From assembly GCF_006861775.1 (NCBI RefSeq), contig NZ_VDGG01000001.1, forward strand, positions 124,001-188,000: a stretch of DNA of 64,000 bases, in the 5' to 3' direction. The translations under genes were made by a program, and so were the position numbers. Shown here one piece after another: positions 1 through 64,000 of this stretch (its first letter is position 1; each line of letters starts with the position of its first letter). Under the pieces are notes generated by a model. That model saw only the letters and a program-made list of their open reading frames with translations. It made no database searches and had not been told where the DNA came from. Origin of the DNA: Psychrobacillus soli (GTDB lineage Bacteria; Bacillota; Bacilli; Bacillales_A; Planococcaceae).

Positions 1-15
1 AAGCGGAGGAAGGTA

Positions 16-132
16 ATGTTACTTTTCATCTTTACAGATTATGTACTCATGTATATATCTGAAAACAAATTTCAATCACTATTTTTTATTATAGTTACAG
101 TTGATACATATGTCTATTTAATAATTCAATAA
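16..132 (+). CDS. possible small hydrophobic protein, 38 codons
   Basis: A short open frame starts with ATG at 16, preceded by a strong GGAGGAAGG ribosome binding site at 5-13, and ends with TAA at 130-132. The 38-residue product is rich in Leu, Ile, Phe, Val and Tyr, with a hydrophobic stretch in the second half (SLFFIIVTV), so a single membrane-inserted peptide is conceivable. I do not recognise it. The support is the ribosome binding site only. The frame is short and AT-rich, so chance is a serious alternative, and its promoter would lie outside the window. Confidence 0.25.
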   Translation: MLLFIFTDYVLMYISENKFQSLFFIIVTVDTYVYLIIQ

Positions 133-140
133 TAGAAAGA

Positions 141-162
141 AAGACAGCACATAGGCTGTCTT
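141..162 (-). terminator. hairpin at the 3' end of the duplicated small protein gene
   Basis: The 8-bp stem AAGACAGC/GCTGTCTT has a 6-nt loop. On the minus strand it is followed by a T/C-rich run (TCTTTC). It overlaps the stop codon of the gene ending at 161, so it is likely its terminator. Confidence 0.6.
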
Positions 163-601
163 AAGATAAATATGGTCCAAGTTTTTTTAACACTGCAGCT
201 TCCACTTCATCCGAAAGGATTTCTTCCGTGTGATGGCTAGGTTTTGGATCAAACCAACTAATTTCTCCATCCTTAAAATGACCTTTGAAGGTCCTATCAT
301 CCATATTGAAACTAAATTCAATGACCTCGTGAGGCAAACCTTCGAAGATTCTTTCCACTTGAAAATTATCCATTAGTATAAATATTCCTAGCTCTTGTTC
401 TATTTTCTTCAGTACTTCCTCCTCTATCTCATGAGGAAGCGTATCTTCTACAAGCCGCTCAGGTTTTGGATGAAACCAATTAATTTCTCCATCTTTGTAA
501 TGCCCTTTGAATGTGTTGTCTTGAAAAGAGAAACTAAATTGTATTATATTATGAGGCAAGCCTCCAAAAATTTCTTTTTCATATTGAAAATTTTCTATCA
601 T
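161..601 (-). CDS. tandem-duplicated small protein, YheE-like (DUF5342-type)
   Basis: This 146-residue protein consists of two homologous halves, residues 1-74 and 77-146. Both halves carry the pattern NFQ..., GLPH, FSF, TFKGH, KDGEI.WF and PKP, ending in an acidic helix with VLKK. Each half matches the length and look of single-domain YheE-type proteins (about 70 residues) known from Bacillus, whose function is unknown. The start is supported by AAAGGAGG six bases upstream of ATG. The second half begins with its own Met (FILMDNFQ), as if two tandem genes had fused in frame. No signal peptide or membrane segment is visible. The family assignment is from memory and moderate; the duplication is directly visible. 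Confidence 0.75.
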   Translation of the reverse strand: MIENFQYEKEIFGGLPHNIIQFSFSFQDNTFKGHYKDGEINWFHPKPERLVEDTLPHEIEEEVLKKIEQELGIFILMDNFQVERIFEGLPHEVIEFSFNMDDRTFKGHFKDGEISWFDPKPSHHTEEILSDEVEAAVLKKLGPYLS

Positions 602-882
602 AAAAATCCTCCTTTCGACACTCTCATAAATTACTTAATTCAATTATACCCCTTTTTTATATATCGAACCCTCCTTATCATATTTTATCAGTTAATTCAC
701 CAGAGTAATTTGGCAGGTTTTGTTAAGTGCTTTTACAGTTATTAAAACTCGCTTTTTCATTGTTAGTCTCATCATAAAAATGGAATTTAATCAAAATGTA
801 ATCGAAATGAAACATACTATACGTTTATATTCCCTTATTATAGGTTAAATAAAACGTAGAATGATGTGTTGGAGGAAATTGT

Positions 883-1929
883 ATGTCGCAAAAAAGATTA
901 ACATGGGTGGATGTAACGAAAGGATTTTTGATGATACTTGTAGTAATTGGTCATTATCCTGGAGAACTTAATTTTCCATTCATCAAATATATTTACTGGT
1001 TTCATATGCCGGCTTTTTTCTTGTTAAGTGGCATTTTTTTTAAAGAAATAAAAGATAATCAAAACACTAAAATAACTATTAAGAAAAGATTTATGCAACT
1101 AATGGTGCCATATTTGTTTTTCCTATTTATTATTACAGCAGTTCGTTATAGCATGGAACTAGCATTAGGAAACTTTGAATTATCATGGTACTTCCAAGAT
1201 TTATGGAAGCTAGTTATTGCAGGTCGTTTTGCACGAGGAGCTTACGGAGTTTTTTGGTTTGTAACGACGTTATTTTTTACCTACTTATTGTTCATTTGGA
1301 TGACCAAATATTTAAGTCGTTTGAAACAAATCACACTACTTGTTATTTTCTATTTAGTAGCCCATTTAGAAAGTATTTTTGCCATGCATGTTATAAGTGG
1401 GGCCCCAGCTGAAGCTGCTCAAACGATTCCGATGTTATGGAATTTAGATGTAGTGTTAATGGCAATCGTCTATTTTTCCCTTGGTTATTATGCCAAATCT
1501 ATTTGGATGAATATAAAGCTTCCCTGGTTATTTGGTGCTCTCGTAGTAATATTTGGTGCAGTTGCTGCAGATTATGTAGGATTGATCGATTATCATCTGA
1601 GTATGAAGTTTTTACGCTATGACCATTTGGTGCTCGATTTAGTAATTCCAGTGGCCTTTATTATTGTCATTCTCGGCGTTTTCCAAAGGCTTACAACAAT
1701 TCTATCGCTAGAATGGTTGGCGAAAGTGGAGAAACACTCGATCGCTATTATGTATTTGCATATTTTTACAGATATCATTATGAACGATTATTTCCAATAT
1801 GGATTAATAGGATTTACAACATTAGGTTTAGCCGTTCCAATTCTCGCTTCCGTTGTTATTCAAAAAATAATTCCATACGGAAAGTTCTTTCTTGGAGATA
1901 TTCGAGCAAAAAAAACAATTCATTTTTAA
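883..1929 (+). CDS. acyltransferase 3 family membrane protein
   Basis: This 348-residue integral membrane protein of the acyltransferase 3 family (fucose 4-O-acetylase-like, PF01757) probably O-acetylates a surface polysaccharide or lipid. Family hallmarks are the N-terminal WVDVTKG segment (about residues 8-14), followed by VVIGHYP with the catalytic-type His, and the FHMPAFFLLSGIFF segment near 41-54. About ten hydrophobic helices cover the rest. The start is supported by GGAGG upstream of ATG 883. It stands alone, with a terminator directly after the stop. The exact acceptor cannot be told. It is convergent with the transport operon to its right. Confidence 0.85.
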   Translation: MSQKRLTWVDVTKGFLMILVVIGHYPGELNFPFIKYIYWFHMPAFFLLSGIFFKEIKDNQNTKITIKKRFMQLMVPYLFFLFIITAVRYSMELALGNFELSWYFQDLWKLVIAGRFARGAYGVFWFVTTLFFTYLLFIWMTKYLSRLKQITLLVIFYLVAHLESIFAMHVISGAPAEAAQTIPMLWNLDVVLMAIVYFSLGYYAKSIWMNIKLPWLFGALVVIFGAVAADYVGLIDYHLSMKFLRYDHLVLDLVIPVAFIIVILGVFQRLTTILSLEWLAKVEKHSIAIMYLHIFTDIIMNDYFQYGLIGFTTLGLAVPILASVVIQKIIPYGKFFLGDIRAKKTIHF

Positions 1930-1932
1930 AAT

Positions 1933-1966
1933 AACCTCTTCCTTGTTACGGAAGAGGTTTTCTTTT
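1933..1966. terminator. bidirectional intrinsic terminator
   Basis: The perfect 10-bp stem AACCTCTTCC/GGAAGAGGTT has a 7-nt loop, with TTTTCTTTT following on the plus strand and ATTTTAAAAA on the minus strand. It separates the convergent acyltransferase gene and the seven-gene transport operon. Confidence 0.9.
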
Positions 1967-1981
1967 AGTTATTCTATTTTC

Positions 1982-2983
1982 TTACAATGTATAATATTTT
2001 TTTATCCGCTGATCGAATCCAACAAGCTTTTGTACTCCTAAACACTTCAGCATATCTGCATTCACAACCGTAAATTTCCCTAAATCATCTGGGTAATGGG
2101 AATCCGAGGATACTGTAAATTCCACTCCGCTCTCCACTAAAACCTTCACAAAATCAGGTCCAGGGCACATTTCCTTCACTGGATAACGATAATAAAGCCC
2201 AGCATTCACTTCCGTTGCAGTCCTAGTCGAAACAAGCGCATCCGCAATTCGTTTATACCAAGTCACCCTAAATTCCATATCATTCACTTGAAAATTGAAT
2301 ACTTTCAAATTGTCTAAATGCGCTACAAAATCAAACAACTCCGAGCGAATTGCTTTTTCCACTGTCCTAAAAAATTGCTCATACAATACTTTCAAATCCA
2401 TACCTTCAAATTTATCAACGGTTTGAGGATTATCGAATCCCCAGCCATCAACAAAATGAACAGAACCAATCACATAATCCCATGGATAGGCGCTTAAAAG
2501 CTCCGTAAGCTCCGTTTCACATCCAACAAAATAATCTGCTTCGATGCCTAATTTTAACTCGACGCCTTCACGATGCCATTTCTCTTTCGCTCGCAAAATA
2601 GTATCTACAAAATCATGCATATTTTCCGTCATAACGCTATCTAACCAATAACGTTGCATCTTTCCTAAGTCCGTATCATCCAAAATCATATTTTTTTCAA
2701 AATACGCTTTTGTCTCGTGAAAACGATACAAATGATCAACAATACCGACTTCCTTCAATCCGAGCTGTTTCGCGCGCATCAAGTAAAAATCTAACCACTC
2801 TTCACTATAACAACCTTGATCTAATCTATTTTTCAACGCATTTATTTGCCAAGTTATATATTCCTTCGAGCCTTTTTTTAGTCCATCTGATGAATCAAAA
2901 GAAGCTATTGCTTGAGAAGTTCTCTCCAACCATTGATGCGAGTATGGACCTTCTTCCAAATGTACATGATAATCCATTTTCAT
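1982..2983 (-). CDS. PHP-domain phosphoesterase (histidinol-phosphatase-like)
   Basis: This 333-residue PHP-superfamily metal-dependent phosphoesterase is probably cytosolic. Metal ligands are visible in order: HVH at residues 6-8, VDH at 82-84, GIEADYF with Glu148, GSVHF with His176, FVAHLD, and SSDSHYPDD near the C terminus. Histidinol-phosphate phosphatase HisJ shares this arrangement, but no his genes are nearby. The gene is the last of a seven-gene operon. Its ATG overlaps the stop of the DeoR gene (ATGA), with GGAGG ahead of it. It may therefore hydrolyse a phosphate ester or cyclic phosphate released from the imported compound. The substrate is unknown. Confidence 0.85.
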   Translation of the reverse strand: MKMDYHVHLEEGPYSHQWLERTSQAIASFDSSDGLKKGSKEYITWQINALKNRLDQGCYSEEWLDFYLMRAKQLGLKEVGIVDHLYRFHETKAYFEKNMILDDTDLGKMQRYWLDSVMTENMHDFVDTILRAKEKWHREGVELKLGIEADYFVGCETELTELLSAYPWDYVIGSVHFVDGWGFDNPQTVDKFEGMDLKVLYEQFFRTVEKAIRSELFDFVAHLDNLKVFNFQVNDMEFRVTWYKRIADALVSTRTATEVNAGLYYRYPVKEMCPGPDFVKVLVESGVEFTVSSDSHYPDDLGKFTVVNADMLKCLGVQKLVGFDQRIKKYYTL

Positions 2984-3765
2984 TTACACTTACCTCCATC
3001 TGCCACTATCCATTTCCCTTCAAATGCCATCCACTTTTCTGGACATGCTTCGTTACAAATGATTTCTGTTAGCTCATTTAACGAACAAATCGTGTAAAAA
3101 GACTTTTGTTCTAATTTTGAATCGTCCGCTAATAATATGCGGAAACAGCTATTTTCCATCATTTTTGCAGAAACAAGCGATTCATCCAAATCGTAATCAT
3201 AGACAATTCCTTCATCGATTCCCCCGCAAGATAAAAATGCTTTATCCAAATTCATGCGACTTAGCCATTCCAATGTCATCGCTCCAGATACAGAAGATTG
3301 TTTAGGGTTTGTCGTCCCTCCAAGTAAAATTACTTTTCCAGTCATTCTTTTTTCTTCCAAAGCTACATTGAACCTTATCGCTGCAGAAATGGAATTTGTC
3401 ACGACCGTTACATTATTCACTTCCACGAGAAAGTCCGCAATATGAACAGTGGTCGTCCCCACATCTACTGCAATTGTATCTCCATCCTTTATACGCATTG
3501 CTGCAACACGTGCAATTTCACGTTTCGCCTCTTTTTGCATATCCATCTTCCGTAAATACTCCTGCTCTTTTCGTAAGTTGATGAACTTCACGGCACCACC
3601 ATGCACCCTTGTCAATAAATGCTGTTCTTCTAACTCATCAAAATCACGACGAATCGTTTCTGGTGCAACATTTAATTCTTCCGCAATAACGGAGACAACA
3701 ATTTTTCGATCGAACTCTAACTTACTTAAAATATGTTCAAAACGTTCTAATTTGGAATAGGTCAT
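2980..3765 (-). CDS. DeoR/GlpR family transcriptional regulator
   Basis: A 261-residue repressor. The N-terminal DeoR helix-turn-helix (about residues 5-58) contains VIAEELNVAPETIRRDFDEL and the HGGAV hinge. It is followed by a DeoRC sugar-phosphate-type sensor domain with GDTIAVDVGTTTVHIADFL and a CGGID motif. I chose the ATG at 3765 (MTYSKLERF) because it overlaps the stop of the ATPase gene as ATGA and begins at the family's usual N terminus. An upstream in-frame extension to 3801 lies inside the ATPase gene. DeoR proteins usually sense phosphorylated metabolites, which fits an operon with two phosphoesterases. It probably controls its own operon. Confidence 0.9.
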   Translation of the reverse strand: MTYSKLERFEHILSKLEFDRKIVVSVIAEELNVAPETIRRDFDELEEQHLLTRVHGGAVKFINLRKEQEYLRKMDMQKEAKREIARVAAMRIKDGDTIAVDVGTTTVHIADFLVEVNNVTVVTNSISAAIRFNVALEEKRMTGKVILLGGTTNPKQSSVSGAMTLEWLSRMNLDKAFLSCGGIDEGIVYDYDLDESLVSAKMMENSCFRILLADDSKLEQKSFYTICSLNELTEIICNEACPEKWMAFEGKWIVADGGKCK

Positions 3766-4766
3766 ATTAACGCAACCACATCTTCTTGTGACACATAGCA
3801 CTCATACGTATTGCCAAGTACTACCGAAGCTTGCCTATCGTGTAATTGCTCCACGGAAAAAGTACGTTCTCCTACTTCAAAAACAGTTCGAATGACATTT
3901 CCACTCATCACAGCTTCTTTCGCAATACCTGTGAAACGTAAATCTCCCGCATTTGCTTTCAAATGGATTGCCTCTGGACGAATCGCGAACTTTTCCCGTT
4001 CACCAGGTAATTTGCCACCGATCATTTGCTCCAATTCTTTCTTCGTAAATACATTATAATGCCCGATGAAATTCGCTACGAATTCACTTGCTGGTTTCGT
4101 ATAAATCTCTGTTGGAGAACCTTCTTGCGCAATTTCTCCTTTATTCATTACGAATATTTTATCAGAGACCGCCATCGCTTCTTCTTGGTCATGTGTAACT
4201 AAAACCATCGTCATGCCAAGCTCTGTCTGAATAGAACGCAAATCTGCTTGCAACTTTTTACGAATTTGCGCATCTAGTGCACTTAGAGGTTCATCTAAAA
4301 GCAAAACTTTTGGACGTACGATCAATGCTCTTGCAAGTGCAACCCGTTGCTGCTGTCCCCCAGATAATTCATGTGGAAACGCATGCTCTTTATCGGATAA
4401 ATGCACGAGCGCTAACACTTCTTTTACTTTTTGCTCTATTTCAATCGCGTTCATTTTTTTCATTTTTAACCCGAATGCGACATTTTCTTTTACCGTCATA
4501 TTCGGAAATAATGCGTAAGACTGAAACACCATTCCTACTTCCCGATTTTTCGGTTGGATATCGTTCATATTTTTTCCTTCGATTTTCACGACACCTGAAG
4601 TCGCACCGGTTAAACCAGCGACTATACGTAAAATGGTACTTTTCCCGCAACCACTTGGACCGAGCAACGTTACAAACTCGCCTTCTTCGATCGCCATATC
4701 AATATTGGACAACACCGCATTCGTGCCATATGTTTTATGAAGACCTTCTATTACAACATAACTCAT
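3762..4766 (-). CDS. ABC importer ATP-binding protein (PotA/FbpC/PhnT-type)
   Basis: This 334-residue ATPase energises the importer encoded beside it. Walker A GPSGCGKS (36-43), the Q-loop in GMVFQSYALFPNMTV, the signature LSGGQQQRVALARAL, Walker B VLLLDEPLSALD and the H-loop LVTHDQEEA are all intact. A TOBE-like regulatory domain fills roughly residues 240-334. The gene lies between the second permease (4-base overlap) and the DeoR gene (ATGA overlap), so translation is coupled. The class covers polyamine, iron and 2-aminoethylphosphonate importers, and sequence alone does not choose among them. Confidence 0.92.
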   Translation of the reverse strand: MSYVVIEGLHKTYGTNAVLSNIDMAIEEGEFVTLLGPSGCGKSTILRIVAGLTGATSGVVKIEGKNMNDIQPKNREVGMVFQSYALFPNMTVKENVAFGLKMKKMNAIEIEQKVKEVLALVHLSDKEHAFPHELSGGQQQRVALARALIVRPKVLLLDEPLSALDAQIRKKLQADLRSIQTELGMTMVLVTHDQEEAMAVSDKIFVMNKGEIAQEGSPTEIYTKPASEFVANFIGHYNVFTKKELEQMIGGKLPGEREKFAIRPEAIHLKANAGDLRFTGIAKEAVMSGNVIRTVFEVGERTFSVEQLHDRQASVVLGNTYECYVSQEDVVALI

Positions 4767-5548
4767 GCTTTTGCCGCCCCTTTTGATCGTTTCGTTAACA
4801 TGGATATGATAAATGTTAAAATACCCATTAATACTAAATAAACAAACACCACGCTACTCGCAATATGACCGCTCGTACTTAACTTTTTCATCAAATAAAT
4901 TTGAACCGTCTCAAACCGTGAACCTACTACTAAATTGATCAAAACAAATTCGCCGAACAACACGGAAAATGACAATAGCGCACCAGCAAACAGACCCGGA
5001 TATACAGCGGGTAGTAACACCTTTGTAAAAGCTTGAGCTTTAGATGCACCTAATAACTCAGCAGCATCCAATAACTGCTTTCCATTCACACTGCGCAAAC
5101 TATTACGAGTACCTTGATAAATGTAAGGCAATATACTAATCACATATACCCCGAGTACTGCTAATATCATCGGCACTCCAATATGGGCATATGCGCGGAT
5201 TAACCCGACCGCTAGTATTACACCAGGAAATGCATAGACCATCACAACTGCTGCTTGAATCCATTTCTCATACTTTGGAAAATAAAGTACGATGACAAAA
5301 ATTGCAGGAACGATGAACAATAAAGCAAGTAATACCGCACCTCCAGAAAGTAACACCGATCGTCCAAACGCTTCTATAAAGCTACTGTCCTGAAATAACG
5401 TAGCAATCCATTTAAACGTTAGCCCTTCTGGTAACACCGTTTTGTTCCAATTAGTTGCAAACGCATAAAGCATTGTCGCTAAAATTGGGAGGAATAAATA
5501 TAATAGAAGGAAGACAAAAAACAAATCTGCGAAACCTTTCTTTCTCAC
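4763..5548 (-). CDS. ABC importer permease 2 (PotC/PhnV-type)
   Basis: This 261-residue BPD-type inner-membrane permease has about six hydrophobic helices. The cytoplasmic EAA loop is visible as DAAELLGASKAQAFTKVLLP around residues 160-180 and contacts the ATPase. The N-terminal charged start MRKKGFADLFFVFLLLYLF fits the PotC class. Its first base coincides with the last base of the upstream permease stop region (TGA/ATG arrangement at 5548), and its 3' end overlaps the ATPase start. It is one of two permeases for the same importer. Confidence 0.9.
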   Translation of the reverse strand: MRKKGFADLFFVFLLLYLFLPILATMLYAFATNWNKTVLPEGLTFKWIATLFQDSSFIEAFGRSVLLSGGAVLLALLFIVPAIFVIVLYFPKYEKWIQAAVVMVYAFPGVILAVGLIRAYAHIGVPMILAVLGVYVISILPYIYQGTRNSLRSVNGKQLLDAAELLGASKAQAFTKVLLPAVYPGLFAGALLSFSVLFGEFVLINLVVGSRFETVQIYLMKKLSTSGHIASSVVFVYLVLMGILTFIISMLTKRSKGAAKA

Positions 5549-6384
5549 TATAAATTCCTCCTTGTTTTCTTAATACTCCACTCACTTAATAACATGGCGA
5601 TAATCATCGTTACACCGAGTATTACTGCAATCGCACTTGCTAGCTCTGGCTGTGCAAAAATATCACCAGAGAGTAACGCACCAATTCGAATAGCGACTAA
5701 ATTATAATTACTGCCTGTCAGTGCGTAGGCGGATGCATATGCTCCCATTGCATTCGCAAAAAGCACACTAAATGTCCCAACAATTCCTGGAAGCATAATA
5801 GGAACTCCGATTTTTCTCCAAAACTGAAATGTCGATGCTCCAAGTAACGCAGCAGCATCCTTCCATTGCTGTTGGATACCGTAGTATATTGGATACAAAA
5901 GCATCAAGGAAAGAGGTAACTGGAAGTAAATATACACAAGGAGTAATCCACCCCAACTATATAAAGAGAACGAGGATAACGAATCGATTCCCCATTTTTC
6001 AAATAGCAATGTAAACAAACCACTGTTCCCTAACAAGACGATAAAAGCAAACGCCAATGGTATACCGGAGAAATTCGATGTCAAATTCGAAACCATTAAA
6101 ATACGCTCACGCACCGGCTCTGAAAAACGCATCATCGCATACACTGCAAATAACGTTACAATTAACGCAATAATAGCCGAAACAGCAGATAATGTAATAC
6201 TATTTTTAAATCCTTGTAAAATATAGCTACTCGTCAAAACCTCTTGATAATGACCGAGCGTAAAGCCATCACCATTACTAAAACTTGAAATGACCATATA
6301 TAACAATGGTACGATGAAAAATAACGTGACGAGCACTAAAAACGGCAATATCCAGACGAACAATTGCTTTTTAGAAGTCAACAA
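5548..6384 (-). CDS. ABC importer permease 1 (PotB/PhnU-type)
   Basis: A BPD-type permease of 279 residues if it starts at TTG 6384, with AAAGGAAG eight bases upstream. An in-frame extension to 6447 runs into the preceding phosphatase gene and through a hairpin, so I prefer the shorter form. About six membrane helices are seen, and the EAA loop is present as DAAALLGASTFQFWRKIGVP. It pairs with the second permease. The short leader between the phosphatase stop and this start carries a hairpin that may reduce downstream expression. Confidence 0.88.
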   Translation of the reverse strand: MLTSKKQLFVWILPFLVLVTLFFIVPLLYMVISSFSNGDGFTLGHYQEVLTSSYILQGFKNSITLSAVSAIIALIVTLFAVYAMMRFSEPVRERILMVSNLTSNFSGIPLAFAFIVLLGNSGLFTLLFEKWGIDSLSSFSLYSWGGLLLVYIYFQLPLSLMLLYPIYYGIQQQWKDAAALLGASTFQFWRKIGVPIMLPGIVGTFSVLFANAMGAYASAYALTGSNYNLVAIRIGALLSGDIFAQPELASAIAVILGVTMIIAMLLSEWSIKKTRRNL

Positions 6385-6411
6385 AATCACTACTTCCTTT
6401 TTAAAAGTAAG

Positions 6412-6434
6412 AAAAGAGGCACTAGGCCTCTTTT
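6412..6434. terminator. intra-operon hairpin, possible attenuator
   Basis: The 9-bp stem AAAAGAGGC/GCCTCTTTT has a 5-nt loop that contains the TAG stop of the phosphatase gene (6422-6424). On the minus strand a TTTTCTTAC stretch follows. It sits inside the operon, between phosphatase and permease genes, so it may lower permease expression relative to the binding protein and phosphatase. Confidence 0.5.
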
Positions 6435-7258
6435 TTTGTACGTACACCGTTCAGAAGAAGAGGAACCATTTCTTCCGAAGGCTCTATCTCTAATAATTGA
6501 CACACTAAAGGTGCTACTTGTAACTGGGAAACAATACCTTCTTTAATACCCTGCTTCACTTGCCTCGACAATACAAACATCGGAACATGTCGATCTTCTA
6601 TCGTATTACCTCCATGATTCCCATCGCTTGTCATGCCGTGATCTGCAGTGACAACTACATCGTATCCTTGCGCCAAACAATTAGGGATGAACAACGAAAG
6701 AATCGCATCTACCGCTAATACACGATTTCGATATTCCTTGGAATCTGCCGTAAACTTATGTCCATCATCATCCACATTCATTGGGTGAATATATAAAAAG
6801 TCAGGCTGTTTTTCATTCATTAGCCAAGCTGCTTCGGCGAATAAATGACTATCTGGATAATGATCTTCAAAATAGAATAAGCCATTTTCAATCGGGAAAT
6901 CTGTCTCCAATTGAATACGATCCGCAAAATGATTAAAAGGAGCTCGATTATACAGTTCACTTACCCAATAGTAAGCAGCAGCAGCGGTTGTTTTTCCGCT
7001 CTCTTTTACTAAATGGAATAAGCTTGTTTGATTGGATAAACGTACCGTTGCATTACTTGTAACACCATGAATAATTGGTGGTGTCCCCGTTAAAATCGTC
7101 TCATATAGTGGGCGGGATAATGATGGTACTTCCGAGCGCACTTCGTAGCGAGCAGCAGCACCTCTTTCCACTAAATGTTGCATAAATCCCATATGTGTAC
7201 ATGCAGTATCGTATCTAAGTGCATCTACCACGATAAGAACTACACCATTATTTGACAT
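6422..7258 (-). CDS. cytosolic alkaline-phosphatase-superfamily phosphodiesterase/phosphonate hydrolase-like enzyme
   Basis: A 278-residue protein of the alkaline phosphatase superfamily, close in layout to nucleotide pyrophosphatase/phosphodiesterase and phosphonoacetate hydrolase. Visible metal sites are Asp12 in VVDALRYD, the HPMNVDDDGH segment, TADHGMTSDG and the following NHGG. The nucleophile segment PSLSRP (45-50) puts Ser48 where NPP enzymes have Thr. There is no signal peptide, so it acts in the cytoplasm, presumably on the compound imported by the neighbouring ABC system. It overlaps the binding-protein gene by 11 bases (translational coupling). Substrate not known; phosphodiesters or phosphonates are the likely classes. 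Confidence 0.85.
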   Translation of the reverse strand: MSNNGVVLIVVDALRYDTACTHMGFMQHLVERGAAARYEVRSEVPSLSRPLYETILTGTPPIIHGVTSNATVRLSNQTSLFHLVKESGKTTAAAAYYWVSELYNRAPFNHFADRIQLETDFPIENGLFYFEDHYPDSHLFAEAAWLMNEKQPDFLYIHPMNVDDDGHKFTADSKEYRNRVLAVDAILSLFIPNCLAQGYDVVVTADHGMTSDGNHGGNTIEDRHVPMFVLSRQVKQGIKEGIVSQLQVAPLVCQLLEIEPSEEMVPLLLNGVRTKKEA

Positions 7259-8336
7259 GGATTAACACCTGTTCTTGGTACATTTGTGGAATTTGTTTCG
7301 TTGTTTCTTCCCAAGCTTTTTGATCGCCAACTGGTTTTGCATTTGCATACATTTCCGCTGGTAATAATAATGCTTCTACTTCTGCTGAAAGCTCTACGTT
7401 TTCACGAATAGGACGAGCATATCCTTTTGCTAGATTTTCTTGTCCAGCATCCGATAAAATATATTCACGTGCTAACATCGCAGCATGTGGATTTTTTGCG
7501 TATTTATTAATAACAGTTGCATATCCAGAAATAACAGAACCTTCTGCTGGAATGACTACTTCAAAACGTGATTCATCAATTTGATTACGGTATCCTAACG
7601 AGTTGAAATCCCACATAATCGCTACATCAATTTCGCCTTTTTCCAAGTTTGCTACTGTTGCGTCACCTTGTAGACGACCTTGTTTTGCAAGCTCTGCGAA
7701 GAAATCGATTCCCGGTTGTAGGTTTTTCTCATCCCCACCATAAGCCATAGCAGCTGCTAAAATAGCAAACTGTGCTTGGTTTGCAGTAAGTGCATCTCCA
7801 ATACTTACATTAAAATCACCGTTTTTAATATCGTCCCAAGATTTAGGTGGGTTTTTCACATTATTTGTATCTGTTAAAAAGGACATTGTTCCTGTATATC
7901 CAACAATCCAGTGGCCTTCATCATCTTTTGCCCAATCCGGAATATCATCCCAGTATGAAGTTTTATAAGCTAATGTTAAATCTTTGTCTTTCGCAATCGG
8001 TCCAAACGCAATACCAACGTCTCCGATATCAGCCGTTGCATCTTCCTTCTCGGCTTCAAACTTTGCAAGTTCTTCTGCACTCGACATATCTGTATCTGAG
8101 TGTTTCAAGTTGTACTCAGTCCCAAGCTCTTCCCAAGTTTCCACCCAGTTCGCCCAAGTATCTGGCATACCTACTGAATTTACCGTACCTTCCTCTTTCG
8201 CTTTTGTTATAATCTCATCTACCGATAAATCGTTGCCATTTACAGTTGATTTTGCCGAACTATCTGAACAAGCCGCTAAAATAGAAACTGCTAGTACACC
8301 GATTAAACTTTTCTTCCAGACACGCTTAAAAGACAT
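7248..8336 (-). CDS. ABC importer substrate-binding lipoprotein (family 1, PotD-like)
   Basis: This 362-residue extracellular lipoprotein captures the substrate of the importer. A basic N terminus, a hydrophobic stretch and the lipobox LAAC with lipidated Cys23 are visible. The mature part has the periplasmic-binding-protein-II look of polyamine, iron and 2-aminoethylphosphonate binders (WDFNSLGYRN, VISGYATVINKYAKNPHAA). It is the first gene of the operon, with GGAGG ahead of ATG 8336, so it is expected to be the most strongly expressed. The ligand cannot be named; the two phosphoesterases in the operon suggest an organophosphorus compound. Confidence 0.9.
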   Translation of the reverse strand: MSFKRVWKKSLIGVLAVSILAACSDSSAKSTVNGNDLSVDEIITKAKEEGTVNSVGMPDTWANWVETWEELGTEYNLKHSDTDMSSAEELAKFEAEKEDATADIGDVGIAFGPIAKDKDLTLAYKTSYWDDIPDWAKDDEGHWIVGYTGTMSFLTDTNNVKNPPKSWDDIKNGDFNVSIGDALTANQAQFAILAAAMAYGGDEKNLQPGIDFFAELAKQGRLQGDATVANLEKGEIDVAIMWDFNSLGYRNQIDESRFEVVIPAEGSVISGYATVINKYAKNPHAAMLAREYILSDAGQENLAKGYARPIRENVELSAEVEALLLPAEMYANAKPVGDQKAWEETTKQIPQMYQEQVLIHVK

Positions 8337-8494
8337 TGATAAAAACCTCCATTTGTTTGTGTTTGTTTTGGTTTGCTTACAAGGCTTATGTTACGAAACA
8401 AACATTAAGGAAGTATGGAGGAGTTAATAATGTTCAGTAAAAATTGTTGAGGTTTTGTGAAGGTTAGGGTCCCCTCACATTTTTCCACAAAAAA

Positions 8495-8535
8495 ATCCAG
8501 GTTAGAAACGAATAACGATCGTCTCAAACCTGGAT
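8495..8535 (-). terminator. purU terminator, member of a 41-bp stem-loop family
   Basis: The 41-bp inverted repeat begins ATCCAGG and ends CCTGGAT, with imperfect pairing in the middle, and a T7 tract follows on the minus strand. It lies just downstream of purU. Three other copies of the same length occur at 20122, 26048 and 28612. Confidence 0.85.
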
Positions 8536-8545
8536 CTATTTATTA

Positions 8546-9454
8546 TCAATGAAACACAATTGTTTTATTCCCTTCCACAATTATGCGATTCTCTAAATGC
8601 CATTTCACTGCTTTTGCAAGTACCCGTCGCTCAATTTGGCGGCCAATTTTCTTTAAATTAATGACATCATCCCGATGGTCTACTCGTTCCACATCCTGCT
8701 CAATAATTGGTCCTTCGTCTAGATTATTCGTCACATAATGTGAAGTCGCTCCGATTAATTTCACCCCACGTTCATATGCACGCTCATATGGTCCTGCACC
8801 TATAAACGCAGGCAAAAAGGAATGGTGAATATTAATGATTCGACTCTCAAAGTGGCGAACAAAGTCTGGAGTCAAAATTTGCATATATCTTGCTAAAATT
8901 AATAAGTCGACTTCATACTTGTCCATCAAGCCGATTTGTTCTTCCTCCACCTGTTTCCGAATATCTTTATTTGCCGGTATGTAATGAAAAGGAATTCCTA
9001 ATGACTCTACGATTGGACGAGCATCTTCGTGATTACTAATAACAACGACGATATCCGTATCAAGATCACCATTTTGCCATTCCCACAAAAGCTCCATCAA
9101 GCAGTGTGTTTCCTTTGAAACAAATATCGCAGAACGCTTTCGATCATTTCGGTAGGAAAAGTCATACTCCATATCATGAGCGGCCGCAATATCACGAAAG
9201 TCATTTTCCATATTTTCCTTCTCGATTAGTAAATTTTCTCTGTGGTACTCGATCCGAATAAAAAAGATTCCGTTTTCCGGGTCGCTTGAATATTGGCTTG
9301 ATTCAATAATATTTGATCCGTGATTATGTAAAAATGTTGATAGAACAGATACAATCCCTGGTTTATCTGGACATTTCACTAATAAACAACCTCTATTTTC
9401 TAGTTGTTTTTGTTGTTGCTTTGAGTTCACTTTAACTTGTGTATTAATAGACAT
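8546..9454 (-). CDS. purU: formyltetrahydrofolate deformylase
   Basis: PurU hydrolyses 10-formyltetrahydrofolate to formate and tetrahydrofolate, balancing the one-carbon pool. About 302 residues. An N-terminal ACT domain (LLVKCPDKPGIVSVLSTFLH) is followed by a formyl-transferase-type catalytic domain with NIHHSFLPAFIGAGPYERA and GATSHYVTNNLDEGPII, carrying the Asn-His-Asp catalytic set. The start is placed at 9454 because AGGGG lies nine bases upstream of that ATG. The ATG at 9463 directly abuts the AGGGG. It is a single gene with its own terminator. Length matches the Bacillus enzyme (about 300). Confidence 0.95.
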   Translation of the reverse strand: MSINTQVKVNSKQQQKQLENRGCLLVKCPDKPGIVSVLSTFLHNHGSNIIESSQYSSDPENGIFFIRIEYHRENLLIEKENMENDFRDIAAAHDMEYDFSYRNDRKRSAIFVSKETHCLMELLWEWQNGDLDTDIVVVISNHEDARPIVESLGIPFHYIPANKDIRKQVEEEQIGLMDKYEVDLLILARYMQILTPDFVRHFESRIINIHHSFLPAFIGAGPYERAYERGVKLIGATSHYVTNNLDEGPIIEQDVERVDHRDDVINLKKIGRQIERRVLAKAVKWHLENRIIVEGNKTIVFH

Positions 9455-9536
9455 ACAGCACATCCCCTAAACTACTTATCAGTTTTATCATTATGCACTA
9501 TTATTAAACTATTCTCAATACCATTTTTCATATAAA

Positions 9537-9568
9537 AAATCCTATGCAAAGCGCTTTGCATAGGATTT
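9537..9568 (-). terminator. terminator of the LysM-3D protein gene
   Basis: A perfect 32-bp palindrome (AAATCCTATGCAAAGC and its complement) ends in TTTTTTAT on the minus strand, directly after the stop at 9574. Confidence 0.9.
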
Positions 9569-9573
9569 CCTTA

Positions 9574-10350
9574 TTAATTGAGTACTTTAAGTTTCACCTT
9601 TTTGACTCCCCATTCCATCGCACTATCGTAAGAAGGAATGAATACATCGATTTTATGTCCTTTAATAGCCCCACCTGTATCACCGGCAATTGCCTCTCCA
9701 TAACCTTCCACCCATACTTTTGTGCCAAGTGGAATAATTTTTGGATCTACGGCAATCACTTTTTGATTTGGATTGGAACGTAAGTCAATTCCATACGCTG
9801 TCGTCCCGGAACATCCTGTACAATATGCAGTATAAGCGGTTGCTGTTACTGTTAATTCATTCGCTACTTGTGCTTCTACCACTTCTACTTTTTCTTCCTT
9901 CACCACCGGTTCTTCAATCGGTGGCGATGTTACAATTGGGGTGGATACGGCCGCCACCTTCCTATCTGGCTTCTGATGTACGGTCTCTGCTTCCACACTA
10001 CCAGCGCTCACAATCAATTCATCACCAGGATGTATAATATCTCCCTTTAAATCATTCCACTCAATCAACGACTCTAATGGAATATTATGTTTCAAAGCAA
10101 TTCGAAACAAATTATCCCCGTCCATGACCTTATAGCCTTTAGGCTCTTCCACTAGTTCCACTGGTGGATAATTGACTAATCCCAAATCTAAAGCATATTG
10201 GAAAGGCAATTCATCTTCTTCCGGAAAGCTATAGGAAGCATCGAAAACGCCTCCACTTGTGCCTATGCCTATAGGAAGATCCGCGGCTTGTGTTACTGTG
10301 TTCGTTGAGAATGCTATTAGCACAATGAACAAAAATGTTCTAAACTTCAA
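9574..10350 (-). CDS. secreted LysM and 3D-domain cell-wall protein (YocH/YuiC-like)
   Basis: This 258-residue exported protein probably acts on peptidoglycan. An N-terminal signal peptide (MKFRTFLFIVLIAFSTNTVTQAA) is followed by one LysM repeat at about 69-113 (YKVMDGDNLFRIALKHNI). A Val/Glu/Pro-rich linker follows at about 120-160, and a C-terminal 3D domain at about 165-258 contains AVDPKIIPLGTKVWVEGYG, AGDTGGAIKGHKIDVF and a final Asp in PSYDSA. 3D domains resemble lytic transglycosylase MltA/RpfB folds. A CTGC/SGTTAYG segment precedes the 3D motif as in YocH-type proteins. Single gene; the promoter must lie in the region to its right, near the repeat array. Confidence 0.9.
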   Translation of the reverse strand: MKFRTFLFIVLIAFSTNTVTQAADLPIGIGTSGGVFDASYSFPEEDELPFQYALDLGLVNYPPVELVEEPKGYKVMDGDNLFRIALKHNIPLESLIEWNDLKGDIIHPGDELIVSAGSVEAETVHQKPDRKVAAVSTPIVTSPPIEEPVVKEEKVEVVEAQVANELTVTATAYTAYCTGCSGTTAYGIDLRSNPNQKVIAVDPKIIPLGTKVWVEGYGEAIAGDTGGAIKGHKIDVFIPSYDSAMEWGVKKVKLKVLN

Positions 10351-10451
10351 AATAAAACTCCTCCTTTACAAGTAAACTGTAAAACATTTTTATTTCGTCC
10401 CAGTCTTGCCCAAAAACTTCGAAAAACAAACATTCTAATAAAATAAAAAGA

Positions 10452-10494
10452 AGCCACCCTCTAAAACACTTAAAATCTGTTTTAGAAAATGGCT
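10452..10494 (-). terminator. imperfect hairpin with T-tract, upstream of the LysM-3D gene
   Basis: Arms AGCCACCCTCTAAAACA and TGTTTTAGAAAATGGCT pair except for two or three central bases. On the minus strand TTCTTTTTATTTT follows. This is a terminator shape, but no gene lies directly before it on that strand; only the repeat array and then the thiolase operon do. Confidence 0.6.
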
Positions 10495-10556
10495 CTATTT
10501 TCGGAACAATTTAAAATGTAAGAAATTACAAATTTACTAGAAATTAATGAAGAAGA

Positions 10557-11213
10557 GCAACCAGTTTACTTCTAAGAGCAACCAGTTCAAGGAGATAAGC
10601 AACCAAATTAACCGATAGAGCAACTAGTTTATACGTGAAAGCAACCAGTTCTCATGGTATAAAGTAAACTCTTCCTGATATAGCTCCTCGAAGGAATGAG
10701 GTGGAATTATTTTCTTTTATTAGTTACAAAATGGCGATGGGCGACCAATTCACTCATGAGGGCAACCAGTTCAAGGAGATAAGCAACCAAATTAACCATG
10801 GGAGCAACTAGTTCCCTAGCGAAAGCAACCAGTTCTCATAGTATAAATTAAACTCTTCCTGATATAGCTCCTCGAAGGTGCGAGGTGGAATTATTTTCTT
10901 TTATTAGTTACAAAATGGCGATGGGCGACCAATTCACTCATGAGGGCAACCAGTTCAAGGAGATAAGCAACCAAATTAACCATGGGAGCAACTAGTTCCC
11001 TAGCGAAAGCAACCAGTTCTCATAGTATAAATTAAACTCTTCCTGATATAGCTCCTCGAAGGTGCGAGGTGGAATTATTTTCTTTTATTAGTTACAAAAT
11101 GGCGATGGGCGACCAATTCACTCATGAGGGCAACCAGTTCAAGGAGATAAGCAACCAAATTAAGCACGAGAGCAACTAGTTAACTCACGAGAGCAACCAA
11201 TCCACTCACAAAA
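10557..11213. repeat. nested tandem repeat: 20 units of 21 bp in four blocks of five, with three 79-bp spacers
   Basis: Units start at 10557, 10578, 10599, 10620 and 10641; then 10741 to 10825; 10925 to 11009; and 11109 to 11193, each 21 bp apart within a block. Each unit begins with GCAACCAGTT or a close variant, followed by 11 variable bases. Blocks are separated by 79-bp spacers at 10662-10740, 10846-10924 and 11030-11108. The second and third spacers are identical by eye, and the first differs at about six bases. The overall period is 184 bp. Stops occur in the frames I checked and no long ORF spans the region, so it does not look coding. Outer blocks have drifted more than inner ones. 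Function unknown. Confidence 0.95.
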
Positions 11214-11217
11214 CAAA

Positions 11218-11237
11218 AGAGCTGCCAAAGCAGCCCT
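11218..11237 (-). terminator. terminator of the catabolic operon
   Basis: The 8-bp stem AGGGCTGC/GCAGCTCT has one G-U pair and a TTT loop, followed on the minus strand by TTTTGTTTTG. It lies directly after the thiolase stop. Confidence 0.8.
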
Positions 11238-11240
11238 CAC

Positions 11241-12434
11241 TCAAACTTGCATATTCTCAATGATTGTTGCAATTCCCATACCGCCCGCAATACATAGCGT
11301 CACCGCACCATATTTCTTACCAGTACGCTCTAGTTCATGCACTAACTTCGTCAACAAAATTGCACCAGTAGCACCAATCGGATGCCCCATTGCAATAGCA
11401 CCGCCATTTGGATTCACCTGACTAAACTTAAGACCTAACTCATTCACACATGCAACTGCTTGCGATGCGAATGCTTCGTTCAATTCTACTACATCTAGAT
11501 CTGCTATCGACAAGTTAGTTTGCTTCAATGCTTTTTGCATCGCATAAACAGGACCCATTCCCATCAATTCAGGTGCACAACCTGCAGAAGCTTGAGCGAT
11601 AATTCTCGCTTTTGGTTTGTAACCGCGTTTCAATGCCTCGGCTTCGGACATTACGAGTAATGCTGCTGCTCCATCATTACGACCACTCGCATTTCCCGCG
11701 GTTACCGTGCCGCCTTCTTTGAACACTGGCTTAAGTGTTGCTAGCTTTTCCAAAGTTGTTTCTCTTGGATGTTCATCGACTTTAAATTCTACGATACCTT
11801 TACGAGTTTTCACTGGATAAGGGGCAATCTCTTTTTCAAAATAGCCTTTTTCAATCGCATTTTTTGTTTTTTCCTGACTACTTAATGCGAATTCATCTTG
11901 TGCTTCTCTTGAAATCCCATACTTTTCTGCAACATTTTCTGCGGTGATTCCCATGTTTAAGTCGCCATAAATTTCTCTTGGCTGTGAGCCTGGTTGGCTT
12001 GCAGTATTTGGATCTTTCAGCGAAACATCCCCAGATTTTGTACCAAACCGCACACTATTCACATAGTACGGAGCAGTACTCATCGACTCTGCTCCCCCAG
12101 CAATGATAATATCACTAAGTCCCGTTTGAATTTGTTGCATTGCAGAATTTACCGCTTGTACACCTGATCCACATTGTCTGTGAATGGTATATCCCGGAAT
12201 ATCTACAGGTAGTCCAGCTCGAAGCATCGTAACTCTCGCTAAGTTGGATACATCGGCACTTTGTTTTGCTTGCCCTAAAATGACTTCCTCGACAGCAGTT
12301 TTATCGAGATTCGTACGACGTATTAATTCTTCTATTACGTGTGACCCGAGAAAATCTACTGTTTCATTGCCAATGCTACCACCAAGTTTTCCTATTGCTG
12401 TACGAACTGCGTCTACGATTACTACATTTTTCAT
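11241..12434 (-). CDS. pcaF: thiolase, probable beta-ketoadipyl-CoA thiolase
   Basis: This 397-residue thiolase cleaves 3-oxoacyl-CoA with CoA. In this operon the expected reaction is 3-oxoadipyl-CoA to succinyl-CoA plus acetyl-CoA, the last step of catechol degradation. The nucleophile Cys88 sits in RQCGSGVQAV, the His in GHPIGATGA (about 351), and the second Cys in CIAGGMG (about 381). Length and motifs match acetyl-CoA acetyltransferases, so an acetoacetyl-CoA thiolase is the alternative. Pathway assignment rests on its position as last gene after the muconate cycloisomerase gene and the CoA-transferase pair. Confidence 0.88.
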   Translation of the reverse strand: MKNVVIVDAVRTAIGKLGGSIGNETVDFLGSHVIEELIRRTNLDKTAVEEVILGQAKQSADVSNLARVTMLRAGLPVDIPGYTIHRQCGSGVQAVNSAMQQIQTGLSDIIIAGGAESMSTAPYYVNSVRFGTKSGDVSLKDPNTASQPGSQPREIYGDLNMGITAENVAEKYGISREAQDEFALSSQEKTKNAIEKGYFEKEIAPYPVKTRKGIVEFKVDEHPRETTLEKLATLKPVFKEGGTVTAGNASGRNDGAAALLVMSEAEALKRGYKPKARIIAQASAGCAPELMGMGPVYAMQKALKQTNLSIADLDVVELNEAFASQAVACVNELGLKFSQVNPNGGAIAMGHPIGATGAILLTKLVHELERTGKKYGAVTLCIAGGMGIATIIENMQV

Positions 12435-12449
12435 CTCATCATCTCCACC

Positions 12450-13565
12450 TTAAAGACTTCTCGCATAATGTTTTACTTTTTCGCGATCAATTTCTACTCC
12501 GAAACCTGGTCCGTTCGGTATGACAACTTCAAAGTTTTCAAATTTAATAGGTTCTAACGTAAGGTCATCTTTAAATAATAAAGGACCAAAGATTTCTGTA
12601 CCGAATTTCATCTCTGGAATAGTGGCATAAAGTTGTGCACAAATAGCTGTTCCTAAACTTGACTCGATCATCGTACCTCCATACAATCCAATTCCTGCTG
12701 CTTCTGCGATACCTGCAACTTTCTTTGTTTGTGTTAATCCTCCTGCCTTACAAGGCTTCAACGCAATACAATTTCCTGCACGGTGTTTCGAAATTTGGAA
12801 TACATCTTGTATGCTATTTGCTGCCTCATCCGCCATAATTGGTACTTTGAAACGAGAAGTCAACCTTGCCATTCCTTCATAATTCCACGTTGGTAGCGGC
12901 TGCTCGACCATTGAAACGCCACCATCTTCCAAAGCTGCGATGCAATAATTCGCTGTATCCTCATCCCATGCCTGATTGACATCGACTGTAATGCGTGCCT
13001 CGTCTCCTACTGCTTGTTTAATCTGACGAACATGCTCAACATTTTTAAATGGGTCGCCTTTTCCGATTTTCAACTTAAAAATATTATGGCGCTTTTGGTG
13101 TAAAAACTCTTTCGCTTCTTCAATATCTTGTGCTGTTTCTCCACTCGCTAGCGTCCAAGCAATTGGCAATGAAGTATGGATTTGGCCTCCGAATAATTCA
13201 AAAGCTGCCACATCTTTACTACGAGCTGCTAAATCTATAATGGCTGCTTCCACTACGGTTTTCGCAAAATTGTTTCCTCTAACTTGCTTCGAAACCTCGT
13301 ACATAATTTTGTCAAAGTGAATAGGATCTTTCCCGATAACGAGTGGTGCAATATACGTATCAATATTTGCTTTAATGGCTTCAGGTGTGGACTCTCCGTA
13401 AGAAGCTCCTCCAATTGTTGCCACTTCAGACCAGCCTTCTCGTCCTTCTTCATCTGTAACACAGCCAACAACAATGGACTGTGACACAATCGTATGCATC
13501 GCCAATTGATGCGGGCGAATAGTCGGTAAATCTAGTATATAAACATCAAAAGAACGTATTTTCAT
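12450..13565 (-). CDS. catB: muconate cycloisomerase (enolase superfamily)
   Basis: Converts cis,cis-muconate to muconolactone in the cytoplasm. 371 residues with the muconate-lactonizing layout: K164/K166 in FKLKIGKG, metal ligands D195 (with N197 in VDVNQAW), E221 (VEQPLP) and D246/E247 (ADEAAN), and K270 in LKPCKAGG. The N-terminal capping domain occupies about 1-130. Context with catechol 1,2-dioxygenase and 3-oxoadipate CoA-transferase supports this over other enolase-superfamily reactions such as dipeptide epimerase. It lies 15 bases before the thiolase gene. The ribosome binding site is weak. Confidence 0.9.
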   Translation of the reverse strand: MKIRSFDVYILDLPTIRPHQLAMHTIVSQSIVVGCVTDEEGREGWSEVATIGGASYGESTPEAIKANIDTYIAPLVIGKDPIHFDKIMYEVSKQVRGNNFAKTVVEAAIIDLAARSKDVAAFELFGGQIHTSLPIAWTLASGETAQDIEEAKEFLHQKRHNIFKLKIGKGDPFKNVEHVRQIKQAVGDEARITVDVNQAWDEDTANYCIAALEDGGVSMVEQPLPTWNYEGMARLTSRFKVPIMADEAANSIQDVFQISKHRAGNCIALKPCKAGGLTQTKKVAGIAEAAGIGLYGGTMIESSLGTAICAQLYATIPEMKFGTEIFGPLLFKDDLTLEPIKFENFEVVIPNGPGFGVEIDREKVKHYARSL

Positions 13566-13586
13566 CTGAAACCAACTTTCTAAAAT

Positions 13587-14225
13587 TTATGATAAAAAAT
13601 CTGCTTCCGTTTTTGCTTTTACTTCTTCAATTGTGACACCAGGCATTAGCTCCACTAGTCTCAATTGCTTATCTACCACTTCAAATACCGCAAGTTCCGT
13701 AAAAATCATATCAACGCTTCTTGTCGAAGTAATCGGATATATACACTTCTTTAACAACTTGCTGCTACCATCCTTTGACGTGTGGCTCATCGTTACAAAC
13801 ACTTTCTTCGCACCGACTAATAAATCCATCGCCCCGCCTACGCCCATAATATTTTTTCCAGGTACAGCCCAGTTTGCAATAACGCCGGTCTGATCCACTT
13901 GAAGTGCGCCAAGAATAGCAACATCCACATGACCACCGCGAATCATTGCGAAAGAATCCGAGCTATTGAAGTAAGACGCTCCGATCGCTTCCCCAACCGG
14001 TAACTTTCCTGCATTTACAAGGTTTGGATCGATATCCACCTCTTCCACGTCCGTTACTCCGAGTAGACCGTTCTCCGTATGCATATAAATATCTGCCGCG
14101 TTCATATACTCTGCAACAAGTGTAGGAATTCCAATTCCCAAATTCACGACACAAGGTCCTTCTAGTTCAGCCGCTACACGCTTTGCGATTAAATGTTGCA
14201 TATCTGTTTTACTCATTGTCGTCAT
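13587..14225 (-). CDS. pcaJ: 3-oxoadipate CoA-transferase subunit B
   Basis: This 212-residue beta subunit of a class I CoA-transferase moves CoA from succinyl-CoA to 3-oxoadipate. The catalytic Glu51 is in HTENGLLGV, and GIGIPTLVAEYM and VGGAMDLLVGAKKV are family segments. Its start overlaps the alpha-subunit stop as ATGA, ensuring equal synthesis. 3-oxoacid (acetoacetate) CoA-transferases ScoAB look the same, so specificity is inferred from the surrounding catechol genes. ScoB-type annotation would be an equally likely automatic call. Confidence 0.87.
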   Translation of the reverse strand: MTTMSKTDMQHLIAKRVAAELEGPCVVNLGIGIPTLVAEYMNAADIYMHTENGLLGVTDVEEVDIDPNLVNAGKLPVGEAIGASYFNSSDSFAMIRGGHVDVAILGALQVDQTGVIANWAVPGKNIMGVGGAMDLLVGAKKVFVTMSHTSKDGSSKLLKKCIYPITSTRSVDMIFTELAVFEVVDKQLRLVELMPGVTIEEVKAKTEADFLS

Positions 14226-14908
14226 CTATTCACAACCCCTTCCTTTGTCAACACTTGTTGTGCTTGAATGATTGTATCGACATACAAAAATGGTGTGACA
14301 ATTTCTTCCGGATTTAACGCACCAGGTTCCACAATTTCATCCACTTCTACAATCACTCTCTTTGCAGCCGTCGCCATGAGCGGGTTAAAATTACGTGCCG
14401 TTTTGTAATAAATGAGATTTCCAAGTGTATCCGCTTTATGCGCACGGATAAGTGCAACATCAGCGCGAATCGCTTTTTCGAAAATATATGTTATGCCATC
14501 AATCTCGCGCTCTTCTTTGCCTATTGCAAGATCTGTGCCAGCACCAGTTGTTGTATAAAAGCCGCCCAGTCCAGCCCCTCCAGCACGTAAAGCCTCCGCT
14601 AATGTCCCTTGAGGAAGCAACTCTAACTCGATTTCCCCTTTTTGATACTTGTCACCGACATCCCGGTTACTTGTAAAATAAGAGCCAATTCCTTTTTTAA
14701 TCTTATTTTGATTGAGCAGTATTCCAAGCCCTTTTCCCGATTCTCCCAGATTATTACTAACAATCGTTAGATCTTTCACATCTTTTTCAGTTAAACCTTC
14801 TATTAATGAAAGAGGTGCTCCTATTAATCCAAAACCACCTACTAAAACGGTATGACCACTTTCCACACATGACAAAGCATCTTGTATATCACTCGTTACT
14901 TTTGACAT
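14222..14908 (-). CDS. pcaI: 3-oxoadipate CoA-transferase subunit A
   Basis: This 228-residue alpha subunit partners the next gene. The glycine-rich CoA-binding segment VGGFGLIGAP (about 23-32) and the SNNLGESGKGLG, GGAGLGGFYTTTG and KADTLGNLIYYKTARNFNP segments are characteristic of class I CoA-transferase alpha chains. Start with AAGGAGAGGG upstream. The gene sits 12 bases after the carboxymuconolactone-decarboxylase-like gene in a tight operon. Acetoacetate-specific ScoA cannot be excluded by sequence alone. Confidence 0.87.
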   Translation of the reverse strand: MSKVTSDIQDALSCVESGHTVLVGGFGLIGAPLSLIEGLTEKDVKDLTIVSNNLGESGKGLGILLNQNKIKKGIGSYFTSNRDVGDKYQKGEIELELLPQGTLAEALRAGGAGLGGFYTTTGAGTDLAIGKEEREIDGITYIFEKAIRADVALIRAHKADTLGNLIYYKTARNFNPLMATAAKRVIVEVDEIVEPGALNPEEIVTPFLYVDTIIQAQQVLTKEGVVNR

Positions 14909-14920
14909 CTTACCCTCTCC

Positions 14921-15643
14921 TTACTTCGTAACCAATTTTAATGAATCGCTTATTTCAAACCATGCTGGAATACCTGCAGTTAACACACAAATATACCCAA
15001 CATCCGCAAGTTCAGCTTCCGTTACACCGACTGCTCTCGCTTTTTCTATCCAAGGAACAGCATCTGCGCCACGTAGTTGGGTAATAAAATTTCCAACCAT
15101 ATTTAAATGCTTCATACGAGTAGACACATGCCCCTCACACAGGAGTTTGGCTTCTATTTTATCTTTGTCACTACTTTGAATGATTGTAAGAGATTCTACT
15201 AAAAAGCTAGTATCCTCGTCACCCAACCACTTGATCATCGTCTCGAAAACCTCTTCTATCGTCTCAGGACCTTTTTCAGATTGTACTACTCGTTGCCCTT
15301 TTAGTTCTAGAGCGTAAGCAAGTCCCTCAAGTGACACTTTTAAAGCAGGCGTTCCTCCGTATAAGTAAGAAACTAAAAAGTACTCCACTAGTTCTGGAAT
15401 CGTGGAACCAAAGTCGATTGCGCCTTTCGTATGGTAACCCATGCTACGTGTATATAATCGAGCGGCGTTCATACTCGCTAAAAGTACATCTTTTTCCTTT
15501 CGAGATAATGCCCCATCTTGCATAATCTCTCCGCGTAATCCTGTATAATGATCGAGCACAATCGGGCTATAATCATGCATTTTCTGCACCCAACCTGGAA
15601 CTTCGTCATATACCTCTTTAAAATATGCTAACCCTTTACTCAT
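14921..15643 (-). CDS. two-domain carboxymuconolactone-decarboxylase-like protein, candidate muconolactone-processing enzyme
   Basis: A roughly 240-residue protein made of two CMD-like repeats. The first is about 45-115, with SRKEKDVLLASMNAARLYTR, YHTKGAIDFGSTIPELVE and YLYGGTPAL. The second is about 165-238, with MKHLNMVGNF, WIEKARAVGVTEAELADVGY and LTAGIPAWFE. The redox Cys pair of AhpD-type members is absent, which points to a lactone-binding or other non-peroxidase role. It lies in the operon between the transporter gene and the CoA-transferase genes. The operon lacks a CatC-type muconolactone isomerase, so this protein may fill that step. Start set at ATG 15643 with AGAGG eight bases upstream; ATG 15646 and GTG 15652 are alternatives. 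Confidence 0.8.
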   Translation of the reverse strand: MSKGLAYFKEVYDEVPGWVQKMHDYSPIVLDHYTGLRGEIMQDGALSRKEKDVLLASMNAARLYTRSMGYHTKGAIDFGSTIPELVEYFLVSYLYGGTPALKVSLEGLAYALELKGQRVVQSEKGPETIEEVFETMIKWLGDEDTSFLVESLTIIQSSDKDKIEAKLLCEGHVSTRMKHLNMVGNFITQLRGADAVPWIEKARAVGVTEAELADVGYICVLTAGIPAWFEISDSLKLVTK

Positions 15644-15666
15644 CATTTTCACCTCTAAGTTTCGAA

Positions 15667-17325
15667 TTATTTTAAGGTATCCGGATATTCAAACTGATTG
15701 ATGCCAAATATGATCGGAAGTACGAAATATACAAACACCACAATCAGAACGAATGCTAATACCGTAAGTCCTGTGCCTTTTCTTAACATGTCCATCATCG
15801 TGATTTTGCCTGTCGCAAAAATGATTGCATTCGATGGAGTACCAATCGGCAACATAAATGCGAATCCAGCTCCCATAGCTACTGCTGTCATAAGCGGAAG
15901 CGGGTGAATATTCATTGCCAGTGCCAACGCCGCAGTAATTGGAACAAGTATCGTTACTGTAGCTGTATTCGGTGTCATTTGGGTCATCCCGATACCAAGC
16001 AAGGTAGTAACGCCTAGAATCATCATGTAGGAAGCACCATCTAGTAATAATAATTGGCTACCGATCCAACTCGCCAGATCCGTTCCGTTAAAACCTGCAG
16101 CAAGTGCTAACCCCCCGCCGACTAACAGTAGAACATCCCATGGCATGTTCTTCAGTGAATCTTTTCCAAGGATACGTTCGCCTGGTCTATTAGATGATGG
16201 AATAATATGTAGTAGAACTGCGGCTACCATAGCAATCATCGTATCGCTCAAACCAGGAATGATATCACTCCATAGGAATGTCCTTGTCATCCACATAAAG
16301 CCAGTTAGAATGAAAATGGATAGAACAATTTTTTCTTCATACGACATTTTACCGAGTTCTTTTTTCCGATCGCTAACAAACTGACGACCGTTCTTGATTT
16401 TTTTAACTTTCATCGGATAAGCAATTTTTGTGATATAGAAGATGGAAAACAGCATCAACAACGCTGTCAACGGAAAGGCAAAGAGAAAAAATTGGGCGAA
16501 GGATATTTCAAACCCTAATAGTTCCTTGGAAAGACCTGCGAGCACAAGGTTCGTCGGTGTTCCTATCAAGGTTGCGCTCCCTCCAATTGTTCCTCCAAAG
16601 CCTATTGCAAAAATAATGGATTTCGTGAATTTCATTTCTTCTTCTTTGGTATACACATTATCTTCTTTCATGAGAGTCACGACTTTTGTAATGATAGCCG
16701 TACCAATTGGAAGCATTAGCATAACTGTGGCCATATTCGATACCCACATTGATATTAAACCTGTTGCTAGCATAAATCCTAGAACGAGCCCTGGAGTACT
16801 TGTCCCCACTGCACTGATAATCGTAATGGCAATTCGTTCATGGAGATTCCAACGCTCTAAAGCCAAAGCTAGCGCAAACCCTCCGATAAATAAAAAGATT
16901 AAAGGATTTCCATAACTAGCAGCCGCAACACCCTCCCCGACTGTCCCCATCACTGGCAATAAAACTAGTGGCAAGAGCGAGGTAATGCCTAATGGGATAG
17001 ACTCCAAAATCCACCAAACAGCAATCCATGCAGTAATTGCAAGGACAGATCGCCCTTCATCACTCAGTCCTGGTAGAGGCAAGAAAAACAATATTAGTAG
17101 AAATAATAACGGCCCTAAAAAGAGACCGACAAATTGCGTCGTGCTATAAGATTTATTACGTTTTGTTTGTTCGTTCCGAGTGGTGCTCATTTTTCCAACT
17201 GGCAATTCAGCAGATACCACCCCTGCACTGCTGTGATTCCTAAGGTCTGCCATTGTCACAAGATCCTTCGTTTTATTGTGGGATTCCCACAACATACGAT
17301 TAATATGTTTGATTGAAAATTTCAT
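15667..17325 (-). CDS. DASS/SLC13-family anion symporter
   Basis: This 552-residue sodium-coupled anion transporter has about 12-13 membrane helices after an unusually long hydrophilic N-terminal tail of about 70 residues. Family signatures are visible in WVSNMATVMLMLPIG (the SNT-type motif), SATLIGTPTNLVLAG and TPNTATVTILVPI, plus FMLPIGTPSNAIIFATG near the C terminus. Members carry dicarboxylates, sulfate or related acids. Embedded in the catechol operon, it probably imports a dicarboxylate or aromatic acid feeding the pathway. GGGGAG six bases before ATG 17325 supports the long N terminus; a shorter start at internal Met46 would also give a normal protein. Confidence 0.85.
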   Translation of the reverse strand: MKFSIKHINRMLWESHNKTKDLVTMADLRNHSSAGVVSAELPVGKMSTTRNEQTKRNKSYSTTQFVGLFLGPLLFLLILFFLPLPGLSDEGRSVLAITAWIAVWWILESIPLGITSLLPLVLLPVMGTVGEGVAAASYGNPLIFLFIGGFALALALERWNLHERIAITIISAVGTSTPGLVLGFMLATGLISMWVSNMATVMLMLPIGTAIITKVVTLMKEDNVYTKEEEMKFTKSIIFAIGFGGTIGGSATLIGTPTNLVLAGLSKELLGFEISFAQFFLFAFPLTALLMLFSIFYITKIAYPMKVKKIKNGRQFVSDRKKELGKMSYEEKIVLSIFILTGFMWMTRTFLWSDIIPGLSDTMIAMVAAVLLHIIPSSNRPGERILGKDSLKNMPWDVLLLVGGGLALAAGFNGTDLASWIGSQLLLLDGASYMMILGVTTLLGIGMTQMTPNTATVTILVPITAALALAMNIHPLPLMTAVAMGAGFAFMLPIGTPSNAIIFATGKITMMDMLRKGTGLTVLAFVLIVVFVYFVLPIIFGINQFEYPDTLK

Positions 17326-17359
17326 CTGTTTCTCCCCTTACTTCCTTTGTTGTTCCCCG

Positions 17360-18193
17360 TTATAGTTTATTTAGAAATACATCTACAGCTTGTTCAATAT
17401 CTTCCCGCTTTTCAAACACCATTGTGTAATGATTACAATCCGAAATGACGGTTTCGATTTCCTTTGTAAACTCCCTAGTTTCTTCATAATCTGTTATGTA
17501 AAAAAGCGGTGGCATGGAACCAATATTGCCTTTTGCGTAAACGAGCAATACTGGACATTCAATTTGGGAACAAATCTCTTTCGGACTAAATGTATAGAAG
17601 CTATCAAAATCCGCAACTATGCGTGCTTCTGTTGATTTATTTTCCCAATGGTCTCCTGCAGGACCCACTTCGTATTCAACTGTTTCTTGTAATACATCAT
17701 TCCACTCAATACCTAAGTTCGAATAAATTTTCTTAATTTCTTCCGCATAATGCGCTTTTGATGTAAACTCTCTACTAATTCTACCTAAAGACGGCTGTAC
17801 AATTCCTCGTTGGTGTTCCGTCGCTTTTGCTGCACCGTCCAGTAATATCAAACCCTGTACCGACTTCAATCGACTTGCAACAATTGCCGAAATAAAAGCA
17901 CCCATTGAATATCCTAATAGAATTGGATTTTCAATCTTCAGCTCATTTATTAAACCGATAATATCATCCGCATGTTTGAATATAGATGGTTCTACATCTG
18001 TCTCATCACTGTTCCCACGACCTCGCAAATCTACAGAAATAAAGCGATATTCCCCTTTAAACTTTTCTGCGTAGTAATGCATGTTCTTATGTGTACCAGT
18101 TAGCCCATGAATGGCAATGATTGGTCCCTTTTCTCCTGGATAATCAGCAACTTGAATAGCTTTCCCATTTATATTTACTTTGTAAAAATCCAT
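17360..18193 (-). CDS. catD: alpha/beta hydrolase, probable 3-oxoadipate enol-lactonase
   Basis: This 277-residue alpha/beta hydrolase has the oxyanion segment HGLTGTHKN, nucleophile Ser96 in GYSMGAF and the catalytic His near 255 in CNHYTMVFE. An acidic residue near 227 is likely. Enol-lactonase opens 3-oxoadipate enol-lactone to 3-oxoadipate, the step between muconolactone isomerisation and CoA transfer. That role is inferred from position, since alpha/beta hydrolases are otherwise hard to assign. It lies between the transporter and the catechol dioxygenase genes. A conserved 11-base box TATTCGTACAA upstream is shared with the dioxygenase promoter region. Confidence 0.75.
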   Translation of the reverse strand: MDFYKVNINGKAIQVADYPGEKGPIIAIHGLTGTHKNMHYYAEKFKGEYRFISVDLRGRGNSDETDVEPSIFKHADDIIGLINELKIENPILLGYSMGAFISAIVASRLKSVQGLILLDGAAKATEHQRGIVQPSLGRISREFTSKAHYAEEIKKIYSNLGIEWNDVLQETVEYEVGPAGDHWENKSTEARIVADFDSFYTFSPKEICSQIECPVLLVYAKGNIGSMPPLFYITDYEETREFTKEIETVISDCNHYTMVFEKREDIEQAVDVFLNKL

Positions 18194-18235
18194 TATCGCA
18201 CTCCTTTTACGTACGCATTTCGCGCATTGTTATTC

Positions 18236-18246
18236 TATTCGTACAA
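18236..18246. promoter_or_regulatory. putative IclR-type operator half-site upstream of the hydrolase gene
   Basis: The 11-base sequence TATTCGTACAA is identical to one at 19252-19262 in the dioxygenase/regulator intergenic region. A second CGTA-type core (ACGTACG) lies nearby at 18210-18216. Shared boxes at two promoters of one pathway suggest a common regulator. Confidence 0.5.
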
Positions 18247-18292
18247 GTATATGTTTATCATACCGAAACAGTCGGAAAGGTCTAATAAAAAA

Positions 18293-18317
18293 AGCTGCCA
18301 AATTTTACTCGACAGCT
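18293..18317 (-). terminator. terminator of the catechol dioxygenase gene
   Basis: The 7-bp stem AGCTGTC/GGCAGCT has one mismatch and is followed by a T7 run on the minus strand. It lies just after the dioxygenase stop, so the dioxygenase gene is probably a separate transcript from the hydrolase operon. Confidence 0.7.
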
Positions 18318-18331
18318 ATGAAATTAATATC

Positions 18332-19099
18332 TTATTCAGTTCTCATAACAAAGTTCAAGGAAGCTTCTTTATGGTCACCTTTATCTATCAGTTTAGTAGT
18401 AAGAGTGGAGCGAACACCACCAGCAACATCCGTCTCTAACCACTTGTCCCCTTCAAAGAACACTTGTGTAATTAAAGTCTCGTGTCCTTCATGTTCGAAT
18501 TTTATATGAATATGTGCTGGACGGTATGCGTGATAACCAGCAGCAAATGTAAATTCACCTGTAGGACCGCTGGTTGGAATTTGATATGGAATTGGAACAA
18601 TAGATTCTACTTCAAAGTCACCATTCTCATCTGTATAAAATTGTCCTCTTAAATTGAAATCTGGTGCAGTAGAATCATAGTTAGAATATAATCCGTCCGC
18701 GTCGTCTTGCCACCACTCCACTTTCGTATTTCCGATTGGGCCATTCACAGAACTAACGTTACCGTAAAACTTCAATTTATCACCCGGTTCGTCTGAGCGT
18801 TGTGGAATAACAACTTTTGAACCTTCCAATAAAGGTGAGTTTTCTTCGTAGTAAGGCCCAAGGAGCGATGGCTCTGTTCCTGGAGCATTTTTATACTTTG
18901 CTTCTAACACATATGTTTCCACGAAAACATCTAAGAATAATGGAATTTCGCCACTTCTACCTAATCGATCTGCCCATTTAACGAAGTTTGTATACTCTTC
19001 ATGATTAAACTGCTGCTCATCTAGAAACGCTTTCATATGTTTAACGAATCCTTCATACGCCTCTAATACTCTAGTGTTTTTCACTGCTACTTCTGTCAT
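18332..19099 (-). CDS. catA: catechol 1,2-dioxygenase (intradiol)
   Basis: This 255-residue iron(III) intradiol dioxygenase cleaves catechol to cis,cis-muconate. The N-terminal catechol-dioxygenase linker domain is followed by LLGPYYEENSP, the DADGLYSNYD segment with a Tyr ligand, RGQFYTDENGDFEVESIVP and PYQIPTSGPTGEF. The iron-binding segment YRPAHIHIKFEHEG supplies two His. I set the start at ATG 19099 because GAGGGGG lies eight bases upstream; ATG 19105 is too close to it. It is transcribed divergently from the IclR regulator. It could be a hydroxyquinol dioxygenase, but muconate cycloisomerase nearby favours catechol. Confidence 0.92.
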   Translation of the reverse strand: MTEVAVKNTRVLEAYEGFVKHMKAFLDEQQFNHEEYTNFVKWADRLGRSGEIPLFLDVFVETYVLEAKYKNAPGTEPSLLGPYYEENSPLLEGSKVVIPQRSDEPGDKLKFYGNVSSVNGPIGNTKVEWWQDDADGLYSNYDSTAPDFNLRGQFYTDENGDFEVESIVPIPYQIPTSGPTGEFTFAAGYHAYRPAHIHIKFEHEGHETLITQVFFEGDKWLETDVAGGVRSTLTTKLIDKGDHKEASLNFVMRTE

Positions 19100-19154
19100 T
19101 TTCATTTCCCCCTCAAGTTTTGTTTGATTTCCCCTACCCCACATGGCTCAATGA

Positions 19155-19168
19155 TGTAAACGCATTCA
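19155..19168. promoter_or_regulatory. cre-like site (CcpA) upstream of catA
   Basis: TGTAAACGCATTCA matches 13 of 14 positions of the consensus TGWAANCGNTNWCA. It lies between the catA start and the IclR gene, where catabolite repression of an aromatic pathway would be expected. Confidence 0.5.
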
Positions 19169-19225
19169 TTTTTAGTTTTAAAAATAAAACGAACTAACAA
19201 GTACTTGCTTTATTGAACTTTTTAT

Positions 19226-19242
19226 TGTACGATATACGTACA
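19226..19242. promoter_or_regulatory. palindromic operator between catA and the IclR gene
   Basis: TGTACG and CGTACA form perfect 6-base arms around a 5-base ATATA centre. A third half-site CGTACA occurs at 19256-19261. This is a plausible binding site for the divergently encoded IclR regulator. Confidence 0.6.
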
Positions 19243-19251
19243 TATATACCT

Positions 19252-19262
19252 TATTCGTACAA
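19252..19262. promoter_or_regulatory. second operator box, identical to the one before the enol-lactonase gene
   Basis: TATTCGTACAA lies 9 bases downstream of the TGTACG palindrome and is repeated exactly at 18236-18246. Confidence 0.5.
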
Positions 19263-19281
19263 CCTCATTTTAACATAAAGG

Positions 19282-20097
19282 ATGATACATTTGTCAACAG
19301 AAAAAACAGATAATTTTAAACAGTCGGGAGACTACATACAATCATTAGAGCGTGGACTTCAAGTAATCCAAGCATTTTCACAAGAAAACCAAGCACTCAC
19401 TATTAGTGATGTTTCGAAACTTACAGGACTTAGTAGGCCAACTGCTCGTAGGATATTATTGACCCTTGAACATTTAGGGTTCGCCGAATCCAACAACAGT
19501 GTATTCTCATTGACGGCACGTACACTATCGCTCGGCTACGCATACTTATCTTCTAATAATAGCTGGAGCATTGCCCATTCGTTCATGCGTGAATTTGTCC
19601 ATCAAACTGGAGAGTCTTGTTCCATTTCTATTTTAGATGGCACGGATATTATTTACGTAGCCCGTGTTTCCACCAAACGAATTATGTCGATCAACTTAGA
19701 CGTAGGTTCGCGACTACCAGCTTACGCAACATCCATGGGGCATGTTCTACTTGCATACTTACCAAAAGAGAAATTAGAACAATACTTAGAGTTCATCGAT
19801 TTCGAAAAATTTACGGACAAAACGATTGTGGATAAAGGGCAATTACTCGATATTTTAGAGAACGTTCGAGAGCAAAATTGGGGTGGAGTCGACCAACAAT
19901 TAGAAGAAGGGCTCCGCTCTATTGCCGTTCCTCTTCGTGATGGATCTGGCAAAGTGTTCGCTGCCTTTAATTGCTCTGTTCATGCAGGGCGCGTTTCAAA
20001 AGAAGTTCTGCGTAATGATTTTTTACCACTTTTACAAGAAACCGGAGAGAAAATTGGTCAAGCAATGGCCATTACGAATAACTCGAGATATGTGTAA
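19282..20097 (+). CDS. IclR-family regulator of the catechol pathway (PcaR/CatR-like)
   Basis: This regulator of up to 271 residues has an N-terminal winged helix (about 20-80: SLERGLQVIQAFS, TISDVSKLTGLSRPTARRIL). A C-terminal IclR effector domain follows (DVGSRLPAYATSMGHVLLAY, GLRSIAVPLRDGSGKVFAAFN). The SLERGLQVI opening is typical of beta-ketoadipate regulators PcaR, PobR and CatR, which bind pathway intermediates. Divergent from catA across a 182-base region with a TGTACG palindrome. A TTG at 19291 has better spacing from AAAGGATG than the ATG at 19282 and may be the true start. Confidence 0.9.
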   Translation: MIHLSTEKTDNFKQSGDYIQSLERGLQVIQAFSQENQALTISDVSKLTGLSRPTARRILLTLEHLGFAESNNSVFSLTARTLSLGYAYLSSNNSWSIAHSFMREFVHQTGESCSISILDGTDIIYVARVSTKRIMSINLDVGSRLPAYATSMGHVLLAYLPKEKLEQYLEFIDFEKFTDKTIVDKGQLLDILENVREQNWGGVDQQLEEGLRSIAVPLRDGSGKVFAAFNCSVHAGRVSKEVLRNDFLPLLQETGEKIGQAMAITNNSRYV

Positions 20098-20119
20098 ACA
20101 ATTATATATACGCAAAACT

Positions 20120-20164
20120 AAATCCAGGAAAGAAACATCTCTAAAATGTTTCTTTCCTGGATTT
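20120..20164 (+). terminator. terminator of the IclR gene, member of the 41-bp family
   Basis: A perfect 19-bp stem with a 7-nt loop (arms 20120-20138 and 20146-20164) is followed by TTATTTGTTT. The inner 41 bases begin ATCCAGG and end CCTGGAT, like the copies at 8495, 26048 and 28612. Confidence 0.9.
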
Positions 20165-20316
20165 TTATTTGTTTACTGTCCGTATATCCAAATTTAAGTT
20201 TAGTTCATTTAGAAAAGCCAATTTTACAAAACTAACTACAATAGATTGTTCTTCTTTTTATCAAAAAAACGCTTTCTTTCTAATCAGAATTATCTAAAAA
20301 TAGTGTTGTACAAATA

Positions 20317-20396
20317 AAGTTTAGGTGGTAAACTATTTTTTAATAACACGCCACTCTGACGTTTCGGAGGTGTTTTATGAAGTAAGGAGTACTTCA
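20317..20396 (+). promoter_or_regulatory. structured leader with a two-codon minigene upstream of the M20-YfcC operon
   Basis: Three things follow in order. A small hairpin AGTTTA/TAAACT (20319-20334) is trailed by T6. Next comes GGAGG at 20366-20370 placed six bases before ATG AAG TAA (20377-20385). Last is a perfect 7-bp hairpin TGAAGTA/TACTTCA at 20378-20396 that has AGGAG in its loop. The hydrolase ATG lies 33 bases further on. The layout resembles a translational or attenuation leader, but I do not recognise a known riboswitch class. Confidence 0.35.
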
Positions 20397-20428
20397 CAAT
20401 CGAGAATCATTAAAATAAAGGAGGGCTT

Positions 20429-21682
20429 ATGATGAAATTGAGTGAGACCGTTGCATCCATTGAACAATTTGTGATTGATATCCGACGTGATTTACATCAA
20501 CATCCAGAGATTGGCTTACAAGAAGTGCGAACAATGAATATTGTAACGGAGGAATTATCTAATATGGGAATTCCTTATGAAATTGTACAAGACGGCGGCA
20601 TTATTGGGTTTATACACGGGGAACAGCCTGGCAAGTCAATTATTTTACGAGCTGATTTAGATGCACTGCCTATGAAAGAAAGTCCATTTAATCTAAAACA
20701 AAAGAAAGCGATTACATCTAATACACCAAATGCAGCGCATACATGTGGACATGATGCACATACCGCGATGTTACTTGGTGCAGCAAAAATTTTATCCTCT
20801 CAGAAGGAAAAAATAGCTGGAACCATTATCCTTGCCTTTGAACAAGGCGAAGAAATGGGCGGGGGCATTAAAAACTTACTAAATCGACTGCATCAAATCG
20901 GGGCAGATGGTATTTGGGGAATCCATTTAAAATCAGATTTAGATGCCGGAAAAATTTCCGTAGACGCTGGTCCTCGTATGGCGGCGGCTTCAGGGTTTAA
21001 TGTTGTACTAAAAGGGAAAGGCGGGCATGGTTCTCGTCCTGATTTAGCTGTGTCACCAGTCGATTGTTTCGTTGATTTTTACCAGGCGTTACGGAATATG
21101 CGCCATAGTCGATTAAGTCCATTTGAAACAATAACGTATTCCATCGGTATTGTGGAGGCAGGTTCCGCGCTCAATATCATTCCAGATACACTACAATTTG
21201 CAGGATCATTTCGTTATTTGAACAAAGAACAAGGAGAGCAAGCTATTCAAATTTTTAAGGATTTACTGACACATGTTTGTGCTATGAACAACTGTACTTT
21301 CGAATATAACACGGAGCCTGTCGTTTCTGATTTAGTTGTTAACAATGAAGCAATATGTGCTGGGATTGCAACTGCCGCAGTAGAAAAAGCACTTGGCAAA
21401 GAGGCATTGGCTACTATTCCAGCATGGATGGCTTCGGAATCATTTAGTTTTTATTTGAAGTATTTCCCTGGAGTTTTCGCTTTTCTAGGTGTGCAAAACG
21501 AAGAACAAGGAATGGGGGCTGAACATCACAATGAACATTTCGATATAGATGAATCGGCCTTAATAGTTGGAGTCACATCGACTGTACAATATGCCTTAGA
21601 TTTCCTTTCTTATAAAGGAGGAATAACGTACACAAAGGCAGAAAAAGACGTTCATGAATTACTTGCACAATACGGGTTTTAG
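20429..21682 (+). CDS. M20-family amidohydrolase (N-acyl amino acid / peptide deacylase)
   Basis: This 417-residue metallo-amidohydrolase of the M20D group (hippurate hydrolase, IAA-amino acid hydrolase, N-acetyl-diaminopimelate deacetylase) releases an amino acid from an acyl or amide conjugate in the cytoplasm. Metal-binding segments are THTCGHDAHTAMLLGAA-like (THCGHD type), FEQGEEMGGG, and HHNEHFDID near the C terminus. The dimerisation domain with GKGGHGSRPDLAVSPVD sits centrally. AAGGAGGG precedes two in-frame ATGs at 20429 and 20432; the second has slightly better spacing. The following gene is a YfcC carrier 40 bases downstream, so the pair likely imports and hydrolyses one conjugate. 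Confidence 0.9.
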   Translation: MMKLSETVASIEQFVIDIRRDLHQHPEIGLQEVRTMNIVTEELSNMGIPYEIVQDGGIIGFIHGEQPGKSIILRADLDALPMKESPFNLKQKKAITSNTPNAAHTCGHDAHTAMLLGAAKILSSQKEKIAGTIILAFEQGEEMGGGIKNLLNRLHQIGADGIWGIHLKSDLDAGKISVDAGPRMAAASGFNVVLKGKGGHGSRPDLAVSPVDCFVDFYQALRNMRHSRLSPFETITYSIGIVEAGSALNIIPDTLQFAGSFRYLNKEQGEQAIQIFKDLLTHVCAMNNCTFEYNTEPVVSDLVVNNEAICAGIATAAVEKALGKEALATIPAWMASESFSFYLKYFPGVFAFLGVQNEEQGMGAEHHNEHFDIDESALIVGVTSTVQYALDFLSYKGGITYTKAEKDVHELLAQYGF

Positions 21683-21722
21683 TTAAGGGGATGAAAGTAA
21701 AAATTTGAAGGGGTGATCTCAG

Positions 21723-23165
21723 ATGAATGCTGTGGAGATACAAGAAGATAAAGCGAAGAAAAGTTACTTAAGGAAATTGCAGTTTAAACTACCAAATGTA
21801 TTAGTAATGATGCTATTAATCATGATGTTTGCTTGTTTACTGACGTATATTATACCAGCGGGCAGTTTTGATTATACAGAAGATAAAAAACTAGTTGCTG
21901 GTTCCTATCATACAATAGAGCAAACACCAGTCAATCCAATTTTAGCAATTACACTCATTTTAGAAGGTGGAATTGCAGCAAGTCCTGTCGCTATTTTAAT
22001 TTTGTTTATTGGTGGTTTTTTAGGCGGTATTTTCATGTTGGACTCGGTTAATAACGTTATTACAATGCTCATTAATAAGTTTGAAAGAGCCGGTTCCAAT
22101 GTGTTGGTTTTAGGATTATTCTTATTAATGTCGTTCATCGGATTCTTCATCGGCGGGGATATGATGATTGTCTTCGTTACATTAGGGGTCATATTGACAC
22201 GTAAGTTACGATTGGATCCAATTTCAGCACTTGCAGTCACTTTTTTACCGTTATTTTTAGCCTTTTCAATTGCTCCATCTGGAGAAGCACAAATTGCTCA
22301 ATTGTTTGCTGGTATTCCGCTTTACTCAGGTTATTTGGAAAGAACGGGCATGTTTATCCTGTTCGCTATTGTCACTGCGGTGTATGTAGTATTTTATACA
22401 AACCGTGTGAAAAATAATCCGCTAAAAAGTGCGATGTCTGATACAAAATGGCTAACAGAATTAGATGAAGTGCAAAATGTTTCCATAGAGAAAAGCATAA
22501 AAGTCGAATGGAAAGATTTCCTCGTAGTTGCCATTATTATTATTGCACCAATTACGCTAGCATATGGGAATACTATTCTCGGATGGCCAGCAAAATACGG
22601 AAATGGCGCTGTTATTACCGTGTTTGGTATCGCATTCGTAACGTGCTTTCTTTTAAAAAGAAAAAATACAGAAGATATGATTATCGCATTTTCGAAAGGT
22701 GTGCAAGATATAACGATTGTCGCAATTGTTATTGTACTTGCCAGAACAGTAAGCATCATTCTCGAAAAAGGAAATATTTTAGGGACGATTGTTAATAGCT
22801 TAACAGGATCATTGAATGACTTTTCAAGTGGTATGACAGCTATTTTTATTTTCATCGTTGCAACGATTTTTAATTTCCTTGTTCCATCCGGATCAGGTAT
22901 GAGTGGTGTTATGATGCCGATTTTACAGCCTGTTGCAGGAATGTTAGGTATGACAGACCAAGTACTTGTAACAGCTATTCAGTTCGGTGGTGGTTTAGGA
23001 AACCTAATCATTCCAACATTAGGTGCTACGATGGGTGCAATTGCGCTAGCAAAAGCAAACTTTGGTTCTTGGATAAAATTTATGCTACCTCTGTTTGGAT
23101 TATGGATAGTGCTTGGTTCCATCATTTTATATTTTATCGCCTCTGTCGGCTGGGTTGGTTATTAA
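21723..23165 (+). CDS. YfcC/DcuC-ArcD-type membrane carrier
   Basis: This 480-residue integral membrane protein of the YfcC family (C4-dicarboxylate anaerobic carrier/basic amino acid antiporter group) has about 12 helices. Typical segments are LTYIIPAGSFDY near the N terminus, PSGEAQIAQLFAGIPLYSGY in the middle, FLVPSGSGMSGVMMPILQP, and QFGGGLGNLIIPT near the C terminus. It is co-transcribed with the M20 amidohydrolase gene (40-base gap, GGGGTGAT ribosome binding site). The combination is a recurrent pairing in Firmicutes and suggests uptake of an amino acid conjugate or peptide, or export of the product. Confidence 0.88.
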   Translation: MNAVEIQEDKAKKSYLRKLQFKLPNVLVMMLLIMMFACLLTYIIPAGSFDYTEDKKLVAGSYHTIEQTPVNPILAITLILEGGIAASPVAILILFIGGFLGGIFMLDSVNNVITMLINKFERAGSNVLVLGLFLLMSFIGFFIGGDMMIVFVTLGVILTRKLRLDPISALAVTFLPLFLAFSIAPSGEAQIAQLFAGIPLYSGYLERTGMFILFAIVTAVYVVFYTNRVKNNPLKSAMSDTKWLTELDEVQNVSIEKSIKVEWKDFLVVAIIIIAPITLAYGNTILGWPAKYGNGAVITVFGIAFVTCFLLKRKNTEDMIIAFSKGVQDITIVAIVIVLARTVSIILEKGNILGTIVNSLTGSLNDFSSGMTAIFIFIVATIFNFLVPSGSGMSGVMMPILQPVAGMLGMTDQVLVTAIQFGGGLGNLIIPTLGATMGAIALAKANFGSWIKFMLPLFGLWIVLGSIILYFIASVGWVGY

Positions 23166-23171
23166 AAATAG

Positions 23172-23222
23172 AGCTTGTCCTAAAAATCGGTGAAAACCAA
23201 TTTTTAGGACAAGCTTTTTTTT
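23172..23222 (+). terminator. terminator of the M20-YfcC operon
   Basis: The 16-bp stem AGCTTGTCCTAAAAAT/ATTTTTAGGACAAGCT is followed by a T8 run. Confidence 0.95.
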
Positions 23223-23472
23223 GACAGATACCTTCAAATCTTTCCATTTATGATAAGGTTCTCCGTAACGTATTTAAGTGAGGTTTTGTTAATACCATTA
23301 GTCCCTATTCATGCAATACAACGAATTACTTAGCGACCCGAAACTAGTACTACTTGCCTATCATACTACAAATTTTAGTTCTATTTTTATTTTAAATTAA
23401 TACATTTATCATAACGAGGTTTTTATCTTATTCGAGTTTTATTTTATACGATGAAGGGGTGATTGGTGAGTT
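23223..23472. other. intergenic region before the glycosyltransferase gene
   Basis: 250 AT-rich bases. No ORF with a credible ribosome binding site and no strong hairpin were seen. It presumably holds the promoter of the glycosyltransferase-galU pair. GGTGA just ahead of ATG 23473 is the only obvious signal. Confidence 0.4.
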
Positions 23473-24993
23473 ATGACGGATTCCGCTATTACGAATATTC
23501 ACAATCGTACGACTCTGGCAAAAGTTAGGAATACGTATATGAAGCCAAGAATTGTTGCATTTATCCCTGCGCATAATGAAGAGAAATCAATCCGTGACTG
23601 TTTAGCTGGTTTAGGGGATCAAACCTTGCCAAAAGACGTTGAACTTGATGTTATTGTGGTTGCCGATAACTGCTCCGATCGAACAGAAGAAATAGCATTA
23701 GAAGCAGGACTTGAATTCAACCTAAGTTTGAGAGTTCTCACCACCAAAAATAATAAACAACGAAAAGTGGGAGCTTTAAACTCTGCTTGGAAAAGTATTT
23801 ATGGAGATCCACTAGATTTATATGATAAAAAATTAAACATACAAGAGGAATACTACAAACATTCCATCAAGGCAATACTTGGTATGGATGCAGATAGTCG
23901 ACTTGCACCGGACGCATTATCTCAATTATGGGAAGGACTCATGAGTTCTCGTAATATTGGTGGAGTAATGGCTAAGTACACCATGAGGATGCCAAAAAAG
24001 AAAAGTCTCATTTCAAAAGATGATGTGCAGTACGAAGAAAAGATTGCAACTGGACAGTATGGGGGTCCAATTTCACGTTGGTGGACACATCAGCAAAAAC
24101 AAGATATGGCAAGCTGGCTGCTAGGTCTACAATATAGTGGAGGCAGTACATACGTTCTTGGCGGCCAAGCGACATTATTTAGACCAGAAGCATTGCAAGA
24201 TGTGATAGACGAAAACAAGTTAGATGGCCCTTGGCAGGATGAAAGTGACGTAGAGGATATGCTTTTAACTTGGCAAATCCAGAAGAAATGGAAAACACTA
24301 ATCAGTCCCACTGCCCGTTGTTTTGTTGACGCGATGAGATCGTACCATACTTTTCGACAACAACGAAATAAATGGCAATCGGGAACGGTTGAATTACTTA
24401 CGAATAGTGATATTGGAGTTAAATCAAAACACCGGGGAAAAATATGGGGCTCTCAAATAAAATCTTTTATCAATTTGACGATACGCGTATTATTAATCTT
24501 ACTAATAATTTTAGCCACTGCAACGGACCAATTTTTTTGGTCATGGATATGGCTTACTCCTGTTGTTATAGCATCTATATTAAATACTATATTAGCAATA
24601 AAGACTCCAATGCACAGAACGATAGATGTCATTTTAGCTGCACTGTTAATTAGTCCTGAAATATATTTATGGGTTAATTTAATCACCTTTGGAAATGTAT
24701 GGTTAGGGAAGTTTTCCGCTGTCAAAAAAGATGGTTGGGCAACGCAGTATAACGCAGAAAGAGGCAACACACGAAGCAAACTTGCGGAAGGTATTATCGC
24801 TATTATCCTATTAATAGCAATAGGAACTTACTTGTGTATTGACCATAGAGCTTTTTTAACAAGTGAAACTGTACAGATAGCAGTACAGCCTTATCTAGAA
24901 ACCGGCTGGGTAGTGCTAACTTACTTAACCATTTACTCAACTTTGGCTATGTTATACCAAATTTGGAGATTGAGAGTTAATCATAAAGCATGA
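23473..24993 (+). CDS. membrane glycosyltransferase, family 2 (processive type)
   Basis: This 506-residue GT2 enzyme is probably involved in exopolysaccharide synthesis. The N-terminal GT-A domain contains VAFIPAHNEEKSIRDCL (about 29-45), VIVVADNCSDRTEE, the DxD motif in GMDADSRLAPD, and GGQATLFRPEAL. The acceptor acidic pair is in DVEDMLLTWQI, and QQRNKWQSGTVE matches the QxxRW motif of processive synthases. The last third has about four to five membrane helices (IRVLLILLIILAT, WIWLTPVVIASILN, GIIAIILLIAIGTYLCI). galU follows, so UDP-glucose or a derived sugar is a likely donor. The polymer is unknown. Confidence 0.88.
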   Translation: MTDSAITNIHNRTTLAKVRNTYMKPRIVAFIPAHNEEKSIRDCLAGLGDQTLPKDVELDVIVVADNCSDRTEEIALEAGLEFNLSLRVLTTKNNKQRKVGALNSAWKSIYGDPLDLYDKKLNIQEEYYKHSIKAILGMDADSRLAPDALSQLWEGLMSSRNIGGVMAKYTMRMPKKKSLISKDDVQYEEKIATGQYGGPISRWWTHQQKQDMASWLLGLQYSGGSTYVLGGQATLFRPEALQDVIDENKLDGPWQDESDVEDMLLTWQIQKKWKTLISPTARCFVDAMRSYHTFRQQRNKWQSGTVELLTNSDIGVKSKHRGKIWGSQIKSFINLTIRVLLILLIILATATDQFFWSWIWLTPVVIASILNTILAIKTPMHRTIDVILAALLISPEIYLWVNLITFGNVWLGKFSAVKKDGWATQYNAERGNTRSKLAEGIIAIILLIAIGTYLCIDHRAFLTSETVQIAVQPYLETGWVVLTYLTIYSTLAMLYQIWRLRVNHKA

Positions 24994-25052
24994 AAATTTC
25001 AAGAAATTAATTGCTCACTTCACTAAATTATTTCAGATTGAAGGAGGATTTT

Positions 25053-25943
25053 ATGAAAATAAAAAAAGCAATCATCCCCGCAGCAGGATTTGGGACTAGA
25101 TTTTTACCAGCAACGAAAGCTCAACCGAAAGAAATGCTACCGATAGTCGATAAACCTACTATCCAATATATTGTGGAAGAAGCAATCGCGTCGGGAATTG
25201 AAGAAATTATCATCGTTACGGGAAAAGGAAAACGTTCCATTGAAGACCATTTTGATTTTGCTCCTGAACTTGAGCAAAACTTATTAAAAACAGGGAAATT
25301 GGACTTATTAGAAAAGGTTCGTTACACTACAAATCTTGCGGAAATTCACTATATTCGTCAAAAAGAGCCAAAGGGGCTTGGGCATGCTATTTGGTGTGCA
25401 CGTAATTTTGTCGGGAATGAACCATTTGCGGTTCTCCTAGGTGATGATATAGTCCAGAGCGAAACACCGTGTTTAAGACAACTAATTAATATATATGAAG
25501 AAACACATTCATCTGTTATCGGTGTCCAAACAGTTCCGAGTACAGAAACACACCGATATGGAATTATTGATCCAGGTACACAAGTTGAAAAACTTTACCA
25601 GGTACTAAACTTTGTGGAAAAACCAACTGCTGGAACAGCTCCTTCCAATCTTGCCATAATGGGACGATATATTCTTACACCTGAAATTTTCATGTTTTTA
25701 AAAAAACAAGAAATTGGAGCTGGAGGGGAAATTCAGTTAACCGACGCGATACAAAAATTAAACCAAATTCAAAGGGTATTCGCATATGATTTTGAAGGAA
25801 AAAGATATGATGTTGGAGATAAGATTGGGTTTGTAAAAACTACAATTGAATTTGCACTTCAGCAAGGGGATCTCCGCGATGAATTGTCTGCTTATATTAA
25901 AGAATTAAGCATGAATATGAAGGAGACCTTGTTGAAAACCTGA
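25053..25943 (+). CDS. galU: UTP-glucose-1-phosphate uridylyltransferase
   Basis: GalU/GtaB makes UDP-glucose from UTP and glucose-1-phosphate for glycolipid, teichoic acid and capsule synthesis. 296 residues from ATG 25053, which has AAGGAGG upstream; the longer in-frame extension lacks a ribosome binding site. The nucleotide-binding signature [21 protein letters not shown] (split by position about 9-29) is intact, as are [18 protein letters not shown]-like, FVEKP and [12 protein letters not shown]. It follows the glycosyltransferase gene by 59 bases and probably supplies its donor. Length matches the family (about 290-300). Confidence 0.95.
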
Positions 25944-25944
25944 T

Positions 25945-26026
25945 ATAGTGACTGCTCCCAGTGTAAGACATGATTCAGAATAGTGTCTGAATCATGTCTT
26001 ACACTGGGAAACTATTTGGGCACTAT
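25945..26026. repeat. 82-bp palindromic element with a perfect 23-bp stem
   Basis: Arms 25957-25979 and 25986-26008 are perfect complements (CCCAGTGTAAGACATG... and its reverse complement) around the 6-base loop ATAGTG. An outer pair ATAGTG (25945-25950) and CACTAT (26021-26026) brackets the whole. No T-tract follows on either strand, so it is not a plain terminator for galU. A small palindromic mobile or regulatory element is possible. Confidence 0.85.
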
Positions 26027-26047
26027 TTGAAAATTTTATCAAATAAA

Positions 26048-26088
26048 ATCCAGGTAAGAAACATTGCTTTACTGTTTCTTACCTGGAT
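26048..26088 (-). terminator. terminator of the GatB/YqeY gene, member of the 41-bp family
   Basis: A perfect 15-bp stem ATCCAGGTAAGAAAC with its complement and an 11-nt loop, followed on the minus strand by TTTTATTTG. It has the same length and arms as the copies at 8495, 20122 and 28612. Confidence 0.85.
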
Positions 26089-26124
26089 AATTAAATTAAT
26101 TCAGCTAAGTGTTTTACTATTTTT

Positions 26125-26556
26125 TTATAGCAAACTTTTCACGACTTTCGACATGGTCGCCCCGTCTGCTTTTCCAGTAAGTAATGGTTTTGCAATTTTC
26201 ATCGCATCGCCCATATTCATACCTTTTACAACTCCAGCCTCTGTTAATAACGCCGCAATTTCTTCTTCGCTTAATTGTTTCGGCAAGAAGCTTTTTAGTA
26301 ATACTAGTTTTGCTTCTTCTTTTTCGATTAAGTCTTGTCGATTTGCTTTTTGAGCTCCTTCTAATGCTTGGTTCGTTTGTTTCACTTCACGATTCACAAT
26401 AGCAATTTCTTCTTCTGAAGTAAGGCTTGTACCTTTTTCTTTTTCGGTGCTATCCAATGCTGATTTTAAAAGTGTTAGTACTCCTTTTGCTAGTACATCT
26501 TTCTCTTTCATCGCACGTTTTAATTGTTCAAATACAGTCGCTTTTATCATATTCAT
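26125..26556 (-). CDS. yqeY: GatB/YqeY domain protein
   Basis: This 143-residue cytosolic protein has the GatB/YqeY tail domain, shared with the C terminus of the amidotransferase subunit GatB, which contacts tRNA. Free-standing members such as B. subtilis YqeY have no firmly established role. Visible features are the N-terminal helical QLKRAMKEKDVLAKGVL segment, EEEIAIVNREVKQTNQAL, and the C-terminal GVVKGMNMGDAMKIAKPLLTGKADGATMSKVVK. ATG 26556 or 26550 could start it; GGGAGAG precedes both. The usual neighbour rpsU is not in this window. Confidence 0.9.
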   Translation of the reverse strand: MNMIKATVFEQLKRAMKEKDVLAKGVLTLLKSALDSTEKEKGTSLTSEEEIAIVNREVKQTNQALEGAQKANRQDLIEKEEAKLVLLKSFLPKQLSEEEIAALLTEAGVVKGMNMGDAMKIAKPLLTGKADGATMSKVVKSLL

Positions 26557-26609
26557 ATCTCTCCCTTTACGTCTTAATGGCCATTCTTGTTATAAATATA
26601 TTAGTAAGT

Positions 26610-27248
26610 TTACGCCAATAAAGTCATCACTGCAAAGAAATGCAATATGGATGCTGCTAGTACAAAAACATGCCAGACTGCATGATGATACGTAAATCCG
26701 CGCCATACATAAAAAACTGCCCCTACTGTGTAGAGCACACCACCTATAGCCAGATAAATAAGACCTTGAGTCGATACGTTTGCCACAAGTGGTTTCCATG
26801 CAAATACCATTAACCAGCCCATCACCACATACAATAACGTCGACGTATGCAAAAAGCGCTTCACAAAATATGCTTTAAACACCGTCCCAGCTATCGCAAG
26901 CCCCCACACAATCCCAAACAATGTCCAACCAAGTGTCCCTTTTACCGCAAGGAATAGAAAAGGAGTATATGTACCTGCAATAAAAAAGTAAATAGCCGAA
27001 TGATCCATTATCTCAAATACATCTTTCGCTCGGCCCGTTGGAAACCCATGGACGAGTGTAGATGATGCATATAACAGCACCATCGTCGTTCCAAACAACG
27101 TAAAACTCACTACATGCCAAGCCGTTCCTCGTGTCACAGAAGACACGATCAAAATGACAAGAGCCGCTATACTCAAAAGTGCTCCAATTCCGTGGATGAT
27201 TGCATTCGCAATCTCTTCACGCTTCGAAAATATATGTGTATTACTCAT
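26610..27248 (-). CDS. yplQ: hemolysin III family membrane protein (YplQ-like)
   Basis: About 212 residues and seven membrane helices, PAQR/hemolysin III family. The N-terminal SKREEIANAIIHGIGALLSIA segment, the STLVHGFPTGRAKDVFEIMDHSAIYFFIAGTYTPF-type core with its conserved Asp and His, and the C-terminal HHAVWHVFVLAASILHFFAV segment with the His triad are all there. The start at ATG 27248 has AGATAGGA nine bases upstream and gives the usual length; an upstream extension to 27284 is unlikely. Despite the name, direct haemolysis is not expected. The role may concern membrane lipid homeostasis. Confidence 0.9.
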   Translation of the reverse strand: MSNTHIFSKREEIANAIIHGIGALLSIAALVILIVSSVTRGTAWHVVSFTLFGTTMVLLYASSTLVHGFPTGRAKDVFEIMDHSAIYFFIAGTYTPFLFLAVKGTLGWTLFGIVWGLAIAGTVFKAYFVKRFLHTSTLLYVVMGWLMVFAWKPLVANVSTQGLIYLAIGGVLYTVGAVFYVWRGFTYHHAVWHVFVLAASILHFFAVMTLLA

Positions 27249-27393
27249 ATGGTTCATTCCTATCTGGTTAATCTTTATATCCATATGTTATCACTTTGTT
27301 TGAATAGGTGAAACTTTGTCCCGCAGTCTGATGATACCTTTCCTGAGTGGTCACAAATATTTCTATCAGGTCATATTTAAAATAAAACAAAAA

Positions 27394-27420
27394 AAGAGAC
27401 CCCCATAAAGAGTGTCTCCT
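27394..27420 (-). terminator. terminator of the cold-shock gene
   Basis: The stem GGAGAC/GTCTCT is followed by a T7 run and TTTT on the minus strand. Confidence 0.85.
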
Positions 27421-27443
27421 TTTTTTTATTTAATTCCTAAGAA

Positions 27444-27644
27444 TTAAAGTTTTACGATGTTTACTGCTTGTGGTCCACGTTGACCATCTTCGATATCAAA
27501 TTCCACTTTTTGACCTTCGTCAAGTGATTTGAAACCGTCGCCTTGGATAGCTGAGAAGTGAGCGAATACGTCGTTTCCGCCTTCAACTTCTATAAATCCA
27601 AAACCTTTTTCTGCGTTAAACCATTTTACTGTACCTTGTGTCAT
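27444..27644 (-). CDS. cspB: cold-shock protein, RNA chaperone
   Basis: This 66-residue CspA-family OB-fold protein melts RNA structure at low temperature. RNP1 is KGFGFIEV (about 13-20) and RNP2 is DVFAHFS (about 25-31). The TVKWFN opening, GPQAVNI ending and acidic middle are canonical. GGAGGTC precedes ATG 27644. The gene symbol is generic, as paralogues cannot be told apart here. The leader contains a 22-bp perfect hairpin with a following T-run, very unlike ordinary intergenic sequence, and probably controls expression. Confidence 0.95.
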
Positions 27645-27677
27645 TTAAAAGACCTCCAAATGTTGTGATGAATAAAA

Positions 27678-27736
27678 AATTCACATATTACAAAAAGTAC
27701 CGAACAAACACGATTACTTTTTGTAATATGTGAATT
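27678..27736 (-). promoter_or_regulatory. 22-bp perfect hairpin in the csp 5' leader
   Basis: Arms 27678-27699 and 27715-27736 (AATTCACATATTACAAAAAG... and its complement) are perfectly complementary over 22 bases, around a 15-nt loop. In the mRNA sense the second arm runs into TTTTTT at its 3' end, and GGAGG follows about 20 bases later, 33 bases before the start codon. It could be a temperature-sensitive structure, an attenuator or an operator. Confidence 0.8.
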
Positions 27737-27896
27737 CATTGTTTCTGTTAAGCAATTTAATTATTGTTTTAAGTATATAACAGTTTTATACATTTGTCCA
27801 CTAATGTATTTAAAAATTTAATTTAGATACTATGAAAAGCAGTATTGTTTTGAAATAAGATGAATGTTTCTGAGGCATGGGTCCTTCCTTTATATA

Positions 27897-28511
27897 TTAT
27901 TTAATCGTCTCCACAAAATGTTTTAAAATCCTAGCGGTTAAACCCCAAATTGTATATTTTCCATAGTCATAAAACCATTCCTCCATCGCTCGTGGCCTCC
28001 ATTGGTACTTATCGCCGTTCGCTATCTTTTCATAGGGAAAATCAGTTAAGGGCATCGGTTGAACGGACACTGTATGCATATAAGGTTGATGGTTCAATAA
28101 CCATTCGACGGGTATCGTGAATACCTCCTCTACCTCTTGCTTGTTAAACGAATGTATTGGATGTTTATCAATAATCGCTACAAACGGATACACAACAAAG
28201 GATGGCGACGAAATATACGCACTCATCTGTCCCAAAACGTTGATATATTTGGGGTCGATACCTAACTCTTCATGAGTCTCACGTATGGCTGCATGCATTG
28301 GTGTTGCATCTGTTGGATCGATTCGACCACCTGGGAAACTAATATCTCCTGGCTGATTTCTCATAGTTAGTGAACGCACTTCAAAAAGGACATGCCATTC
28401 TTTATCCACTTGCACAAGCGGGATCATAATAGCGGAACGTAGCGCCGTCTCCTCACCAATAAATAGAGGCTGATTTTGATTTAACTCATTTTTTAGCTTA
28501 TCCAAGAACAT
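27897..28511 (-). CDS. Nudix hydrolase, CoA pyrophosphatase-like
   Basis: This 204-residue Nudix hydrolase is of the CoA diphosphatase (YeaB/NudL) kind. The Nudix box is visible at about 55-80: GGRIDPTDATPMHAAIRETHEELGI, with RETHEELG central. SFPGGR ahead of it, and the UPF0035-like LxxRxxxxxxxxGxISFPGG pattern (VRSLTMRNQPGDISFPGG), distinguish the CoA-pyrophosphatase group, which hydrolyses CoA derivatives at the 3'-phospho-ADP linkage. Start at ATG 28511 with GGGGGAG five bases upstream. Single gene. Confidence 0.88.
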   Translation of the reverse strand: MFLDKLKNELNQNQPLFIGEETALRSAIMIPLVQVDKEWHVLFEVRSLTMRNQPGDISFPGGRIDPTDATPMHAAIRETHEELGIDPKYINVLGQMSAYISSPSFVVYPFVAIIDKHPIHSFNKQEVEEVFTIPVEWLLNHQPYMHTVSVQPMPLTDFPYEKIANGDKYQWRPRAMEEWFYDYGKYTIWGLTARILKHFVETIK

Positions 28512-28611
28512 GGAAACTCCCCCTTGCTTCACTTTACATACCCCTATCGTATCATGAAAATTTCTGATGATAAAAGTAGCTGTATTATTTTATGTTCCAA
28601 ATACAGAAGAA

Positions 28612-28652
28612 ATCCAGGTAAGAAACTTTGTTGAACTGTTTCTCATGCTTGT
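28612..28652. repeat. degenerate copy of the 41-bp stem-loop family
   Basis: The left arm ATCCAGGTAAGAAAC is identical to the copy at 26048. The right side keeps CTGTTTCT but then diverges (CATGCTTGT), so the hairpin is broken. Confidence 0.7.
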
Positions 28653-28668
28653 TTTTCCACATAAAAAT

Positions 28669-28693
28669 AGAATCGACTCAAAGAGCCGACTCT
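28669..28693 (-). terminator. terminator of the TRAP operon
   Basis: An 11-bp stem with two G-U pairs (AGAATCGACTC against GAGCCGACTCT), followed by ATTTTTATG on the minus strand. Confidence 0.8.
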
Positions 28694-28715
28694 AAAATTA
28701 TCTATCCTTGATAAG

Positions 28716-30023
28716 CTACTTAAACGTTATATCTGGTAAAAACGTTACGATTTCAGGGAAAATAATTAATATAATGATAAATAAAATCATTGTAATAATT
28801 GATGGAATTACACCTTTAAATATTTGCTCTATGGAAACATGTTTCACAATACCAGCAATGATATAAACACTTAAACCAAGTGGAGGTGTTAATACGCCAA
28901 TGTTTACAATTAGTATCATGATTACCCCAAACCATAATCCGTTGTATCCTAAATCAGTGATGATTGGGTAAACAATTGGAAGGGTTAATACCATAATTGC
29001 AATTCCTTCTAAAAACATTCCCAAGAAGAAATATACGACTAAGATTAACGTCAAAATAACAAATGGAGCTACATCTAATGATGTAATTGAATCAGATAAA
29101 AGCATCGGTATCTTTGATAAAGCTAAAAATCTTCCGAAAATAGATGCCCCGATTAATACAAAGAAAATCATAACAGTAATTCGCAATGTTTCATCCAATG
29201 ATTCTAACAATATTTTAATTGACATACGACGTGTAACTAGCGATAAAATAAACGCACCCGCAGCACCGATAGCACCAGCTTCATTTGGTGTAAATACTCC
29301 AATGTAAATACCACCAATACTAATTAAGAATATTACAAGGAATGGCCATACATTTTTAAGAGAATATATTTTCTCTTTCACGCTTACCGTTACTGTTCTT
29401 TGAGGAGCAATTTCAGGATTCTTTCTTACTTGAAGATTAATCATTAGCATAAAACAAATTGCCATTAAAACCCCAGGAACAATACCTGCAATCAGCAGTG
29501 CACCTATTGGTTCCGATGTAAGTGCCCCATATAAAATCAATAATACGCTCGGTGGAATTAGCGAGCCTAGTGTTCCCCCCGCAGCAACTGCTGCTGTTGC
29601 AAAAGTTGTTTTATAATTGTATTTTTCCATCTCTGGAATACAAATTTTAGCAAGAGTTGCAGTTGTAGCATTGGCTGAGCCTGAAATGGCCGAGAAAATG
29701 GAGGCCGCTCCAATTGTTGCAATCGCAAGACCACCTCGAACCTTTCCAATCCATTTTTCAACAGCCGTAAATAAATCATTCCCAAATCCTGTGTTTGACA
29801 TAAACATTCCCATCAATATAAACAAGGGAATAACACTTAGCGAATAACTGTTTACTGTTGAAAAGGAGGATGAAGCAAGTTGAGATAATGCAACATCAAC
29901 ATTCTTGATTAAACCGATTCCTATAAAACCTACTAATAATAGTGATAGCCCAACTGGTACTTTAAATAAGATTAGTAGCACTAAAACGATAATCCCGATA
30001 AACCCGATTAATTCTGCACTCAT
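28716..30023 (-). CDS. dctM: TRAP transporter large permease
   Basis: This 435-residue DctM/SiaM-type membrane subunit has about 12 helices. It drives secondary, sodium- or proton-coupled uptake of an organic acid delivered by the DctP-like binding protein. The characteristic segments are VPLFILMGMFMSNTGFG, SAISGSANATTATLAKICIPEM, AAGGTLGSLIPPSVLLILYG and GMFLEGIAIMVLTLPIV. Start overlaps the small-subunit stop (ATGA). The substrate is likely an aromatic or hydroxy acid, judged from the adjoining catabolic genes. Confidence 0.93.
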   Translation of the reverse strand: MSAELIGFIGIIVLVLLILFKVPVGLSLLLVGFIGIGLIKNVDVALSQLASSSFSTVNSYSLSVIPLFILMGMFMSNTGFGNDLFTAVEKWIGKVRGGLAIATIGAASIFSAISGSANATTATLAKICIPEMEKYNYKTTFATAAVAAGGTLGSLIPPSVLLILYGALTSEPIGALLIAGIVPGVLMAICFMLMINLQVRKNPEIAPQRTVTVSVKEKIYSLKNVWPFLVIFLISIGGIYIGVFTPNEAGAIGAAGAFILSLVTRRMSIKILLESLDETLRITVMIFFVLIGASIFGRFLALSKIPMLLSDSITSLDVAPFVILTLILVVYFFLGMFLEGIAIMVLTLPIVYPIITDLGYNGLWFGVIMILIVNIGVLTPPLGLSVYIIAGIVKHVSIEQIFKGVIPSIITMILFIIILIIFPEIVTFLPDITFK

Positions 30024-30565
30024 TTTTTCACCACAACCTTTGTAACTGTCGTTAACAGTGCTGCTAAATAAGTTAAGGTGAATCCTGCACTGCCAAGGGT
30101 CACAATAAATATGACAATATAAACTGGAAGACCTAAGTCACCTTTAACTTCACCGCTATTCAACGAGGAAATACCTAGTTCTAATAATTTCCAAGTCAAT
30201 AAAATCAATAGAATAGATCCTATTAGATAAATTATTATTTGAACAACTCGTTGCACTTTAATTGGAAACTTATTAACTAAAAAATCAATTTCTAAATGGT
30301 TCCCCATGATTTGTGCCATCCCTAAGCTAAAAAATACTACCATTGCTACAACAATTTCTGTTAACTCCATTGTTCCTTTTAAAGGTGAATTAAATAGAAA
30401 GCGCATCAGTACATCCGCAACTGTTACTAGCATTAATCCAAATAATAAAACGTACCCAATTTTATGTGTTATACCATTGATGGATTTCGTAATATCATTT
30501 ACTTTACGAGTGACTTTCTCTAATGAGGTTTCATTTTGTGATGTATTTTGTTGATTATTATTCAC
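30020..30565 (-). CDS. dctQ: TRAP transporter small permease
   Basis: This 181-residue DctQ-type protein has a hydrophilic N terminus (about 40 residues), then four helices. It contains the conserved ADVLMRFLFNSPLKGTMELTE-type segment with Arg and Glu, and VFFSLGMAQIMGNHLEIDF. It forms the membrane complex with DctM. Start at GTG 30565 after AAGGGGTGATG. The gene lies between the binding-protein gene and the dctM-type gene. Confidence 0.9.
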   Translation of the reverse strand: MNNNQQNTSQNETSLEKVTRKVNDITKSINGITHKIGYVLLFGLMLVTVADVLMRFLFNSPLKGTMELTEIVVAMVVFFSLGMAQIMGNHLEIDFLVNKFPIKVQRVVQIIIYLIGSILLILLTWKLLELGISSLNSGEVKGDLGLPVYIVIFIVTLGSAGFTLTYLAALLTTVTKVVVKK

Positions 30566-30593
30566 TCTTCATCACCCCTTTGTATGCCATGCT

Positions 30594-31616
30594 TTAATTC
30601 GATCCAAGCTCTTTCGCTCGATCGTAAATTGCTTGACCTGGAAGTCCCTTGTCGTCCATTTCTTTAATCCAACTTTTAATCACTGGGTCAACAACATCAG
30701 CCCAACGAGCAATTTCATCATCCGCTAATTCTATTATTTCAATGCCTTCTTCAGCTGCTTTATCCAATCCAGCTTGTCCACCTGCATCTAACGCTTTACC
30801 TGTTTCCACAGCTCCAGTAGTTGCAAATGTATCTAAAATTTCTTTATTAGCATCTGATAAGCTATCATACGAATCTTTGTTCATTACAGTAAACATAGAA
30901 GAGCTTGAAATGTTCGTAATTGTGATGTAATCTACTACTTCATATAGCTTCATATCATTAATAGTAGAAACCCCGGCCATTGCTGCATCAATGACGCCTT
31001 TATTAAGAGATTCATAGATATCGTTAACAGGCATTGATACTGGTACCGCACCAAGTGCTTCTAAAGCTGCGTTCATTTGAGTAGATGGAGAACGAACTTT
31101 TAGTCCCTTTAAGTCTTCCAAAGATTTCACTGGTTTAGAAGCACTTAAAATTTGATTAGGCTCTCCAGTAAATAACCATAAAGGATGGACATCATCATGC
31201 TCAGCTTGTATTTCTGGGAACTCATCGTAAAGTGTTTGCATAATTTTAGAACCCTCTTCAGAGCTTGTTGAAATAAAAGGCAAGTCACTTACAGAAGTTA
31301 GTGGGTATATCCCAGGCGTATATCCATGTACACTTAAGGAAATATCAGCAGTACCATCAACCGCTAAATTATATTGCTCATCAGGAGCTCCTAACTGTCC
31401 CGTCGGATAAATTTCTAATTGCATATTGCCATCACTTTCTTCATCCAAAGTAGTTTGTAGCTTTTCAATTACATCCGTTTGGACAATATGATGACTTGGC
31501 CAGAAATGAGAAAACGATAATTTAGCTTCTGATCCACTTGCATCCGAACTACTACATGCTGTAAGTAAGACGAACAAAGTACTTAACAAAAATAATTTTA
31601 AACTTTTCTTCTTCAT
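30594..31616 (-). CDS. dctP: TRAP transporter substrate-binding lipoprotein
   Basis: This 340-residue DctP-family solute receptor binds the carboxylate ligand outside the cell. The lipobox LTAC with Cys21 anchors it in the membrane. SFSHFWPSHHIVQTDVIEKL, IYPTGQLGAPDEQYNLAVDG and the ligand-carboxylate-binding LKGLKVRSPSTQMNAALEALGA segment with Arg are typical. GGGGGA precedes ATG 31616. It is the first gene of the TRAP operon and has a near-consensus cre element within its leader. Confidence 0.93.
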   Translation of the reverse strand: MKKKSLKLFLLSTLFVLLTACSSSDASGSEAKLSFSHFWPSHHIVQTDVIEKLQTTLDEESDGNMQLEIYPTGQLGAPDEQYNLAVDGTADISLSVHGYTPGIYPLTSVSDLPFISTSSEEGSKIMQTLYDEFPEIQAEHDDVHPLWLFTGEPNQILSASKPVKSLEDLKGLKVRSPSTQMNAALEALGAVPVSMPVNDIYESLNKGVIDAAMAGVSTINDMKLYEVVDYITITNISSSSMFTVMNKDSYDSLSDANKEILDTFATTGAVETGKALDAGGQAGLDKAAEEGIEIIELADDEIARWADVVDPVIKSWIKEMDDKGLPGQAIYDRAKELGSN

Positions 31617-31633
31617 ATAATTTTCCCCCTTGT

Positions 31634-31647
31634 AGTTAACGCTTTCA
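31634..31647 (-). promoter_or_regulatory. cre-like site in the TRAP operon leader
   Basis: On the minus strand TGAAAGCGTTAACT matches 13 of 14 consensus positions (TGWAANCGNTNWCA; last base differs). It sits about 18 bases before the dctP start, where CcpA binding would block transcription. Confidence 0.6.
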
Positions 31648-31720
31648 TTTCCGTTTTACGATTCAGAAATATTAGAATATTAACAAATTATATACGCACC
31701 GGTACTTATTATCAATAACT

Positions 31721-31744
31721 AATATTTATATTCAAATAAATATT
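31721..31744. promoter_or_regulatory. inverted repeat in the dctP-iclR intergenic region
   Basis: Perfect 9-base arms AATATTTAT/ATAAATATT with 6 bases between. It is AT-rich but exact, and lies centrally between divergent genes, as an IclR operator would. Confidence 0.4.
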
Positions 31745-31833
31745 TTTTCACCTTGGTTTTTATCACTATTTGATAATTGTTTGTTTTTTCATGATATACT
31801 AAAAATACTTATATGCAAAAGGAGTTAGTAATT

Positions 31834-32580
31834 ATGTCGAGTTTACAAAAAATGCTTGCAATCCTGGATCTATTCACAGAAGAAAAAACAAAATGGCATA
31901 TCGACGCCATTATAGAAGTAATGGACTTTTCAGTCCCTACTGCCTATCGATATATTAAAACGCTTATAGATGCTGGCTTATTGGCAAAGGTTAACAGCAG
32001 TGAGTATATTATTGGTCCAAAAATAATTAAACTCGATCACCAAATCCGTATTAGCGATCCTTATATTGTTAAAGGCGAATCCATTATGCAAAGTCTTCAA
32101 GAACTAACAGGCTGCCAAGTACTATTAAGCAATATTTTTGATACCGAAGTTATTAATGTTCATGCAGTTAGCCCAAATAATTGGAAGGAGCGTATAACTT
32201 ATGCAAGAGGAGTCCCACATCCTTTATTAAAGGGCTCAACCTCAAAAATAATTTACGCGTATCTACCTAGAGCTAAGTTATTGAAGCTTTACAATGATAA
32301 TCTAGCTAGTATCAAATTAGAAAATACGAGTGAATCCACGAAGGATTTCTTAGCATCAATGTCCCACATAAAAAAACTAGGATATTGTATTTCTCATGGG
32401 GAACTCGATTCTAACCTAACAGGTATAGCTGCACCGATTTTTAGTGATAACATCATAAAAGGAAGTCTTACATTAATCGTTCCAACTCAAAGATTAGAAG
32501 TATATAATTTAGACCGACTTATTACTTACGTTACGGAAGCTGCAAGTCAAATTAGCAGTATAACAAATGACTTTAACTAA
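31834..32580 (+). CDS. IclR-family regulator of the TRAP/hydroxylase cluster
   Basis: A 248-residue regulator with the N-terminal winged helix (SSLQKMLAILDLFTEEKTKW, IDAIIEVMDFSVPTAYRYIKTL) and a C-terminal ligand domain (ARGVPHPLLKGSTSKIIYAYLPR, SHGELDSNLTGIAAPIF). Start ATG 31834 has AGGAG nine bases upstream; the earlier in-frame ATG 31813 has none. It is divergent from the TRAP operon and its 3' end overlaps the convergent hydroxylase gene by 8 bases. It probably controls both. The ligand is unknown. Confidence 0.88.
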   Translation: MSSLQKMLAILDLFTEEKTKWHIDAIIEVMDFSVPTAYRYIKTLIDAGLLAKVNSSEYIIGPKIIKLDHQIRISDPYIVKGESIMQSLQELTGCQVLLSNIFDTEVINVHAVSPNNWKERITYARGVPHPLLKGSTSKIIYAYLPRAKLLKLYNDNLASIKLENTSESTKDFLASMSHIKKLGYCISHGELDSNLTGIAAPIFSDNIIKGSLTLIVPTQRLEVYNLDRLITYVTEAASQISSITNDFN

Positions 32581-34222
32581 TATTATGCTGTAATGAAGAT
32601 TCCTTGATAACCATTCTTTCTTTCATTTGCAGTGTATTTTCTAGCTTTCCAAAAAACTCATTCCATTGCTGAGAAGTAAAAATGCCTGCTACGTATCGAT
32701 CAGGTCTTAATAAAATAAATTTGTTTTGATAAGCATTAAAAACACCTTCCGTGTCGGTAATAACTGTCTCTCCATACGCTTCATGTGGCAAATAGCTTGA
32801 TGGAAGGACAGTTACTTCTTTTATTCCTAGCTTAGTGAACAATTCCTTATTGAATTCTGGAAAATGAATAGAATCAGGATTTCCTACTTTTAGTAACGTG
32901 AAATTATTATTAAGCGCGTAATCCATCAATCTATACGTAATATCAGAGAAAAGGACATTTGGTTGCGGAATAGCTGCACCTAAAATAGAATCTTTTTCCT
33001 TCGTCTCTATATCCACAAATAATCCTTTTGTACAAATCGGTTTTGGCTTGAATCTCATTTCTGTAACGTATCTCTTTAATGGAGGTACAACCGACATAAC
33101 TGAAAATGCAGTGTTTCGAATCATTCGTCTTTTTTTACTAGTTGTTAGGATAAAATTCCCCATGTTAACGGATAGTTTAATCATTGCTGCAACATGGTCT
33201 CTTCGCTCTTCCTCATATGATTCCAATATAGATTCATCTGATATCCTATCTAAAATTAGCTTTAACTTCCATACAAGATTATAAGAATCCCTTACCCCTG
33301 AATTTAATCCCTGGCCTGCAAACGGAGGCGTTAAATGAGCAGCATCCCCTAATAGTATAGTTCTCCCGAATCTGAATTTCTCTGCTATTAAAGCGTTAAA
33401 ACGTACAACTGCTTTTTTCACTACATTTTCTTTTTTATAATTCGTAAAAGGCGCAACTAATTGCTCTAGCACATCATCTGAAAGCATTTCTTCTTCACTT
33501 TCACCTGGCAGCAGCATAAATTCATATCTTCTCATTCCTTTAGAGGTTGCTGCATGCATGGATGGTCTTGGAGGATTACAATAAAATGCCGTATTTCTAG
33601 TCTTCACATCATCATTTTTTAAATCTAAAATAATCCATGGCTCCTCAAAGCTAGAACCATCTGCTTTGTTCGAAATATCCATCAGCTTAATATTTAATAA
33701 TTTTCGAACAGTACTGCGTCCACCATCACAGCCAAGTAAAAACCTAGACGAAACCATAAGTGATTCATTCGTTTCTGAATTATGCAGATTAATACTTGTC
33801 TTATCTCGTTGTTCATTAAAACTTATTAGTTCATGATTAAATACAATATCAACAGAAGAATACTTTTTGACATTTTCATATAATGTCTTCTCAAATTCCG
33901 GCTGATCTATTTTATTACGTGGATAATAACCAAACCTCCCAATCTTTGGCTTCACTTGAGCAAAAGGCGTTGTACTATTACTATCTGCAAAGTATTCAGC
34001 TCCCCCTCCAGGACTTATTACTCGCTCCATCACTTTTTCTAAACCCATATTTTGACAAACTCTCAAAGTCTCATCATCCACTAAAATAGCTTTAGGTATC
34101 TCACTTGTGGAAGCATTTCGTTCTACTAACAATGTTTGAATATTGTACTCACCTAATAAACTAGCTGCAATAAGACCTGTTGGGCCTGCTCCGATTATTA
34201 CGACATCGTAATAATTCTTCAT
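32573..34222 (-). CDS. FAD-dependent aromatic hydroxylase (MhpA/PheA-type)
   Basis: A 549-residue class A flavin monooxygenase. FAD-binding GxGxxG at VVIIGAGPTGLIAA (about 6-19), the DG motif in LLGCDGGRSTVRKLL, and the GD motif in ILLGDAAHLTPPFAGQGLNSG are all present. The C-terminal thioredoxin-like domain (about 400-549) matches 3-(3-hydroxyphenyl)propionate and phenol hydroxylases. It ortho-hydroxylates a phenolic acid to a catechol, which the nearby extradiol dioxygenase would open. Start ATG 34222 with AAAGGGG upstream. Operon with the racemase-like gene 19 bases upstream. Confidence 0.88.
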   Translation of the reverse strand: MKNYYDVVIIGAGPTGLIAASLLGEYNIQTLLVERNASTSEIPKAILVDDETLRVCQNMGLEKVMERVISPGGGAEYFADSNSTTPFAQVKPKIGRFGYYPRNKIDQPEFEKTLYENVKKYSSVDIVFNHELISFNEQRDKTSINLHNSETNESLMVSSRFLLGCDGGRSTVRKLLNIKLMDISNKADGSSFEEPWIILDLKNDDVKTRNTAFYCNPPRPSMHAATSKGMRRYEFMLLPGESEEEMLSDDVLEQLVAPFTNYKKENVVKKAVVRFNALIAEKFRFGRTILLGDAAHLTPPFAGQGLNSGVRDSYNLVWKLKLILDRISDESILESYEEERRDHVAAMIKLSVNMGNFILTTSKKRRMIRNTAFSVMSVVPPLKRYVTEMRFKPKPICTKGLFVDIETKEKDSILGAAIPQPNVLFSDITYRLMDYALNNNFTLLKVGNPDSIHFPEFNKELFTKLGIKEVTVLPSSYLPHEAYGETVITDTEGVFNAYQNKFILLRPDRYVAGIFTSQQWNEFFGKLENTLQMKERMVIKESSLQHNIS

Positions 34223-34240
34223 AATGATTACCCCTTTCGA

Positions 34241-34254
34241 GTTAAGCGCTTTCA
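34241..34254 (-). promoter_or_regulatory. cre-like sequence at the racemase 3' end
   Basis: TGAAAGCGCTTAAC has the perfect cre core but differs from the consensus at the last two positions. It also encodes the last codons and stop of the upstream gene, so it may be fortuitous. Confidence 0.3.
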
Positions 34255-34880
34255 TTTATTCTTTTAATAATTTCTTTCACCGCTGTTTGAGCTGGATCTA
34301 TAATTGGCTTATTAATTTGAACCTGCCCCTTTAGATGAGCAATACTAAATTGAGATAAACCTATTACCTCCACTTCCTCTGCTAAAGAGTCAATATGACC
34401 TTGCAGGATTTTATCGTGTGATTCGAAATCTCCCTTTTCTGCCAAATGGATTAATCCATCCTCTACAACAGTCTTAATAATCTGATCAGGCCGAACTTTC
34501 TTTAATGAACTAATCAGTACTGGTGGAGTCTCTTTAACTGTAGAAACGATCCCCACATTATCATATTGTAATAATTCATTTATCAAACCTTGATCTGAAC
34601 GAACGATTGGAATGGTGAATTTTTCATCAAAATAATTAGCTAGATCGTTAAAAGCAGAGCAAGTAAACAGTACTCCATCACACTTGGCATCCACTGCAAG
34701 TGTAATTAATGTATCAAAACGTAACGTAATCTGCTCATCAATTTGCCCCTTCTCTTTCAGCTGTTTCAGTAAGCTGGAGTCCAATAAGTGAACATATTCT
34801 ACCTCAGGTGCTACTTCTTTGAGAGCTTTCTCTATAGGTGCTAGGGAAGCTGTTGTGGCAGAAATTAGACAAATTTTCAT
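34242..34880 (-). CDS. Asp/Glu racemase superfamily protein, single catalytic Cys
   Basis: A 212-residue protein of the Asp/Glu/hydantoin racemase fold (maleate isomerase, arylmalonate decarboxylase, hydantoin racemase). Cys74 in VLFTCSAFND is the first active-site Cys. The position of the second, C-terminal, Cys reads GLSQFSIAHL, and no other Cys lies in that half. Racemases need both, whereas decarboxylase-like and some isomerase-like members use one. In this operon it may handle a ring-cleavage or side-chain acid. Start ATG 34880 with GAGGAGG upstream; the longer in-frame extension is unsupported. Confidence 0.82.
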   Translation of the reverse strand: MKICLISATTASLAPIEKALKEVAPEVEYVHLLDSSLLKQLKEKGQIDEQITLRFDTLITLAVDAKCDGVLFTCSAFNDLANYFDEKFTIPIVRSDQGLINELLQYDNVGIVSTVKETPPVLISSLKKVRPDQIIKTVVEDGLIHLAEKGDFESHDKILQGHIDSLAEEVEVIGLSQFSIAHLKGQVQINKPIIDPAQTAVKEIIKRINESA

Positions 34881-35054
34881 AATATACCTCCTCGTCAATT
34901 TATTCATACTCTATGAACTGATGTTATTTAATAATGAATCATATGTCAAATAATTTTTTCTTAATTATCAAAATATAAAAATTAATGTGTTGATTAATAA
35001 TAAAATTTATATTATTATCATATTGTGAGAATAACACATATTAGGGGTGATGAT

Positions 35055-35960
35055 TTGATTAAGACTGTTAAATTAACTTACGCTTCGTTAAACTGTCGCA
35101 ATGTAAGAAAAATGGTTGATTACTATGAGAATGTAATAGGTCTTACAGTAGTTGAATCTACAAATGGGGATACTTTTTATTTAAGTACAGGATTAGAACA
35201 TCATAATCTTGTTTTAACAAGCAGTGAAAATAGTGAACTATCAACTATAGGTTTTCATGTTTCTGCTGATGAGAATCTAGTTGAAATACAAAAAAACTTA
35301 AAAGCTCAAGGAATCCAATCGGAGTTAAAACACGATTTTCAGCCTGGTGTACATGAGCTGTTAGAGCTTGAAGATCCAGATGGCTACAAAGTACATCTTC
35401 TTCAAAAGATTGATATGCCAGCACCTGGATTTAAAAAGAATTCTATTTGCCCTCAAAAACTGGGGCATATTGCACTTGGTTCACTTAACCCAGAGCTAGC
35501 TACAGAATTTTATATGAAAGTACTAAATTTCAAACATACTGACCGTATTGGTGAGAGAGCAATATTTTTAACATGTAATAGTGACCATCACGTACTGAAT
35601 ATCTCTAAGTTTGGTCATAAAATGATGCATCATATTGCTTTCGAGTTAAAAGACTCCAGTCACCATACATTAAGTGCTGACTTTTTATCACAAAACGGAA
35701 AAGCTTTGTCTTGGGGACCATTCCGTCATACAGCGGGCCATAATTTAGCCTCCTACCATCATGATCCTGAGCTTAACGTAATCGAGCTATTTACTGATAT
35801 GGATCAATTTATTGCAGATTTAAATTATTTTGACCCACGTCCATGGCATGCTGAACTGCCAATGCGACCAAAAGTCTGGGAAAATAACTGTACTTGGTAC
35901 GATAACTTCGAAAAAAATATTACGGACTATGTGTTAGATAAGGTTCAACTAACAAAATAA
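35055..35960 (+). CDS. type I extradiol (catechol 2,3-) dioxygenase, VOC family
   Basis: About 301 residues, two VOC modules. The metal-binding C-terminal module supplies His in LGHIALGS, His in MHHIAFEL and Glu in NVIELFTD, the 2-His-1-Glu iron site. YHHDPELNVIELFTD with the conserved Tyr/His is the extradiol signature. It cleaves a catechol next to the two hydroxyls (meta cleavage). Start likely TTG 35055 after AGGGGTGATG; an in-frame extension to 35025 lacks a ribosome binding site. Co-transcribed with the FAH-family gene and divergent from the racemase-hydroxylase operon. Confidence 0.88.
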   Translation: MIKTVKLTYASLNCRNVRKMVDYYENVIGLTVVESTNGDTFYLSTGLEHHNLVLTSSENSELSTIGFHVSADENLVEIQKNLKAQGIQSELKHDFQPGVHELLELEDPDGYKVHLLQKIDMPAPGFKKNSICPQKLGHIALGSLNPELATEFYMKVLNFKHTDRIGERAIFLTCNSDHHVLNISKFGHKMMHHIAFELKDSSHHTLSADFLSQNGKALSWGPFRHTAGHNLASYHHDPELNVIELFTDMDQFIADLNYFDPRPWHAELPMRPKVWENNCTWYDNFEKNITDYVLDKVQLTK

Positions 35961-35975
35961 ATGGAGGCGTTTTCA

Positions 35976-36869
35976 ATGAAACTAGTTACATTTGAAGTGA
36001 ATAATGAACAAAAATTCGGGATTTATACCGAAGAGGGAATAGTGGATTTATCCGCTAAAACAGGGCTTAAAGACATTAAGTCTGCTCTAGAAGAAAACAA
36101 GTTTGAAAGCCTATCTACATATGCTAACGATGCAGTAGATTATAAAATGGACGAAGTGAAGTTACTTCCTGTAGTAACTAATCCTTCCAAAATATTTTGT
36201 GCAGGTGTAAATTACGATGAACATCGACTAGAAACGAAAAGAGACCATACACAACATCCTACAATATTTTTCCGAGTTCCAAGATCACAAGTTGCACACA
36301 ATGCACCAATGATTATTCCGCACGAATCTGAACGCTTTGATTTTGAGGGTGAAATTGCAATTGTGATCAATAAAGAAGGACGTCGTATTTCACAGGAAGA
36401 CGCTTATGACTATATCGCTGGTTACTCCTGCTACAACGATGGAAGTGTAAGGGATTATCAGCTTCATACTTCTCAATGGGGTCCTGGTAAAAACTTCGAG
36501 CATACAGGTGCATTCGGACCTTGGTTAGTGACTGCAGATGAGTTCGAGCCTGGTGAAGTATTAACGTTAGAAACACGTTTAAATGGGGAAGTTATGCAAA
36601 AAGCGGATACTAGCCTACTATTATTCTCTATTCCTGAATTGATTGAGTACGTTTCATCTTTTATAACTCTAGAGCCTGGTGATGTTATCGTCACTGGTAC
36701 TCCTGGTGGTGTAGGTGCAAAACGTCAGCCTCCTGTTTTCATGAAAGATGGAGATATAGTGGAAGTAGAAGTAAGTAAAATAGGGATTTTAACGAATCCT
36801 ATTAAATCTGAAAAACTGATGCAATCTGAACAAGTAACAGATGGAGCTGTGGAAGTTACGAATAGCTAG
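35976..36869 (+). CDS. fumarylacetoacetate hydrolase family protein
   Basis: 297 residues, FAH superfamily. The C-terminal catalytic domain shows IFCAGVNYDEH, the metal Glu pair in FEGEIAIVI, YSCYNDGSVRDYQ, and VIVTGTPGGVGAKRQPP. Members act on meta-cleavage products as hydratase, isomerase or C-C hydrolase. It lies 15 bases after the extradiol dioxygenase gene, so it probably processes the ring-opened product. Start ATG 35976 with GGAGG eight bases upstream; the ATG at 35961 is within the ribosome binding site. Confidence 0.9.
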   Translation: MKLVTFEVNNEQKFGIYTEEGIVDLSAKTGLKDIKSALEENKFESLSTYANDAVDYKMDEVKLLPVVTNPSKIFCAGVNYDEHRLETKRDHTQHPTIFFRVPRSQVAHNAPMIIPHESERFDFEGEIAIVINKEGRRISQEDAYDYIAGYSCYNDGSVRDYQLHTSQWGPGKNFEHTGAFGPWLVTADEFEPGEVLTLETRLNGEVMQKADTSLLLFSIPELIEYVSSFITLEPGDVIVTGTPGGVGAKRQPPVFMKDGDIVEVEVSKIGILTNPIKSEKLMQSEQVTDGAVEVTNS

Positions 36870-36896
36870 TTGTTTCCTCTTCCAAGCAGCAGAAAA

Positions 36897-36922
36897 ACCG
36901 GGCAAAAAACGCCCGGTCCTTT
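36897..36922. terminator. bidirectional terminator between FAH gene and Old Yellow Enzyme gene
   Basis: The GC-rich stem ACCGGGC/GCCCGGT with a 7-nt loop has T5 on the plus side and TTTTT on the minus side. It sits between convergent genes. Confidence 0.9.
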
Positions 36923-38047
36923 TTAATCTTCTACAGGTAACCAACCTTTTACATTCATCAGTCTGTCCCATAATGGATCAGGAATAACTAATTCTTCCTG
37001 AGCAGATTTAGAAAGAGTTGTCCGTATTTGATCTTCCTCACCTGCTTGGACTTTTTCCATCCACTTCGGTTCCATTAGAAATTCGCGACCTAGCGCAATG
37101 ATTGGGACACCTGTTTCAAGTGCTTCTACCACTTCATCTGGTGTGTGCAATGAACCTACCCCGACGACCGGAACACGATTTCCTATTTTTTCATGTATCT
37201 TAATAATTCTTGACTGTGTATTATCTTTTTCACGGAAGGAGCCATTCCAGAAATGATTCACAGACACATGTAAATAGTCTAATCCTTGATCTGCCAGCTT
37301 ATCGACAAATTGCAATGTATCTTCCAATTGAATCCCTGGATTACTGCCTTCTTCTGGAGATATTCGGTAACCAACGATAAATGGAGTTTTTGCATGTTCC
37401 TTTACTGCTTTTTGGACAGAATCTACAATAGCTAAAGGAAAATTCATCCGATTCTCAAGGGATCCGCCCCATTGGTCTTCTCTTCTATTGGAATGTGGTG
37501 AGAAGAATTGCTGTAATAAATATGTGTTCGCCCCGTGGATTTCTACTCCATCAAAACCTGCTTCTATAGCTCTCCTAGTAGCATCACCAAAAGCGTGGAT
37601 TGTATGATTTATTTCATCCTCTGTCATCTCTCTCGGAACTGTTGCACCTTCATTTGCCGCAGCAATAGCACTTGCTGAAACAGGTCGTCCATCTGGCAGT
37701 AATTGTGATGGCGACTGTCTACCTCCATGATAAATCTGTATAATTGCTTTTGTTCCATTCGACTGAAAAGTCTTCGCTAGTTTTTTCAAACCCGGAATGA
37801 ATTTATCATTATCTATACTGAATTGTCCCGGAAATCCTTTACCACCCATACTCACATACGCACAGGCAGTGATGAATGTTCCGACTCCACCAGAACGCTC
37901 TTTATAATAAGCTAGCTCTCTTTCCGAAACCTCTCCATTTTCTTCAGAGGAATAGTTAGTCATCGGTGCGACCATTATTCGATTTTTTACTTTTACTCCT
38001 GATGGAAACGTAAACTCTTGAAAGATTTTTTCATATTTTTGCTTCAT
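36923..38047 (-). CDS. Old Yellow Enzyme-type NADH:flavin oxidoreductase (YqiG-like)
   Basis: This 374-residue FMN-dependent (beta/alpha)8-barrel ene-reductase has FPSGVKVKNRIMVAPMTNYSS at the N terminus and ACAYVSMGGKGFPGQ. The catalytic HGAN pair is in GFDGVEIHGANTYLLQQFFSP, followed by NRREDQWGGSLENR. FMN phosphate-binding VGVGSLHTPDEVVEAL and GREFLMEP lie near the C terminus. It reduces activated C=C bonds. It is convergent with the aromatic cluster, so a role in it is possible but not shown. Size matches YqiG-type proteins (about 370). Confidence 0.9.
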   Translation of the reverse strand: MKQKYEKIFQEFTFPSGVKVKNRIMVAPMTNYSSEENGEVSERELAYYKERSGGVGTFITACAYVSMGGKGFPGQFSIDNDKFIPGLKKLAKTFQSNGTKAIIQIYHGGRQSPSQLLPDGRPVSASAIAAANEGATVPREMTEDEINHTIHAFGDATRRAIEAGFDGVEIHGANTYLLQQFFSPHSNRREDQWGGSLENRMNFPLAIVDSVQKAVKEHAKTPFIVGYRISPEEGSNPGIQLEDTLQFVDKLADQGLDYLHVSVNHFWNGSFREKDNTQSRIIKIHEKIGNRVPVVGVGSLHTPDEVVEALETGVPIIALGREFLMEPKWMEKVQAGEEDQIRTTLSKSAQEELVIPDPLWDRLMNVKGWLPVED

Positions 38048-38149
38048 TGTTTTAACTCCTTTTTAGCCCTTCCTGAGAAGAACAATATGTTATCTCTATT
38101 TAATACTACAGAAGTTAGACTTAACCTTCCAACAATCTGCCATCTAAAA

Positions 38150-38197
38150 AATCCCTATGCTGCACACTATCCCACGATAGTATGCTACATAGGGATT
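38150..38197. repeat. imperfect 48-bp palindrome
   Basis: Outer arms AATCCCTATG/CATAGGGATT and inner arms ACTATC/GATAGT flank a CCAC loop. On the minus strand TTTTTTAGA follows, so it could be a second terminator downstream of the zinc-ribbon gene, or a regulatory hairpin near the Old Yellow Enzyme promoter. Confidence 0.6.
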
Positions 38198-38261
38198 AAA
38201 TGAATTCCAATATCGCTAAACAACGAGAAAAGCCTAAGGGAGAACAATAGATTAGTTCAAA

Positions 38262-38292
38262 AAGACAACAATCATTTTGGTGGTGTTGCCTT
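38262..38292 (-). terminator. terminator of the zinc-ribbon protein gene
   Basis: The stem GGCAACA/TGTTGTC has a 13-nt loop and is followed by TTTTTG on the minus strand, 9 bases after the stop. Confidence 0.75.
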
Positions 38293-38300
38293 TAAATAAT

Positions 38301-38546
38301 CTATTCTTCTAGTATAAATTTCACCACATCATATCCACAATTATTACAAACCATTAGATGAGGACAAATCTTATTATTAACTGTATTTAAATAACCATCA
38401 CCCATTTTCACCGTCTCTTCATCATTATAATGTCCATAAGGATCTAAATAATCGGATACCTTTCCTGAGTCATCTAACCGAGTATTACATTTTGGGCAAG
38501 AGATATCTAATTCTTTTAATGAGTTACATACAGGACACATTGCCAT
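38301..38546 (-). CDS. small zinc-ribbon protein
   Basis: An 81-residue cytosolic protein with two CxxC pairs near the N terminus (CPVC at about 4-7 and CPKC at about 17-20). A third set, CPH...CNNC, comes near the C terminus, consistent with zinc binding. The rest is acidic (YLDPYGHYNDEETVKMGDGYL). Start at ATG 38546 with AAGGAG eight bases upstream. I do not recognise the family and no role can be inferred from neighbours. Its operon is monocistronic. Confidence 0.75.
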   Translation of the reverse strand: MAMCPVCNSLKELDISCPKCNTRLDDSGKVSDYLDPYGHYNDEETVKMGDGYLNTVNNKICPHLMVCNNCGYDVVKFILEE

Positions 38547-38580
38547 AAGTATCACTCCTTTTTGCTTTCAACTATTAAAT

Positions 38581-38620
38581 GATGAAATCCGTAACCCCGC
38601 ATGGAGTCACGGATTTCATC
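38581..38620. terminator. hairpin after the small acidic protein gene
   Basis: The 12-bp arms GATGAAATCCGT/ACGGATTTCATC are perfect, with a partly paired interior. There is no T-tract on either side, so it is a stable hairpin that may be a weak terminator or RNA-end stabiliser. Confidence 0.6.
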
Positions 38621-38637
38621 CTATTAACTTTCTAAAC

Positions 38638-38799
38638 TTAATTTCCGCCCCGTTCATCCACATGGTGATCGTTTTGACCATCTTTCACCTGAAGTTCTTC
38701 TTTCTGTTTGTCACTTAACTCATTGGGCTTTCCTTGTTCAACTGTTTGATCTTTTTGATTGGAGGATTCCTTTTCATGATTCAACTCATTTTTCATCAT
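38638..38799 (-). CDS. small hydrophilic protein, 53-54 residues
   Basis: A very charged, Gln/Glu/Lys-rich product without hydrophobic stretches (KNELNHEKESSNQKDQ, DKQKEELQVKDGQNDHH). GGAGGTGA precedes ATG 38799 and ATG 38796, which makes it a credible gene. The longer in-frame extension to 38859 has no ribosome binding site. It resembles the many small unstructured, spore- or stress-associated proteins of Bacillales, but I cannot name it. Confidence 0.65.
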   Translation of the reverse strand: MMKNELNHEKESSNQKDQTVEQGKPNELSDKQKEELQVKDGQNDHHVDERGGN

Positions 38800-38889
38800 A
38801 TTCACCTCCCTAATGGTCTTTTCAACATTACTTTTCCCCAAAATATTCGTTTCTAACATTTTTCTTTAGAAACTTAAAGATTCGAGTTG

Positions 38890-38904
38890 GTCTTAAATTA
38901 AGAC
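38890..38904. promoter_or_regulatory. 15-bp palindrome upstream of the Pyr_excise-type gene
   Basis: GTCTTAAATTAAGAC is an exact inverted repeat with a single central base. It lies 65 bases before the next plus-strand gene, a possible operator. Confidence 0.35.
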
Positions 38905-38968
38905 TGGAAATTGTGGAATTATTTTTGTTATCCTTGGTGCATAATAGGTTTAACAGGAGATGATTTTT

Positions 38969-39388
38969 TTGCGTTTATGGCACTATAGTTTACTCAGCAT
39001 TTTGCCGAAATCACAACTACTGGCACAGTGGCGAGAGTTAAATAGTATTTTTGCGAAGGAAGACCGTCATATTTTGATTAACTATATGTATGACTATTCG
39101 AAAGATGATTTGTTTGCCTATACACAGCTTGTTATGCATGAAATGCGTGCACGCAATATTAATATTCGCACGCTAGATAAAATGGAGCGTTATTTCGACG
39201 ATGGACCTTTTGAGAAAGTGACGCATCCATTTGTTCGTCATCATAACGAGGAATATTTCGAGATATGTTACTTTAATTTAAAAGAAAAATTTATGCGCGG
39301 CCAAAAGGATTTTGATGCGGCGCGCTATGAAGCTTTAACGAAGATGTACGAAGTAATTCGTTTGTCCCTATGTAACAAACAAACATGA
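38969..39388 (+). CDS. Pyr_excise/TIGR02328-type protein
   Basis: A 139-residue protein starting with the RLWHYSLLSILPKSQLLAQWRE segment. That segment is shared with the pyrimidine-dimer DNA glycosylase-like family (phage T4 DenV relatives) and its bacterial TIGR02328 homologues. YMYDYSKDDLFAYTQLVMHEMRARNI continues the match. The catalytic N-terminal Thr of DenV is not present, so a glycosylase function is doubtful. Start at TTG 38969 with AGGAG nine bases upstream; the ATG at 38960 directly touches the AGGAG. Assignment is from remembered family motifs. Single gene. Confidence 0.65.
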   Translation: MRLWHYSLLSILPKSQLLAQWRELNSIFAKEDRHILINYMYDYSKDDLFAYTQLVMHEMRARNINIRTLDKMERYFDDGPFEKVTHPFVRHHNEEYFEICYFNLKEKFMRGQKDFDAARYEALTKMYEVIRLSLCNKQT

Positions 39389-39406
39389 AAGTTTCTTGCA
39401 CAGGAA

Positions 39407-39453
39407 CGATAATAAATCCCCTGTTCAACAACATGAACAAGGGATTATTATCG
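39407..39453. terminator. bidirectional hairpin between convergent genes
   Basis: Arms 39407-39427 and 39434-39453 (CGATAATAAATCCC... with its complement, one bulge) form about 19 base pairs. It lies between the Pyr_excise-type gene and gltS. The T-tract is weak (TTTATTG on plus). Confidence 0.65.
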
Positions 39454-39454
39454 T

Positions 39455-40645
39455 TTATTGGAATAAGTTAATTGTCGTAATAATAATAGGCATTGCAAAC
39501 ACATCTATGAGGAACGCTCCAACAATTGGTACTACTAGATATGCTTTTTTCGATGGTCCGAATCTTTCTGTTACAGCAGCCATATTCGCCATAGCATTAG
39601 GTGTTGCACCTAAACCATGCCCAGTGAAACCAGCTACCATTACAGCAGCATCGTAATTTTTTCCTAATAGACGGAACAGAACAAAGATGCCAAAAAGAAT
39701 GATAAAAATAACTTGGACGATAACAATTGCGATTAATGGAAGCGCCAAGTCCGCTATTTCCCAAAGTTTAATGCTCATTAGTGCCATGGATAAGAAAATC
39801 CCTAAAGAAATATCACCTACTAAGCCGATACTTTTCATGTCTACTGTTTTAGGATTAAACTTATCTACAATATTTCTCACGATCACTGCTACAAACATAG
39901 CCCCAACGTATCCCGGAAGAACAAACCCTGTTGCAGAGGAGAACAAACCTCCTAAGTAAGTTCCAAGAGCCATACAGAAAGTTATGAGGAATAGTTGTGT
40001 GAAAAAGGTATTCGTATTAATTGTTTTGCCTTTCTCTTCAAGGTCAACTTCTGTAACTTCATCCGTTTCCGTTGATTTCAAATCATACTTGGTAACAAGA
40101 TATTTAACAATCGGTCCTCCAATAAGTCCCCCTGCAACAAGTCCAAAGGTAGCCGCTGCTACACCGATAGACATTGCCGAATTAATACCCAAATCTTCAA
40201 CAGTTTGTCCGAATGCAGTTGCTGCACCATGTCCACCTTCCATTGATACAGCTCCAGCCATCATTCCGATTAAAGGATGAAGATCAAATAAATATGCCAT
40301 AGACACGCCTATTGTGTTTTGCGCAAGCGCTAAAAATCCACAAGCTAGCCAGTAAATGACGAGTAGCTTACCACCCAATTTTACAAGCTTAAAACTTGCG
40401 CCCAAGCCAACTGTAGTAAAAAAAGTAAGCATGAACAAGCCTTGTAAAGATGTATCCAATGTAATTTCAAACAAACCAAAAGATTTGGCTACTGTAGCGA
40501 GGAATGCAAATAGTAATCCCCCGACCACTGGTGCCGGTATACAGAACTTATTTAAGAATCCAACCTTCTTCACTAGGTAAGTACCTAAAACCAATAGTGC
40601 GATGGAAAGAAAGATTGTTGTAATTTGGTCAAGTGCTAGTGTCAT
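39455..40645 (-). CDS. gltS: sodium/glutamate symporter
   Basis: This 396-residue GltS-family protein has ten or more helices. The CIPAPVVGGLLFAFL segment near residue 35, MEGGHGAATAFGQTVEDLG and FTGHGLGATPNAMANM are the family's substrate and sodium sites. It takes up glutamate with sodium. The gene starts 17 bases inside the end of the formiminoglutamase-like gene, so the two are coupled. Together they fit degradation of histidine-derived formiminoglutamate and handling of the glutamate it yields. Confidence 0.92.
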   Translation of the reverse strand: MTLALDQITTIFLSIALLVLGTYLVKKVGFLNKFCIPAPVVGGLLFAFLATVAKSFGLFEITLDTSLQGLFMLTFFTTVGLGASFKLVKLGGKLLVIYWLACGFLALAQNTIGVSMAYLFDLHPLIGMMAGAVSMEGGHGAATAFGQTVEDLGINSAMSIGVAAATFGLVAGGLIGGPIVKYLVTKYDLKSTETDEVTEVDLEEKGKTINTNTFFTQLFLITFCMALGTYLGGLFSSATGFVLPGYVGAMFVAVIVRNIVDKFNPKTVDMKSIGLVGDISLGIFLSMALMSIKLWEIADLALPLIAIVIVQVIFIILFGIFVLFRLLGKNYDAAVMVAGFTGHGLGATPNAMANMAAVTERFGPSKKAYLVVPIVGAFLIDVFAMPIIITTINLFQ

Positions 40646-41603
40646 TCTTTCTTCCTCCTAAAAATGATGTAATTGCTTCATTTGTCAAATATGCTCCAAG
40701 TTTTACGGTTCTATTATTTTCATCCATCATTGGATTTACTTCCGAAATATCAAAAGATAACACTTTTTCATGGGAAGTTACCGTCTTAATAATTGCACGA
40801 ACAATGGAGGGATCCAAACCAAACGGTGATGGAGCACTTACACCGGGTGCAAATGCAGCATTTAGTACGTCCGTACACAGCGTAAGCATGATCCAATCAT
40901 TTTCTTGGATAAACTTCTCTATCTCTTTTTTCACTTGGGTCATCTGACCATAGTGCATATCTTCTTCTAAAATATATTGGACATCTAGTTCATCTGCCCT
41001 GTTGAATAGTTCTTGCGTATTTCCGTAGCGCTGGATACCAAGTACGAAATAACTACTGTTTTCATCTTGTTCAAGTATTTGTCTGAACATCGTCCCCGAA
41101 GAAGTCTGTTCATCGTATGGACGCAAATCGAAGTGTGCGTCAATATTAATAATCCCTAGCTTCGCTTCTATTCCAACATGGTTTCGAACACCCAGATAAT
41201 GTCCGTAAGCGGTTTCATGTCCGCCGCCAAGAATAATCGGGGTCATCTTTTTATCTAGTACTTTGTTTACTACTTCCCCAAGTTGTTGTTGGGCTTTTTC
41301 TAAGTCATTGCCAATACACTCAATTGTTCCTATATCTGCAAGACGTTTTTCATTAGATAATTTCCATGGTAGCTTTGCCAATTCGGATCGTATTGCGTTA
41401 GGTGCTTTTGCCGCTCCTAGCTGTCCTTTATTTCTCCGGACACCTTCTTCACTTTCAAAACCTATAATTACACAAGTCTCCCCTATAGATTTAAGCGCTT
41501 CCATTTTTTCTAACTCAACAATTTGGTGATACCGGAAACTTGTTCTATTTTCAAGATGATCAGTACGTCCCGACCAAATATCCATCTTTACATTTTTTAG
41601 CAA
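40629..41603 (-). CDS. hutG: formimidoylglutamase/arginase-family ureohydrolase
   Basis: A 324-residue ureohydrolase. Manganese-binding motifs GGGHETAYGHY, NIDAHFDLR and TLCTDVLNAAFAPGVSAPSP are in order. The N-terminal DIWSGRTDHLENRTSFRYHQ segment is characteristic of HutG. HutG splits N-formimino-glutamate to glutamate and formamide. TTG 41603 has AAAGGATGA nine bases upstream; the Met at 41585 is an alternative. Next to gltS and a LysR regulator, it may be part of a histidine-glutamate catabolic unit, but hutHUI are not in the window. Agmatinase is a less likely alternative. Confidence 0.87.
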   Translation of the reverse strand: MLKNVKMDIWSGRTDHLENRTSFRYHQIVELEKMEALKSIGETCVIIGFESEEGVRRNKGQLGAAKAPNAIRSELAKLPWKLSNEKRLADIGTIECIGNDLEKAQQQLGEVVNKVLDKKMTPIILGGGHETAYGHYLGVRNHVGIEAKLGIINIDAHFDLRPYDEQTSSGTMFRQILEQDENSSYFVLGIQRYGNTQELFNRADELDVQYILEEDMHYGQMTQVKKEIEKFIQENDWIMLTLCTDVLNAAFAPGVSAPSPFGLDPSIVRAIIKTVTSHEKVLSFDISEVNPMMDENNRTVKLGAYLTNEAITSFLGGRKNDTST

Positions 41604-41732
41604 GTCTATTCATCCTTTCTTAAACTGAAGAACATACATTTTTATCAATTATAAATTAACTTATTTATAAATTCTAATATATAATTACTATAAATATATA
41701 GCTTATACCTATAAATGGTGGAGGTGTCATAG

Positions 41733-42614
41733 ATGGATTTGAAACAACTTAATTATTTCGTGGCAATTGTTGACCATAAGAGCTTTTCTAAAGCTGCACA
41801 AAAACTGCATATTTCTCAACCTTCATTAAGTAATGCCATAAAAAGTTTAGAAAATGATTTAGGCTCTCAAATTCTTGATCGCAATACGAGAAATATTGAG
41901 TTAACGGAGGCTGGCACTATTTTATATAGCAAAGCAGTTCAGCTTTTGTTAGAGATGGACAGAGTAAAAAAAGAAATGGATGAAGTAAGACTTATAGGTA
42001 GTGGAGAGATACAACTTGGCATGATTGAATCCGTAAAGCATTGGATTCCAAAGGTGATTCTTCAATACAATGAGGATTTTCCTAATATGCGCATCAAACT
42101 AACCGAAGTACTCAGTGGAAATGATGTAAAAAATTCGTTACGGAATTACAACACACATGCCATCATAACAAATCAATTTATACAAGAAGAGGATATCGAA
42201 ACAATTCCTTTATATAATGAAAAACTAGTATTAGTACTTCATGAAAGCAATCCGTTGACGAATTATCCAACCGTTACATTGCAGGACCTAGTAGGGGAGC
42301 CTTTTATTATTAGTAGTGAGGGTTTTCAAACAAGAGAAGATGTGTTAAGTGCTTTTGAAATGGAAGCCGTAATTCCTACTATCAAGTATGAGATAGAACG
42401 TTTTGAAACCGCATTAAGTCTAGTACGAGAAGGTATCGGCATCTCGCTAATTCCAGAAAACTATCTACAAGCTCTACCCGATAATACACTTGTAACTAAA
42501 TCTATCGATTCACCTTCACTGGATAGAACTGTCTATTTGACTTATTTAAAAAACCGCTATGTATCACCCGCCATCCATGGATTTATAAATAAAATAAAGC
42601 TGTTTTTTTGTTGA
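41733..42614 (+). CDS. LysR-family regulator
   Basis: A 293-residue LysR-type regulator. The N-terminal winged helix is in residues 1-60 (MDLKQLNYFVAIVDHKSFSK, AAQKLHISQPSLSNAIKSLE). The substrate-binding domain follows (IQLGMIESVKHWIPKVI, LVREGIGISLIPENYL). It is divergent from the gltS-hutG operon across 129 bases and probably activates it in response to a small acid. ATG with GGAGG upstream. The usual TN11A-type operator could not be picked out with confidence. Confidence 0.92.
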   Translation: MDLKQLNYFVAIVDHKSFSKAAQKLHISQPSLSNAIKSLENDLGSQILDRNTRNIELTEAGTILYSKAVQLLLEMDRVKKEMDEVRLIGSGEIQLGMIESVKHWIPKVILQYNEDFPNMRIKLTEVLSGNDVKNSLRNYNTHAIITNQFIQEEDIETIPLYNEKLVLVLHESNPLTNYPTVTLQDLVGEPFIISSEGFQTREDVLSAFEMEAVIPTIKYEIERFETALSLVREGIGISLIPENYLQALPDNTLVTKSIDSPSLDRTVYLTYLKNRYVSPAIHGFINKIKLFFC

Positions 42615-42633
42615 ACTGGATATAAACAGGAAT

Positions 42634-42647
42634 GTTTCTCGCACAGG
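42634..42647 (+). repeat. short dispersed motif GTTTCTCGCACAGG
   Basis: Related to GTTTCTTGCACAGG near 39391 and GTTTCTGACACAGG at 46357. It may be a remnant of the palindromic element seen intact at 46296-46371. Confidence 0.4.
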
Positions 42648-42650
42648 AAA

Positions 42651-42700
42651 AAAAGCTGATAGAGCAAATACTCCAAAGAGCATTCATTCTATCAGCTTTT
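42651..42700. terminator. bidirectional terminator between lysR and the MBL gene
   Basis: Arms AAAAGCTGATAGA/TCTATCAGCTTTT (13 bp) flank a 24-base interior. On the minus strand a T8 run follows. Confidence 0.85.
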
Positions 42701-43430
42701 ATAATTCTATTAACATTCCCGGCTCTGCTAAATCAATGTTTTCATTGCCTTGTTTTTTCGCACTAACTACTAAATCGTTTAAATCCCCGTAGTGGGGGAG
42801 ATGTGTTAATAACACCTTTTTTGCATTTGATTGATATGCTAGTATTCCTGCATGCTCAGACGTCATATGTCCAGAAGCTGCTCCGTCCATTCCTTCATAC
42901 AAACTGCATTCAGTAATAAGAAGATCTGCATTAGCTGCAAACAGAATTAAGTCATTCGTAAAGCTAGTATCAGATGTAAATACAATACTTTTATTGTCAC
43001 ATACTATTTTGATACTATACGTTTCTACTGGATGAATATTTCTCACAAATGTACAGGTGAATGGTCCAATTTCTAACTGACTCTCTTCGTTAAAAGAACT
43101 AAATCGGGAATAAGCAACAGCCTCCACCTGCTTTTTCATATCTTCGTCTTCTGGTCCATAAACACATAACTCTTCATCAGCTCTACCTAAATGTGTGTTC
43201 ACCAGTCTAGAAAATAAATACGCCCCAATATCACTAAAATGATCATAATGATAATGAGTTAAAATGACATGATCTATATCATTTAAATCAATATAATTTT
43301 GTAATGCCGTTAAAACACCACTTCCACAATCAATTAATAACGAAAACCCATCATGCTGAATTAAATACCCTGAACAAGGACCATTCTTTTTAGGGAATCC
43401 TCCCCACATACCAATTACTCTACACTCCAT
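42699..43430 (-). CDS. yhfI: metallo-beta-lactamase-fold hydrolase (YhfI-like)
   Basis: A 243-residue MBL-fold hydrolase. The dizinc motif is HYHYDHFSD (about 58-66). FTSDTSFTNDLILFAANADLLITECSLYEG and LLTHLPHYGD near the C terminus complete the site. Resembles RNase Z-type and phosphodiesterase members and the uncharacterised YhfI of Bacillus (about 244 residues). The N-terminal WGGFPKKNGPCSGYLIQ segment is typical. Substrate unknown. Monocistronic. Confidence 0.88.
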   Translation of the reverse strand: MECRVIGMWGGFPKKNGPCSGYLIQHDGFSLLIDCGSGVLTALQNYIDLNDIDHVILTHYHYDHFSDIGAYLFSRLVNTHLGRADEELCVYGPEDEDMKKQVEAVAYSRFSSFNEESQLEIGPFTCTFVRNIHPVETYSIKIVCDNKSIVFTSDTSFTNDLILFAANADLLITECSLYEGMDGAASGHMTSEHAGILAYQSNAKKVLLTHLPHYGDLNDLVVSAKKQGNENIDLAEPGMLIEL

Positions 43431-43549
43431 AAGTTTTAGCCTCTTTCACTGAATGATTCTGATTAACTAATTTCTCCAACATCTCCCTAGAACCCTTCTT
43501 TGAAATAATACTACCTTTCTCTATAATAAAAGAAAAAGGAAGTTGTCCA

Positions 43550-43876
43550 ATGAGAGTTTACAACAAACTAGTACGCGACCTAATACCACAAGTCATCGAA
43601 AATACAGGTAGCAAATTCACCACACGCACTCTTGATCCTCCCGAACATTTAACAGAAATAAAGAAAAAGCTATTTGAAGAAGTACAGGAATTCCAAGTAA
43701 CGACGAACCATCAAGATGCATTAGAAGAATTAGCTGACATTTTGGAGCTCATTCATGCAGCCCTTCCAATTCATGAAGCAACTTATGAAGATCTAGAGAA
43801 AAGGCGCATCGCTAAGAAAGAAAAACGTGGTGGATTTGAGGAAGGAATATTTTTGATAGCGGTTGAGGATGAATAA
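43550..43876 (+). CDS. MazG-like nucleoside phosphate pyrophosphohydrolase
   Basis: A 108-residue all-alpha NTP-PPase-type protein. YNKLVRDLIPQVIENTG opens it, and the metal-binding EEVQEFQ...EELADILELIHA pattern (about 44-70) has the E-E-x-x-E and E-L-x-D spacing of MazG/phosphoribosyl-ATP pyrophosphohydrolase relatives. C-terminal KRGGFEEGIFL fits this group. Role is probably hydrolysis of aberrant nucleotides. ATG with GAAGTTG... upstream, so the ribosome binding site is moderate. Confidence 0.85.
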   Translation: MRVYNKLVRDLIPQVIENTGSKFTTRTLDPPEHLTEIKKKLFEEVQEFQVTTNHQDALEELADILELIHAALPIHEATYEDLEKRRIAKKEKRGGFEEGIFLIAVEDE

Positions 43877-43974
43877 GTTACCGTTGATGCATCTAGTATA
43901 TACTGGGTTACTACATTCACTATGAAATCAGGGGTTAAGCCAGTGATTCCACAGTTAAAGAATGTACCAAATTG

Positions 43975-44017
43975 AAAGAGCTTGCGAAAGTGACTTCCAC
44001 TTCCACAAGCTCTTTTC
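43975..44017. terminator. terminator of the SDR gene
   Basis: A 16-bp imperfect stem AGAGCTTGCGAAAGTG/CACTTCCACAAGCTCT followed by TTTC on minus and TTTTCAC on plus. It lies after the SDR stop. Confidence 0.7.
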
Positions 44018-44019
44018 AC

Positions 44020-44769
44020 TTATTTCGCTGTAACTCCACCATCTACCGGTAACTCGATACCTGTAATATGGCTTGCTTCGTCTGATGCTAAGAACAATAC
44101 TGCTGTAGCTACTTCTTCAGCTTTTCCTAGGTTTGGTAGGGCAATTTGAGACAAGAAATAGTCTTTGTATTGCGGACTTTCCATATGTGGCGCACTCATT
44201 GGCGTGACGATATAGCCAGGGTACACAGAGTTCACACGTATGTTCTTCTTACCGTAGTCAACAGCTGCTGCTTTTGTAATGGAACGTACAGCACCTTTAG
44301 AAGCTGTGTAAGCTCCTGCTCCAGCCATCCCAGTTAAGGCAGAGATCGAAGCAATGTTTACAATCGAACCACCTTCATTTTTCTCCATGAGTGGAATTGC
44401 TAGTTGCATTCCATGCATCGTACCGTTGATGTTGATAGCATATGTTCGTACCCAGTCTTCTTCTGTTTGTTCCATGAATGGCGTAGCCAACGAGATTCCT
44501 GCATTGTTTACTAAGATGTCTAATTTGCCGAATGCTTCGATTGTTTTGTTATAAACATTTTCCCACTCTTCTTTGGAAGCAACATTATGTTTGATCGCAA
44601 TCGCTTCTCCACCAGTTTCTTTGATTTTTGCTACTACTGCTTCTGTTGCTTCAAAGTTGATGTCTGTTACTACAACTTTAGCACCCTCTCTTGCAAATAA
44701 AAGTGCTTCGGCTTCTCCCATTCCGCTTCCTGCTCCTGTAATTACAGCTACTTTACCTGCTAGTCTCAT
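44020..44769 (-). CDS. short-chain dehydrogenase/reductase (glucose 1-dehydrogenase-like)
   Basis: A 249-residue SDR. Cofactor motif TGAGSGMGEAEALLF, NNAGISLATPF, the catalytic Ser in ISALTGMAG and the YTASKGAVRS Tyr-Lys pair are all present, and PVDGGVTAK ends it. The Asp at VVVTDIN suggests NAD preference. The substrate is not defined; 3-oxoacyl-ACP reductase or alcohol dehydrogenase functions look the same. Start ATG 44769 with GAGG eight bases upstream. Divergent from the TetR gene, which probably represses it. Confidence 0.9.
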   Translation of the reverse strand: MRLAGKVAVITGAGSGMGEAEALLFAREGAKVVVTDINFEATEAVVAKIKETGGEAIAIKHNVASKEEWENVYNKTIEAFGKLDILVNNAGISLATPFMEQTEEDWVRTYAININGTMHGMQLAIPLMEKNEGGSIVNIASISALTGMAGAGAYTASKGAVRSITKAAAVDYGKKNIRVNSVYPGYIVTPMSAPHMESPQYKDYFLSQIALPNLGKAEEVATAVLFLASDEASHITGIELPVDGGVTAK

Positions 44770-44883
44770 TTCCTTCACCTCATCATTAAATTTTGATAGT
44801 CTAACTATCATTTATTTTACTCCTAAAAATGGACAGGTGCAAACTTAAACGATGTATAATAAAAAAATAAAGGAGGTTATCCT

Positions 44884-45525
44884 ATGCCACTTAGTGTTCG
44901 CGAACAAAATAAATCTACACGTTACCAACATATTGTTTCTGCAGCTGAGCGCTTATTTCTGGACCGTGGATTAGATAGCGTCCAAATGCAAGATGTAGCT
45001 AACGAAGCTGAAGTCGGAATCGCCACCGTTTTTCGCTACTTCCCCAAAAAGGATAAACTAATTGTTGCAGTTGCTATTCAAAACCTGGAAAGAATACTAC
45101 CTGCATTTGAAGAAATCGCAGCTTCTCCTAAAACGGCGTATGTACGGTTGGAAGATGTGTTAAATTACTTGCTCGAAGAAGATCAAAACTCTCCCCCAGG
45201 TAATTCTTCCAAATTTCGGGAAGCTTTTGAAAGCTATGCTTCTTTTACAAAAGAGCCATTACCAGACATTGATGACTATATCGAGATTCAGAAACAAATT
45301 AGCAATAGCCTAAACCCAATTATCGAAGATGGGAAAACAGATGGATCCATTCGAACCGATCTAGCCATCAAAGAAACGCTCATAACAATCATTAATACTT
45401 TTGGTACTTTCGTAAATAATGTTGTACTAAAAGCACCGATTTCTTTCTTGGAGGAAGATATAGATCCACATATTCAGCAACGTTTATTAAAAGACATTCT
45501 CTTATCATATGTACGACCTGTTTGA
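44884..45525 (+). CDS. TetR-family regulator
   Basis: A 213-residue TetR repressor. The N-terminal helix-turn-helix (about 10-60) contains RYQHIVSAAERLFLDRGLDSV and MQDVANEAEVGIATVFRYFPKK. The ligand-binding part is unremarkable. GGAGG precedes ATG 44884. Divergent from the SDR gene across 114 bases; a dehydrogenase-TetR divergent pair usually means substrate-relieved repression. Confidence 0.9.
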   Translation: MPLSVREQNKSTRYQHIVSAAERLFLDRGLDSVQMQDVANEAEVGIATVFRYFPKKDKLIVAVAIQNLERILPAFEEIAASPKTAYVRLEDVLNYLLEEDQNSPPGNSSKFREAFESYASFTKEPLPDIDDYIEIQKQISNSLNPIIEDGKTDGSIRTDLAIKETLITIINTFGTFVNNVVLKAPISFLEEDIDPHIQQRLLKDILLSYVRPV

Positions 45526-45561
45526 TTGCTGAGCTGTATTACGAAGTGAAAAGATAAAAAA

Positions 45562-45612
45562 GACAAGACAGTGAAGAAGCTCTTTCACATGTCTTGTCCT
45601 CTTCTTCTTTCA
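45562..45612 (+). terminator. terminator of the tetR gene
   Basis: The outer stem GACAAGACA/TGTCTTGTC encloses an inner partly paired GTGAAGAAGCTCTTTCAC, followed by a pyrimidine-rich stretch CCTCTTCTTCTTT. Confidence 0.75.
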
Positions 45613-45622
45613 CGGGAATCTA

Positions 45623-45666
45623 ATGGTTTTAAGTTCATTTATCATACAAATGAACTTAAAAACCAT
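45623..45666. repeat. palindromic element, 18-bp stem
   Basis: Arms ATGGTTTTAAGTTCATTT and AAATGAACTTAAAAACCAT pair except for one extra A, around a 7-nt loop. No T-tract follows. It lies between the tetR terminator and the next gene. Function unknown. Confidence 0.75.
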
Positions 45667-45771
45667 GGGAAAACATTCACCATTGTAGACCATTTCACAT
45701 AAATTAAAGGAATGGAAACAACTTTTGTTTCTTTCTAATGTTTCTAATGAAATTGAAAGGAAGATAGTTGA

Positions 45772-46263
45772 GTGGTAAATTTTCAATCTTTTCATGGTAC
45801 TGTCACCATGATTAGTGATTTTATGATAGGACAAAATGGGGAAAGTGAAGGTTGTTATTCATTAATGTCTGTAGCTAACAGAAACGGAGATGTAGTAAAT
45901 TTCGTGGTATCCCCTACTACTTACTTTGTAGACCATGTCATGGTGGCGGTAGGAGATCGGGTAACTGGATATTATGATGCAAATGCGCCTGTTCCTTTTA
46001 TATACCCACCACAATATCGTGCACTTGTTATGGTAAAAGATAATGCCTATCAAAATGTAAAAGTAGACTATTTTAATAGCCAATTGGAGAGTAGTGACGG
46101 TCAATTAAGATTAAATATTTCACCAGATACGCAACTATTATTAACAAATGGGCAAGCCTTTAAAAGAAACCCTGCAAACCGGAATCTAATTGTTAGTTAT
46201 GGACCTACCACAAGAAGTATCCCAGCTCAAACGACCCCCTATAAAATAATCGTTTGGTGTTAG
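45772..46263 (+). CDS. conserved hypothetical protein
   Basis: A 163-residue protein without signal peptide or membrane helix. It looks beta-rich, with FHGTVTMISDF, VVNFVVSPTTYFVDHVMVAVGDRVTGYYD and PPQYRALVMV near the middle, and SSDGQLRLNISPDTQLLLTNGQAF later. Similar proteins are widespread in Firmicutes as far as I recall, but I know of no assigned function. An OB-like or other small-ligand fold is a guess. GTG 45772 with AAGGAAG eight bases upstream. Confidence 0.75.
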   Translation: MVNFQSFHGTVTMISDFMIGQNGESEGCYSLMSVANRNGDVVNFVVSPTTYFVDHVMVAVGDRVTGYYDANAPVPFIYPPQYRALVMVKDNAYQNVKVDYFNSQLESSDGQLRLNISPDTQLLLTNGQAFKRNPANRNLIVSYGPTTRSIPAQTTPYKIIVWC

Positions 46264-46295
46264 AAACGAACATGAAAATAGTGTGAGTGTTAGTT

Positions 46296-46371
46296 CCCTG
46301 TGTCAGAAACAAACATGAAAATTATAACATTCACGTTTGTTTGAATTAACGTGAATGTTTCTGACACAGGG
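46296..46371. repeat. 76-bp double-stem palindromic element
   Basis: Perfect 15-base terminal arms CCCTGTGTCAGAAAC (46296-46310) and GTTTCTGACACAGGG (46357-46371) enclose a second perfect 9-base stem ATTCACGTT/AACGTGAAT (46330-46338 and 46349-46357, sharing one base with the outer arm). It lies between convergent genes but lacks a T-tract. Parts of the arm recur at 39391 and 42634. Confidence 0.85.
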
Positions 46372-46399
46372 TCACAAATCCAGAGACAATTTCAAACCC

Positions 46400-46915
46400 T
46401 TATATCCCATTCAACACTTCCAACGTTTCTAACACATGTTCCAAAAAATCTGCAATGTCCCCCATATGTTCTTCGTTAATTTTGTGGACAAACTCCACTT
46501 CTATCGTATCTAAATAACTCGATTCTTCCTGTTCATACACAAAGCTCAGTGTTTGTGTTACTTGAATTTCATTTTCCCAAATAGCATTTAATGCTTGCTC
46601 TATCTTTTTACACTGTATAGGTATATTTTGAACATGTTTGTTAAATCGCAGTAACAAGGAACACCCTATACTTTCCCCAAGTATTTCAAGTATCTCCCCC
46701 GCTAAATCTTCTAGAGAAGCCTTTAATACTATTTCTGCTGTAATAGCTTGTTGATCGACTAGTGTAAATTGAAGTTCGAACCTTCTCGCAAGAATAGATA
46801 AATCCATTTGGTCTGCTCTGTTTGTAATATTTATCTTGCGTTCTAAATTATCTAAATCATACACATGATTTTCAAATGCTACTTTTAAATTTTCAAAAAT
46901 GGTTGGATCATACAT
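46400..46915 (-). CDS. hypothetical protein, 171 residues
   Basis: An acidic, soluble, largely alpha-helical product. The start at ATG 46915 is backed by GGAGG upstream; the in-frame extension to 47005 is unsupported. Visible segments are LKVAFENHVYDLDNLERKI, SILARRFELQFTLVDQQA and an Asp/Glu-rich C terminus (MGDIADFLEHVLETLEVL). No motif or family is recognised and neighbours give no clue. It may be a Bacillales-specific protein. Confidence 0.65.
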   Translation of the reverse strand: MYDPTIFENLKVAFENHVYDLDNLERKINITNRADQMDLSILARRFELQFTLVDQQAITAEIVLKASLEDLAGEILEILGESIGCSLLLRFNKHVQNIPIQCKKIEQALNAIWENEIQVTQTLSFVYEQEESSYLDTIEVEFVHKINEEHMGDIADFLEHVLETLEVLNGI

Positions 46916-47149
46916 AATAATACCTCCAAATAAAAGTGCCGCGAGCTTCCCATTTGCGAGCAAGCCACTACGTAACGGAATTATATCATAGATGGTATCA
47001 AACACTGTTGTTTATAGTAATCGGAGTAGCATCAAGATGCATGAATCACATCATTTTATGAATGAATTTCGAATGGATTATTTCATGGTTTATGATATGA
47101 TTCATCTATTATTTAATAATATAGATACAATTTTCAAGGAGGTATACAG

Positions 47150-48061
47150 ATGAAACTGCGTGTATCTGCTGTACAATATCATCTTCATACAATTAATAGT
47201 TTTGAGGAATTCGAGGCACAGGTGACACATTATGTGAAAACAGCTGCTGAATTCAATACTGATTTTATTTTGTTTCCAGAATTTATAACGACACAGTTGC
47301 TTTCCATTTCTGATAAGGGCCAAGGTCAACCAATCCAAAACCTACCGAATTACACGGAAAGCTATTATCGGCTTTTTTCTTCGTTAGCTATGGAACATGG
47401 AGTTCATATTATTGGCGGGACTCATGTCATTCGTAAAGAGGAGCGTTTATACAATGTTGCGCATCTATTTTCTCCGGATGGTCAGATTGGTGAACAAGCG
47501 AAACTTCACTTAACGCCGACTGAAGTCTCTGAATGGGGTATTTCACCCGGTGAGTCTCTCCGAATTTTCGAAACGCCAAAAGGAAAAATAGCACTCTTAA
47601 CATGTTACGATATCGAATTCCCAGAAGTAGTACGAATGGTTCGTGGTATGGGTGCCGACGTGATTTTCTCGCCTTCTTGTACGGATGACCGTCACGGCTT
47701 CAACCGCGTGCGTTATACAAGCCACGCACGCACAATTGAAAACCAAGTGTATGTTGTGACAACTGGAACTGTTGGATCACTTCCAACGGTAGACTTTATG
47801 CGCGGAAACTTTGGTCAAGCAGCTGTTATCACACCAAATGATGTACCTTTTCCGCAAGATGGAATTTTGGTGAAAGGTGAAATTAATAACGATATGGTTA
47901 TTTCCGCCGATCTTGACTTATCACTATTGCATGAAGTTCGGGAACACGGCTCTGTCACAACATGGAGAGACCGTCGATTCGATTTATATCCAGACCTTGG
48001 TACAATGACAGTAGAAACATCCATGACAAAGGAAATGATCTTGCAAAAGACAAATTCATAA
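47150..48061 (+). CDS. carbon-nitrogen hydrolase (nitrilase superfamily), YhcX C-terminal type
   Basis: A 303-residue amidase-type hydrolase. The Glu-Lys-Cys triad is Glu44 in LFPEF, Lys118 in EQAKLHLTP, and Cys152 in LLTCYDIEFPE. RYTSHARTIENQVYVVTTGT continues the superfamily pattern. In several Bacillus species this domain is fused behind a GNAT domain (YhcX, about 513 residues). Here the following gene and one 3 kb away encode GNAT proteins. AAGGAGG precedes ATG 47150. The likely chemistry is C-N amide hydrolysis of a small metabolite. Confidence 0.9.
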   Translation: MKLRVSAVQYHLHTINSFEEFEAQVTHYVKTAAEFNTDFILFPEFITTQLLSISDKGQGQPIQNLPNYTESYYRLFSSLAMEHGVHIIGGTHVIRKEERLYNVAHLFSPDGQIGEQAKLHLTPTEVSEWGISPGESLRIFETPKGKIALLTCYDIEFPEVVRMVRGMGADVIFSPSCTDDRHGFNRVRYTSHARTIENQVYVVTTGTVGSLPTVDFMRGNFGQAAVITPNDVPFPQDGILVKGEINNDMVISADLDLSLLHEVREHGSVTTWRDRRFDLYPDLGTMTVETSMTKEMILQKTNS

Positions 48062-48083
48062 AAAAAATGAAGGAGTGGCTGTA

Positions 48084-48752
48084 ATGGAATACGTTCAAAT
48101 TAAAAACATAGAAGACCCATTGTTTCCGAAAATGCACAGATTGATGCAAGAAGTGTTTCCTGCTGAAGAGGTACTTGAGTACGAATTATGGAGAGAGCCT
48201 TTACTTGACCCTACTATTCGTATGTTTGTGGCAGTGGAAGATGGCGAAGTTGTAGGTGCAACGGAATATCGATTCTATGCAGACAAGATGTTATCCATGA
48301 CGGACTTTACAATGATTGGGAAGGAAGGCATTGGTGTCGGACCGTTCCTTGCGAAAAAACGGCATGAAGATTTAATGCAGCTCTCTAAAGAGCATAACGT
48401 CGAGTTGATTGGTGTGTTTGCCGAAATTTACGATCCTTACCGAATTGGAAACCATGCGTTTGGCGGAATTAAAGCAATGAATCCATTTGTACGTCGTGAA
48501 GTGTTAGCTCACCTCGGCTTCAAACGATTGAATTTCACTTATGTGCACCCATCTTGGACAAATGAAGGGGATGCCGTTACTGATTTGGATTTTTGCTTCT
48601 TGCCATACCAAGATGTCCAAACGTTAAATGCCCGCTTTATCGCTGATTTTTTGAAATCATATTATGCGATTCTGTCGCATAAACCAGAAGCCTGGCACAC
48701 GATGATTACAGAATTGGAATCAAAAGACGAGATTGAGTTGTATCCTTTATAA
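48084..48752 (+). CDS. GNAT-like N-acetyltransferase partner of the nitrilase
   Basis: A 222-residue protein whose VEDGEVVGATEYRFYADKMLSM and GKEGIGVGPFLAKKRHEDLMQ segments look like a GNAT acetyl-CoA fold. A divergent C-terminal half follows with FGGIKAMNPFVRREVLAHLGFKRL. It begins 22 bases after the nitrilase gene with AAGGAG eight bases before ATG 48084, so they are co-transcribed. It probably acetylates or processes the nitrilase substrate. Assignment is moderate, since the acetyl-CoA motif is not strict. Confidence 0.7.
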   Translation: MEYVQIKNIEDPLFPKMHRLMQEVFPAEEVLEYELWREPLLDPTIRMFVAVEDGEVVGATEYRFYADKMLSMTDFTMIGKEGIGVGPFLAKKRHEDLMQLSKEHNVELIGVFAEIYDPYRIGNHAFGGIKAMNPFVRREVLAHLGFKRLNFTYVHPSWTNEGDAVTDLDFCFLPYQDVQTLNARFIADFLKSYYAILSHKPEAWHTMITELESKDEIELYPL

Positions 48753-48766
48753 TTCATCTTTTGACA

Positions 48767-48800
48767 AACGCCTCTCTATTGATATAGAGAGGCGTTTTCC
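48767..48800 (+). terminator. terminator of the nitrilase-GNAT operon
   Basis: The perfect 13-bp stem AACGCCTCTCTAT/ATAGAGAGGCGTT with a 4-nt loop, then TTCC. Confidence 0.9.
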
Positions 48801-48845
48801 GTTATATTTATTTTAACGGACAAAATCGGAAGTGGGTGTGCCGAG

Positions 48846-49712
48846 TTGAAACATATACTTGAAGTATTAAAAAAAGAGAATCATGTGGTGCTTAATAGTA
48901 TTTCATTTTCTCATTATCAAAATAAAACAAGTTCTGAGTTCAAGTCATCGGAACCCGGAATCCTTTTTGTACTGGAAGGTAGTTTGACTTATCGAATCGG
49001 TGAAGACGAATCTCGGCTGCTCAAGGCCGGAGAATATGTATTTTATCCGCAAGGCGTAAATGTTCAGTTTGATATCAGTAAGCTAAGCAGCACGCTTCTC
49101 TTTCCCTTATCAATCTCCATAACAGAGCAGTTTGTTCATCTTTTGCAGCAGCACAACCGCTTTTCGCCACCTCTGCTCGAGAATCCGAATCGAGTATGTA
49201 TTTTACAAGAACCATGGACAGTAGAGATCAATAGTCTACTCGAAAAAATTCTTGTTCATATTTCCAAAAATCAACCTTATTTTGTTCACCTTAGTTTACT
49301 TGAGATTATGGCCTATATCTTTCCTAATGAACATATGCTGTCTAAAATCACGTATGTCCTTGATCACTATTTATTACCCGATCCCATTCGAAATGCAGAA
49401 AGCTATATTTTACAATATTATCACCAACCGATTCGCATGAAGCAGTTAACGGAAGTAACAAATGTGAGTGAATCACAGTTGAACCGAATGTACCAAAGAA
49501 CTTTCCAATTAACACCTATGGAACGTGTAGCAGCTATTCGCATGGAACAAGCAGCACAATTGCTACGTAATCCTTCACAGAGTGTAACAAATGTGGCCCT
49601 TCAAGTCGGGTATCAAAGCATGTCGGCTTTCTTGCAACAATTCAAGAAGAAATACGGAGTCTCTCCGAAAGAATATCAAACAAAAACAACTGCGAAAGAA
49701 ATACAAACATGA
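48846..49712 (+). CDS. AraC-family regulator
   Basis: This 288-residue regulator has an N-terminal cupin-type sensor (GILFVLEGSLTYRIGEDESRLLKAGEYVFYPQG at about 38-70). The C-terminal double helix-turn-helix is at about 185-285 (IRMKQLTEVTNVSESQLNRMYQRTF, VTNVALQVGYQSMSAFLQQFKKKYGVSPKEY). The likely start is TTG 48846; the upstream ribosome binding site is weak. It presumably controls the nitrilase-GNAT operon upstream or itself. The 3' end overlaps the convergent membrane-protein gene by 37 bases. Confidence 0.88.
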   Translation: MKHILEVLKKENHVVLNSISFSHYQNKTSSEFKSSEPGILFVLEGSLTYRIGEDESRLLKAGEYVFYPQGVNVQFDISKLSSTLLFPLSISITEQFVHLLQQHNRFSPPLLENPNRVCILQEPWTVEINSLLEKILVHISKNQPYFVHLSLLEIMAYIFPNEHMLSKITYVLDHYLLPDPIRNAESYILQYYHQPIRMKQLTEVTNVSESQLNRMYQRTFQLTPMERVAAIRMEQAAQLLRNPSQSVTNVALQVGYQSMSAFLQQFKKKYGVSPKEYQTKTTAKEIQT

Positions 49713-50125
49713 ATGGAACAATTTATGGATCTACAATAAAATTCAATTAAGCGATTAAGCCAATCAGTGTATGATGCAATGAGAATAAACATAACGAGAA
49801 CAGATGCTCCAAAGAGATGGATGATATATTCGCCACGTTGAATCGGATATTTCCATTCCATCAATGCGCGAAATAATTGAAGCACCGTAAAAAAGAATGC
49901 GATCCATAAATAACTCCATTCTACTTTTAAGTTTATTACGAAGAAATAACTTATTATAAATCCAACTATTAGAGTAATCTCTCCCCATTTATGTATGTCA
50001 TTTACATATTTTTGTCGATTTTTATCTCTTTTCCCTATTTTAAAAACCTTTCGTAAATACATTTCAATGACAGTCAGAATGGCAAGAGCAACCAAAATAA
50101 AAATGATTGCTTTAAGCAAAAACAT
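49676..50125 (-). CDS. small membrane protein, DUF4181-like
   Basis: A 149-residue protein with about four hydrophobic helices (FLLKAIIFILVALAILTVIE, GEITLIVGFIISYFFV, LWIAFFFTVLQLFRALMEWKY, HLFGASVLVMFILIASY). LFRALMEWKY followed by a short EYI segment is characteristic of the DUF4181 group in Bacillales. Function unknown. The last about 25 residues run into the convergent AraC gene, so the tail has no conserved look. GGGGATGAAG precedes ATG 50125. Confidence 0.75.
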   Translation of the reverse strand: MFLLKAIIFILVALAILTVIEMYLRKVFKIGKRDKNRQKYVNDIHKWGEITLIVGFIISYFFVINLKVEWSYLWIAFFFTVLQLFRALMEWKYPIQRGEYIIHLFGASVLVMFILIASYTDWLNRLIEFYCRSINCSIHVCISFAVVFV

Positions 50126-50245
50126 AATACTTCATCCCCTTTTCACTACCTCTTTTCGAACAAGTGATAAATACTCTACTGTTCGATGAAGTGAAAAGTT
50201 TCAATTTATTAGTACTTTTTACGAAAAGCTTGTGCTTATCTACTG

Positions 50246-50911
50246 TTACTTGAAAGGGTTTTTCCATTCCATCAACAAAGCATTATTATATGATTCCTCA
50301 TCCTCCAAATAATTTGGCACGACACAAACTGGAGTTCGCCCACATCTGAGCAAAAACGAAATCACTGGATCTTTCAAGTCACCGGACAGGACGCTTTCTA
50401 CATACTGTTCAGGCGTCAGTTGCTTCGCATAATGATGATACCCAGGCATCCTTCCACCTCCGAGCACGCGGTCCAAATCATCGTGAACGACCCGCTCATA
50501 TACGGATTGCATCAACAACTTTCCAAGATCCAGCTTGCGAAATGCAGGTTTGACAGAAATATCAACAATATACAATGTCTTCCCATTAGGATCGTGATTT
50601 CGAATGTACCCATGATCCGTTACTTCCTCCCAAGTATGTATTGGGTTATCTGGATCGAAATGAACTAATAATCCTGTAATGGAGCCGACAAGCTCACCAT
50701 TTATCTCCACACATAATGCGCCTTCCTGATAATGCTTCACATGGTTTTCAAGCTGTTCCTCACTCCACCACAGTTCAGATGGAAAGGGAGGAGGAAAACA
50801 TTCTTGCTGAATCGCGATCAAGTCTTCAAAGTCCTCTTGCGCATAGTTTCTTACAATTGCTCGAACAGGCCTACCTTCTTGGAACACAAATAATTCTTTT
50901 CGATACACCAT
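50246..50911 (-). CDS. GNAT acetyltransferase, YhcX N-terminal type
   Basis: This 221-residue GNAT has the acetyl-CoA-binding region TLYIVDISVKPAFRKLDLGKLLMQ (about 122-145). PVRAIVRNYAQEDFEDLIAIQQECFP near the N terminus and QLTPEQYVESVLSGDLKDPVISFLLRCGR with VPNYLEDEESYNNALLMEWKNP near the C terminus match the N-terminal half of the fused YhcX GNAT-nitrilase. Here the nitrilase half is a separate gene at 47150 on the other strand. AGGAGG precedes ATG 50911. It presumably acetylates the same kind of substrate. Confidence 0.82.
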   Translation of the reverse strand: MVYRKELFVFQEGRPVRAIVRNYAQEDFEDLIAIQQECFPPPFPSELWWSEEQLENHVKHYQEGALCVEINGELVGSITGLLVHFDPDNPIHTWEEVTDHGYIRNHDPNGKTLYIVDISVKPAFRKLDLGKLLMQSVYERVVHDDLDRVLGGGRMPGYHHYAKQLTPEQYVESVLSGDLKDPVISFLLRCGRTPVCVVPNYLEDEESYNNALLMEWKNPFK

Positions 50912-51012
50912 CCTACCTCCTAATCACCGTTGTCTTACCTTACCTTATAAAAATAGGCACGCATATCATATTGAAAACGCATCCCTATTATTAATTTTGT
51001 TTCTAACATTGC

Positions 51013-51615
51013 TTATACTAATTCCCCAATACAAATCTCCACACTTCTCTTCAAATCCGCATGGGACCAACTCGGAATCTTTCCATGTTGTATAGCTAAT
51101 TCATGAGATGCTGGAATGTGGATAAATCCTGCTCTCATATTTAATTTTGTTGTTTTTGCGTAGTGAAGTGCTTCGTACATAACATTGTTACATAAATAGG
51201 TTCCTGCTGTATTGGATATTTCTGCAGGGAATCCTTCTTCTATTAGTTTGTTGACCATTTGACGAATCGGTAATGTGGAAAAGTAGCCCGGCTCCCCCTC
51301 CAGATTAATAGTTTCATCGATCGGGATATGCCCTTCATTGTCAGCTGCTCCGTCTTTCACGTTAATGGCGATACGTTCTGGGGTGATTTTGTATCTTCCA
51401 CCTGCCAATCCTAATGAAATAACCGCATCCGGTTCTATTTCTTCTATATATGCTAATAGTTCAGCTCCAGATGATGCAAAATCGACTGGCAGTACTTGTC
51501 CTATTACTTGATAGCCCCCGATTTCAAGGCCATTTAGTTCCTCAACAATTCTCATTGTTGGATTTACTGTGAAAGATAGAAATGGTACAAATCCTGTTAA
51601 TAATAATTTTTTCAT
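51013..51615 (-). CDS. pcp: pyroglutamyl-peptidase I
   Basis: A 200-residue cysteine peptidase (family C15) that removes N-terminal pyroglutamate from peptides in the cytoplasm. Glu80 in ITPERIAIN, Cys142 in TAGTYLCNNVMY and His166 in GFIHIP form the triad. Start at ATG 51615 with GAGGAGG eight bases upstream; the in-frame extension to 51708 spans the neighbouring terminator and is not credible. The C-terminal helix is somewhat short compared with the Bacillus enzyme (about 215). Single gene. Confidence 0.93.
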   Translation of the reverse strand: MKKLLLTGFVPFLSFTVNPTMRIVEELNGLEIGGYQVIGQVLPVDFASSGAELLAYIEEIEPDAVISLGLAGGRYKITPERIAINVKDGAADNEGHIPIDETINLEGEPGYFSTLPIRQMVNKLIEEGFPAEISNTAGTYLCNNVMYEALHYAKTTKLNMRAGFIHIPASHELAIQHGKIPSWSHADLKRSVEICIGELV

Positions 51616-51677
51616 CGTGTCGCCTCCTCGTTCATTCTTATACTTAGTTTGTGTTTCTTCCACATGTATGTCAACAA

Positions 51678-51710
51678 AAATGCAGACTCCCTTACTCGGA
51701 GTCTGCATTT
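51678..51710 (-). terminator. terminator of the alpha/beta hydrolase gene
   Basis: The 13-bp stem AAATGCAGACTCC/GGAGTCTGCATTT has a 7-nt loop and TTTTTGTTG follows on minus. The core GCAGACTC is shared with the tctA terminator at 52714. Confidence 0.9.
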
Positions 51711-51745
51711 CTATCTATCCCTTTTTTCCTTCACACATATGAATG

Positions 51746-52573
51746 TTAGGTATCTACCGACAAAAACTGTTCTACCAGTTTGTTAAATTTCTCACTATGC
51801 TCCCAGAACATCAAGTGACCACCGAGTACTTCTATGGAGGATTTTGGAGAAATCTTTTGTGTAAATTCAATTGCTGTAGCTGCCCAGTGATCCGCTACAA
51901 TCGTCAATGTTGGTACTGTTTCACTAGCTATCCTCGCTTCCTCACGATAGTCCGAGAACATACCAGAGGCAAATAGATTCGTTGCAATATAATACGGTGT
52001 TTTTAAAGATTGTTCTACCAGCCAATTGAGCTCATCCTCGGTTACTTCACGTTGCACCATAACACTCGTTGTATATGCTTGGATGAATTCCCGTTGACCT
52101 GCTGGATTGCGTAAGTATGTGTTATAGATTGCCCCAATGTCACCTATGGTCCCTTCCACCCAATCTTCTTCATGGTTCGTCGATAATGCTTTTGGTGACA
52201 TGTCTATGAAAATAAGAGATTTTACATTGTCATAGTCGTTTTGTTTAAGATATTCCCAAACAGTTAAGCAACCAAATGACCACCCTGCCAGCGTCACATT
52301 TTTTAGTTGTAATGTATCGATTACTTTCGCCAAGTCTGTCCCATGCGTAACATAATCATTCCCTTGTAACGTAATCGATGAACGACCATGACTTCTAGGA
52401 TCAATAACTATCACCCGATTTGTTTTAGAGAAATGTTCCACCTGATGGATAAACACTTCCGTTGTAAATGTAAAGCCAGGGATGAAAACAATGGGGTCCC
52501 CACTTCCTACATCTTGAACAAAAATCTCTACACCGGGATCTACTTCCACATACTTTCCGTCCAACACTGTCAT
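51746..52573 (-). CDS. alpha/beta hydrolase
   Basis: A 275-residue alpha/beta hydrolase: IVFIPGFTFTTEVF oxyanion region, nucleophile Ser in LAGWSFGCLTVWE (about 95), and His in LGGHLMFWEHSEKF near the C terminus. Similar to chloroperoxidase- or esterase-type enzymes. Start ATG 52573 has AAGGAGG seven bases upstream; TTG 52576 is the alternative. Substrate unknown. It follows the tctA terminator and so is a separate unit. Confidence 0.85.
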   Translation of the reverse strand: MTVLDGKYVEVDPGVEIFVQDVGSGDPIVFIPGFTFTTEVFIHQVEHFSKTNRVIVIDPRSHGRSSITLQGNDYVTHGTDLAKVIDTLQLKNVTLAGWSFGCLTVWEYLKQNDYDNVKSLIFIDMSPKALSTNHEEDWVEGTIGDIGAIYNTYLRNPAGQREFIQAYTTSVMVQREVTEDELNWLVEQSLKTPYYIATNLFASGMFSDYREEARIASETVPTLTIVADHWAATAIEFTQKISPKSSIEVLGGHLMFWEHSEKFNKLVEQFLSVDT

Positions 52574-52707
52574 CAACTAGCCTCCTTATCGTAAGAGCGT
52601 CACCAAAGTGATTCTAGTCTACTCTTCGTCATATACACCATATTCGAACACTCTTACAAAAATTCCATTTTACTTAAACAAAAGTATCAAAAATTGGAGA
52701 ATGCACC

Positions 52708-52740
52708 AAAAAAGCAGACTCGCACTTCCTCCGAGTCTGC
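52708..52740 (-). terminator. terminator of the tct operon
   Basis: The 9-bp stem GCAGACTCG/CGAGTCTGC has a 9-nt loop and TTTTTTGG on the minus strand. Confidence 0.9.
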
Positions 52741-52747
52741 ATTCCTA

Positions 52748-54274
52748 TTAACCTTCTTCATTTATAATAACTTTTCGTCCTCTAAGCTTGAGTAATAAAG
52801 GAACTAACAGCCATGCTACAGCTGCAATAATAAAAACTAACGACAATGGCTTAGTAAAGAAAATACTAAACTCTCCATTAGAAATTGTTAAAGCGCGTCG
52901 CATATTATTTTCAATCATTGGTCCTAATACAAGTGCAAGTACTAAAGGAGCCACTGGGTAATCATTCTTAGATAATAGATAACCTAAAACCCCACAGCCC
53001 AACAATAGGAACAAGTCAAACGTTGTATATTGTACGGCATATACTCCGAAAAAGGAAATAGCGACAATCAGCGGTAGTAAATACTTTTTCGGTGTTTCAA
53101 TAATTTTTGCAAAGACACGTACTAATGGCATGTTAAGGACGAGTAGCATTAAGTTCCCGATAAGCATACTTGCGATTAGCCCCCATGCAACTTCCGGATG
53201 CTCGTCAAAAAGTAGCGGACCTGGCTGTATATTGTACATGATCAGCGCACCCATTAATATTGCTGTTGTACCTGAACCAGGGATTCCTAGCGTTAAAAGT
53301 GGAATCATTGCACCGCCAGAGGCCGCATTATTTGCTGACTCTGGACCAGCTACACCCGCAATATTTCCTTTACCGAACGTTTCTGGATTTTTACTAAATT
53401 TTTTCTCTGTCATGTAAGAGAAAAACGACGCAAGTGTTGCACCTGCTCCAGGTAATACACCGATAAAGAATCCAAGTAGGGAGCCACGCGCAATTGGTAA
53501 TGCACTGTCTTTCATATCTTGTTTAGTTGGCATGATACGATGAATCTTAGCAATTGCCCCCGTCTCATCATCTTTTTCTAAAATCGTTTTAAACACTTCT
53601 CCCAGTGCAAATAAACCTACTGCAACTGTTAAAAATTCAAGTCCTGAATACAAAATAGGTTGATCGTATGTAAAACGAGCAATACCAGAAACCGCATCGA
53701 TTCCAATTGTGCCAAGCATTAGCCCCAAAACAGTCATGATCAATGCTTTTGTCATCGACTTTCCTGCCAGTCCACTAACTGCTGCTAATCCTAATAACAT
53801 TAAGGAAAAGTATTCCGCTGGTCCAAACTTAACGGCAACATTCGAAAGTGGTTCGGCTAAAAGAATCAGTCCAATCAGTGCTACAATCCCAGCACAAAAT
53901 GACCCAATCGCCGAAATGGCTAAAGCAGCTCCTGCGCGCCCTTGCTGTGCCATTTGATAGCCATCTAATGTCGTCACAACTGAAGAGGATTCCCCTGGTG
54001 TGTTCAATAAAATAGAAGTAGTAGACCCTCCATACATCGCCCCATAATATACTCCTGCTAATAAAATAATCGAACTTGCCGCAGCTGCACTAGTTGGCAT
54101 CCCTGAAGTAATCGTTGCTGTCACAGGAATGAGGAGTGCAACACCGCTCATCGGACCGATACCTGGTAGTACACCTACTGCAGTTCCAATGATAACCCCT
54201 ACTAAAGCAAACAATAAATTATGCCACTGAAAAGCGACACTAAAACCGTCCGCTAAATATTGTAATGTATCCAT
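52748..54274 (-). CDS. tctA: tripartite tricarboxylate transporter large permease
   Basis: A 508-residue TctA-family membrane protein with 11-12 helices. GVLPGIGPMSGVALLIP, YGGSTTSILLNTPGESSSVVTTLDGY and GAGATLASFFSYMTEKK are family hallmarks. Works with TctB and the binding protein TctC to import citrate or related carboxylates. Nineteen bases after tctB. The operon's regulator is the two-component pair encoded upstream. Confidence 0.94.
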   Translation of the reverse strand: MDTLQYLADGFSVAFQWHNLLFALVGVIIGTAVGVLPGIGPMSGVALLIPVTATITSGMPTSAAAASSIILLAGVYYGAMYGGSTTSILLNTPGESSSVVTTLDGYQMAQQGRAGAALAISAIGSFCAGIVALIGLILLAEPLSNVAVKFGPAEYFSLMLLGLAAVSGLAGKSMTKALIMTVLGLMLGTIGIDAVSGIARFTYDQPILYSGLEFLTVAVGLFALGEVFKTILEKDDETGAIAKIHRIMPTKQDMKDSALPIARGSLLGFFIGVLPGAGATLASFFSYMTEKKFSKNPETFGKGNIAGVAGPESANNAASGGAMIPLLTLGIPGSGTTAILMGALIMYNIQPGPLLFDEHPEVAWGLIASMLIGNLMLLVLNMPLVRVFAKIIETPKKYLLPLIVAISFFGVYAVQYTTFDLFLLLGCGVLGYLLSKNDYPVAPLVLALVLGPMIENNMRRALTISNGEFSIFFTKPLSLVFIIAAVAWLLVPLLLKLRGRKVIINEEG

Positions 54275-54292
54275 AATTTAACTCCTCCCCCT

Positions 54293-54742
54293 CTACACCA
54301 ACGGAAACCCTGGCAAAGAACCGCCCAGTAGCTCCGAAAAAAGGTAATAAACACCAAAGGCAAAAAACGCAGAAATTAAAAGAGAAGAGATTATTTTTCT
54401 ACGCTCCATCGTCTGAAAAGCAATTAGTAAAAATAGAAAAGTAGATGCGACATATCCTATCTTCTCTAAGAAAAAGGCATAAAGCACTGCACTTACGAAA
54501 ATGATAAGGAACTTTTTATATTGCAGCTTCTCTTTCTTAGATTCTTCCGATTTAATTTTGAATGTTTCATATAAAAGCCGTATGCTTAAAGCAATTAATA
54601 TTATACCAAGCCACATCGGAAATATTTTCGGACCAACAGATGATCCGTATGCGCTGTCGGAAATTTTTTGACTTTCTACAAGAAATAGAATTCCCACTAA
54701 CAAAAAAGCAACACCGGCAAACTGATCGAATTTTTTATTCAT
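54293..54742 (-). CDS. tctB: tripartite tricarboxylate transporter small permease
   Basis: A 149-residue TctB-family protein with four helices (FAGVAFLLVGILFLVESQ, IFPMWLGIILIALSIRLLYE, FLIIFVSAVLYAFFLE, IGYVASTFLFLLIAFQT). It forms the membrane part with TctA. AGGAGAG precedes ATG 54742. It lies directly after a hairpin that follows tctC, which should make its expression lower than tctC. Confidence 0.88.
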   Translation of the reverse strand: MNKKFDQFAGVAFLLVGILFLVESQKISDSAYGSSVGPKIFPMWLGIILIALSIRLLYETFKIKSEESKKEKLQYKKFLIIFVSAVLYAFFLEKIGYVASTFLFLLIAFQTMERRKIISSLLISAFFAFGVYYLFSELLGGSLPGFPLV

Positions 54743-54763
54743 ATTTTTATTCTCTCCTAACTT

Positions 54764-54787
54764 AAAAAGGCGACTCTGCAGCCGCCT
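54764..54787 (-). terminator. hairpin between tctC and tctB, partial terminator
   Basis: The stem AGGCGGCT/AGTCGCCT has a 4-nt loop and TTTTTAAG on the minus strand. Placement after the binding-protein gene and before the permease genes is a common way to raise the binding protein to permease ratio. Confidence 0.75.
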
Positions 54788-54795
54788 ACATAATG

Positions 54796-55830
54796 TTATT
54801 TTTGCATGCCAAGTGCTGTTAAAAGTTCCACAATCACTTTATCTTGTTCTTCTAAATAAGTAATAAAGTCTGCTGAGTTACGATATTCGCTTGCCCAACC
54901 ATTTTTCTCTAATTCTGCTTTCCACTCATCTTTTTCTACCATTTCTCCTAGTTTTTCAGACCAATAGTTTACAGCACCCTCAGACATTTCTTTCGGTCCA
55001 AAAATACCTCTCCAGATAGTAAACTCTGCATCGATACCTGATTCTTTATAAGTAGGTACATCTGCTAATTCTCCTTCTAAACGTTCAGAAGAGCTAACTG
55101 CCAATACACGTACATCTCCTGATTTTGCATATGTTGCGATCGTTGATGCATCTGTTGCGATAACGTCTGCATTACCACCTAGTAACGCAGCAACCGCTTC
55201 TCCTCCACCATCATATGACACATACTTCACTGCTTTCGGATCAATTCCTGCTTCAAATGCAGGCAAGATTCCTATTAGATGATCCATAGAACCAGGTGCA
55301 GATCCACCTGCAAGTGTTACTGCTTTCGGATCGGCTTTTATCGCATCTAGGACATCTTGCAATGTTTCAAAAGATGAATCACTTTTTACAACAATCGCTC
55401 CGTAGTCACGAGTTAGTTGTGCAAGTGGCGTTGTATCCCTGTAACCGTAAGGGCTATTCCCTTCCGCTTTATCATTATTAATAAGAATCGGTGGAGACTT
55501 TACCATCAGTACATAGTCATTTTTCGCTTCTTTCGTTGCAAACTCTGCCATGTAAACAGCACCGCCACCTCCTGGTTTATTTTCAACAACGATTGGTTTT
55601 TCGATCAATTTCGTATCATTCATCGTTTTAGCGATCGATCGTGCTGTTAAATCCCATCCGCCCCCAGCTCCTGATGGCGCAACAATCGTAATATTACTTT
55701 TCGGATAATCCGAAGTAGCAGTTCCTTCGACTTTACTATCGCTTCCTTTTTCACTGGACGAACAAGCTGCTAAGCCTATTGCCAATGCCGCTGTAAACGC
55801 AATTGACGTGACTTTCTTCCAAGTTTTCAT
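54796..55830 (-). CDS. tctC: tripartite tricarboxylate transporter binding lipoprotein
   Basis: A 344-residue Bug/TctC-family extracytoplasmic receptor. The lipobox LAAC is at about residue 19-22. YPKSNITIVAPSGAGGGWDLTARSIA starts the mature domain with the typical P-x-G-G-x-x-D signature, and ENKPGGGGAVYMAEFA and TLAGGSAPGSMDHLIG follow. It captures a carboxylate. Start ATG 55830 with GGGGGA upstream; the extension to 55869 is not needed. A perfect cre site precedes it. Confidence 0.92.
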   Translation of the reverse strand: MKTWKKVTSIAFTAALAIGLAACSSSEKGSDSKVEGTATSDYPKSNITIVAPSGAGGGWDLTARSIAKTMNDTKLIEKPIVVENKPGGGGAVYMAEFATKEAKNDYVLMVKSPPILINNDKAEGNSPYGYRDTTPLAQLTRDYGAIVVKSDSSFETLQDVLDAIKADPKAVTLAGGSAPGSMDHLIGILPAFEAGIDPKAVKYVSYDGGGEAVAALLGGNADVIATDASTIATYAKSGDVRVLAVSSSERLEGELADVPTYKESGIDAEFTIWRGIFGPKEMSEGAVNYWSEKLGEMVEKDEWKAELEKNGWASEYRNSADFITYLEEQDKVIVELLTALGMQK

Positions 55831-55854
55831 AAAATCCCCCTCATCCCCATGCAA

Positions 55855-55868
55855 TGATAGCGTTTTCA
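55855..55868 (-). promoter_or_regulatory. perfect cre site (CcpA) upstream of tctC
   Basis: On the minus strand TGAAAACGCTATCA fits every position of TGWAANCGNTNWCA. It lies 24 bases before the tctC start and within the region where its promoter must be, so catabolite repression of carboxylate uptake is expected. Confidence 0.8.
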
Positions 55869-55963
55869 TCCGCTTGCTACTAATTTATCAGAACATTTCA
55901 CTAACTCAATGTTTATGGTGATAAGTTGGATAATGAAAATTGAAATCATTTTGTTCATATTGT

Positions 55964-56656
55964 TCACGACGACTGAATGAAGTATCTCCGTTCTGGTCTA
56001 CCAACTGATCCATATATAAGTTCCGCATATACTAGCTTTTCAGAAGCAAGGTATTCCAAATAGCGTCTGGCAGTTGAGCGACTAACACCGACTGCTATTC
56101 CTAGTGTTTCTGCGGTAATGCCATCATTGACGGCCTTTATATGATCAACCACTTTTTCCTTTGTAATCGGATCAATACCTTTTGGCGGAGCTTCCTCCAA
56201 ATTAGGAACGGACGAAGCGGTGTTATTCCAAAGAGACTTGATTAAGTCTTCTTGTACTTCCCCGCTACGTGTCAGAATATCTCGCTTCATTTTGTAAGAG
56301 AGTAGGCTTTCTTTAAATTTCTCAAAAGTTAACGGTTTTAAAATATAATCCGCCACCCCACTTCGAAATGCCTTCTTCACAATATCCGATTCTGCTGCTG
56401 CCGTTATAAAAATGATATCGGTATCTGGACTATGTTCTTGGATAACCGCTAATAAGTCCGTTCCAAGCGTATCTGGTAGATACACATCTAATAAGATTAA
56501 ATCTGGCATGTACGAAATTATCCAATCTTTTGCCTCTTCCCCCGTAAAAGCAGAACCAATAACTTTGAACCCTTCCAATTTCTCAATAAATCGTCGATGA
56601 ATATCTGAAATTCTTTTATCATCTTCCACTATTAATATCTCTATTTGCTTTTCCAT
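55964..56656 (-). CDS. response regulator, CitB/DctR-type
   Basis: A 230-residue response regulator. The receiver domain is in residues 1-120 (EILIVEDDKRISDIHRRF, phosphorylated Asp in DLILLDVYLPDTLG, Lys in DYILKPLTFEKF). The C-terminal helix-turn-helix includes ITAETLGIAVGVSRSTARRYLEYL. Its ATG at 56656 lies 38 bases inside the kinase 3' end and has GGGGGG seven bases upstream, so translation is coupled. It probably activates the tct operon next to it, in response to citrate-like acids. Confidence 0.92.
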   Translation of the reverse strand: MEKQIEILIVEDDKRISDIHRRFIEKLEGFKVIGSAFTGEEAKDWIISYMPDLILLDVYLPDTLGTDLLAVIQEHSPDTDIIFITAAAESDIVKKAFRSGVADYILKPLTFEKFKESLLSYKMKRDILTRSGEVQEDLIKSLWNNTASSVPNLEEAPPKGIDPITKEKVVDHIKAVNDGITAETLGIAVGVSRSTARRYLEYLASEKLVYAELIYGSVGRPERRYFIQSS

Positions 56657-58265
56657 GTAAGTACCCCCCTTTTGGAATAGAGACGATAAACAACGCTCCA
56701 CCAAGATCCCCTTTTTCTAGAGCAATCGTACCGCCTAAATCATTTACGTTTTCCTTCACCTTCACTAAACCAAATCCACGATTTTTATCACTTTTAGTAG
56801 ATACTTTTTCTTTCCAAACAACATCTAGTACTTCCTCGGACACACCTGCCCCTGAATCTTCTACTTCGATGATTATCTCTTCTCCATTATCAATAATTAG
56901 TATGCGAACAAAGCGAATCGCTTCCGGTAATTTTTCAACTGCTTCAAAGGCATTCGTTACTAAGTTACCAATTATGGAAACGAATAAATGCTTTTGTAGA
57001 TGTTTTGGTAGTTTTTCTAAATAACTATCTTCATCCAATATAAACTGCACCTTTAACTCCTTCGCACGATTAAGAAACCCAATGACAATTCCTCCAAGAA
57101 ACGGGTCCTGTAAACGCTTCGTCATAAATTGAATAAGGGATTGATGCTCTGCCGTTCCTACATGAATTAAGTTAAGTGCTTCGTCATATGAGTTCAATTG
57201 AATAAGACCTGAAATAGTATATAAAAAATTATGATATTCATGTGTTTGAGCACGTAATGCCTCGGTGTATTGCTTCACTTGTGATAGCTCTTCCGCTAAT
57301 CGATCAATATCGGATTGCGCACGAAAACTAGACACTGCACCGACAATTTTCTCTCCGACACGAATTGGTATTCGATTGACGATTGCCTTTTTTCCCCGTA
57401 TCTCCATGGAGCGATCTAAATGTTCTTCACCAAATTCTAAAACTTGTGGAAGATAAGTGTTCGGTATGACATCCCAAACATTTCGACCGACTAATTCAGT
57501 TTCCAGTGGTAATGATAATATTTCATGGGCAGCTAAATTCGCCATTGTAATGACGCCTTTTGCATCAACCATAATAATTCCTTCCCGAACGGACTCTATT
57601 AATGCATTACGCTCTGTAAATAAATGAGCGATTTCAGCTGGTTCCAGATTAAATAGTTCTTTCTTTATATTGCGGGCTAATATACCGGAACCGAGAATTC
57701 CTAGTAATATCGCAACAACAACGATAAATGCAATATTATCCACATATTGTATGAATATCGTTGTAATATCCTCTTTTAAAAACCCAACTGAAATGATGCC
57801 AATGATTTCTCCGTTTTCATCCACTACAGGAGCCTTTCCCCTTAAAGCAGTCCCAAGCGTACCTGTAGCTTCCGAAATATAGGAATGTCCGTATAGAAGC
57901 GCTTGCTCATTATCGTCTCCCACCATTTTCTTACCAATTCTTTCCACGATCGGATGTGCATAGCGGATACCGTCTTTATTCCCAATCACCACATATTCTG
58001 CACCAGTCATCGTCTGAATAGAAGTTGCGATTGGCTGCAGCATTTCTGGCGGATTTTCCGATTGAAATCCTGCTATAATATCTGGTCGTTCCGCTGTTGT
58101 AACTGCAATACTAAGTGCTCTTTCTCCAATTTGCTGTTCAATCGCATCCGATATTATAAAGTAAAATGAAATACCTATAATAATTGCTACCAATGAAACA
58201 AAGGCAGCTCCAAAAGAAAAAATCCTTGATTGTAAAGAAGCTCTCTCCGCTTTCATTTCATCCAC
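56619..58265 (-). CDS. sensor histidine kinase, DcuS/CitA-type
   Basis: A 548-residue sensor with two membrane helices (about 15-37 and 175-195) flanking an extracellular PAS-type (sCache) domain. Its YVVIGNKDGIRYAHP segment matches the ligand region of CitA/DcuS. A cytoplasmic PAS domain (RNALIESVREGIIMVDAKG) follows. The phosphoacceptor His lies in AQTHEYHNFLYTISGLIQL (SpoOB-type). The ATPase domain has LVTNAFEAVEKL, VEDSGAGVSEE and NRGFGLVKVKENV. It senses extracellular carboxylates. Four bases after the AEC carrier gene. Confidence 0.92.
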   Translation of the reverse strand: MDEMKAERASLQSRIFSFGAAFVSLVAIIIGISFYFIISDAIEQQIGERALSIAVTTAERPDIIAGFQSENPPEMLQPIATSIQTMTGAEYVVIGNKDGIRYAHPIVERIGKKMVGDDNEQALLYGHSYISEATGTLGTALRGKAPVVDENGEIIGIISVGFLKEDITTIFIQYVDNIAFIVVVAILLGILGSGILARNIKKELFNLEPAEIAHLFTERNALIESVREGIIMVDAKGVITMANLAAHEILSLPLETELVGRNVWDVIPNTYLPQVLEFGEEHLDRSMEIRGKKAIVNRIPIRVGEKIVGAVSSFRAQSDIDRLAEELSQVKQYTEALRAQTHEYHNFLYTISGLIQLNSYDEALNLIHVGTAEHQSLIQFMTKRLQDPFLGGIVIGFLNRAKELKVQFILDEDSYLEKLPKHLQKHLFVSIIGNLVTNAFEAVEKLPEAIRFVRILIIDNGEEIIIEVEDSGAGVSEEVLDVVWKEKVSTKSDKNRGFGLVKVKENVNDLGGTIALEKGDLGGALFIVSIPKGGYLHGKANRDINSGR

Positions 58266-58268
58266 TCA

Positions 58269-59198
58269 CTATCCCCACAATATATTCGACAGATAAATAA
58301 CAACCGTCACCGTAATGCAACTAACGACCGTTGAAAACAACACAATTTGTGCTGCCATATTCGGCTCCACATCGTACTCTAAAGCTAAAGTTGAACTATT
58401 TCTCGAAGTAGGAAAAGCACTGGCAATGAATAATGATTGTGCTACTACACCATCTAACCCCATTAACAGGATTAATCCAAATGCGAGAATTGGTCCCAGT
58501 ACTAGCCGTCCAATTGTACTTGTTAAAATAACTTTATTAATAATCGTTTTAATATCAAGCTGTGCTAATTGCGCCCCTAACGTAATTAGTGCAATCGAGA
58601 TAAACGCATTCGCTAAATAGTCTAATGGAATGCGTAAAAATGTAGGTATTCCAATATCCAAAATATTCATCAATGCCCCTAATATTAATGCATGCACAAT
58701 TGGCAAACGAAGTAAGCTGCGTAAAATATCTAAGCCAGATTTTGTAGAAGATATTAAATTATATAAGCCATATGTATACGTAATAATATTTTGGAAAATC
58801 ACAATAATAATTTGAATAGACGTTCCAAGAGGATTGGCTGAGAATAGCAGCTGACTAACAGGAATCCCATAATTACCAGAGTTAATAAGCACAATACTAT
58901 TTTTATAAATAGCAGCTTGGTTTCTATTAAGCTTTAGTAGCTTACTAACAATGGATCCTAGCAACATCAAACAAACACTAAAAACCAATAAATAGCTAAT
59001 GATTTGTCCTAATACCCCTGCATTCACTTTTGTCTCATAAATATTAATAAAAACAGCTGCCGGCATTAAACAATAAGTGATTAAATTCGAAAGCGCTTTT
59101 AAGTTAAGTTTAAACTTTAACTGCATGGTGGCGCCAATTCCAAGCATAATCAGAATAGGCGCAACTACTTGGAAAAACACGAGACTTAAATAAATCAA
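58269..59198 (-). CDS. AEC-family transporter
   Basis: A 309-residue auxin-efflux-carrier-type membrane protein with about ten helices. LVFFQVVAPILIMLGIGATMQ, the LNLKALSNLITYCLMPAAVF region and the FIASAFPTSRNSSTLALEYD segment near the C terminus are typical. Such proteins carry malate or malonate-like acids. Start at TTG 59198 with AGGAG eight bases upstream. First gene of the AEC-kinase-regulator operon, so the carrier and sensor may share a ligand. Confidence 0.85.
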   Translation of the reverse strand: MIYLSLVFFQVVAPILIMLGIGATMQLKFKLNLKALSNLITYCLMPAAVFINIYETKVNAGVLGQIISYLLVFSVCLMLLGSIVSKLLKLNRNQAAIYKNSIVLINSGNYGIPVSQLLFSANPLGTSIQIIIVIFQNIITYTYGLYNLISSTKSGLDILRSLLRLPIVHALILGALMNILDIGIPTFLRIPLDYLANAFISIALITLGAQLAQLDIKTIINKVILTSTIGRLVLGPILAFGLILLMGLDGVVAQSLFIASAFPTSRNSSTLALEYDVEPNMAAQIVLFSTVVSCITVTVVIYLSNILWG

Positions 59199-59274
59199 TC
59201 GAGACACTCCTATCTAAATGTAAAATTGCATTTACAATATTATCCCACTATTTATAATTTTCTGCTATGTACTG

Positions 59275-59311
59275 AATGTGTTAACCAAAATAAAATAATG
59301 GTTTACACATT
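59275..59311. promoter_or_regulatory. BirA operator (biotin repressor box) upstream of bioY
   Basis: AATGTGTTAACC and GGTTTACACATT face each other across 13 bases, the usual BirA half-sites and spacing. It lies 42 bases before the bioY start, so biotin-loaded BirA would repress bioYB. Confidence 0.9.
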
Positions 59312-59353
59312 AGTTTTAAATACATATAATTAATAACGAAAGGGGGGTGTAAA

Positions 59354-59956
59354 TTGGTAAAATCACGTTTACATGGAATGATTTTGGCTTCGCTATTTGC
59401 TGCATTAATGGGGATTGGTGCAAATATTACCTCTTTGCTACCATTTTTCGTTATTGCTGGAGTTCCTATTACTTTTCAACCGGTAGTTAGTTTACTTGCA
59501 GGTACTTTACTTGGGAAAAAATATGGACCACTTGCAATGACGATTTATTTATTCATTGGACTAGCGGGTATTCCAGTGTTTGCACGTTTTAGTGGTGGAA
59601 TTAGCTCCATTCTTAGCCCAACGTTTGGTTTTTTACTAGCTTTCATTTTTGTCGCTTGGGTTGCAGGAGTAGTTACTGAAAAGAGTAAATCATTTCGTAT
59701 GCTTTTAGTGGCGTCTTTTGTTGGAACTGTCATCATTTACTTAATTGGAACAAACTGGATGTATTTAGCGTATCAGTTTTGGTTTGATGCACCAGAAGGT
59801 TTTGATTACAAAATGGCTTGGACATTCATGCTAGTGCCTCTTCCGAAGGATATTGCGTTATCGGTTCTTTCCGCAATGATTTCGTATAAAGTGCTTCGAG
59901 CTTTCCCAGCAAAGATACAAAGTAATTCAACTATTAAAAATGAGGTGATTGGATGA
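59354..59956 (+). CDS. bioY: biotin transporter S-component
   Basis: A 200-residue membrane S-component of an ECF biotin importer, with about six helices. GVPITFQPVVSLLAGTLLGKKYG and LFIGLAGIPVFARFSGGISSILSPTFG are the BioY hallmarks. Start at TTG 59354 preceded by GGGGGGTG. The BirA box upstream regulates it. It needs EcfAA'T energising units encoded elsewhere. Confidence 0.93.
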   Translation: MVKSRLHGMILASLFAALMGIGANITSLLPFFVIAGVPITFQPVVSLLAGTLLGKKYGPLAMTIYLFIGLAGIPVFARFSGGISSILSPTFGFLLAFIFVAWVAGVVTEKSKSFRMLLVASFVGTVIIYLIGTNWMYLAYQFWFDAPEGFDYKMAWTFMLVPLPKDIALSVLSAMISYKVLRAFPAKIQSNSTIKNEVIG

Positions 59957-60963
59957 ATTGGCACGCACTAGCAGAAAATGTTTTGAATGGATATCAACTA
60001 ACTTATCAGGAATGTCTCGATTTTTTACAAGCAGATAGTAAGGAAACCCTATCTCAATTAGATGCAGCATATTTAATACGCCACCATTACTACGGAAATG
60101 ATGTCAAATTAAATATGCTTATCAATACAAAATCAGGATTATGCCCTGAAAACTGTCGGTATTGTTCGCAATCTTCCGAATCCAATGCACCAATTGACAA
60201 ATATCGAATGATGACAAAAGACGAAATTGTAAATGGTGCAAAACGAGCAGCAGAGCTCGGGGCTGGAACATTTTGTATTGTTGCTAGCGGTCGAGGTCCA
60301 AGTAGACATGAGTTAGCAACTGTTAAAGCAGCAGCAAAAGAAATCAAAGAAACATTGCCGCTTAAATTATGCGGCTGTCTCGGTATTCTTGCAGATAATC
60401 AAGCAGAAGAGTTAAAAGAAGCTGGTATCGATCGATATAATCACAATATTAATACGTCCTCTGAGTTTCATGAAAAAATCGTATCCACTCATACATTTGA
60501 TGATCGAGTAGGAACCGTTGAAAAAGTGAAACAGGCCGGTATGTCTCCTTGTTCAGGCGTTATTATTGGAATGGGCGAATCATTCGAACATATTATTAGC
60601 ATGATGCATTCGCTTTCTTCATTAAATGCAGATTCTATCCCGATAAACTTCTTACATGCGATTGATGGAACTGCCTTTGCTGACAAAGAACCTCTAACGC
60701 CGATGTGGTGTTTACGTATTGTGGCACTCGCTCGTTTTATGCTTCCAACGAAAGAGATCCGAATTGCTGGAGGACGCGAACTTAACTTACGCTCCCTGCA
60801 ACCAATGGCGTTATATGCAGCCAATTCCATTTTCCTTGGGGATTATTTAACGACATCAGGTCAAGAAGCAGAAAAAGATTTGAAGATGATTGAAGATTTA
60901 GGGTTTATTGTCGAGAAGGATGCATTCGCTCGGAGCGCAGAACATTTAGAAGTAAGCTATTAA
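59953..60963 (+). CDS. bioB: biotin synthase
   Basis: A 336-residue radical-SAM enzyme inserting sulfur into dethiobiotin. The CxxxCxxC cluster ligands are Cys64, Cys68 and Cys71 in GLCPENCRYCSQS. NINTSSEFHEKI and GIDRYNHN and the conserved IRIAGGRELNLR with its Arg ligand for the second cluster follow. ATG overlaps the bioY stop as ATGA. No other biotin-synthesis gene (bioA, D, F, W) is in the window. Confidence 0.96.
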   Translation: MNWHALAENVLNGYQLTYQECLDFLQADSKETLSQLDAAYLIRHHYYGNDVKLNMLINTKSGLCPENCRYCSQSSESNAPIDKYRMMTKDEIVNGAKRAAELGAGTFCIVASGRGPSRHELATVKAAAKEIKETLPLKLCGCLGILADNQAEELKEAGIDRYNHNINTSSEFHEKIVSTHTFDDRVGTVEKVKQAGMSPCSGVIIGMGESFEHIISMMHSLSSLNADSIPINFLHAIDGTAFADKEPLTPMWCLRIVALARFMLPTKEIRIAGGRELNLRSLQPMALYAANSIFLGDYLTTSGQEAEKDLKMIEDLGFIVEKDAFARSAEHLEVSY

Positions 60964-60971
60964 CTAATAAG

Positions 60972-61013
60972 AAACGCCCGAAGAAAATATTCCATTTTTC
61001 TCCGGGCGTTTTT
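60972..61013 (+). terminator. terminator of the bioYB operon
   Basis: The 9-bp stem AAACGCCCG/CGGGCGTTT, with an A/T-rich paired interior, is followed by TTTTT. Confidence 0.9.
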
Positions 61014-61115
61014 CATTTGGTTGCGTGTATATCCCAATTAGTCTTCTTTACTCATTAATAGGTAATTAAAAACACAACTTACCGTTTCCCTCTGTAAGTG
61101 ACCACATGTTTTGTG

Positions 61116-61145
61116 CAAGTCACTCCCCTATTCCCACCAGTCACT
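61116..61145 (+). promoter_or_regulatory. 9-12-9 direct repeat, probable LytTR-regulator site
   Basis: CAAGTCACT (61116-61124) and CCAGTCACT (61137-61145) repeat with 12 bases between, that is 21 bp centre to centre. This is the arrangement bound by AgrA/LytTR regulators. It ends 10 bases upstream of the exporter promoter's -35. A LytTR gene lies in the same cluster. Confidence 0.6.
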
Positions 61146-61155
61146 AAGAATCTAC

Positions 61156-61183
61156 TTACAGGTAGAGAAATCCTCCATACAAT
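61156..61183 (+). promoter_or_regulatory. probable promoter of the ABC exporter operon
   Basis: TTACAG (61156-61161) and TACAAT (61178-61183) with a 16-base spacer. Poor -35, good -10, typical of an activated promoter. Confidence 0.5.
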
Positions 61184-61216
61184 GTGAATACAAAGAAAAT
61201 CACCGGAGGGATCACC

Positions 61217-61936
61217 ATGAAAATAATCGAAGTAAGCAATTTGAAAAAGTCTTATGGAACGAACCATGTGTTACAAGGCGTGAACTTTCAAGCCCAATCA
61301 GGAGAAGTCATTGGAGTTATCGGAAAAAATGGAGCTGGAAAATCGACCTTTCTGGAAATATTAATGACGATCAAACAGTACGATGCAGGGACAGTAATCG
61401 TATTAGATGAAAATATCGAATCACTACCTATGAACCGGCTCGAACTCGTTCGTAAACAAATTTCTGTCGTCCTTCAACCGACTCAATTTTATAAAACATT
61501 GAAAGTAGAAGAATTACTAAAACTATTCAAAGCATATTACAAATCATCTATCGACATTAAAAAAATTATTATCGATTTTAAATTAGAGCCCCACCGGAAA
61601 AAGTATTTTGATAAGCTTTCTGGTGGTTGGAAACAAATTGTGAGCTTAGCAATCGCTTTTTTATCGGAACCAAAACTACTCATATTGGATGAACCAACAA
61701 CTGGACTGGATCCGCATATGCGCAATATGCTTTGGTCCTATATTACAGATTACAACAAACGGACGGGTGGAACGGTCATATTAACGACTCATAATATGGA
61801 TGAGATTGAATTATACTGCGACAAAGTAATGCTTATCAATAACGGCGTGAATGAAGTATTCGATACTACAGAAGGCATTTTGGCATCTGGCTACAAATCG
61901 ATCAACGAGTTTTATCTTGCGAAAGTATCTATTTAA
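61217..61936 (+). CDS. ABC exporter ATP-binding protein
   Basis: A 240-residue ATPase of the ABC-2 exporter type. Walker A VIGKNGAGKST, the signature LSGGWKQIVSLAIAF (an unusual Trp-Lys after LSGG), Walker B LLILDEPTTGLD and H-loop TTHNMDE are visible. Start ATG 61217 with GGAGGG six bases upstream; the extension to 61184 has no ribosome binding site. Pairs with the permease 12 bases downstream. Lipid, antibiotic or peptide export are possible. Confidence 0.92.
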   Translation: MKIIEVSNLKKSYGTNHVLQGVNFQAQSGEVIGVIGKNGAGKSTFLEILMTIKQYDAGTVIVLDENIESLPMNRLELVRKQISVVLQPTQFYKTLKVEELLKLFKAYYKSSIDIKKIIIDFKLEPHRKKYFDKLSGGWKQIVSLAIAFLSEPKLLILDEPTTGLDPHMRNMLWSYITDYNKRTGGTVILTTHNMDEIELYCDKVMLINNGVNEVFDTTEGILASGYKSINEFYLAKVSI

Positions 61937-61948
61937 GGGGGAAAAGTT

Positions 61949-62695
61949 ATGTTAGGGACACAGTTAAAGTATGATTTGATTATGTTTTCAAGGGAATTAT
62001 TTTACTTAGTTTTCACGGTTTTTGTACCACCTGCAACGTATATTTTCATGGGGCAACTATTTGGAGAGCAAACGTATGCTGGTAACTTAAGCTACGCCCA
62101 AACATATACACCATCTTTCATCTTACTCATCACATTCACCGTTATATTTTTCGCTTTCGGGTTCGATCAAGTGACACAACGGACAACAGGTGTAGAAAAA
62201 CGAATTTCTCTTTCCCCTGTTTCTAAAAATACGCTTTTACTTTCAAGCATTATCCGCTCCACTATTATTACGAGCTTCGGGTATGGATTCATTTTGATCA
62301 TTGGAATGTTGATGTATGATTTGGAGTTTCATCTACTTAGCTTTTTAACTTCTTACGGATTTTTCATCTTACTGAATGCTGTATTACTTACCATTGCATC
62401 TGCCATTTATTCTTTCTTTCAAAATATGAATAGTGCGCTAGTATTCTCTATCGTTATTTTTCAAGTAGTCATCTTCACTGGTGGCTTTGCGATGCCTATT
62501 AGTATGATGCCAAAATTCATCCAAATTATTGCAGACTTTAATCCAATGTATCATATGAATAATCTATTTATCGCTGTTTGGAATGGGCAGCTTACGTTTG
62601 ATAATAATGTTTTACTTGCAATCGGATACATTGGGGCACTAGTCATTGTTGCGCTCTTCATCCTTCGTATACAGAATAGACAAAAAATAGGATAG
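61949..62695 (+). CDS. ABC-2-type permease
   Basis: A 248-residue membrane subunit with six helices. VFTVFVPPATYIFMGQLFG near the N terminus and GGFAMPISMMPKFIQIIADFNPMYHMNNLFIA near the C terminus are ABC-2 characteristic. Partner of the ATPase. GGGGGAAAAG precedes ATG 61949. It forms a three-gene or longer unit with the LytTR regulator genes after a 48-base gap. Confidence 0.88.
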   Translation: MLGTQLKYDLIMFSRELFYLVFTVFVPPATYIFMGQLFGEQTYAGNLSYAQTYTPSFILLITFTVIFFAFGFDQVTQRTTGVEKRISLSPVSKNTLLLSSIIRSTIITSFGYGFILIIGMLMYDLEFHLLSFLTSYGFFILLNAVLLTIASAIYSFFQNMNSALVFSIVIFQVVIFTGGFAMPISMMPKFIQIIADFNPMYHMNNLFIAVWNGQLTFDNNVLLAIGYIGALVIVALFILRIQNRQKIG

Positions 62696-62743
62696 CCCAC
62701 CAACTTCGAAACGTTTACACTTAAGTGGAGAGGGGTGTAAAAA

Positions 62744-63202
62744 TTGAAAGTATCATTAAATATAGATAGTGATTTTAAAGAAACGAGAGTGATGATTGAA
62801 ACACCGGAATTAGACGGTCCTGTACAGGAAATTTTGGATTTTATCAAAGGTCGTGAAACGGAATTCCTCGTAGGAAAAAATGGGGAAATGCAGCATATTT
62901 TAAAACCGGATGACATTCACTATTTCCACACCGAGAAAGAGGCAGTTATCGCCGTAACGTCTACCGGTTCTTACAAATTAAAAGAGAAATTATATGAATT
63001 GGAAGAAATCCTTCCTTCGAATAAATTTATCCGACTCTCCAAATCGGTTATTGCCAATTTGCATGAATTGAGCCGTTTTGAAGCATCATTTAACGGCACA
63101 CTCTGTGTGTATTTTAAATCAGGTGCAAAGGAATACGTCTCTCGAACTTACGTGAATGCGATAAAAGAAGCTTTAAAAATGAACAGGAGGAAAAGCGAAT
63201 GA
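62744..63202 (+). CDS. LytTR-domain DNA-binding protein
   Basis: A 152-residue regulator without a receiver domain. The LytTR domain spans about 50-150: PDDIHYFHTEKEAVIAVTSTGSYKL, LEEILPSNKFIRLSKSVIANLHEL and NGTLCVYFKSGAKEYVSRTYVNAIKEAL. An N-terminal 50 residues of unknown fold precede it. Start at TTG 62744 with GAGGGGTG upstream. Such proteins bind 9-bp direct repeats, and one lies upstream of the exporter promoter. Confidence 0.9.
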   Translation: MKVSLNIDSDFKETRVMIETPELDGPVQEILDFIKGRETEFLVGKNGEMQHILKPDDIHYFHTEKEAVIAVTSTGSYKLKEKLYELEEILPSNKFIRLSKSVIANLHELSRFEASFNGTLCVYFKSGAKEYVSRTYVNAIKEALKMNRRKSE

Positions 63203-63609
63203 AAACCTTTTTATTTCGAAGTATGACTGGTATTTTCTTCGGGGCATTTCTTGCAGTTGTATTTACGAACCTTTATGTGCTTTCGAATGATTCTATTATG
63301 CTAAATGGAACTTTGTTTCTAAAAAATTCGCTTGGCTCTATCTTTTGTGGATGGTTTTTCACGGTCAGCTCGCTGTATTTTGAAAATCCAAATTTGCGAT
63401 TATCACAGCAAACTGCATTACATTTTGCGACCGTCATCATTTTGTATTTTGTTTTAGCGTTTGGCATCGGTTGGGTACCATTTAACTTAACTAGCTTTTT
63501 CATTGCAATTGCTTCTTTCCTCGGATTCTACGTGATTTTTTGGACGTCATTTTATCTTTATTTTAAACGGCAAATGAAGAAATTGAATGAGGAACTAGAA
63601 TTACTGTAA
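63199..63609 (+). CDS. DUF3021 membrane protein, partner of the LytTR regulator
   Basis: A 136-residue protein with four membrane helices (RSMTGIFFGAFLAVVFTNLYVLS, SLGSIFCGWFFTVSSLYFE, HFATVIILYFVLAFGIGWV, FIAIASFLGFYVIFWTSFYLYF). Start overlaps the regulator stop as ATGA. DUF3021 genes commonly follow LytTR genes; the membrane protein is thought to restrain or sense for the regulator, though I know of no definitive mechanism. Confidence 0.85.
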   Translation: MKTFLFRSMTGIFFGAFLAVVFTNLYVLSNDSIMLNGTLFLKNSLGSIFCGWFFTVSSLYFENPNLRLSQQTALHFATVIILYFVLAFGIGWVPFNLTSFFIAIASFLGFYVIFWTSFYLYFKRQMKKLNEELELL

Positions 63610-63640
63610 AAGGGATCCTAACTTTTTGTTAGAATCCCTC
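63610..63640. terminator. bidirectional terminator between the DUF3021 gene and the pstS-like gene
   Basis: The 11-bp stem GGGATCCTAAC/GTTAGAATCCC (one mismatch), loop TTTTT. TTTTAC follows on minus and TCCTT on plus. Confidence 0.8.
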
Positions 63641-63647
63641 CTTATAA

Positions 63648-64000
63648 CTAGAAACCATTTGGTACATACCCAGTTTTCTCTATTAACTCCTGTCCTTGAT
63701 AGAACAATATCCATTCAATAAATTTCTCCACATTCGGGTTGTCTGTGCCTGCAGTCACTATATAAAATTCGGAAGCAATTGGATACGCACCCGATCGAAT
63801 CGTCTCCTTTGTGGGAGCTACACCGTCTATTTCCAACAGTTTAATTTCCTTATTTTGTACCATTTCAGTAGAATAAAAACGGAATGTAAAACCAATCGCA
63901 TTTTTATAGTTTTTATACTTCGAAACTTCTTGAATAATACCACCCATTCCGGAGGCAATATCCTCTGTTGGTGCCTCCATAATTGGAAGATCTCCCATTA
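63648..64000 (-). CDS. pstS: phosphate-binding protein, PstS-like, 5' end outside the window
   Basis: The C-terminal 117 or so residues of a PstS-family phosphate receptor. ASGMGGIIQEVSKYKNYKNAIGFTFRFY, LEIDGVAPTKETIRSGAYPI and FYIVTAGTDNPNVEKFIEWIL match the second domain of PstS, which ends in an ELIEKTGYVPNGF-type tail. The full protein should be about 300 residues and continue beyond position 64000. The Met at 63998 is internal, not the start. It would bind phosphate for the PstCAB importer. Confidence 0.85.
   Translation of the reverse strand, partial: MGDLPIMEAPTEDIASGMGGIIQEVSKYKNYKNAIGFTFRFYSTEMVQNKEIKLLEIDGVAPTKETIRSGAYPIASEFYIVTAGTDNPNVEKFIEWILFYQGQELIEKTGYVPNGF

Follow-up and report, generated by a model that had tools for sequence, protein, structure and literature searches.

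Several described bacterial systems share part of the architecture reported here. Iterons are direct repeats of about 20–22 bp, phased with the helix and bound by an oligomerising protein; they sit at a replication origin with the Rep gene, and partition sites, like iterons, are confined to one or a few positions on a replicon. The sites of LytTR regulators (AgrA, ComE, PlnC) consist of two direct repeats, each about 9 bp long and separated by 12–13 bp, giving a 21–22-bp step on one face of the DNA, and are located in promoters. REP and BIME sequences are dispersed, mostly at the 3′ ends of genes, and their units are palindromic. Catalogues of bacterial interspersed repeats usually sort them by sequence, and a class in which geometry is the constant element would tend to be split or missed. 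Among the titles listed in a literature search of open-licence papers, none has the architecture described below; an earlier description is possible.

By habit, the nearest described kind is the STAR element of staphylococci (PMC3532100). The STAR box, T(G/A/T)TGTTG(G/T)GGCCC(C/A), is 14 bp long and of one type, and the spacers at the locus described there measure 40–44 bp, for a step of 54–58 bp. STAR elements and the present arrays are both intergenic and dispersed, combine a short conserved box with a variable spacer and a start signature, expand and contract locally, occupy different places in different species, and have no known function. The arrays have neither the STAR box nor the STAR spacing; their step is 21 bp, with about 6 free bp between boxes, blocks of about five units, and a large variety of box types.

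The locus lies in Psychrobacillus soli, in a window of 64,000 nucleotides, meaning the whole stretch of DNA that was analysed. At window positions 10557–11213, 20 units form four blocks of five (10557–10661, 10741–10845, 10925–11029, and 11109–11213), all on the plus strand, where the unit reads GCAACC, and every step within a block is exactly 21 bp. Read from the sequence, the block period is 184 bp and the spacer 79 bp. The spacer at 10662–10740, to which no strand is assigned, has near-identical copies at 10846–10924 and 11030–11108, and TRF reports a repeat at 10578–11199 with a period of 184, 3.4 copies, 95% matches, and a score of 1093. The figures of a first-pass annotation for units, blocks, steps, period, and spacers are exact, and its proposal that whole blocks were duplicated is borne out: the 184-bp blocks are nearly identical and are a later local duplication of whole blocks. 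The window genome (G000) is a draft of 101 contigs, two of which (C5 and C84) start inside such arrays, so the exact number of blocks in the window could be an assembly effect. With the first bases of both contigs within arrays, short-read assembly may break there and leave arrays under-counted.

Within this regular frame the letters vary. The cores are GCAACCAGTT, GCGACCAATT, GCAACCAAAT, GCAACTAGTT, GCAACCAATT-like, and GCAACCAATC, in an order that is nearly constant across blocks, so several variants occur besides GCAACCAGTT. A start signature, AAAATGGCGATGG, lies just 5′ of block 2 (10728–10740, plus strand), recurs before blocks 3 and 4, and resembles AAATGGCTTAG, which precedes many arrays. 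The claim that the copies in a block share one face of the helix holds; 184 bp divided by 10.5 is 17.5 turns, so adjacent blocks face opposite sides, and helical phase is confined to single blocks.

The array sits between two minus-strand genes, a LysM/3D-domain-like gene (9574–10350, ORF of 258 aa) and a thiolase-like gene (11241–12434, ORF of 397 aa), each with relatives in 19 of 19 genomes of the genus. All gene names in this work were given by recognition, without a family search, to ORFs from a home-made gene caller. Behind the thiolase-like gene, a terminator-like hairpin with a T-run was seen by eye on the minus strand at 11210–11234. It touches block 4, whose last linker continues into the A-run that forms the T-run of the minus strand. 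Elsewhere in the window, a two-unit relic (AAGACTAATT, GCAACCAAAT) lies on the minus strand at 61015–61045, immediately before a terminator-like hairpin.

Arrays of the same kind are spread over the genome. A two-box pattern with any gap of 0–30 bp has 148 matches in G000 (78 forward and 70 reverse) and none in the reversed control over the whole genome. The annotation likened the array to iterons or partition sites. Phased direct repeats of about 19–22 bp are indeed present, but 148 unit pairs dispersed over a chromosome-sized draft, and a window array placed between thiolase-like and 3D-like genes, do not sustain that likeness. Among 41 genomes, nine match the GCAACC pattern: eight of the 19 in the genus and one of another genus, where the only pair is spaced differently. 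In stretches chosen for containing matches, exact box pairs separated by less than 41 bp fall 48 times at 21 bp and seven times at 20 bp in G000, 93 times at 21 bp and once at 20 bp in G013, with no other distance in either genome; in G006, seven are at 21 bp, five at 20 bp, and four at 34, 38 and 40 bp.

The box spans about 14–15 bp, GARA followed by GCAACCAAWT, and is succeeded by about six free positions near 0 bits (84 and 123 distinct units). Units were selected on the ten GCAACCAAWT positions and not on GARA or the linker, so independent evidence comes only from GARA and the free linker. Across 130 blocks, five units are commonest (60 blocks), followed by six (27) and seven (15), the last two counts being inflated by loose scoring of block extension. 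The 528 steps in these blocks, for which only 20, 21, and 22 bp were admitted, divide into 471 at 21, 44 at 20, and 13 at 22 bp. A five-unit block is about 105 bp long, and within a block all boxes lie on one helix face. Of 109 blocks with at least four units, 53 have the motif AYGGC no more than 25 bp ahead of their first unit, versus 4 of 109 random places.

The orthologous site was compared through short pieces from six relatives. G006 carries two blocks with a spacer related to the 79-bp spacer of the window, and in G013 a five-unit block precedes the same 3D-like gene. Eroded array ends are found in G011 and G016, in the latter alongside another sequence, and the pieces from G017 and G015 hold no array at this site. 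The annotation regarded many arrays at constant position in related genomes as support for a function; at this one locus, two other species keep the array, two keep remnants, and two have none. With arrays or remnants at the corresponding place in G006, G011, G016, and G013, the window site is inherited. Between G000 and G013, much of the sequence separating the array from the 3D-like gene is well conserved, and 41 of 50 box letters are identical versus 18 of 55 linker letters. No other single observation speaks as clearly for constraint on box and spacing as this contrast, which comes from one locus.

Very different words share the step of 21 bp. A sequence-blind detector called any 8- or 9-mer that recurs three times at a constant lag of 14–60, with at most one mismatch between neighbours; the detector and its thresholds, like the box patterns, were picked after the first arrays were known. 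Applied to 48 unchosen stretches at fixed coordinates in 11 genomes of the genus (194 kb outside ORFs of at least 110 aa), it returned 29 matches at lag 21, a few of them AT-rich and possibly due to chance, eight at lag 42, and 12 over the other 45 lags; merged by locus, these become 17, seven, and 12. Twenty-six stretches outside the genus gave four matches at lag 21, two at 42, and three at other lags, and none at lag 21 came from the nine that belong to two other families. Markov simulations of 1.19 Mb, run with the 9-mer version and dissimilar linkers, yielded none at lag 21 and six at other lags, and 200 kb of E. coli K-12 yielded one at lag 19 but none at 21. The boxes met include TTTAGTTGGAA, TTACTTGCTC, TTATGCTCGGATA, CTCTCTCGTATA, ATTGTCGTAATC, AATTTGCGTTA, AATCGGTCGGTT, and AATGTTGCGC. 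The repeat class is set by its geometry, one box every two turns, usually repeated about five times, and the box sequence varies by array and species. Two large 21-bp arrays were also met: one in G011 (L121:17979–18812), amplified, with a TTTAGGAGCGGAT box and blocks of about 82 bp, and one in G017 (L148:2980–4141), with a TTATGCTCGGATA box, right behind a terminator-like site.

Individual words extend this picture beyond the genus. Of 261 family genomes, 17 have pairs of TTAGTTGGA with any gap of 0–30, among them 45 pairs in G000, which thus carries both GCAACC and TTAGTTGGA arrays, and 31 in G003. By hand count, 128 of the 136 matches listed are at step 21, two at 20, and six at others; among these listed matches, G071, G072, G164, and G201 show other steps only, which leaves 13 genomes, two of them outside the genus. 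Pairs of TTACTTGC occur in eight of the 19 genomes of the genus, including 218 in G009, 79 in G004, 42 in G007, and 41 in G008, as well as two in G010 that are both at other steps; the reversed control gave two in G002 and one in G015. TTRSTTGS, repeated three times at two successive 21-bp steps, is present in 47 of 261 family genomes, representing eight of 19 genera and 14 of the 19 genomes of the genus. Its reversed controls are non-zero in eight genomes, with at most three matches per genome, and some of its matches resemble coding sequence or simple tandem repeats (G056, G063).

The arrays keep to gene ends. At least one neighbouring gene ends towards the array at 65 of 69 GCAACC loci, and divergent gene pairs flank four of 69 versus 121 of 554 gaps of at least 150 bp; over all boxes, seven of 89 loci are divergent places. 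Arrays therefore avoid divergent promoters. REP and BIME sequences are similar in being dispersed mostly at gene 3′ ends, but the boxes here are direct repeats with weak folding (z −1.95 to 0.22) rather than palindromes. Array direction relative to genes is weakly biased: the hairpin-side gene points at the array at 44 of 69 GCAACC loci and the other-side gene at 40 of 69, and over all boxes, 58 of 89 loci have the gene upstream in the T-rich direction. The first idea of a strict one-way orientation behind terminators was dropped on these counts. Relative to replication, 36 of 50 loci in G004 and G008 carry TTACTTGC in the sense of the lagging strand, a hand count from coarse GC skew that omits two loci without an assigned arm and is non-independent where loci are shared; TTAGTTGG arrays in G003 lean the opposite way.

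With a probability that comes close to even, the arrays are cis-acting, helically phased, putative protein-binding platforms in intergenic space beside gene ends. Each block would present about five boxes of 14–15 bp on one helix face, one per two turns, with about 6 bp free between them. Most likely, a putative oligomeric DNA-binding protein, or else a group of related proteins whose specificity drifts, would sit on the block as a row of equivalent subunits. The probable role would be at the boundaries of transcription units, as insulation, a roadblock to read-through, or local chromosome structure, and titration may be another. We infer binding, oligomeric state, and role from the arrangement of the DNA, and the boundary job more weakly than the rest. 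The annotation's leaning towards a protein-binding array over coding DNA gains support, since spacing and box are kept where linkers are not, one orthologous site keeps both, and many different boxes have the same 21-bp period. A wider version of this proposal is doubtful: that throughout Psychrobacillus and its relatives such platforms at gene ends keep a fixed geometry while the word drifts (TTGGTTGC, TTACTTGC, TTAGTTGG) along with co-evolving proteins, and would insulate transcription units or organise the chromosome.

Several observations count against binding platforms. Constant position is seen at one locus, the genes that precede arrays of one box type differ from species to species, and orientation is inconsistent. 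Different boxes within one genome would need several proteins. Among known systems, LytTR sites fit the geometry best, with a 21–22-bp step between direct repeats; the arrays differ in having about five boxes, in lying away from divergent promoters, and in boxes that depart from the LytTR consensus. LytTR genes do not discriminate, as two to six matches occur in each of the 19 genomes of the genus whatever the box dialect. One LytTR-domain match lies in the window at 62894–63175 (plus strand), and another (G000:C16:47224–47508) is about 55 bp from an array, which could be chance. If a protein reads the arrays, they would represent a widespread new DNA-binding system in which changes of specificity are recorded in many related genomes, usable for studying the co-evolution of protein and site; if the arrays are mobile instead, they would be an unusual kind of element end. 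On either reading, the question of why 21 bp is testable by changing one spacing.

The main rival, which is rather unlikely, holds that the arrays belong to non-autonomous mobile elements, as their recognition ends or as their bodies, that the boxes are kept for a transposase or recombinase, and that most surviving copies lie behind genes, since insertion at other places is harmful. The variety of boxes would then reflect elements with different recombinases, as it would otherwise reflect a protein family with drifting specificity. Mobility would account for the strong differences in array number between species, the similar flanks around many G000 copies, and the 18 and 6 copies in G013 that align across long shared flanks. 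These G013 flanks keep the idea alive, but their extended homology includes another known repeat type, and part of the dispersal may be by such neighbours; in an unsystematic look at the alignments of the G013 copies, no terminal inverted repeats, target duplications, or empty sites were noticed. Arrays of TTAGTTGGA follow an argS-like gene in G000, whereas in G003 the gene ahead is enolase-like and in G010 kinase-like, and one linker is identical among the three, as expected of a mobile sequence. The other linkers mostly differ, however, and most same-box arrays have boxes in common and linkers not. Together with the inheritance of the window site, the differing linkers favour a protein family over mobile elements.

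That the boxes are words for DNA uptake or self-recognition is improbable. Such words are also short, intergenic, present in many copies, and divided into dialects between species, but several unrelated words coexist in G000 with no single dominant one, and helical phasing and five-unit blocks are not known as features of such words. The Neisseriaceae provide the described case of uptake-sequence dialects (PMC3630211). Uptake sequences are not known to form phased arrays.

It is quite improbable that the array builds a structured RNA or an RNA-binding element, although transcription is conceivable for some arrays that have a stop codon on one side and a terminator on the other (L096, and L222 next to the end of an enolase-like gene). 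Of five folded pieces, the one with z −1.95 includes the terminator-like hairpin, and the other four range from −1.58 to 0.22. Rfam 15, searched with E up to 1 at 12 loci including the one that spans the window array (L001), gave no match on the arrays. A strict 21-bp step shared by unrelated words is also more natural for double-stranded DNA.

A neutral minisatellite growing by slippage, the alternative left standing by the annotation, is now very unlikely. It would suit the near-identical 184-bp blocks of the window, further amplified blocks in G013 (L082, L083, L101), and the similar linkers of some 21-bp arrays (L082:223–760; G063). Slippage predicts equal divergence at all unit positions, but both the unit profile and the orthologous pair show box and linker to be unequal, with box and spacing held while linkers vary. 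One period also dominates the 47 tested lags and unrelated boxes, and the relation persists across species. The long array at L082:223–760 in G013, with TTTGGGGAACTC units and rather similar linkers, is nearer to a true minisatellite than the others.

Coding repeats, for which 21 bp would be seven codons, have virtually no chance as a general account: some family matches may be coding (G056 and the 39-bp pairs of G071 and G072), and two viral-contig arrays described below are inside long ORFs, but coding is ruled out for the window array, where no listed ORF of at least 60 aa overlaps 10557–11213. The 184-bp period, which is not a multiple of three, and the 20-bp steps of other arrays break a frame, and the sequence-blind scan had already excluded ORFs of at least 110 aa.

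Three scans of viral contigs returned 4, 7, and at least 120 stretches. Among the 4, the 7, and 80 listed of the at least 120, eight contigs have an array of at least three units; two of the eight were checked for ORFs (L235, L241), and both arrays are inside long ORFs. Carriage of the arrays by phages is not supported by the two contigs checked. Arrays at L019 and L034 lie near the ends of ribosomal RNA operons, as marked by 5S and 23S matches, and matches to Bacillaceae-1 RNA (RF01690) are found close to GCAACC arrays at L006:1760–1826 and L031:929–995.
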